Source: a virus
Length of the DNA stretch: 20,360 nt
Direction: 5' to 3' (one strand)
IMG/VR virus record: IMGVR_UViG_3300006919_014344
Location: 1-20,360 of that record
The notes under the pieces are model-generated. The model did not search any database, was not told the DNA's origin, and worked only from the letters and a program-made list of their open reading frames with translations. Positions within the stretch are counted from its first letter, which is position 1. Each line of letters opens with the position of its first letter. The position numbers were made by a program, and so were the translations under genes. Shown piece by piece: positions 1-20,360 of the stretch.

Positions 1-991
1 CTTGCCCTTGATAATTTTCATTTTTTAAAAAGTTATTCTTAACTATATAAAGGCGATGAGTGCCTTCGGGTTCTTGTTTATTTTCTGGGTCCGTTTTCTT
101 TTTTAGAGTTGCGGCAAAATCACATATCTCTAAGGCTGTCTCTGGAATGGTTTTAGAACCACTTTGTAAAACAGAGGTAGTTATCACTACGCAATCATAT
201 TCATAAGCAAGCTGTTTAAGGACTTCAAGCTGTTCAAAGCTTTGAACACCGTTAAAAAATATAACATCTAAATTACCCGCTTTATTATTGGGTAACTTAT
301 CTAAATGATTTGACATCCATGTGTGATACCAAGTTTTTTGATGTGTTTCCCCAAAGGTGTTGTGAAATAAATTTGAGTAATCTTTAGCTGCATTTTTATA
401 AGAAAATGGACGAGGTATTTCACTAGGTTTAGCAGAAGCTTGCAAGTGTTTGTACTCTCTAACCTCATGTGAAAATAAATCTTCTACAAATTTTGCCGTC
501 GTCCTTTCTCTATCATAAAAATAATAACTAGGCTCGCCATCTTTAATTTGATCTGGAGCGTAAGATTTAAGTTCGTTCGCGTCGATCTTTCCCCTGTTAA
601 ATAAAGACTCTTGTGTTTGGCAGATTCCTTTAGCTATCGAGGTTATGAGTGGCGTTAATCCAGACCCATTAATTCCAAAAAAAGAATAAACTTTCCCTCT
701 TTTAAGATTGCCCATTGCTGATCTTAAATTATTTAAAGGGCTACCACTTTGGCCAATTCTTATTAAGTCATTTACTTGCTCGGTGATATTATTGAAGTCT
801 GTTTTTGCAGAAAAATCACTAATAGAAACTATTTCTTGTGGGGGAGTGAGCGTTTCACGAAATTTATTTTTAGCCCATCCAACTTCACGAACGTCAGTGT
901 CATGAGGGGAGACGAGAGCTCCTTGATGCCATGCAAGCGAATCCGCAGTTGATGAGTTTAATTGCTCGGAATTAAGAGTATCTGTTTTCAC
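1..991 (-). CDS. DnaB-like RecA-fold protein with degenerate Walker motifs (partial, C-terminus outside the window)
   Basis: An open frame of 330 codons runs from a GTG at 991 off the left edge without a stop. Residues 88-125 resemble the start of a DnaB/RecA core (LRSAMGNLKRGKVYSFFGIN, then GSGLTPL). The P-loop at 106-113 reads GINGSGLT, so the ATP-binding Lys is Leu. The Walker B-like strand at 241-250 (LDVIFFNGVQ) has Asn where DnaB has Asp. The following LEVLKQLAYEYDCVVITTS matches the DnaB helix and strand that carry the sensor. The family call comes from this order of motifs and is tentative; a degenerate replicative helicase paralogue, a helicase-associated factor or another inactive RecA-fold protein are all possible. 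GTG is chosen because an in-frame TAA lies upstream, no ATG intervenes, and a perfect TATAAT sits 6 nt before it. The first 80 residues are unrecognised. Confidence 0.6.
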   Translation of the reverse strand, partial: MKTDTLNSEQLNSSTADSLAWHQGALVSPHDTDVREVGWAKNKFRETLTPPQEIVSISDFSAKTDFNNITEQVNDLIRIGQSGSPLNNLRSAMGNLKRGKVYSFFGINGSGLTPLITSIAKGICQTQESLFNRGKIDANELKSYAPDQIKDGEPSYYFYDRERTTAKFVEDLFSHEVREYKHLQASAKPSEIPRPFSYKNAAKDYSNLFHNTFGETHQKTWYHTWMSNHLDKLPNNKAGNLDVIFFNGVQSFEQLEVLKQLAYEYDCVVITTSVLQSGSKTIPETALEICDFAATLKKKTDPENKQEPEGTHRLYIVKNNFLKNENYQGQ

Positions 992-997
992 AACGTT

Positions 998-1003
998 ATT
1001 ATA
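998..1003 (-). promoter_or_regulatory. -10 box of the DnaB-like gene, nearly leaderless
   Basis: The minus strand reads TATAAT here, ending six bases before the GTG at 991, so transcription should begin at or next to the start codon. No good -35 hexamer is present at 16-18 bp. A 5-bp hairpin with a GAAA tetraloop (minus strand GAACC-GAAA-GGTTC, 1013-1026) lies just upstream. Confidence 0.5.
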
Positions 1004-1100
1004 TAAGTTAGTGAACCTTTCGGTTCGTTGCTTGCAATATACGCTTTATTTTATTAAATGTAAAGCGCAGACTAACGGCTTGTCTGTAAAAAGCAAAAAA

Positions 1101-2003
1101 TTATTCGCTCACCGCCCTACCCTTATTATCTTTCCAATCTTTTTCTGGACGATCAACCTTCTCATTACGATTTTGTACATTTTTCAAAACCATAGTTTGC
1201 ACCTTCGACTTCTTCATTTGATGAAGCATAGAGGCTACGTCCTTTGGGAAACAAGTCCCACCAAAACCCCTCTTTCTATCTGGACCTGGTACTTGGCTAT
1301 GGCTATGGCCAATTCTAGGGTCGGAGCAAATCAGGCTTCTTATTAATTGAAAATTCAAATCATTATTAATACAAAATTCTTGTATCTCATTGAAGAATGA
1401 TATTTTAGTAGCTAAAAAAGAATTCCTGCCATATTTTATAGCTTCTGCGTGTTTAGTTGACGTGAAAGTGACAGCATTTTCTTTTATTTTATCAAAATTT
1501 TTCGCGGTTTCAAGCAATCTTCTGAAAACATTAAGATTGTTATTGAAATTTAAAACTGAACCATCCTGATGAACATCATTCATGTTATCCATGCCGAACA
1601 CCCAAAGATTGTTGTTATAGAAATCAGACTTCCAGTTTTTTTCCGTAAGAAACTCAGGCATAAAATTAACCTTTAATTTTTCCGAAGTTCCAACGGGTAC
1701 AGTAGACCTTAATACTATTTTATTCTTTCTAATACCCGCTTTAGTTAAATCTTTGATAGCAGACTTAACGATAGATAAGTCACAACTTCCATTTGGTTTC
1801 ATGGGTGTTGGCACGCAAACGAAAACAAAATCGCAGCCCTTTAGTTCTTTAGGAGTCGTTCCTATCGGATCGCACTTTTCAGGGTCTTTATCATAAACGA
1901 CACACTTAATCTTTTCGCACGATAAAAGCTGGGTAGCTTTTCCGACGTAGCCATTCCCAACCACGCCAATTTTAAAATTATCACTAGCCTTTTTCATACT
2001 CAT
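1101..2003 (-). CDS. UDP-glucose/GDP-mannose dehydrogenase family protein, short form
   Basis: NAD-dependent nucleotide-sugar dehydrogenase, expected to oxidise C6 of a UDP- or GDP-hexose to the uronic acid in two steps. Visible signatures are the Rossmann motif GNGYVG (16-21), the first-domain motif VCVPTPMKPNGSCD (62-75), STVPVGTS (100-107), MPEFLTE (115-121), the central helix with HAEAIKYGRNSFLATKISF (185-203), and the active-site loop GFGGTCFPKD with nucleophile Cys251. At 300 residues it lacks most of the C-terminal domain of cellular enzymes (usually about 390-450 residues), which ends here soon after a short LKNVQNRN segment. It may therefore use an altered sugar-nucleotide site. Two start codons, ATG 2003 and the ATG six bases later, are equally possible. 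UDP-glucose is the commonest substrate, but this is not decided by sequence. Confidence 0.88.
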   Translation of the reverse strand: MSMKKASDNFKIGVVGNGYVGKATQLLSCEKIKCVVYDKDPEKCDPIGTTPKELKGCDFVFVCVPTPMKPNGSCDLSIVKSAIKDLTKAGIRKNKIVLRSTVPVGTSEKLKVNFMPEFLTEKNWKSDFYNNNLWVFGMDNMNDVHQDGSVLNFNNNLNVFRRLLETAKNFDKIKENAVTFTSTKHAEAIKYGRNSFLATKISFFNEIQEFCINNDLNFQLIRSLICSDPRIGHSHSQVPGPDRKRGFGGTCFPKDVASMLHQMKKSKVQTMVLKNVQNRNEKVDRPEKDWKDNKGRAVSE

Positions 2004-2006
2004 GGT

Positions 2007-2035
2007 AGCGTAATATTAATTTGAAACTAGGTCAA
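2007..2035 (-). promoter_or_regulatory. possible promoter of the nucleotide-sugar dehydrogenase gene
   Basis: TTGACC (2035-2030) followed after 17 bp by a poor -10, TACGCT (2012-2007), placed just before the ATG at 2003. The -35 is good and the position after a terminator fits, but the -10 is weak. Confidence 0.35.
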
Positions 2036-2036
2036 T

Positions 2037-2060
2037 AAAAAAACCCCCTAAAGGGGGTTT
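2037..2060 (-). terminator. intrinsic terminator of the 64-residue protein gene
   Basis: Arms 2053-2060 and 2041-2048 form a perfect 8-bp stem (AAACCCCC with GGGGGTTT) around a 4-nt loop. In the leftward direction it ends in a run of seven U (2043-2037). It lies 21 bp beyond the stop of the gene at 2082-2276. Confidence 0.85.
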
Positions 2061-2081
2061 GGGGTTTGTATGTTGTGTGTT

Positions 2082-2276
2082 TTAAGGGGTTACGCTCGAC
2101 ATCAACTTCATGATTACATAACCAGTGAACGCAACGTTTAACGCTAAAAGAAACAAGGCAATTCTAGCGTAGGTAGTGTTCACGGTAAGGGCTCTGGATG
2201 TGCTAGTTTTCTTCTTAACACTCCTAGATTGAGACCTTTTTCTGGGTGTAGTTTTCTTTTTTGTATTAGTACTCAT
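2082..2276 (-). CDS. small basic tail-anchored membrane protein
   Basis: This 64-residue protein has no recognised family. Residues 1-30 are almost entirely Lys, Arg, Ser and Thr (for example KKKTTPRKRSQSRSVKKKTS), and residues about 40-60 form one hydrophobic helix (ARIALFLLALNVAFTGYVIM) followed by a few residues. This is the layout of a C-terminally anchored protein with a positively charged cytoplasmic arm, which could bind nucleic acid or acidic lipid. It stands apart from its neighbours, with a strong promoter 10 bp upstream and a strong terminator just downstream, so it is probably expressed on its own and at a high level. A holin-like or host-takeover role is possible, but nothing in the sequence shows it. 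Confidence 0.75.
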   Translation of the reverse strand: MSTNTKKKTTPRKRSQSRSVKKKTSTSRALTVNTTYARIALFLLALNVAFTGYVIMKLMSSVTP

Positions 2277-2286
2277 ACGATTTTTA

Positions 2287-2314
2287 ATTATATACTATTT
2301 TGAAGTGGAGTCAA
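2287..2314 (-). promoter_or_regulatory. strong sigma70-type promoter of the 64-residue protein gene
   Basis: TTGACT (2314-2309), 16-bp spacer, perfect TATAAT (2292-2287). The -10 ends ten bases before ATG 2276, so the leader should be only about 3-5 nt. Confidence 0.8.
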
Positions 2315-2321
2315 CATTTAT

Positions 2322-2504
2322 TTAACTAGAACGAATATCAAATATACTAGCCTCTATAAAGTCACAAGTCTCTAAATCTTGAATTAAAAAAGTTTCTTCA
2401 TCGATAATTTTACTAACTACGCCATGCACATCTTCCCCACTCTGAATTGATACTTGCACTTTCTTACCTATCATTTTTTTATGATATGATGTCTTATCTG
2501 TCAT
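2322..2504 (-). CDS. small beta-rich protein, possibly SH3/Sm-like
   Basis: A 60-residue protein starting at the ATG at 2504, one base after the stop codon (2508-2506) of the upstream gene. The frame could be opened at 2558, but that would overlap the upstream gene by 53 bases and add 18 residues that look like chance coding, so the internal ATG is preferred. The body alternates short polar turns and beta-prone strands: IGKKVQVSIQSGEDVHG, then VVSKIIDEETFLIQDL, then CDFIEASIFDI. This resembles a small SH3-like or Sm-like barrel of the kind that binds RNA or DNA, a fold guess only. No catalytic motif is present. It is the last gene of the leftward operon from 4145. Confidence 0.65.
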   Translation of the reverse strand: MTDKTSYHKKMIGKKVQVSIQSGEDVHGVVSKIIDEETFLIQDLETCDFIEASIFDIRSS

Positions 2505-2505
2505 T

Positions 2506-3012
2506 TTATACTTGTTTTTTACTGTTATCGGGTAGTTTAAATGTAATTTTAGATACATTTAAAGATTTTTTTAAATTCTTAATAAATATCCACTGATCAT
2601 TACATTGGTTAATTAAATCTCTGTAACAGGCGTTTGCTTCCTGCATTAAAGCGTGTCTTGTTGAGCAGCACGCGCCTTTTAAGGCTTCTTCAATTTTTTC
2701 AATATTCTGAATCCAAGTTTTTTCTCCGTCAGAAATTTCTACCTTTTTTTCCGCAATTAAAGATGATAACTGAAAACCGTTTTCAATGATAAAATTATCT
2801 TTATCTATTTTAAATTCGCTAGAAATACATCCAGCTATTAAACCGTACAAATCCTTAGAAGCTTCTATCTCCTGAGTCAATCTCCGAAAACCTTCAGACC
2901 CTTGAGGTAGGTTGTGAATATTACAATAGTTCTCTACCACGGGGAAATTAGAGAACAAATTGATATTTTCTGCTAAGATATTTGTAAGCTGGTCTCTGTC
3001 TAGCGTGATCAT
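2506..3012 (-). CDS. hypothetical protein, 168 residues
   Basis: I do not recognise this protein. It is acidic to neutral, predicted mostly helical, and has no signal peptide or membrane segment. A notable stretch in the second half carries several cysteines (ACCSTRHALMQEANACYRD, then LINQCNDQW), which could bind a metal but fit no named motif. Its ATG at 3012 overlaps the TGA of the preceding membrane-protein gene (ATGA), and its own stop lies one base before the next gene, so the three are probably translationally coupled. No Shine-Dalgarno sequence precedes it, as for most genes here. Confidence 0.7.
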   Translation of the reverse strand: MITLDRDQLTNILAENINLFSNFPVVENYCNIHNLPQGSEGFRRLTQEIEASKDLYGLIAGCISSEFKIDKDNFIIENGFQLSSLIAEKKVEISDGEKTWIQNIEKIEEALKGACCSTRHALMQEANACYRDLINQCNDQWIFIKNLKKSLNVSKITFKLPDNSKKQV

Positions 3013-3380
3013 TTTTCAATACCCTTTTTTAGAAAAGTAATTAAATAATAAATAGTTAAAGACATTATAAACGAAAATGGAATATTATAAACAGAAAAAA
3101 ATAATAAATTAAAAATAATATTTATCCAAAAAGCGATACATATGGAGCAGCATATTAGCTTAGTAAAAAAGCAGTTATGATTAACGAGTAGATAGGGTAT
3201 AAAAAATAAAATACTATAATCTTTTTTCTTGTATTCATTGTACCCATGTAAGTACCTACCTCCGAGGTTAAAAAAATTTAAATACTCGTAAACAGCGTTA
3301 GTTTCAAACCAGATAAACAAGAAAGAAGCGCAAGTAAATGCCAAAAAAACTATACTATCCAATTCTAAAGGAATCATCAT
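3009..3380 (-). CDS. multi-pass membrane protein, DUF1360-like
   Basis: A 123-residue protein with about three or four hydrophobic segments (roughly residues 5-25, 55-67, 74-98 and 99-115). The pattern FETNAVYEYLNFFNLG, a tyrosine-rich loop, then NCFFTKLICCSICIAFW resembles small phage membrane proteins related to DUF1360, in which a short Cys-x-x-Cys-containing segment starts a membrane helix; here the cysteines are in CCSIC (77-81). This is family resemblance from memory, not a proven match. The start lies within the last 26 bases of the dCMP deaminase gene. The amino-acid bias toward Phe, Ile and Tyr is strong. Function is unknown. Confidence 0.7.
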   Translation of the reverse strand: MMIPLELDSIVFLAFTCASFLFIWFETNAVYEYLNFFNLGGRYLHGYNEYKKKDYSILFFIPYLLVNHNCFFTKLICCSICIAFWINIIFNLLFFSVYNIPFSFIMSLTIYYLITFLKKGIEK

Positions 3381-3852
3381 TTGGTATTACAACTTTTCTA
3401 CCCTGACTTAAACACTGGGGTTCATCCTCTTCATCAGAAATTTTAATCAATTTAATATCATTAAAATCAAAAATACCCTTTATTAAATCAAACTCTTCTT
3501 GATCGTATTCTTTTTCATAGACTACAGTATTGATGCCATATGCGCTAATCATATTGGCGCAATATGAGCAAGGCAATAATGTAACCGCTAAAATATTTAC
3601 CTGCCCCTTTTTACATAAAGACAAGCAATTTGTTTCAGCATGTATCATCAAGGGGCGACGTTCATCCCTTGTAAAATTTTCCCAATTTAAATCTTTCCCT
3701 GAAGCAAGACCGTTGTAGCCTACGCCCACAACCATATTTTCATGATTTAGGGCGCAAGCTCCAACCTTAACAAATGGGTCTTCACTTCTAATAGAGGCCG
3801 TTTTTGCGATCTCTAGAGCGTACTCTTCCCAGCTAGGTTTAGTCTCTTTCAT
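3355..3852 (-). CDS. deoxycytidylate (dCMP) deaminase
   Basis: Zinc-dependent dCMP deaminase that would convert dCMP to dUMP, the precursor for dTMP synthesis. The zinc site is complete: HAE at 71-73 (ligand His71, proton-shuttling Glu73) and PCSYC at 94-98 (ligands Cys95 and Cys98). The N-terminal pattern KVGACALN and GVGYNGLASG (43-52) matches the dCMP deaminase branch of the cytidine deaminase fold rather than cytidine or tRNA adenosine deaminases. Length (165 residues) is normal for phage enzymes. The ATG lies within the end of an upstream microORF and its 3' end overlaps the membrane-protein gene, so it sits inside the leftward operon. It complements the dNMP kinase-like protein and ribonucleotide reductase on the other strand. 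Other deoxycytidine nucleotides as substrate cannot be excluded. Confidence 0.9.
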   Translation of the reverse strand: MKETKPSWEEYALEIAKTASIRSEDPFVKVGACALNHENMVVGVGYNGLASGKDLNWENFTRDERRPLMIHAETNCLSLCKKGQVNILAVTLLPCSYCANMISAYGINTVVYEKEYDQEEFDLIKGIFDFNDIKLIKISDEEDEPQCLSQGRKVVIPNDDSFRIG

Positions 3853-3916
3853 TGAAAGCTACGCCCCAAAAAATAGAACCTATAAAACCCATTAAAATTA
3901 TGGAAACAATAAGCAT
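3839..3916 (-). CDS. microORF for a 25-residue single-pass membrane peptide
   Basis: Read on the minus strand, ATG 3916 opens a 25-codon frame ending in TAA at 3841-3839. It starts one base after the stop of the winged-helix-like gene (3920-3918) and overlaps the first 14 bases of the dCMP deaminase gene, which is the tight packing of its neighbours. The peptide begins MLIVSIILMGFIG and ends FNERD, so about 19 hydrophobic residues are followed by a charged tail, the form of a small membrane peptide. It fills a 65-bp gap that would otherwise be unusual in this operon. It could also be chance or serve only to couple translation. Confidence 0.45.
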   Translation of the reverse strand: MLIVSIILMGFIGSIFWGVAFNERD

Positions 3917-3917
3917 T

Positions 3918-4145
3918 TTAATTTTTCTTATAAATAAAGCAGGGTCTGCCCATATTCCCCTCGGTTTTTCTGACTATAGTTACTTCACCGTTTTTGACAG
4001 CATTATTAATTTTAGAATGTACGGATACTCTAGAAAGCTTGCCTTCCATTTGAGAAGCCACCTCCCTCGCGGTAAATTCGTTCTCAGGCCAAGTTACATT
4101 AACGGGCTTTCTGCCTCTTTTGGGTTTACTTTGAGTTTCTTTCAT
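3918..4145 (-). CDS. small winged-helix-like DNA-binding protein with AT-hook-like arm
   Basis: This 75-residue basic protein begins with a flexible arm containing KPKRGRKP (residues 7-14), close to an AT-hook core. Then comes a compact helix-turn-helix candidate (FTAREVASQMEGKLSRVSVH, about 24-43), another helix with SKINNAVKNGEV, and a hairpin ending GRPCFIYKK, which is the order of a winged helix. It is the first gene of the leftward operon and sits beside the divergent promoter with its 16-bp palindrome, so an autoregulator or switch role is a reasonable inference. No dimerisation domain is visible. It could instead be a general chromatin-like DNA binder. No recognised family name. Confidence 0.7.
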   Translation of the reverse strand: MKETQSKPKRGRKPVNVTWPENEFTAREVASQMEGKLSRVSVHSKINNAVKNGEVTIVRKTEGNMGRPCFIYKKN

Positions 4146-4227
4146 AACTTGATTAGAATTTATAAAATTTTTTAAGAATAGTCAAATACTTTTTTGCAAA
4201 AAAGCAGATTAAAAGCTAATATAAAAT
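4146..4227. promoter_or_regulatory. divergent promoter region with 16-bp palindrome
   Basis: Rightward: TTGCAA (4194-4199), 17 bp, TAATAT (4217-4222), ATG 4228 six bases after the start of the gap, so leaderless. Leftward: TTGACT (4185-4180), then TAAATT at 17 bp (4162-4157) or TATAAA at 15 bp (4164-4159), with ATG at 4145. A perfect palindrome, CTTTTTTGCAAAAAAG, at 4189-4204 contains the rightward -35 and lies 3 bp beyond the leftward -35, a good place for one regulator to control both directions. Confidence 0.7.
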
Positions 4228-4641
4228 ATGACAATTTTAGAAGTTTCCTTAAAGCTGTATGAATGGTTCGAAGATAATGATTCTTTTGATTTAGATAAAA
4301 ATTTTAAAAATATTTTTTTAATTTCTGAAGATGTAGATTTAGACAAGGCCACCTTGATAGGCTCTTTAAAAAAATTAGAGTCTCAAGGAGTAATATCTGG
4401 AACTAGAATAAATGAAAAAACTTTATTTATATTAAGTAAACCCCTTGCTAGTATAGATCAGGAGGTAAGTATTGATTACTCTACAGCTATAAAAATCGCT
4501 ACTGTCATAAATAATTTTTGCGATGAAATCAATGATCACAAAGATGTAGCTGATCCTGCCGCAATAAGAAGAAAAGACATCCTACACCTTGCGCTCATCT
4601 TGGAAGCTTGGCAGAAAAACAAAACCAATAGCATTGACTAG
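4228..4641 (+). CDS. small two-part protein with N-terminal winged-helix-like domain
   Basis: A 137-residue soluble, acidic protein. Residues about 1-75 look like a winged helix: helix LEVSLKLYEWFEDND, helix DLDKATLIGSLKKLESQGV, then the wing-like ISGTRINEKTLFILS. Residues about 85-137 are helical (YSTAIKIATVINNFCDEIND and KDILHLALILEAWQKN). I do not recognise a named family. It is the first rightward gene from the divergent promoter and is followed by the structured RNA, whose -35 overlaps its last codons. It may be a transcription or replication accessory protein. Transcription is predicted to start at the ATG itself, without a ribosome binding site. Confidence 0.72.
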   Translation: MTILEVSLKLYEWFEDNDSFDLDKNFKNIFLISEDVDLDKATLIGSLKKLESQGVISGTRINEKTLFILSKPLASIDQEVSIDYSTAIKIATVINNFCDEINDHKDVADPAAIRRKDILHLALILEAWQKNKTNSID

Positions 4642-4662
4642 AGCTCAAAATAACTTTATCTT
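4634..4662 (+). promoter_or_regulatory. promoter of the structured RNA
   Basis: TTGACT (4634-4639) overlapping the end of the upstream gene, a 17-bp spacer and TATCTT (4657-4662) predict a transcript starting near 4668-4670, just before the first predicted hairpin of the RNA. Confidence 0.55.
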
Positions 4663-4667
4663 CACAA

Positions 4668-4992
4668 AAAGGTGAAAATCCTTTTCAGCCTACTGAGAGT
4701 AAACAGTAAGGTTTTCCCTCTGAGGTAGCCATCGCGGAGCTTTAAGGGTTCTCTACATACAGGAGAAAAAAAAGGACGCATAGTTAATTACTATGGCAAT
4801 GCCCAGCGTGTTGAGGTAGATAGTCGTAAGCGGAGTTTTTGAGCACAGTCCCTCCCGCCTTTTAGGTAGGCTATTGCAGATTTATATCTGCTTGTATGGT
4901 GTTGTGTACCCCTGCACTTTAAAAACTGGGGCCGAAGAAAAGCTTTGGCGCATCAATACAGTACCCCCCTAACGGGGGTATTGTGTTCTTTG
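4668..4992 (+). ncRNA. candidate structured noncoding RNA of about 325 nt, class unknown
   Basis: The 420 bp between 4641 and 5062 hold no plausible gene but are less AT-rich than the genes around and full of complementary arms: 4667-4672 with 4680-4685; 4689-4695 with 4704-4711 (one bulge); 4751-4754 region with 4762-4766; ACGC 4776-4779 with GCGT 4806-4809 enclosing two hairpins (CATAGT/ACTATG and GGC/GCC); a perfect GCAGAT/ATCTGC hairpin (4876-4891); GCCGAAG/CTTTGGC (4931-4948); and a long-range match of 4724-4730 with 4869-4875. A promoter precedes it, a strong terminator hairpin ends it, and a separate promoter for the next gene follows. This points to a free-standing RNA rather than a leader. 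It does not match the signatures I know for RNase P, 6S, SRP or tmRNA. Base pairing was found by eye. Confidence 0.6.
4958..4992 (+). terminator. terminator hairpin ending the structured RNA
   Basis: An 11-bp stem (4958-4968 with 4974-4984, including five C-G pairs and two G-U or U-G pairs) around a 5-nt loop, followed by an imperfect U-rich tail (GTTCTTTG). The core CCCCCTAAnGGGGG is shared with the terminator at 2044-2057. Confidence 0.65.
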
Positions 4993-5045
4993 TCCGAGAA
5001 AAGCATTCGCGCTTGCAAAAAAATATTGATTTTTGTTCAAAATAT

Positions 5046-5051
5046 TATAAT
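5046..5051 (+). promoter_or_regulatory. -10 box of the 5062 glycosyltransferase gene
   Basis: Perfect TATAAT ending ten bases before ATG 5062, so a leader of about 4 nt. The -35 is poor; TTGATT at 5026-5031 is only 14 bp away, and the sequence before it is A-rich. Confidence 0.5.
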
Positions 5052-5061
5052 TTATTAGCAG

Positions 5062-5790
5062 ATGACTAGTAACCCACCTTCCTCTAAAGTTTTTTTAGCT
5101 ACCCCTTGTTATGGAGGAATGGTGTGTCAAGAATTCCTTCAAAGTGTATTGAAAATGCTTTACACATGCATGGTAAATAAGGTCGGCCTTCAGGTATTCA
5201 CTATTGGGAATGAAAGTTTAATTACACGAGGGAGGAATCAACTTGTGGCAGAATTTATGGCCTCAGATTGCTCTCATTTAATGTTTATTGATGCCGATAT
5301 AGAGTTTGATCCAGATGACGTATTAAAATTAATATCGCACGATAAGCCTATAGTTGTAGGAGCTTACCCGCTCAAGATTGAACCGATTAGTTACGTTATA
5401 AATACGGTTTCTGGAGAGCCAGAAAAAAATAAAAATTTAATTGAAGTCAAAGATGCGGGTACTGGGTTTATGATGATCAGAAGGGACGCTATAGAGTCAA
5501 TGCAGAAATCCTACCCAGAGCTTCATTATACGGGGGATTTAGCGGGAGATAGCTTCAGGCAGGACTTAATAGGTAAAGAAGATCATAAGGAAAAACTAAA
5601 GCAAAACCTATACAGCTTATTTGATACCTCTCACGACAAGGACGCGAATAACGCTTACCTATCAGAAGACTATACTTTTTGCAGGAGATGGCAAAGAATT
5701 AATGGTAAGATATGGTTAGATAGCACTATCAATCTTAATCATATTGGAAGAAAAATATACAAGGGCAATGTTTCTAAGATGTTTGAGTGA
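5062..5790 (+). CDS. GT-A type glycosyltransferase
   Basis: Soluble 242-residue enzyme expected to move a sugar from a nucleotide-sugar to an unknown acceptor. It opens with a beta strand and loop KVFLATPCYGG (9-19), typical of GT-A enzymes common in large phages, followed by SLITRGRNQLVAEFMAS (52-68) and the metal-binding DXD in LMFIDADIEFDPDDV (73-87, Asp77-Ala-Asp79). GAYPLK and GTGFMMIRRDAIE are further family-like stretches. A late region, DYTFCRRW, matches the position of the catalytic or acceptor-side acidic motif of GT2-like enzymes. The stop codon overlaps the GTG of the next gene (GTGA). Start at ATG is favoured by the TATAAT just upstream. Donor and acceptor unknown. Confidence 0.82.
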   Translation: MTSNPPSSKVFLATPCYGGMVCQEFLQSVLKMLYTCMVNKVGLQVFTIGNESLITRGRNQLVAEFMASDCSHLMFIDADIEFDPDDVLKLISHDKPIVVGAYPLKIEPISYVINTVSGEPEKNKNLIEVKDAGTGFMMIRRDAIESMQKSYPELHYTGDLAGDSFRQDLIGKEDHKEKLKQNLYSLFDTSHDKDANNAYLSEDYTFCRRWQRINGKIWLDSTINLNHIGRKIYKGNVSKMFE

Positions 5791-6404
5791 AGAATAATAT
5801 AATAGGAATATCAGGTGTGGCTGGCTCTGGTAAGGATTTATTCTATGAATTACTATCAGAAGAAGTGAAATGCAAAAGATTCTCCCTTGGAGACGAATTA
5901 AAAAAGGAGATGCGGTCTTATTGTATTGATAATTTTTCTATTGACCCATTAATTTGCTCTCGCAATGAAAAAAATCTAATAAGAAAGTGTTTAGTGTCCC
6001 ATGCGTCGATTAAAAGGCAGCTAACTGAAGGTAGGTATTGGCTAGAAAAAGTAGACCCTCAAATCAAGAGCCACATTTTTGAACAATTATTAACACACCA
6101 TGAGATACGTGAGTACTCATGCATTACCGATATTAGGTATAGTCAGTACAAGAACGATGAGGTTTCATGGTTAAAAAATGAACTAGGGGGTATATTAGTT
6201 CATATTTCACAATTTAAAATTATTAATTCAAAAAAAATATTTGTACCCCCAGCTAATGAGGATGAAGCATCCCAAGATGGTACACTAAAAAAACAAGCTG
6301 ACTATACCTACGAATGTCAGTTTGTAGAAGGCTCATCGGAGCATGTTAGAAAAACACTTAAACAGGGAATGATAAAAGATTTTTTACGATGTATAAAAAA
6401 ATAG
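5787..6404 (+). CDS. deoxynucleoside monophosphate kinase-like P-loop protein
   Basis: A 205-residue P-loop protein. Walker A is GVAGSGKD (10-17), near the N-terminus and followed by a lid/helix arrangement (FSLGDELKKEMRSYC) as in T4 gp1-type deoxynucleotide kinases. ITDIRYSQYKNDEVSWLK fits the Walker B-like Asp-Arg strand of that family (often T/SDVRFxNE). Such enzymes phosphorylate dNMPs to dNDPs for phage DNA synthesis, which fits dCMP deaminase and ribonucleotide reductase in the same window. The start is a GTG overlapping the preceding stop (GTGA), and there is no Shine-Dalgarno sequence. Substrate preference cannot be read, and phosphorylation of modified nucleotides is possible. Confidence 0.75.
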   Translation: MKNNIIGISGVAGSGKDLFYELLSEEVKCKRFSLGDELKKEMRSYCIDNFSIDPLICSRNEKNLIRKCLVSHASIKRQLTEGRYWLEKVDPQIKSHIFEQLLTHHEIREYSCITDIRYSQYKNDEVSWLKNELGGILVHISQFKIINSKKIFVPPANEDEASQDGTLKKQADYTYECQFVEGSSEHVRKTLKQGMIKDFLRCIKK

Positions 6405-6405
6405 T

Positions 6406-6434
6406 TTGACAGCCGTTCAATTTTTTACTATTCT
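6406..6434 (+). promoter_or_regulatory. promoter before the acidic-tail protein
   Basis: Consensus TTGACA (6406-6411), 17 bp, TATTCT (6429-6434). Predicted transcription start near 6441, two bases before ATG 6443, which excludes the in-frame TTG at 6434 as start and makes the mRNA leaderless. Confidence 0.7.
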
Positions 6435-6442
6435 TGATAATC

Positions 6443-6751
6443 ATGAGTGATTCAAATCAAAATTCAAAGGGCGGCGATTGGTCGAAACGTGAGATCGGAG
6501 CTTTATGGTTAAGAAAAAGCGCTTCGGGCAACAAGTACCTCTCAGGCCACATTACTTCAGGGGAAGACGGCGAAATTGAAGAAACTAAGGAGAGGGTTAT
6601 TGTTTTCGCTAATAAAGATAAGAAAAGCGATAAAGCCCCCGATTACAGAATCTACAGATCGGAGCCAAAGCAGGTCACTGAGACGGTTTCTAGTGAAGCT
6701 CAAACCTCCACTGACACTCAGCCTGAAGAAGATGACCTAGACGTTCTGTAA
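6443..6751 (+). CDS. small protein with acidic C-terminal tail, possibly ssDNA-binding
   Basis: A 102-residue soluble protein. The N-terminal half (WSKREIGALWLRKSASGNKY, then LSGHI, then ERVIVFANKDKKSDKAPDYRIY) resembles the DUF736-like small beta proteins found in phages and plasmids. The second half is low-complexity and acidic, ending EEDDLDVL. An acidic tail with a hydrophobic tip is how single-stranded DNA-binding proteins recruit partners, so an SSB-like role is a fair hypothesis, but no OB-fold can be shown by eye. ATG 6443 is chosen over TTG 6434 because the -10 box covers 6429-6434. It has its own strong promoter, consistent with high expression, and the next gene follows by one base. 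Confidence 0.72.
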   Translation: MSDSNQNSKGGDWSKREIGALWLRKSASGNKYLSGHITSGEDGEIEETKERVIVFANKDKKSDKAPDYRIYRSEPKQVTETVSSEAQTSTDTQPEEDDLDVL

Positions 6752-6752
6752 A

Positions 6753-7838
6753 GTGAGCTTTTCTCTAAATCTTCCATTAAATTCAGTCTCTTTTGGGCAA
6801 GTATCTACCTTGCTCATGAGAGGCTTTTTTAAGAAAAATCTTCACCCATGTCTTTTCCCTATAAGCGGTAGGATTGACATGTCTTCAGTTGGTGAAGATA
6901 AGCCATTTTTTGATTATATATCCAAATGCGCTTCTAAAGCGAATAAAGAGCACAGCAGGAATATACCGACGTTTAAATTATGGCATCTTAATTCTGGTAT
7001 AGACTCATTCTCTAAAGTAAATAATCTTCTTACATTTTATGAATTAGACCAGCCAACATCTTCGGAAATCAATACCGCACGAAATGCGGATAAATTATTT
7101 TTCACTAATAAATTCACGCAAAATATATTTAATCAATACGGGGTAGAAAGCACTATAATCCCCTTGGCTTTTGATAGGTATAGTTTTAAGAGGGTGAAAA
7201 AGAAGTTCTTTGAGGATGATAGAATAGTCTTTAACCTTTGCGGTAAATTCGAAAAAAGAAAGCATCACGAAAAAATTATAAAAGCTTGGCTTAATAAGTT
7301 CGGCAATGATAAAAAATACTACCTACAATGCTCGCTGTATAATTCTTTCATAGACGAAAAGAGAAATAGAGATAATTTCGTAAGGGCTGTTGGTGGTAAA
7401 AGCTATTCCAACGTGCAGTTCCTTGGACATATGCCAACTAATGATTTATATAATGATTATTTAAATTCTTCAAATATTATCATAGGTATGTCAGGTGGTG
7501 AAGGCTGGGGGTTACCAGAATTTCAATCACTAGCTTTAGGCAAACATGGTGTCATCTTGAATGCTCACGCTTATCAAGAGTGGGCTACTCCAGAAAACAG
7601 CGTACTTGTTGAACCTTCTGGTAAAACAGAAGTCTATGACGGGGTATTTTTCCACCCTAACCAAGAATGGAATCAAGGCAATATTTTCGACTTTGATGAG
7701 GATGACTTTATTTCTGGGTGTGAGGAAGCTATAAAAAGAGTAGAAGCGGAAAAGACTAACAATGAAGGCTTGAAAATTCAAGAAGATTTTTCACTAGAGA
7801 AAACTTTAGATAAGCTCCTGCCACTCATCGATGACTAA
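6753..7838 (+). CDS. GT-B glycosyltransferase (GT4-like)
   Basis: A 361-residue glycosyltransferase of the GT-B fold. The C-terminal Rossmann domain is clear: strand RIVFNLCGKFEKRKHHEKII (157-176), the usual start of the GT4 nucleotide-binding domain, then VQFLGHMPTNDLYNDYLNSS (221-240), and the donor-binding motif GGEGWGLPEFQSLALGK (248-264) with the Glu-x7-Glu-like arrangement partly kept (Glu250 and Glu256). The N-terminal acceptor domain is divergent, although IPTFKLWHLN and NKFTQNIFNQYGV fit. The start is GTG at 6753, one base after the previous stop. Donor and acceptor are unknown. It lies between a possible DNA-binding protein and two further glycan genes. Confidence 0.83.
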   Translation: MSFSLNLPLNSVSFGQVSTLLMRGFFKKNLHPCLFPISGRIDMSSVGEDKPFFDYISKCASKANKEHSRNIPTFKLWHLNSGIDSFSKVNNLLTFYELDQPTSSEINTARNADKLFFTNKFTQNIFNQYGVESTIIPLAFDRYSFKRVKKKFFEDDRIVFNLCGKFEKRKHHEKIIKAWLNKFGNDKKYYLQCSLYNSFIDEKRNRDNFVRAVGGKSYSNVQFLGHMPTNDLYNDYLNSSNIIIGMSGGEGWGLPEFQSLALGKHGVILNAHAYQEWATPENSVLVEPSGKTEVYDGVFFHPNQEWNQGNIFDFDEDDFISGCEEAIKRVEAEKTNNEGLKIQEDFSLEKTLDKLLPLIDD

Positions 7839-7840
7839 AA

Positions 7841-8245
7841 ATGCCCACTTATATCTACCAGCATCCCAAGACTAATGAGATTGTAGAAGTTAGTCAAAAA
7901 ATTTCAGAAGCTCACGAGTACACCGACGGTCAAGGCGTTCAATGGAATAGGGTGTTCACCGTCCCTTACGCCAGTATACCTAATATGACTAGGATTGAAG
8001 CTGGGTCAGAGCAAGATTTCATGAAAAGAACTGAAGGTTTTGATGGTACTATGGGCGATTTAATGGATTTATCAAAAGATTTAAGTAATAAAAGAATCGA
8101 AGAAAGAGGGGATGGCACGGATAATGTCAAACAAAAATTCTTCAAAGATTACTCTAAAGATAGAAACGGGCTAAAACACCTAGACGATAAACCTGCGGTA
8201 GACCCCAAGTATAAACCTAATTCTGACGGGGTAATAGAAATATGA
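7841..8245 (+). CDS. small phage protein with FmdB-like N-terminus lacking zinc cysteines
   Basis: A 134-residue hydrophilic protein. The opening MPTYIYQHPKTNEIVEVSQ and the later WNRVFTVPYASI resemble FmdB-type zinc-ribbon proteins and their phage relatives (MPTYxYxC). The cysteines that hold zinc in FmdB are absent; no cysteine occurs at all. The C-terminal half is charged and probably flexible (RIEERGDGTDNVKQKFFKDY). It starts two bases after the GT-B gene, and its stop overlaps the next ATG (ATGA). The function is unknown. In other large phages such small proteins lie among glycosyltransferase or structural genes, so context does not settle it. Confidence 0.7.
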   Translation: MPTYIYQHPKTNEIVEVSQKISEAHEYTDGQGVQWNRVFTVPYASIPNMTRIEAGSEQDFMKRTEGFDGTMGDLMDLSKDLSNKRIEERGDGTDNVKQKFFKDYSKDRNGLKHLDDKPAVDPKYKPNSDGVIEI

Positions 8246-9507
8246 GATTTTCTATCTTCACCCCCTCGCATAATCTCAAAAGAATTGATCGCACTATAGA
8301 CAGTGTAGCCAATCAATCCTTTAAAGATTTTGAATGGGTAATCTGCCTTAATAACGAAGCTTTAACTCAGGATGTAGAGTTAGAAGCCAAGTTAATGGAT
8401 AAAGGAATTAATTATAAAATATTAAAATGGGAAGGTGATACCGATAAGATTGGAGCTCTTAAAAAATTTTGCTGCACTAACTCATCTGGAGAATTATTAT
8501 TAGAATTGGATCACGATGACGAATTATCTCCCGACTGTTTAGAAGAGATAAATAAAGCTCACGATGAACAAAATGCTGATTTTTATTACTCTGACGATAT
8601 AGACATAGTAGAAGAAACGGGCAAATCAATCGCACCTTACTCAGAGGACGGAGGGTGGAAATATTACACTTGCTCGCGCTCAGGAATGACGGCAACAAGC
8701 GCATTCCCGCCCAATCCCTTAAGTTTTGGTTATATATGGTACGCTCCTAATCATGTTAGAGTTTGGAGGAAGGAATTTTATGAGAGAATAGGTGGGCATG
8801 ATGAAAGCATGGATGTGTTGGATGACCACGACTTGCTATGTAGGACTTACATTGAAGGCAAGGTCCATCATATAGGAAAACCCCTATATATTTATTGGAG
8901 GCATAATGAAAATACTTGTTATGGAGAAAAGAATGCTAAGATTCAAGAATTAACAAAGCAACTCCATGATAAATACATTCAAGGTTTGACAGTAAAGTGG
9001 AGCAACTTAAACGACCTAAAAAAAGTAGATTTGTGCTGTCATCAATACAAGGCTGAAGGGTTTATCGGGGTGGATGGTTACCCTTACCCTAATGTAGATG
9101 TTGTATGCGATCTCGATGAGCCTAACTGGCCCTTTGAAGACGGTAGCGTGGGAGTGTTTAGATTGCAAGATGCACTTGAGCACTTAAAAAACCCGATCCA
9201 AACCATGAAAGAGATTTATCGGTGTCTAGCACCGAACGGCTGGGCTCTTATAAATGTCCCCAACACTGATGGTAGAGGGGCATTTCAAGACCCTACTCAT
9301 GTTTCATTTTGGAATAGTAACAGCTTTTGGTACTACACTAAATCCGCTCAGGCTCAATTCATTAATACCCCAGTTAAATTTAAATTAGCTCGAATTGAAA
9401 ATTATTATCCTTCAGATTTTCACAAAATGCACTGGATTGAATACACAAAAGCTCATTTAATGAAACTAGAAGACGGTGTTATACCCGCTGGCGGAAGAGA
9501 AATCTAA
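8242..9507 (+). CDS. GT2 glycosyltransferase fused to a SAM-dependent methyltransferase
   Basis: A two-domain protein of 421 residues. Residues 1 to about 225 form a GT2 (GT-A) domain: FSIFTPSHNLKRIDRTIDSV (3-22), SFKDFEWVICLNN (26-38), the metal-binding ELDHDDE (88-94), YSDDIDI (116-122) and the late GGHDESMDVLDDHDLLCR (184-201). Residues about 260-400 look like a class I methyltransferase: GFIGVDGY (273-280, the acidic residue that binds SAM ribose), WPFEDGSVGVFRLQDALEHL (296-315) and the motif around IYRCLAPNGWALINVP (325-340). The glycine-rich SAM loop before it is not recognisable (KVDLCCHQYKAEG), so the methyltransferase may be divergent. The fusion suggests that a sugar is added and the sugar or acceptor then methylated. 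Acceptor unknown. Confidence 0.83.
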   Translation: MRFSIFTPSHNLKRIDRTIDSVANQSFKDFEWVICLNNEALTQDVELEAKLMDKGINYKILKWEGDTDKIGALKKFCCTNSSGELLLELDHDDELSPDCLEEINKAHDEQNADFYYSDDIDIVEETGKSIAPYSEDGGWKYYTCSRSGMTATSAFPPNPLSFGYIWYAPNHVRVWRKEFYERIGGHDESMDVLDDHDLLCRTYIEGKVHHIGKPLYIYWRHNENTCYGEKNAKIQELTKQLHDKYIQGLTVKWSNLNDLKKVDLCCHQYKAEGFIGVDGYPYPNVDVVCDLDEPNWPFEDGSVGVFRLQDALEHLKNPIQTMKEIYRCLAPNGWALINVPNTDGRGAFQDPTHVSFWNSNSFWYYTKSAQAQFINTPVKFKLARIENYYPSDFHKMHWIEYTKAHLMKLEDGVIPAGGREI

Positions 9508-9530
9508 CGCTCTTACACTTATTTTTTTTC

Positions 9531-9576
9531 TTGGGAAACTATTTTTCCCAAATAGCAAATTTTACTTTATTTGCCT
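9531..9576 (+). promoter_or_regulatory. two hairpins before the nrdA promoter
   Basis: A perfect 8-bp stem (TTGGGAAA 9531-9538 with TTTCCCAA 9544-9551) follows a run of eight T, and a 6-bp stem (GCAAAT 9555-9560 with ATTTGC 9569-9574) overlaps the nrdA -35. The T-run is on the wrong side for a normal terminator of the upstream gene. A regulatory role is equally possible. Confidence 0.4.
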
Positions 9577-9599
9577 CAAAAAAAATGTAAATATATACA
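9571..9599 (+). promoter_or_regulatory. promoter of nrdA-nrdB
   Basis: TTGCCT (9571-9576), 17-bp spacer including an A8 run, TATACA (9594-9599). The predicted start is near 9606, giving a leader of about 5 nt before ATG 9612. Confidence 0.55.
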
Positions 9600-9611
9600 G
9601 ACTCTACAAGA

Positions 9612-12053
9612 ATGAAAATGAAATCTTCAAACCTGCAAGTTAAAAAAAGAAATGGAAGACTAGAAAATTTAGATATTTCTAAGATTAATACCTGCGCTGA
9701 GAGAGCGTGTGAAGATTTAGATAATGTTTCCCCTAGTGAGGTTGTATTAGACGCTCACGTACAACTTTATGATAAAATTACCACAAAAGAAATTGATCAG
9801 GCTCTCATTATGTCGGCTAGACAAAAAATGGAAAAAGAGCCTAATTATTCCTTTGTGGCTGCGAGGCTTTTACTTGGAAATATCCATAAAGAGGTTTTTG
9901 GCAGTAGCGTAGATAAAGACGCTTTTGATAATCAATACAGACTCTCATTCATTCAGAACATCAAGCTTCTCGTGAAGGAAGGGATTCTAGATAAAAGATT
10001 ATTAGATTTTGATTTAAAAAGATTATCTGACTCATTAGATTTAGGGAGAGACTACAAATTTAAATATCTAGGCTTGCAAATTTTGCATGATAGATATTTT
10101 CATAAAATTAATGATAGAAGACTTGAATCGCCGCAGTCTTTCTGGATGAGAGTGGCGATGGGTTTAGCTATTGATGAGGAGAATAAAAATGAAAAGGCTA
10201 TTGAATTCTATAATACAATTTCTAAATTTTTGCTTTGTTGCTCTACTCCTACTCTGTTTAATAGTGGTAGTACTCATAGCCAGCTTTCCAGTTGTTACCT
10301 TAACACTTTTGATGATTCTATCGATGGAATTTTCGAGGGCGCTTGGCAGGAAGCTAGAAAGTCCAAATACGCTGGAGGCTTAGGGTTTGATGTTTCAAAT
10401 TTCAGGTCTTCTGGCTCACATATTAAAGGTACTAACGGGACTTCCAGTGGACTAGTTCCTTGGTTAAAGATTTATAATGATCTTTTGGTTGCAGTGAACC
10501 AAGGTGGTAAGCGTCCTGGTGCAGGGTGTGCTTACCTTGAGCCTTGGCATTTGGATATAGAAGATTTCTTAGAGCTTAAGAAAAATACTGGGGATGAGCG
10601 TAGACGTTGCCACGATCTAAATACGGCTAATTGGTTAAGCAATCTTTTTTTAGAGCATGTTAAACAGGGTAAGGATTGGTATTTATTTTCACCTTCTGAT
10701 GTAAGCGATTTACATGAGCTTTACGGTGAAAAGTTTGACAAAAAATATAAAAAATACTGCAAGATGGCAGACCTAGGAGAAATTTCCAACTTCAAAGTGG
10801 TCAAAGCTAAGGACTTATGGAAAAAAATGCTTAGAGTTCTCTTTGAAACAGGCCACCCTTGGATGACATTTAAAGATAACTCAAACATGAGGTATTCCAA
10901 TTCTCACGAAGGGGTAATTCATAGTTCTAATTTATGTACAGAAATATTCTTACATACAAAACCCTCTCGTTTTGAGGAGGGGCAAAAAACTGAAGTGGGA
11001 GAAACTGCGGTATGCAATTTAAGCTCTGTCAACTTAAAGGAGCATATTGGAAGCGATGGTAAATTGGACTTCAATCTATTAGCATCTACTATTGAGGTCC
11101 AAATGAGGATGTTAGACAATGTTATTGATTTAAACTTTTATCCTACACTAGAAGCTGAAAACTCTAACTTAAAACATAGACCTGTTGGCGCGGGATCAAT
11201 GGGGTGGCATGATGTCTTTCATGCCTACGGTTTAGATTATTCCTCTGATGAAGCGGTAAAACTATCGGATGAGCTTTATGAATTCATCTCTTTTCATTGC
11301 ATATTAAATTCTAGTAAAATCGCTGGCGAAAAAGGACCATACTCCACTTACAAAGGGTCTTTATGGAGTGAGGATATCTTACCCGTTGATACTTACAAAA
11401 ATCTTATGGCGTACATGGGGCAAAAACCCATACTTCACAGAGGTAGAAAATATACGCCTGAGTTAGATTGGAAAGAAGTTCGTTCTTCCATATCCACAAA
11501 TGGGATGAGAAATAGTAACACTATGGCTATTGCACCCACTGCAACCATTTCCTATATCCAAGGATGTTCACCATCCATCGATCCTGACTTTTCTACATTT
11601 TTTGTATATGAAAACAAGAGCGGAAACTTGTTTATAACGAATGAATGGTTCGTAAAAGAATGTAAAGAGTTGGGGATTTGGAACAATAAGTTCAGAGAGG
11701 CGCTTAAAATGGTTGATGGAGATGTTAATCTATTAAGTGATGAAGTTGTACCATCGGAATTGAAATGCAAATATAAAACCGCGTTTGATCAAGATCAATT
11801 TAAATTAGTAGACTGCGCTGCCGCTAGACAAAAGTGGATAGATATGGGACAATCCCTTAATCTTTTTAATAACTCTACATCTTTAAAGTATTTAAATGAT
11901 TTGTATTTCCATGCTAAAGATAGGGGTTTAAAAAGCACATACTATTTAAGAAATAAAAGCGCTAGTAAAATAGAAAAGTCTACTAGCACTCAAACTGAAC
12001 AGGAACCAAAGGCTTGCAGCATCCTTGATCCTGATTGTGAAAGCTGCCAATAA
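9612..12053 (+). CDS. nrdA: class I ribonucleoside-diphosphate reductase, large (alpha) subunit
   Basis: Reduces ribonucleoside diphosphates to deoxyribonucleotides, with NrdB supplying the radical. Residues about 8-95 form an ATP-cone (VKKRNGRLENLDISKI ... RLLLGNIHKEV), so overall activity regulation by ATP/dATP may be kept. The catalytic set is complete: Cys228 in SSCYL, Asn440-Leu-Cys442-Thr-Glu444 in SSNLCTEI, and Cys468 in AVCNLSSVNL. The radical-transfer tyrosine pair is Tyr777-Tyr778 in STYYLRN. The C-terminus carries a redox pair, DCESCQ (Cys809, Cys812), for thioredoxin or glutaredoxin, with an extra Cys802. At 813 residues it is slightly longer than E. coli NrdA (761). Residue Met3 could also be the start. 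nrdB follows after 12 bp, so the two are one operon. Confidence 0.96.
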   Translation: MKMKSSNLQVKKRNGRLENLDISKINTCAERACEDLDNVSPSEVVLDAHVQLYDKITTKEIDQALIMSARQKMEKEPNYSFVAARLLLGNIHKEVFGSSVDKDAFDNQYRLSFIQNIKLLVKEGILDKRLLDFDLKRLSDSLDLGRDYKFKYLGLQILHDRYFHKINDRRLESPQSFWMRVAMGLAIDEENKNEKAIEFYNTISKFLLCCSTPTLFNSGSTHSQLSSCYLNTFDDSIDGIFEGAWQEARKSKYAGGLGFDVSNFRSSGSHIKGTNGTSSGLVPWLKIYNDLLVAVNQGGKRPGAGCAYLEPWHLDIEDFLELKKNTGDERRRCHDLNTANWLSNLFLEHVKQGKDWYLFSPSDVSDLHELYGEKFDKKYKKYCKMADLGEISNFKVVKAKDLWKKMLRVLFETGHPWMTFKDNSNMRYSNSHEGVIHSSNLCTEIFLHTKPSRFEEGQKTEVGETAVCNLSSVNLKEHIGSDGKLDFNLLASTIEVQMRMLDNVIDLNFYPTLEAENSNLKHRPVGAGSMGWHDVFHAYGLDYSSDEAVKLSDELYEFISFHCILNSSKIAGEKGPYSTYKGSLWSEDILPVDTYKNLMAYMGQKPILHRGRKYTPELDWKEVRSSISTNGMRNSNTMAIAPTATISYIQGCSPSIDPDFSTFFVYENKSGNLFITNEWFVKECKELGIWNNKFREALKMVDGDVNLLSDEVVPSELKCKYKTAFDQDQFKLVDCAAARQKWIDMGQSLNLFNNSTSLKYLNDLYFHAKDRGLKSTYYLRNKSASKIEKSTSTQTEQEPKACSILDPDCESCQ

Positions 12054-12065
12054 GGATGGAATAAA

Positions 12066-13076
12066 ATGAGCAAGAATGGATTGTTATTAGGAGAAGAGAT
12101 TGCTGGCGTAAATCAAATTTTACCCCATAAACATCAGTTTGCTTGGGACTTGTTTCTCAAGGGCGTAGCTAACAACTGGTCACCCTCTGAAATTAATATG
12201 TCCGATGATGTTGATCAGTGGAAAAATGAATCATTGTCTACAGATGAAAAATTACTCGTTAAAAGATGTCTTGGCTTTTTTGCTGGAAGTGAGTCCTTGG
12301 TTGGCAATAATTTACTTCTTACTGTTGCGAGATGGGTAACTGACCCTGAGTGCCGTCAATACATTCTAAGACAAGCTTACGAAGAGTCCCTACACAACTG
12401 GACTGTTGTTACGTGCTGCGACAGTTATAGCCTGAAAGTGTCTGAAGTCTATGAAGCCTACACGAATATACCCTCGATCAAGGCAAAGGATGACTTCTTA
12501 ATGCAGATCACGACTAACGTTAACAGGCCCGACTTTTCGACTAAAACTGTAGAGGGTAAAAAAGAATTTTTAAGAAATTTAGTTTCTTATTATATTGTAT
12601 GCGAGGGAACCTTCTTCTTTAGCGGGTTTGCAATGCTCTTGGCGTTAGGTAGGCAAAATAAGCTACCTGGTTTATCAGATCAAATCAGGTATACGCTTAG
12701 GGATGAAAGTCTGCATATTCAATTTGGTACATACCTTATAAACACATTAAAAGAACAGTATCCGAATATTTGGACTAAAAAATTCGAAGAAGAAACTATT
12801 GAGCATATCAAAAAGGCTGTTGAGCTTGAAATTGCATACGCCCATGATGTTCTACCTAGAGGCATTTTAGGGCTAAACGCTGATATGTTTGTGGATTATA
12901 TGCAGTATATCGGTAATCGCAGATTAGAGGGTATAGGTATTGACTACAGATTTGAAAGCGATGAGAATCCTTTCCCTTGGCTTTCTGAGGTTGTTGACAC
13001 TGGTGCTATGACCAATTTCTTTGAAAGAAAAGTAAAAGATTATCAAAACTCAGGTGTTTTAGAGGATGATTTTTAG
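12066..13076 (+). CDS. nrdB: class I ribonucleotide reductase small (beta) subunit lacking the radical tyrosine
   Basis: Makes the oxidising metal cofactor for NrdA. All six metal ligands are in place: Glu76 (FFAGSESLVGN), Glu107 and His110 (AYEESLHNWTVV), Glu180 (VCEGTFFFSGF), Glu214 and His217 (LRDESLHIQFG). The first ligand is Glu rather than Asp, as in class Ic. The position four after His110, which is the radical Tyr122 in E. coli and Phe127 in Chlamydia, is Val114. The radical-transfer residues look kept: Trp38 (NNWSPSEI), Asp213 and Tyr326 in the C-terminal tail (KVKDYQNSG). So a tyrosyl-radical-free cofactor (Mn/Fe or Mn/Mn, as in classes Ic/Id) is inferred. It is one of the few genes with a Shine-Dalgarno-like AAGGATGGA before the ATG. 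Confidence 0.95.
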   Translation: MSKNGLLLGEEIAGVNQILPHKHQFAWDLFLKGVANNWSPSEINMSDDVDQWKNESLSTDEKLLVKRCLGFFAGSESLVGNNLLLTVARWVTDPECRQYILRQAYEESLHNWTVVTCCDSYSLKVSEVYEAYTNIPSIKAKDDFLMQITTNVNRPDFSTKTVEGKKEFLRNLVSYYIVCEGTFFFSGFAMLLALGRQNKLPGLSDQIRYTLRDESLHIQFGTYLINTLKEQYPNIWTKKFEEETIEHIKKAVELEIAYAHDVLPRGILGLNADMFVDYMQYIGNRRLEGIGIDYRFESDENPFPWLSEVVDTGAMTNFFERKVKDYQNSGVLEDDF

Positions 13077-13113
13077 AATAAATATTTTATAATAAATATT
13101 AAAAAAAAATGTG

Positions 13114-13119
13114 TATATA
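13114..13119 (+). promoter_or_regulatory. possible -10 box before the membrane/coiled-coil gene
   Basis: TATATA (or TATATT two bases on) after a run of nine A, ending five bases before ATG 13125. No -35 match. The upstream 24 bp contain the direct repeat AATAAATATT at 13077-13086 and 13091-13100. The layout resembles the nrdA promoter, an A-run then TGTnnATATA. Confidence 0.35.
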
Positions 13120-13124
13120 TTAAC

Positions 13125-13427
13125 ATGGAAGGCTCAGTTGATCTACAAACATTCATGAATATTGCCATAGGCTTGATATCCTTCTTCGGTGGTTGGATTC
13201 TGAAAGTTATATGGGAAAAAACTAATATTAACGCGGAGCATATAGAAGAGTTACGCGAACACCATGAAATAGATTTAAAAGAGGAGCGGTCTAGATTAAA
13301 TGCACTAGCTCTAAGTTTGCCTGAAAAATATGTCTCCAAGGGTGATTTCGACAACCTAGTTAAGACAGTTCATCATAGATTTGACAGGCTGGAAGAGAAA
13401 ATAGACCACCTATCGGAAAGACGCTAG
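13125..13427 (+). CDS. membrane-anchored coiled-coil protein
   Basis: A 100-residue protein with a single hydrophobic helix near the N-terminus (about residues 9-30, TFMNIAIGLISFFGGWILKVIW), then a long charged helical region with heptad-like spacing (EHIEELREHHEIDLKEERSR) and a second coil (FDNLVKTVHHRFDRLEEKIDHL). The middle LPEKYVSKGDFD is a linker often seen in short phage proteins of this shape, some of which lie beside lysis genes; none is seen here, so the role remains unknown. It has its own AT-rich upstream region, and the following gene also has its own promoter, so it is probably transcribed alone or with nrdAB read-through. Confidence 0.72.
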   Translation: MEGSVDLQTFMNIAIGLISFFGGWILKVIWEKTNINAEHIEELREHHEIDLKEERSRLNALALSLPEKYVSKGDFDNLVKTVHHRFDRLEEKIDHLSERR

Positions 13428-13434
13428 AAAAGCG

Positions 13435-13469
13435 TTGACCTTATCTCAAAAAGCACCTAAAATAAGGTG
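13435..13469 (+). promoter_or_regulatory. promoter of the sugar operon with internal inverted repeats
   Basis: TTGACC (13435-13440), 17 bp, TAAAAT (13458-13463), with the GTG start at 13469 five bases on, so transcription should begin at the start codon. A 7-bp inverted repeat (ACCTTAT 13438-13444, ATAAGGT 13462-13468) and a 5-bp one (CACCT 13454-13458, AGGTG 13465-13469) cover the promoter and could be an operator. Confidence 0.7.
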
Positions 13470-14329
13470 TGAGATATGTTATCGTAGCTGATTGGTGGCC
13501 TGAAGATTTTAAAGGGGGCGGCGGTAATCACTCTGGCGGCGCTGAATTGAGTGATTCAATTCTTTTTTCAATTCTCCAAGAAAAGAAAGAAAACGTAGCA
13601 AAATATAGCAGTCCCGACCTTACTGCTGAAATACTAGATAGCGAAAAAGACTCTACGTTTATAATTTCTAATTTCTTTAATATTCACCCGTATGTCTTGG
13701 AAAGAATTAAAAATGAGTTTAAATACATACTTTATTGCCATGATTACAAATTTGTGGCTCATATGCAGCCCCAAAGATATGAAAATTTTATAGTACCGAA
13801 ACATGAATTAATATGTGTTGACTTATTTGAAAATGCACAAGCTGTAATCTGTCAGAGTAGCTTACAGGAAAAAATACATCTCGATAATTTAGGCTTAAAT
13901 AATATAATTAATTTTTCTGGAAACTTGTGGAGTAACGAAATACTCAATCTAATGCAAGCCCTGTCGGAAAATACCTCAAATCGCAACGAGCGTTGTTCAA
14001 TAGTTAAATCGCCCTACCCAGAAAAAGGCGTAGCTGAAGCTGTGATTTTTTGCCAAAAAAACAAGTTTGATTACGATTTAATAGGTCATCGAGATTATAA
14101 AACATTCTTGCATCAAATCGCATCCAATAAAGCGCTAGTGTTTTACGCTAAACTTCCAGAAACTTGCGGTAGAGTGGTGGTAGAAGCTAAAATGATGGGC
14201 GTAGTTACGCACTCTACAGACCTTTTAGGAGCATCCCATGAACCTTGGTATAACCTAGCAAGTAAAGAACTCATTGAAGTCATGAGATCAAAGCATGACG
14301 AAATACACAAAATTATAACTTCTTCATGA
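13469..14329 (+). CDS. GT-B fold glycosyltransferase
   Basis: A 286-residue glycosyltransferase, first gene of the sugar operon. The N-terminal YVIVADWWPEDFKGGGGNHS and GGAELSD (23-29) match the acceptor-side loop of GT4-like enzymes, where GGAE is typical. YILYCHDY and the following ENAQAVICQSSLQEKI (121-136) fit the middle. The donor-binding region is LPETCGRVVVEAKMMGVV (229-246), where Glu231 and Glu239 give the E-x7-E pattern. It is shorter than most GT4 proteins (350 or more), mainly in the second domain. GTG is the start, fixed by the promoter, whose -10 ends five bases upstream. The stop overlaps the epimerase ATG (ATGA). Substrates unknown. Confidence 0.75.
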   Translation: MRYVIVADWWPEDFKGGGGNHSGGAELSDSILFSILQEKKENVAKYSSPDLTAEILDSEKDSTFIISNFFNIHPYVLERIKNEFKYILYCHDYKFVAHMQPQRYENFIVPKHELICVDLFENAQAVICQSSLQEKIHLDNLGLNNIINFSGNLWSNEILNLMQALSENTSNRNERCSIVKSPYPEKGVAEAVIFCQKNKFDYDLIGHRDYKTFLHQIASNKALVFYAKLPETCGRVVVEAKMMGVVTHSTDLLGASHEPWYNLASKELIEVMRSKHDEIHKIITSS

Positions 14330-15258
14330 AAAGATCATTAATTACAGGAGGCTGTGGCTTCATTGGGAGTCATTTAGTAGATACGCTTATAAACAAAGGC
14401 CATCAAGTTTATGTAATTGATAATTTATCTTCGGAGTGTAATGAGCAATTTCACTTCAATAAAGAAGCTACTTATTTACATGAAGATATTAAAAATTATG
14501 ATAAGATAGAGCATTTTTTTAAAAATGTGGATTATGTTTTTCATTTAGCGGCTGAGTCAAGAATTCAACCTACCTTGAACCGCCCTCAAGAAACATGCAT
14601 GACTAATTTTGTAGGAACTTGTAATGTATTAGAGGCTGCAAAAAACTCAGGCGTTTCTAGATTTTTTTATTCTAGCACTTCCTCTGCTTATGGTAGAAAA
14701 AATTGCAGCATAGCACATAAAGTTCTTAATAAGCCCTGCGAACTAAGAGAGGATATGCCAAGGGATTGTCTTAACCCGTACTCGGTTTCTAAAGTGGCGG
14801 CTGAAGATTTATGTAAAATTTATTCCTCCTTATGGAATCTTAATACTATTACATTTAGGTATTTTAACGTTTATGGAGAAAGGCAACCGACTAAAGGTAA
14901 ATATGCTCCAGTTCTAGGTCTTTTTATAAAACAGAAAAATGAAAATAAACCCATGACAATTGTAGGGGATGGAAAACAACGTCGAGACTTCACGCATGTA
15001 AGTGACATAGTTAAGGCTAATATTTTAGCTATGGAATCTGAAGATATTGCAGGTGTTTCTGGAGAAATCTTTAACGTAGGAACAGGAACTAATCATTCAA
15101 TGCTAGAAATTGCTTCCATGATAGGTGATAAGGTAGAACACTTACCACCAAGATTAGGTGAGGCTCAAGAAACTTTAGCTGATATTAGTAAAATCTCGCA
15201 TTATTTCGGCTACCAGCCGTCTGTAGCAGTGGAAGATTGGATTTCTAAAAACAAATGA
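14326..15258 (+). CDS. NAD-dependent nucleotide-sugar epimerase/dehydratase (extended SDR)
   Basis: Extended short-chain dehydrogenase of 310 residues. The NAD-binding GGCGFIGSHLVDTL (8-21) and the acidic VIDNLS (30-35) show NAD rather than NADP use. The catalytic residues are YSVSK (Tyr152, Lys156) with the serine/threonine cluster YSSTSSAYG (115-123). RYFNVYGERQ, GDGKQRRDFTHVSDI and NVGTG are the sugar-nucleotide binding motifs of the UDP-glucose 4-epimerase/UDP-glucuronate group. The downstream UDP-galactopyranose mutase needs UDP-galactose, so a 4-epimerase making UDP-Gal is a good guess, but UDP-GlcA 4-epimerase or decarboxylase is equally open by sequence. It overlaps both neighbours by 4 bases, a coupled operon. 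Confidence 0.88.
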   Translation: MKRSLITGGCGFIGSHLVDTLINKGHQVYVIDNLSSECNEQFHFNKEATYLHEDIKNYDKIEHFFKNVDYVFHLAAESRIQPTLNRPQETCMTNFVGTCNVLEAAKNSGVSRFFYSSTSSAYGRKNCSIAHKVLNKPCELREDMPRDCLNPYSVSKVAAEDLCKIYSSLWNLNTITFRYFNVYGERQPTKGKYAPVLGLFIKQKNENKPMTIVGDGKQRRDFTHVSDIVKANILAMESEDIAGVSGEIFNVGTGTNHSMLEIASMIGDKVEHLPPRLGEAQETLADISKISHYFGYQPSVAVEDWISKNK

Positions 15259-16232
15259 AAGCAATCATAGCGGGATGTGGACTAAGCGGGATAACATCCG
15301 CCATCTTACTGAAAGAAAAAGGCTATGATGTAGAAATATTTGATACAAGGCATCATATAGGTGGTAATTGTTACGACCATAAAGTAGAAGGCGTAATGGT
15401 TCATAAGTATGGCCCTCACGGATTTCATACTACAAATAAAAATGTATGGGACTTTTTAAACAGGTTTTCTTCCTTCAATAAAGTATGCCTCAGAGTTCAT
15501 GCTAATACCCCTGAAGGCATTATTCCATTGCCTTATTCCCCCGCGACGGAAAAGATAATTGGATACAAGACGCCTCAAGAAATAAAAGAACTTATATTTA
15601 AAGATTATAGTGAAAAAATGTGGGGCATTCCTTGGGAAAAATTTCCAAAATCTATAAGTGGAAGAGTTCCCACTAAAAGGGACGATCCAAGCTTATGCTT
15701 TCATCTAGACGAGTATCAAGGAATTCCCTCAAACGGTTACACTGAGATGTTTAAGAATATGCTTAGTGGAATTAAAATTAATTTAAATTCTTCACCTATA
15801 GAATATAAAAAACAAAAAAAAGACTTACTAATATACACGGGTAAGATTGACGAATTTTTTGATTACAAATATGGCTGGCTAGAATACAGGTCTTTGAAAA
15901 TTCAATTTGAAACAGCTAAACGTAGACCTGACATTTTTCAATTAAATGAATGCAATAAGAATCCTTGGACTCGTAGCGTTGATCACTCCCACTGGCATGA
16001 GCAAGACATAAAGCAAACGGTTATTTCTAGAGAATATCCTTGTGAACATGACAAAAATAACATACCATTTTATCCTAAACCTTTTGGAGATAATCAAAAA
16101 AAATATAAAAAATACAAAAGGATTGCAGACTCTCTAGCTAATGTTATATTTGTAGGTAGGTTAGCAACTTATAAATATTTAGATATGGATGATGCTATAG
16201 CTCAAGTTTTCAATAAGTTAAAAAATATATGA
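15255..16232 (+). CDS. glf: UDP-galactopyranose mutase
   Basis: Flavoenzyme that interconverts UDP-galactopyranose and UDP-galactofuranose, the donor of Galf residues. The FAD motif AGCGLSGITSAILLKEKGYD (6-25) is followed by IGGNCYD (35-41) and YGPHGFHT, all hallmarks of the family. SGRVPTKRDDPSLCFHLDEY, then QGIPSNGYTEMF, matches the substrate-binding region, and the C-terminal FVGRLATYKYLDMDDAI carries the conserved Arg and Tyr next to the flavin. It has 325 residues against roughly 370-390 in bacteria, with the shortening spread through the middle. Galf is absent from vertebrates and common in bacterial and phage-decorated glycans. Its stop overlaps the ATG of the GDP-mannose dehydratase gene. 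Confidence 0.92.
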   Translation: MKAIIAGCGLSGITSAILLKEKGYDVEIFDTRHHIGGNCYDHKVEGVMVHKYGPHGFHTTNKNVWDFLNRFSSFNKVCLRVHANTPEGIIPLPYSPATEKIIGYKTPQEIKELIFKDYSEKMWGIPWEKFPKSISGRVPTKRDDPSLCFHLDEYQGIPSNGYTEMFKNMLSGIKINLNSSPIEYKKQKKDLLIYTGKIDEFFDYKYGWLEYRSLKIQFETAKRRPDIFQLNECNKNPWTRSVDHSHWHEQDIKQTVISREYPCEHDKNNIPFYPKPFGDNQKKYKKYKRIADSLANVIFVGRLATYKYLDMDDAIAQVFNKLKNI

Positions 16233-17272
16233 AAAAAGTTCTAGTAACAGGCACTCTAGGTCAAGATGGTGCTAACATGTGTGAGTTTTTATTGGAAAAT
16301 ACTGACCATGAAGTATATGGGATGATAAGAAGGGCTGCGTCTCCTAATTTTAAAAATTGTAAAAAATTCATTAATCACGAAAGATTTAAATTAGTTTACG
16401 GCGACCTAACTGATGAGGTCAGTATTTCCAGTTTGGTTAAAGATATACAACCTGATTATTTTATTAATTTTGCAGCCAATAGCTTTGTAGGTTGTAGCTG
16501 GAAAATGCCTCTTCAAGTTTTCGACACGAATACAACTGGAGTGTTAAGATGTTTGGAAGCGATTAAAGATTATCAACCTAAATGTAAATTTTACAGTGCT
16601 GGAAGTAGCGAAGAGTTTGGGGATGTAGACTACTCTCCGCAAGACTTAAAACACCCCCTTAAACCTAGAAGCCCCTACGGAGCCTCTAAATGTGCCGCTA
16701 GGCATTTAGTAAAAGTTTATAGGGAATCGTATAATATTTTCGCTGTTCACGCCACCCTCTTTAATCATGAAGGCACAAAGAGAGGGGAAGAATTTGTTAC
16801 TAGAAAAATTACCAAGGGGGTAGCTAGGATTAAAAAATCTTTAGAAAATAATCAAAAAATTGAGCCCCTAGAACTAGGTAATATTTATGCAAAGAGAGAT
16901 TGGAGTGATTCTGAAGATTTTGTAGAAGGGGTATGGTTAATGATGACGCAAGAAAAGCCTAGAGACTATCTCTTGGCCAGCGGAGAGACGCATACAATTA
17001 AAGAATTCGTAGAAAGAGCTTTTCTGGCTGCTGGTATAGAGGGTAACTGGACTGAGGTAGAAAATGATCCTATAAAAACAAAATTCCATAGAAACTCCGC
17101 CGAAGGAGAAACTTTGGTTAAAATCAGCGAAGAATTTTACAGACCCAATGAGGTGGAATTATTATTGGGCGACCCATCTAGAATAAAACTTGAGCTTGGA
17201 TGGAGACCCAAAGTTTCTTTTTGTAATTTAGTCAAAAAGATGGTACAACATGATCTGAATGAGCAAGAATGA
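16229..17272 (+). CDS. gmd: GDP-mannose 4,6-dehydratase
   Basis: Converts GDP-D-mannose to GDP-4-keto-6-deoxymannose, precursor of GDP-fucose, GDP-rhamnose or GDP-perosamine. Signatures are VTGTLGQDGANMCEFLLE (6-23; the GQDG loop is typical of Gmd), YGMIRRAASPN (30-40, the Arg pair that binds the NADP phosphate), YSAGSSEEFGDV (122-133), and RSPYGASK (147-154) with Tyr150 and Lys154. TLFNHEGTKRGEEFVTRKIT and GNIYAKRDWSDSEDFVEGVW are near-diagnostic for the family. Length 347 is normal. No reductase or epimerase (Fcl), Rmd or perosamine synthase follows in the window, so the final sugar is unknown. The stop lies inside the next gene, which starts 14 bases earlier. Confidence 0.93.
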   Translation: MKKVLVTGTLGQDGANMCEFLLENTDHEVYGMIRRAASPNFKNCKKFINHERFKLVYGDLTDEVSISSLVKDIQPDYFINFAANSFVGCSWKMPLQVFDTNTTGVLRCLEAIKDYQPKCKFYSAGSSEEFGDVDYSPQDLKHPLKPRSPYGASKCAARHLVKVYRESYNIFAVHATLFNHEGTKRGEEFVTRKITKGVARIKKSLENNQKIEPLELGNIYAKRDWSDSEDFVEGVWLMMTQEKPRDYLLASGETHTIKEFVERAFLAAGIEGNWTEVENDPIKTKFHRNSAEGETLVKISEEFYRPNEVELLLGDPSRIKLELGWRPKVSFCNLVKKMVQHDLNEQE

Positions 17273-17690
17273 ATTTAAAATAGGTAGAAAAATTAAAAGT
17301 CGCACGACTAAAAAACAGGTACAGCCTAAAAATCAATTCGCGGTTATAATTTGGCAGCTAATAAAAGACCCTAATGACTTTTCCGCAGTAGATTGGGGTA
17401 GGGAGACTAAGGCTGCTAAAGGCTTATTTGATACTTACCCAAATATTAAATTCTGGAGTCAAATTAATTTAGGGTTTTATTTGAATTCTTTAAATTTTTT
17501 TAATGGTAAAGACGGAATAAAATACCTAAGAAGTGCTGTTGATGAATTTGAGAGAAATTTAAAAATAAATTTCCAACAACCTGAAAAAGAAGAATTCAAT
17601 GATGACGCTACTTTTCATAAAAATATAGATAAATCAACTAAACCAGTGTCTTTAAGTTCTATTTTTAAAAATGGCAAAAAAACAAGATAA
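17259..17690 (+). CDS. hypothetical basic protein, 143 residues
   Basis: I do not recognise this protein. The first 25 residues are basic and probably disordered (KIGRKIKSRTTKKQVQPKN). A compact middle (FAVIIWQLIKDPNDFSAVDWGRETKAAKGLF, shown here only as start and end of the region about 28-58) leads into FWSQINLGFYLNSLNFF and a helical stretch. The C-terminus is charged again and ends SSIFKNGKKTR. The DW and WSQ motifs and the absence of a signal suggest a cytoplasmic or virion DNA-associated protein, but nothing decides this. It overlaps gmd by 14 bases and the next glycosyltransferase by 20 bases, so its translation is likely coupled to both. Confidence 0.65.
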   Translation: MSKNEFKIGRKIKSRTTKKQVQPKNQFAVIIWQLIKDPNDFSAVDWGRETKAAKGLFDTYPNIKFWSQINLGFYLNSLNFFNGKDGIKYLRSAVDEFERNLKINFQQPEKEEFNDDATFHKNIDKSTKPVSLSSIFKNGKKTR

Positions 17691-18945
17691 AGTAAAAATC
17701 TGTTTATGGACACATGTTCAAAACGAATCCTCTATCATAGAAAAGATGTTAGAGAGTGCCGCTGATTATATTGATTACTGGGTGATAGTCGATAACGGTT
17801 CCACAGACGGAACTCAAGGAATAATAGAAAATTTTTTTAAAAAACATAATATAGATGGTAAGCTTTATCAGAGTAAAATTGGCTGGAAGGGGCACGGCAT
17901 AAATAGGCAGCATTCTTGGGAGTTTTTAGAAAATACGGATCACGGCTGCGATTACATTTTAAGAATTGATGCTGACGAAGGAATAGTGGTTGAGGAAGAT
18001 TTTGATTGGTCAATTATCCCCTCCCAAGAAGCGTGGTCCATTATTTATCAATCAGGTAATCATTGCGTTCCTAGAATGTGGATGTGGAAATGGGGTCTAC
18101 CTTGGTACTGGGCAGACGATGTAGCCCACGAAACAATACACCTCGAAGACGGGAGAGAGCCCAAACAGCCAAAAAATATGCCTTTAGGTTTCAAGCATAT
18201 TTCTTTAGGTAATGGAAATAGTTACGAAAACCCCATAAAATACATTCAAGATATTTTAAAACTGGAGAATCAACTACACGAAAGATTTAGGGATGGTAGC
18301 GATATAAAAGCTGAAAGATATCATTTATTTTATCTTTGTAAGTCGTTTAATTATACAGGGTACAGCTTGGATAATGAAAATATTTACAAATACTTTCCAT
18401 ACGGTAGAGATCATTTGAAAATTTTCTTAGAGAGAGGTATATTTTATTATGATAAATTTCTTTCTATGTTCGAGGAGACAGGCGAAGGGTGGTATGTTAG
18501 ATATTTAAAAGCCGAATTACTTCAGAGGCTTAGTAGATCAGAGGATTCTATAAAAGAATATATTACTTCCCATCAACTACGCCCCGACAGAGGTGAACCC
18601 TTAGCACGCCTCTTCTGGCACTACTACTATGACTCAGATTGGGATAAAGCATTTGATTTTGGCAATAAATTAAAAGAATTAAAATGCCCCATAGAACACG
18701 ACGCTTGGCAGTTAGAAATAAATGCTTATTATGAAAATAATTGGAAAATAAAAGACGCTTTAGGAGTTGTTTATGAGAGGCTTGGCTCGCAAAATAGGGA
18801 TATTAAATTATTAAATGAATCAAAAAAAATATTTGAGAGCCTAGTGATTGAGTATGAAAAAGGAAAAATACCACAAGGGGATGACGGCGAGAGATTAAAA
18901 AATAATATAAAATTTTTAAACGGTAAAATAAAAGAGGCACAATAA
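17671..18945 (+). CDS. GT2 glycosyltransferase with helical C-terminal extension
   Basis: A 424-residue protein. The N-terminal GT2 domain shows VIVDNGSTDGTQGIIENFF (38-56), the classic nucleotide-binding loop, and the metal-binding YILRIDADEGIV (95-106, Asp100-Ala-Asp102). It is of the subgroup that acts on a glycan or peptide with an aromatic-rich acceptor region (MWMWKWGLPWYW around 135-150). Residues about 250-420 are helical and repeat-like (RYLKAELLQRLSRSEDSIKE, then the stretch ARLFWHYYYDSDWDKAFDFG), resembling tetratricopeptide repeats that may hold a protein partner. The ATG lies within the end of the upstream gene. RecA follows after 3 bp. Substrates unknown. Confidence 0.83.
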   Translation: MAKKQDKVKICLWTHVQNESSIIEKMLESAADYIDYWVIVDNGSTDGTQGIIENFFKKHNIDGKLYQSKIGWKGHGINRQHSWEFLENTDHGCDYILRIDADEGIVVEEDFDWSIIPSQEAWSIIYQSGNHCVPRMWMWKWGLPWYWADDVAHETIHLEDGREPKQPKNMPLGFKHISLGNGNSYENPIKYIQDILKLENQLHERFRDGSDIKAERYHLFYLCKSFNYTGYSLDNENIYKYFPYGRDHLKIFLERGIFYYDKFLSMFEETGEGWYVRYLKAELLQRLSRSEDSIKEYITSHQLRPDRGEPLARLFWHYYYDSDWDKAFDFGNKLKELKCPIEHDAWQLEINAYYENNWKIKDALGVVYERLGSQNRDIKLLNESKKIFESLVIEYEKGKIPQGDDGERLKNNIKFLNGKIKEAQ

Positions 18946-18948
18946 AAC

Positions 18949-20046
18949 ATGAGAAAAAAGAAAAAAGAAGTGGCAGAAGGATATACGGCTGTAAATCAGA
19001 TTCAAGATTATTTAAAACAAAACCAATCAGACCATTACAACTTTGAGGAAGAAAGAGATTATACTGTTTCTAGCGGTAGCTTAAAATTAGATATTGAAAT
19101 GGGTGGTGGTATAAAACCAGGTGTCATTAGAGCTTCTGGTGTTACAGAGGGAGGGAAAACATCTTGCGCCTTGTCTTTTGCAAGAAATTTCCAGAAAATA
19201 GAAAACTCTATGATTGTCTATGTAAAATCCGAAGGTAGATTATCCGATGAAATGTTAGAGCGTTCAGGGGTGGACACTAGCGAAGAAAAGTTTTTTATTT
19301 ATAAATGTAATATTTTTGAATCAGTAATTGATTTGTTAAGGCAATTAGTTCACAACAATCCTGATGATACTCGTTACATGTTCATTATTGATTCGATGGA
19401 CGCATTAGTCCCTAGGGGTGACTTGGAGAAAGGCTCAGATGAGGCTGTTAAAGTGGCTGGTGGCTCTTTACTAACTTCAGATTTTCTAAAAAGAATGGCC
19501 CTATCCTTTGCAAGCAAGGGTCATATTTGCTACATGATCTCTCAGGTAAGAAGTAATATTAAGATTAACCCTTATGAAAAAGGTGACCCACAAATTACTA
19601 ATGCATCAGGGGGTAACGCTGCACTTCATTACAGTGATTGGATTCTAGAGTTTCAACCAAGATTTAACAAAGATTTAATATCAACACAACCAAACGGAAA
19701 AGGCGATATTCTAGGCCATTGGTGTAAGATTATATTTAGAAAAACTGCTAATGAAAAAACAGGTATAGAAGTTAAATATCCTATTAGGTACGGTAGAAAA
19801 AATGGTAAAAGTATATGGGCTGAATACGAAGTCGTAGAAATGTTACAAATGTTTGACTTAGCTCAAGCTAAAGGGGCTTGGGTAACTATAAACGATGAGA
19901 TTATTGAAGAGGTCAAAGAAAAGCTTAATTTGGAGTTTAAAAAACAACATCAAGGCGTAGACAACCTAAGAAAATACTTTGAAGAAAATAAAGAAATAGG
20001 TAAATACTTATTTAGCAAATTTATTGAAGTATTAAAAAAGTCTTGA
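18949..20046 (+). CDS. RecA/UvsX-type recombinase
   Basis: ATP-dependent strand-exchange protein for recombination-dependent replication and repair. The core matches RecA: SGSLKLDIEMGGGIKPGVI (42-60), Walker A GVTEGGKT (64-71, Lys70, Thr71), the catalytic Glu95 in VKSEGRLSDEML, Walker B-like YMFIIDSMDAL (143-153), and the switch region ISQVRSNI (197-204) leading to the DNA-binding L2 loop region and NASGGNAALHYSD (218-230). The N-terminal 30 residues are charged and Lys-rich. The C-terminal part (about 290-365) is phage-specific and helical. The 365-residue length is between E. coli RecA (352) and T4 UvsX (391). The start ATG is three bases after the glycosyltransferase stop. The only gene between it and the tmRNA is their shared intergenic spacer of 34 bp. 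Confidence 0.93.
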   Translation: MRKKKKEVAEGYTAVNQIQDYLKQNQSDHYNFEEERDYTVSSGSLKLDIEMGGGIKPGVIRASGVTEGGKTSCALSFARNFQKIENSMIVYVKSEGRLSDEMLERSGVDTSEEKFFIYKCNIFESVIDLLRQLVHNNPDDTRYMFIIDSMDALVPRGDLEKGSDEAVKVAGGSLLTSDFLKRMALSFASKGHICYMISQVRSNIKINPYEKGDPQITNASGGNAALHYSDWILEFQPRFNKDLISTQPNGKGDILGHWCKIIFRKTANEKTGIEVKYPIRYGRKNGKSIWAEYEVVEMLQMFDLAQAKGAWVTINDEIIEEVKEKLNLEFKKQHQGVDNLRKYFEENKEIGKYLFSKFIEVLKKS

Positions 20047-20080
20047 TTTAGATTCAAAAAAACAGTGTAATATACTTTAA
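20043..20080 (+). promoter_or_regulatory. possible promoter of the tmRNA gene
   Basis: TATACT (20071-20076) ends four to five bases before the predicted tmRNA 5' end at 20081. At 17 bp upstream the -35 is the weak TTAGAT (20048-20053). An A7 run sits between them, as before nrdA. Confidence 0.45.
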
Positions 20081-20360
20081 GGGGGCGTACTGGTATCGAT
20101 TTAATATCAGACGCTAAAATAGCAAGTCAAGGATGATAGTTGGCCTTGTAAAAATCTATCTAGGTATTCAACTGCCAAAACTGAAGTTGATATGGCTCCT
20201 TCCCTAGCTGAAGCTGACGCGATTCTCGCTAAGTTCGGTTGGGCCGAAGAGGCTGCTGTAGCTGCGTAAGCTACCCGTCCTACTCTAGATGCTCGTTAAG
20301 GAGCTAGGGCGTCGATAACGAGCAAAAAAAGCTAGGAATGAGATGGTCTAGTCTAAATAA
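20081..20360 (+). ncRNA. ssrA: tmRNA (one-piece, 3' part beyond the window)
   Basis: Rescues stalled ribosomes and tags their product for proteolysis. The 5' end is GGGGGCGTACTGGTATCG, matching the acceptor stem and the conserved CUGG-UUCGA-like start of one-piece tmRNA. Pseudoknot 1 is clear: CAAGG (20128-20132) with CCTTG (20144-20148), crossed by GATAG (20135-20139) with CTATC (20156-20160). Thirteen bases later an Ala codon (20174) opens a 31-codon reading frame ending AEEAAVAA and TAA (20267-20269). A second pseudoknot follows: 20276-20282 with 20305-20311, crossed by GCTCGTT (20291-20297) with AACGAGC (20317-20323). The tRNA-like 3' end lies outside, so its length is unknown. The AVAA end is a normal ClpXP-type signal. 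A length of 31 residues is long compared with the usual 10-15. Confidence 0.88.

Follow-up and report, generated by a model that had tools for sequence, protein, structure and literature searches.

Large structured RNAs encoded by phages are few, and the best known of them, GOLLD and ROOL, are still without an assigned function although their structures have lately been solved. Both form homo-oligomers, as does the OLE RNA (PMC12286853). GOLLD is a large, ornate and pseudoknotted non-coding RNA of phages and prophages, with many members longer than 800 nt; ROOL, of which the member studied measures 659 nt, is likewise large and phage-encoded and contains several pseudoknots. Structured RNAs from marine metagenomes and phages also include the manA, wcaG and PhotoRC motifs of marine T4-like cyanophages, which are probable cis-regulatory elements located upstream of particular gene classes (PMC2864571). 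The RNA described here, about 330-450 nt in length, shares with GOLLD its viral origin, ornate pseudoknotted fold and lack of an assigned function, but is about half its size or less, has another arrangement and mostly does not lie beside tRNAs. It resembles ROOL in the same general way and differs in being shorter and, at most loci, away from tRNA islands. Unlike the manA, wcaG and PhotoRC motifs, it has a promoter of its own and varied, sometimes convergent, neighbours. The pRNA of phi29, also structured and phage-encoded, comes from small phi29-like phages and is much smaller. In size the RNA described here is comparable to tmRNA and RNase P RNA, and tmRNA is pseudoknotted too.

Database comparison also sets the RNA apart. 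At the gathering threshold of Rfam 15, no match was obtained in the window (the whole 20,360-bp stretch analysed), nor any other than tRNAs in 13 more loci, and under relaxed E-values (up to 10, 5 or 0.5) no match was accepted for the window stretch or the small loci. Sub-threshold matches to freshwater-2, SCARNA20, CrcZ and CRISPR-DR53 were weak, differed between members and were attributed to chance. ARAGORN found no tmRNA, and neither the tRNA-like ends nor the tag frame of such a molecule was recognised, ARAGORN being negative and no ORF being conserved. An earlier claim that the locus lacks the signatures of RNase P, 6S, SRP RNA, tmRNA or group I/II introns, and is smaller than GOLLD and ROOL, thus stands. 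Membership of GOLLD or ROOL fails both on the Rfam covariance-model match and on length, since these RNAs occupy about 600-900 nt and the distance from promoter to next gene leaves room for no more than about 400 nt in the window, or about 450-500 nt in the case of relatives. The RNA matches no catalogued family and so, judged by its sequence, looks like a new viral RNA class; GOLLD and ROOL appear to be its nearest counterparts in kind, to both of which it would be analogous while being a member of neither.

The window is a virus fragment from IMG/VR encoding nucleotide-metabolism enzymes, glycosyltransferases and a UvsX-like recombinase; a search with PF07068, the major capsid family of T4, gave no match, nor did the controls. 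Its genes are tightly packed, and the 420 bases between the ORFs at 4228-4641 and 5062-5790 (4642-5061), which hold no ORF of at least 50 aa, form the sole gene-free gap longer than 120 bp. It is the only sizeable one because the seemingly empty first kilobase is a single frame running off the left contig end (2-991, minus strand). A syntenic relative (G001) has no gene-free gap above 120 bp in 37.9 kb, bearing out the original prediction that the gap is exceptional. The GC content of the RNA is 0.45 against 0.36 for the whole window, and exceeds that of the flanks in 32 of 34 members. Across the same 34 members no conserved ORF was found.

Homologues of the RNA were identified on 36 further IMG/VR contigs, some near-identical, so that the homologue search originally proposed gave a positive answer. 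Searching with a protein encoded further downstream led to the syntenic relative, whose contig begins just 3' of the RNA, and profiles of two downstream glycosyltransferase-type proteins led to more. In these the gap is kept at 67-68% DNA identity, and nhmmer extended the set to more distant IMG/VR contigs (E about 1e-30 to 1e-120). Patterns for the conserved core and 5' domain yielded additional homologues, a pattern for the window's own subgroup added nothing, and the upstream protein (c0) used as query for related loci returned no close relatives. Many of the 43 stretches from the first core-pattern scan lacked the surrounding motif and were judged to be chance; one such match (L198) was left out of later profiles, and a weak R1 match in L134 was rejected for sitting in an apparent coding stretch. 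The alignment comprises 34 sequences, with statistics calculated on 29 that are non-redundant. A calibrated covariance model gave a single strong match in all but one of the 29 source records, some of which are 114-178 kb long; a member outside the model-building set (L107) scored E = 0.0017, having been missed by the whole-record search. No homologue was found in INPHARED or PLSDB, 84,980 bacterial and archaeal genomes (GTDB) scanned with two exact patterns gave nothing, the patterns being strict enough for diverged copies to escape, and the open-access papers searched yielded no earlier description of the RNA.

Folding of the window RNA gave -106.2 kcal/mol compared with -89.8 +/- 5.3 kcal/mol for shuffled sequences (z = -3.1; 0 of 100 shuffles). 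The homologue L167 reaches z = -1.4 only, for which reason covariation, and not single-sequence folding, constitutes the main evidence. In the core alignment of 29 sequences, 91.0% of cells form standard pairs as against 74.2 +/- 1.0% after shuffling, compensatory (double) changes occur at 18 of 24 pairs, and the covariation score is 0.561 versus 0.239 +/- 0.014 for shuffled alignments and 0.07-0.13 when partners are slid. A model-guided alignment, which is biased toward structure, raises these values to 94.8% paired and 0.636, with compensatory changes at 17 of 24 pairs. Outside the core, the covariation score of P2 was reached by none of 500 shuffles. The strong covariation anticipated for the stems is therefore present, and the molecule is almost certainly a real structured RNA. 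Its parts are listed in Table 1.

Table 1. Features of the RNA locus, in window coordinates
Feature	Position	Strand	Evidence or remark
c0, 137-aa protein directly upstream, predicted winged-helix fold	4228-4641	+	candidate partner or regulator
Promoter, sigma70 type (TTGACT, 17-nt spacer, TATCTT)	4634-4662	+	scan; 28/34 members
Structured non-coding RNA gene	4667-5010	+	homologues on 36 other contigs; covariation; 5' end placed from the promoter, 3' end provisional
P1 hairpin (AAAAGG/CCTTTT), immediately 3' of promoter	4667-4685	+	seen in relatives' alignment with varied sequence; no statistical count
P2 hairpin (4686-4695 with 4704-4714)	4686-4714	+	95.5% of cells paired; 3 pairs compensatory
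Variable domain, far shorter in window than in most relatives	4715-4765	+	alignment
Conserved A-rich strand ahead of core, AAAAAAC in most members	4766-4773	+	alignment
P5 hairpin (4779-4784 with 4790-4795)	4779-4795	+	100% paired in 29; compensatory changes at 6/6 pairs
P6 hairpin, conserved GCGUG loop	4801-4817	+	84-90% paired; alignment
P7 (4819-4824 with 4870-4875), closes junction holding P8 and P9	4819-4875	+	91-98% paired; compensatory changes at 6/6 pairs
P8 hairpin (GCGGAG/CUCCCGC), most conserved loop UUUUUGAGCACAGUCC	4830-4858	+	100% paired (four pairs counted); compensatory changes at 2 of these
P9 short hairpin (CC/GG)	4858-4866	+	67-80% paired; weakest helix
P10 hairpin GCAGAUUUAUAUCUGC	4876-4891	+	stem in most relatives, sequence differs; no count
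P11 (4894-4901 with 4951-4959), encloses pseudoknot	4894-4959	+	swap control
H-type pseudoknot: S1 4904-4907/4914-4917; S2 4909-4912/4928-4931; A-rich linker 4918-4927	4904-4931	+	
Repeated motif, copy 1, CCGAAGAAAAG	4932-4942	+	alignment of relatives
P13 GGGGG hairpin, U-rich 3' side, terminator-like (4956-4968 with 4974-4986)	4956-4986	+	scan; all aligned relatives
Repeated motif, copy 2, CCGAGAAAAG, 3' of P13	4994-5003	+	motif in 29/30 members examined

Two details of the fold as first drawn have been revised. The long-range match of 4724-4730 with 4869-4875 is complementary as described, but the strand that is conserved and covaries with 4870-4875 is the 5' strand of P7; and the supposed enclosed multi-hairpin domain at 4776-4809 is in fact two separate conserved hairpins, P5 and P6. 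A possible H-type pseudoknot around P8, in which UGU/ACA would cross that helix, was considered and dropped, its pairs being either invariant or broken in the window's subgroup. The P6 loop alternates between GUGU(U) and a GUGA (GNRA-type) tetraloop, the latter seen in L086, L089 and L199, a switch that suggests a tertiary contact.

In the 3' domain, the strands of P11 pair better with each other than with those exchanged between members in 27 of 29 cases (mean -9.8 versus -6.5 kcal/mol). Each of the 29 members can accommodate the pseudoknot that P11 encloses. Between them they use 19 different S1 and 9 different S2 helices, with full helix replacements (for example GGCUA/UAGCC in L177, GCUU/AAGC in L190), while S1 strands exchanged between members pair in 28 of 208 combinations; this set of pairings is open to selection because it was drawn by eye and then checked by script. 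The motif CCNNAGAAAAG flanks the GGGGG hairpin on both sides. A pairing partner of its second copy was sought and none found: pairing with the 5' strand of P11 (18 of 29) and with the strand after the hairpin (14 of 29) both failed the swap control.

A pattern scan detects a hairpin at 4965-4978, and P13 could terminate transcription; the hairpin in the terminator originally predicted at 4958-4984 is real, yet its stem is longer than supposed and a conserved repeat lies downstream, so that its role as terminator is less secure. Because that repeat lies beyond P13, the transcript may run past about 4990. The 3' end would fall at about 4990 if P13 terminates, or about 5010 if the second repeat is included. 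The predicted length of about 325 nt accordingly holds as a minimum, conservation continuing beyond the hairpin and other members reaching about 400-450 nt.

The promoter, located by scan where it had been predicted, is preserved in the family. In 28 of 34 members TTGAC and TAnnnT, separated by 16-18 nt (mostly exactly 17), lie upstream of P1 at a near-constant distance, and the layout is the same whether c0 or a dUTPase gene lies upstream, indicating that the promoter belongs to the RNA and not to a fixed neighbour. A sigma-factor-like protein of about 200 aa (cluster k11, a judgement from sequence) is encoded near the RNA in L106, L158 and several other members; it could serve phage-specific transcription.

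The promoter, complex fold, conserved loops, A-rich repeats, single copy and varied neighbours point to an RNA that acts in trans by virtue of its shape. Trans action, either as an RNA-protein particle or as an RNA assembly, is the best-supported reading. The explanation preferred here, which we hold to be somewhat more likely than not, is that a clade of uncultured phages carries the locus as a non-coding RNA gene, one copy each, whose product acts in trans and likeliest as an RNA-protein scaffold. During infection, the RNA would be transcribed by host RNA polymerase and would fold into a compact, pseudoknotted molecule of about 330-450 nt presenting a GNRA-like loop, the conserved P8 loop and the A-rich pseudoknot. 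Acting in trans, it would serve an RNA-protein particle as its scaffold and offer the repeated CCNNAGAAAAG elements, together with the P8 loop, as putative protein-binding sites, and the particle might capture or reprogram a host factor belonging to the transcription or translation machinery. That the RNA is a scaffold for protein, rather than an RNA-only assembly or a ribozyme, is put at a little under an even chance, and capture of a host factor is a tentative suggestion that we regard as rather unlikely.

The winged-helix protein c0 is the first candidate partner in such a particle. It is present in all 15 larger records tested that have a strong RNA match, compared with 2 of 27 that lack one. 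An AlphaFold model of c0 (pLDDT 91) has winged-helix proteins as its best PDB matches, none below E 0.001, and a family search found no family describing it. The association is confounded by shared ancestry, which may be all that it reflects. One record with a divergent RNA (G012) is without c0, two (G017 and G018) have c0 with no RNA of the same family detected, and c0 is not adjacent to the RNA in the dUTPase-flanked arrangement.

The main rival to a protein-binding scaffold is an RNA-only homo-oligomer of the type formed by GOLLD, ROOL and OLE, with contacts made through the pseudoknot, the GNRA-type loop and the A-rich repeats. The RNA is ornate, pseudoknotted, phage-encoded and single-copy, the three precedents do homo-oligomerise (PMC12286853), and no obligate protein gene adjoins the RNA in all members. 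It is shorter than ROOL and GOLLD, however, and the tRNA islands often found near GOLLD and ROOL are atypical here (tRNA genes at 6 of 30 loci); we consider this reading somewhat unlikely. A ribozyme or self-processing RNA has a slim chance. The near-invariant unpaired AAAAAAC and UUUUNAAGCACAGUUU, together with the pseudoknot and multi-way junction, are as expected of a catalytic RNA, but no Rfam ribozyme family was matched, and no flanking exon-like or endonuclease gene was recognised.

That the RNA is a 5' leader or riboswitch acting on the next gene is very improbable. A same-strand glycosyltransferase gene does follow the RNA in the window, as it does in four close relatives, and a dNMP kinase gene in many others. 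Elsewhere the next gene encodes a membrane protein or other products, or is convergent, lying on the opposite strand in L160, L170, L172, L181, L182, L186 and L191. This variation in identity and strand already contradicts a leader, as had been argued originally, and a GGGGG hairpin whose 3' side is U-rich stands at or near the 3' end of the RNA in all aligned members. The RNA is very probably its own transcription unit, an independent trans-acting gene, to judge from the arrangement of the sequences; the description of it as a free-standing structured RNA of unknown class is thus upheld by the homologues, the covariation, the promoter and the absence of a family match. A separate promoter had also been predicted for the next gene, and the scan does not find one. 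Ahead of that gene, at 5026-5051, TTGATT and TATAAT sit within a partial palindrome that L086 and L089 also conserve; the 14-nt spacer is too short for sigma70, and the element is perhaps an operator or a phage promoter. Finally, it is scarcely credible that the locus only mimics an RNA and is a small-protein gene or, at the DNA level, an origin of replication or packaging site. It is gene-free, conserved and present once per genome, but compensatory changes that tolerate G-U pairs, like the helices of the pseudoknot, are signatures of RNA, the neighbours vary, the promoter is its own and no ORF is conserved.

Uncultured phage genomes carry RNA classes absent from Rfam, and an unrelated family equipped with covariation, a promoter, a candidate protein and a calibrated search model provides a comparison set for the roles of large phage RNAs in infection. 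In a sister phage (L108:3491-3988, identical in L109), another gene-free stretch of about 500 nt follows c0 in the same syntenic slot; it is unmatched by the covariance model of the RNA, run with filters off, or by Rfam. This stretch resembles the gap in the corresponding slot of another sister phage, L101 (2681-3217; nhmmer E about 1e-6 to 1e-8), which itself has no Rfam match, and the two independent sequences may represent a second RNA family in that slot. It is possible, though doubtful, that the RNA founds its own new class of large phage RNA and that its genome position is a slot for such RNAs; were this so, different RNAs would fill one role, perhaps as an RNA or RNA-protein particle directed at the host. 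Elsewhere in the window, a 78-aa ORF on the minus strand (2322-2558) bears a weak, below-cutoff likeness to the LSM/Sm domain (Pfam E 0.04-0.07); an Hfq-like RNA chaperone beside the RNA would be of interest.

Follow-up and report, generated by a model that had tools for sequence, protein, structure and literature searches.

What use is a tmRNA to a phage? One IMG/VR virus record (IMGVR_UViG_3300006919_014344) puts this question in a particular form: what might a phage do with a tmRNA whose tag is roughly three times as long as usual? The stretch analyzed here, called the window throughout, comprises 20,360 nucleotides and ends inside this gene. An earlier note made from its sequence alone had proposed a one-piece tmRNA with two interlocked pseudoknots and a 31-residue tag that begins at an alanine codon 13 nt after pseudoknot 1. 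These proposals have held up against mapped coordinates, a covariance model and complete genes from relatives. A virus-specific, long and selected tag suggests that these phages need a tag of their own beyond ribosome rescue. The joint explanation that we favor, and regard as probable, is that the feature, a real phage tmRNA with the anatomy read from its sequence, is functional, that the core of its long tag is selected, that the middle segment of the tag provides a phage-specific contact, and that a predicted hairpin acts as a shield or spacer.

Anatomy of the gene and its surroundings

The tmRNA interval (Table 1) matches the Rfam model RF00023 with 36.1 bits (E 5.3e-13) over model positions 1 to 240 of 374 and is flagged as cut off at its 3′ end. 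This covariance model had been recommended as a check, as had ARAGORN, which makes no tmRNA call on the window. The silence of ARAGORN and a score below the curated gathering score of 47 are both expected because the gene is truncated. The last base of the record, 20360, is also the last base of the feature, such that the window holds the 5′ three-quarters of a one-piece gene, and the absence of its 3′ half is probably due to the end of the contig alone. Pseudoknot 1, the resume codon, a frame with its stop in helix 5, and pseudoknot 2 can all be located in the window. Known tmRNAs carry the stop codon on helix 5 as well (PMC1168896).

Table 1. Features at and near the tmRNA gene of the window, and tags of five further viral tmRNA families
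Feature	Position	Strand	Size	Basis
RecA/UvsX-like recombinase gene, neighbor directly upstream, outside the tmRNA	18949..20046	+		Pfam RecA 1.9e-15; phrog_97 UvsX-like 7.5e-32
Promoter-like element GTGTAATAT shortly before the tmRNA gene	20065..20073	+		GTGTA(A/T) conserved across loci
tmRNA gene (ssrA), one-piece, ending with the contig at about model position 240/374	20081..20360	+		Rfam RF00023; 84-87% identity to nearest tmRNAs of relatives
5′ half of tRNA-like domain (acceptor strand GGGGGCG, D region)	20081..20102	+		Alignment with complete relatives
Pseudoknot 1	20128..20160	+		CAAGG 20128-20132/CCTTG 20144-20148 interlocked with GATAG 20135-20139/CTATC 20156-20160
Tag reading frame and stop: AKTEVDMAPSLAEADAILAKFGWAEEAAVAA	20174..20269	+	31 residues	Translation; 52 distinct tmRNAs retain the frame, the context of the resume codon and the core; core dN/dS ~0.15 (average over related sequences)
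Predicted RNA hairpin within the frame (inner, best supported part 20204-20242)	20194..20254	+		-25.4 kcal/mol; dinucleotide z -2.1
Helix-5-like hairpin GTAGCTGCGTAAGCTAC, stop codon in loop	20258..20274	+		Sequence and fold
Pseudoknot 2	20279..20323	+		CCTACTC 20279-20285/GAGCTAGG 20301-20308 interlocked with GCTCGTTA 20291-20298/TAACGAGC 20316-20323
Family B tag AKTAKYKGHISARVSLVEMTASVA			24 residues	
Family C tag AEDNVISYDFSYDDVAVAA			19-21 residues	
Family D tag GKNKSRVVAFSSKAEKLALAA			20-21 residues	
Family E tag AKRNLAKVSFLSARKNKSGNALVAA			25-28 residues	
Family F tag ADDDMSDLLAEAEYIFNNADEFLGGVEEECYALAA			34-35 residues	

The missing part of the gene can be seen in relatives. With the upstream RecA/UvsX-like recombinase as the query, 80 relatives were obtained from viral contigs, and a tmRNA lies inside the fetched flank in 23 of them. 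Complete genes, 44 in number, are about 400 to 460 nt long and have a CCA end (for example, L007 7142-7546 and L002 5927-6333). Six complete genes among the first twelve loci score 123 to 145 bits with the standard Rfam model, above its gathering score. The G3-U70 alanine identity pair, whose 5′ side is GGG in the window, is kept in 43 of the 44 complete genes, and both sides change together in acceptor pairs 4 and 6 and in T-stem pairs 1 and 2. The CCA end, the G3-U70 pair and these compensatory stem changes therefore identify the gene as a standard one-piece tmRNA. Absence of a 3′ tRNA-like half just downstream had been named as grounds for abandoning the assignment; the half is present in the complete relatives, beyond the point where the window ends. 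A permuted (two-piece) tmRNA was also considered and rejected, as model RF04321 gives 14.9 bits (E 0.62, gathering score 47) and the standard order is found in all complete relatives.

The window is not alone in breaking inside or at the tmRNA. In addition to its break at 20360, contigs break in this way at L003 7447, L005 4891, L118 7342 and L105 1, probably because sequence common to co-occurring phages confuses assembly.

The recombinase gene is the direct upstream neighbor of the tmRNA in only 16 of 45 relatives. The promoter-like GTGTA(A/T) accompanies the tmRNA in different genome contexts. It lies in the 30 nt that precede the gene at 33 of 45 loci (32 of them at 13 to 17 nt), versus 14 of 532 background windows. 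An HNH/homing-endonuclease-like gene (phrog_559, phrog_9084) lies about 10 nt past the tmRNA at L164 16411-16827, equivalent to L007 7556-7972, and such a neighbor might help the tmRNA move between phages. The window also holds many glycan genes (UDP-glucose dehydrogenase-like, epimerases, glycosyltransferases) at 1101-2003, 5062-9507 and 13469-18945, around a class I ribonucleotide reductase pair. When recA, terminase and NrdA were used to look for a host, all cultured relatives proved distant.

The long tag and its conserved core

Translation of the window from the resume codon GCC at 20174, which lies 13 nt past pseudoknot 1, to the TAA stop at 20267-20269 yields a tag of exactly 31 residues, as had been proposed, compared with the usual 10. 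When 52 distinct viral tmRNAs, drawn from loci reached via recA and from two pattern scans, are aligned, a nearly invariant core emerges: APS(L/V)xEAD(A/E)ILAx(F/H/Y)G. The core peptide of the conserved tag, APSLAEADAILAKFGW, is a concrete molecule with which binding partners could be tested. Its A, S, E, A, D, I, L and A residues are invariant, proline is present in 51 of the 52 sequences, and serine is specified by either TCN or AGC codons. The later positions hold K, R or Q (one A), followed by F, H, Y or L and then almost always G. Third codon positions of the core vary and first and second positions are fixed, with a mean pairwise dN/dS of about 0.15, which is an average over a tree because the sequences are related.

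The core is present in all 23 tmRNAs that were reached via recA, for which the tag did not serve as the query, with L044 carrying ALS instead of APS. It also persists in six diverged tmRNAs (L148, L105, L095, L091, L133 and L116), in which both ends of the tag differ and family-profile scores fall to 37 to 111 bits versus about 400 for close members. These six were found through the core and hence speak to its persistence, not to its frequency. Judged by comparison of codons, the core is under purifying selection at the protein level across a large group of uncultivated phages. The tail that we predict would be added by the tmRNA of a complete relative (e.g., L007 7142-7546) is ANNIVDMAPSLDEADAILAKFGWAEEAAVAA.

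The ends of the tags are more variable. A hydrophobic-Ala-Ala end (LAA, VAA or MAA), the criterion for a ClpXP-type degron, occurs in 31 of 41 distinct tags, and the tag of the window ends in VAA. The ten tags that have no Ala-Ala end, some of which finish with LVE, MAV, ALV or ELV, argue against ClpXP reading every member of the family. This variability also bears on the alphaproteobacterial affinity that the earlier note had read from the ending AEEAAVAA, a suggestion that finds no support here. The end changes within the phage family (EESLQLAA, QEAALAA, ALLLVE, SNLALV), the likeness to the Caulobacter tag is confined to this variable stretch, and the gene layout is standard rather than permuted.

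A degenerate pattern of the core matched 59 stretches in viral contigs. Applied to genomes from 84,980 species of bacteria and archaea, it gave one chance match only, so that its absence from bacteria holds at the sensitivity of a strict pattern and of a collection restricted to contigs of at least 3 kb. The single cellular match falls in an unrelated open frame of Trinickia, a genome whose own tmRNA tag is ANDNSFAVAA. In cultured phages, no homologues of the 31-residue tag were found, nor any tmRNA whose match covers more than 17% of the length, and searches of phages and plasmids for similar tmRNAs returned nothing past short tRNA-like pieces. A tag attributed to phage Bxz1 gave no match as a query.

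The window's family, which we call A and whose pattern was the only one used in the scan of bacterial genomes, is accompanied by others. A scan of viral contigs with a pattern for the tRNA-like domain (L169-L266) uncovered at least five further viral families of one-piece tmRNA (B to F; Table 1), each with its own long conserved tag of 19 to 35 residues. Family B is found, among others, in the contigs of L072, L073 and L079, whose RecA proteins are about 50% identical to that of the window; the tag type thus appears to follow the phage lineage. Resemblances such as EA..I... and VEEE...LAA hint that family F may be distantly related to family A. L261 carries a further viral tmRNA tag, isolated and 33 residues long: ADEANDCPAGLLAQAEAIFANPDAVLNAELAVA.

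A predicted hairpin within the tag frame

Folding predictions, which are pseudoknot-free, indicate that the tag frame probably contains a hairpin. Its core is kept in the full-length fold of all 36 of 36 complete relatives, with a mean of 14 expected pairs between its halves. An initial z of -20 for this element, computed against synonymous recodings that follow phage codon usage, was too extreme because both GC content and relatedness inflate it. GC-matched tests took its place, and hairpin statistics shrink when GC content is matched and relatedness is considered. The inner region still folds better than the average GC-matched synonymous recoding in 98% of 43 distinct sequences, with a mean z of -2.4 and p <0.05 in 65%. 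For the window itself, the same test gives p 0.025 for the inner part and 0.12 to 0.22 for longer stretches. No folding excess over GC-matched synonymous recodings was detected for L091 and L116. These controls offer moderate evidence for the predicted hairpin, with exceptions.

The two parts of the stem differ in how they are maintained. Pairing in the apical stem is preserved through codon choices that are atypical for these phages (CTC and the G-ending GAG and GCG) and through a compensatory change in L144/L145. In the lower stem, standard pairs reach 82.5%, compared with 17 to 49% for slid partners and 80.5% for shuffled partners, and covariation is weak given the last of these values.

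Folding of the frame is not confined to the window's family. In five other viral families, 41 to 60% of frame bases are predicted to pair within the frame (GC-matched p 0.01 to 0.14 for representatives). The figure for the window's family is 55%, versus 12% in 30 Pseudomonadota tmRNAs with tags of 10 to 15 residues, a contrast that is due in part to frame length alone. The message of known tmRNAs consists of a single strand plus helix 5 with the stop codon (PMC3968760), and a short energy-predicted helix 'm' overlaps the resume codon (PMC1168896). That helix is a different element from the hairpin considered here. That hairpins are predicted in six viral tag families suggests protection or tuning of the tmRNA message by phages.

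Both the peptide and the RNA structure are probably constrained, if the statistics are read together. It could be proposed instead that only the peptide matters, acting as a degron or adaptor ligand that is long and specific to the lineage, and that the hairpin arises as a side effect of GC-rich codons and particular amino acids. Such a proposal fits the strong conservation at the protein level, the retention of serine across TCN and AGC codons, the moderate size of the GC-matched folding support and the case of L091, which has the peptide without the hairpin excess. We nevertheless consider it unlikely, since nearly all distinct core regions fold better than their average GC-matched recoding, the apical stem shows unusual codons and a compensatory change, and folding is also predicted in the five other viral families, whose peptides differ.

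The converse, that only the RNA matters and that the additional residues are passengers of a structural hairpin inserted into the message, draws on the same folded frames shared by six families with different tag peptides. It appears quite improbable to us, because the fixed first and second codon positions, the low dN/dS and the retention of the core peptide in strongly diverged tmRNAs all point to selection on the protein product.

Possible function and relation to known systems

What partners might such a tag have? No SmpB gene was found in 50 phage records and no Lon gene in 24, many of these records being fragments. A ClpP-family gene is present in 10 of 24 tag-carrying records versus 4 of 20 related records that lack it. 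A phage-encoded partner protease was thus set aside as a candidate, as the ClpP-family gene is not linked to the tag and neither Lon nor SmpB was found in these records. The ClpP-family gene encodes 240 to 280 amino acids and has the head maturation protease family phrog_94 as its best match. A ClpP-family protein with a charged N-terminal extension was noted in 14 of 44 phage records (L154-L161, L162 8693-9472, L164 9244-10002), and in one phage the ClpP-family gene lies amid sugar genes and not structural ones. A search for a T4-type prohead protease gave no match in its controls.

It seems reasonable to suppose, from known biochemistry, that host alanyl-tRNA synthetase would charge the phage tmRNA with alanine and that the RNA would work with host SmpB, in line with the phage records described above. 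During infection, the tmRNA would enter stalled ribosomes, and trapped peptides would come to end in the long tag. The usual (L/V/M)AA end might then be read by host ClpXP, and the conserved middle segment might add a phage-specific contact, perhaps with an adaptor, a second protease or a retention factor. The earlier note had likewise raised the possibilities that a phage copy could replace the host tag and that a longer tag might divert proteins to another protease. The hairpin, which starts about 20 nt past the resume codon, probably shields or spaces a frame that would otherwise be single-stranded, for example against endoribonucleases that cut tmRNA. Endoribonuclease toxins are known to cut single-stranded RNA, including tmRNA, and to spare duplexes (PMC5408214), which makes protection by the hairpin a testable idea. 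More tentatively, and with somewhat more doubt than confidence, we propose that several uncultivated phage lineages lengthened the tmRNA message in the same manner, combining a dual-coding hairpin with a lineage-specific tag and thereby altering how stable the rescue RNA is, or how it is loaded, as well as what becomes of rescued proteins in infected cells.

The phage RNA could alternatively be a decoy, sequestering host SmpB or blocking trans-translation in the host, an idea discussed for the tRNA-domain-only RNA of mycobacteriophage DS6A (PMC4131195, PMC11915505). The lack of a detected SmpB gene in the 50 records would suit a decoy. However, a complete frame, a stop codon and a selected tag make little sense for one, and we judge this possibility to be very improbable.

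That translation resumes further in, giving a tag of ordinary length, is an idea to which we assign almost no weight: although ARAGORN starts L004, L035, L043, L077 and others at EADEILA... with 18 to 22 residues, even this shorter reading leaves about 20 residues, and the alignment rules out an ordinary length, since the resume codon, which specifies alanine (rarely glycine), is conserved together with the sequence before it and the N-terminal residues ANxxVDM.

ARAGORN truncates or misplaces the tags of L004, L035, L043, L050, L067, L077, L192 and L220, either starting at EADEILA... or reporting VTSYSGCSLKG. Catalogues of phage tags built in this way may therefore be wrong for this group.

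Taken together with its complete relatives, the tmRNA of the window shares with the one-piece tmRNA of Escherichia coli (ssrA, RF00023) its tRNA-like ends, G3-U70 pair, pseudoknot 1, alanine resume codon, message, helix 5 with the stop codon, pseudoknot 2 and length of about 400 nt. It departs from standard bacterial tmRNAs in its 31-residue tag, compared with 10 to 15 residues in the 30 Pseudomonadota controls. Tag length alone is not unprecedented, as reported tags span 8 to 35 residues (PMC3968760) and most often have 10 (PMC11915505). Phage tmRNAs are likewise already known, for example in mycobacteriophage Bxz1 and Bacillus phage G (PMC4131195), and they occur in about 2% of phage genomes (PMC9004378). 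The Bxz1 and phage G tmRNAs resemble the present one in being phage-encoded without a phage SmpB, a likeness that concerns the genes and not the tags. In the open-access literature, we found no papers on these tags or on a hairpin in the message of phage tmRNA. What is new is a virus-specific, strongly conserved long tag, together with a probable dual constraint on peptide and RNA.

The marine and aquatic phage tmRNAs of a 2022 survey are mostly two-piece (PMC9004378), whereas the tmRNA described here is one-piece. The two-piece tmRNAs of alphaproteobacteria and phage Melnitz (PMC9004378) are similar in that marine or aquatic phages carry them and in the tag end (AEEAAVAA here, AEEFAVAA in Caulobacter), and they differ in gene order, which is standard here; the permuted model scores 14.9 bits on the truncated window, compared with 36.1 for the standard model. 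The tRNA-domain-only tmRNA of DS6A is likewise a phage gene aimed at trans-translation (PMC4131195, PMC11915505). DS6A lacks a tag frame, and its presumed role is inhibition, whereas the frame here is complete and conserved.

The bacteria with the extended Mycoplasma/Mesoplasma ssrA tag are not known to have ClpXP. That tag, reportedly read by Lon (Gur and Sauer 2008; Ge and Karzai 2009, cited in PMC11986505), is an earlier example of a long tag whose protease partner has changed. The Mycoplasma/Mesoplasma tag is cellular, whereas the phages described here, with Lon in none of 24 records, have tags that mostly keep the ClpXP-type AA end.
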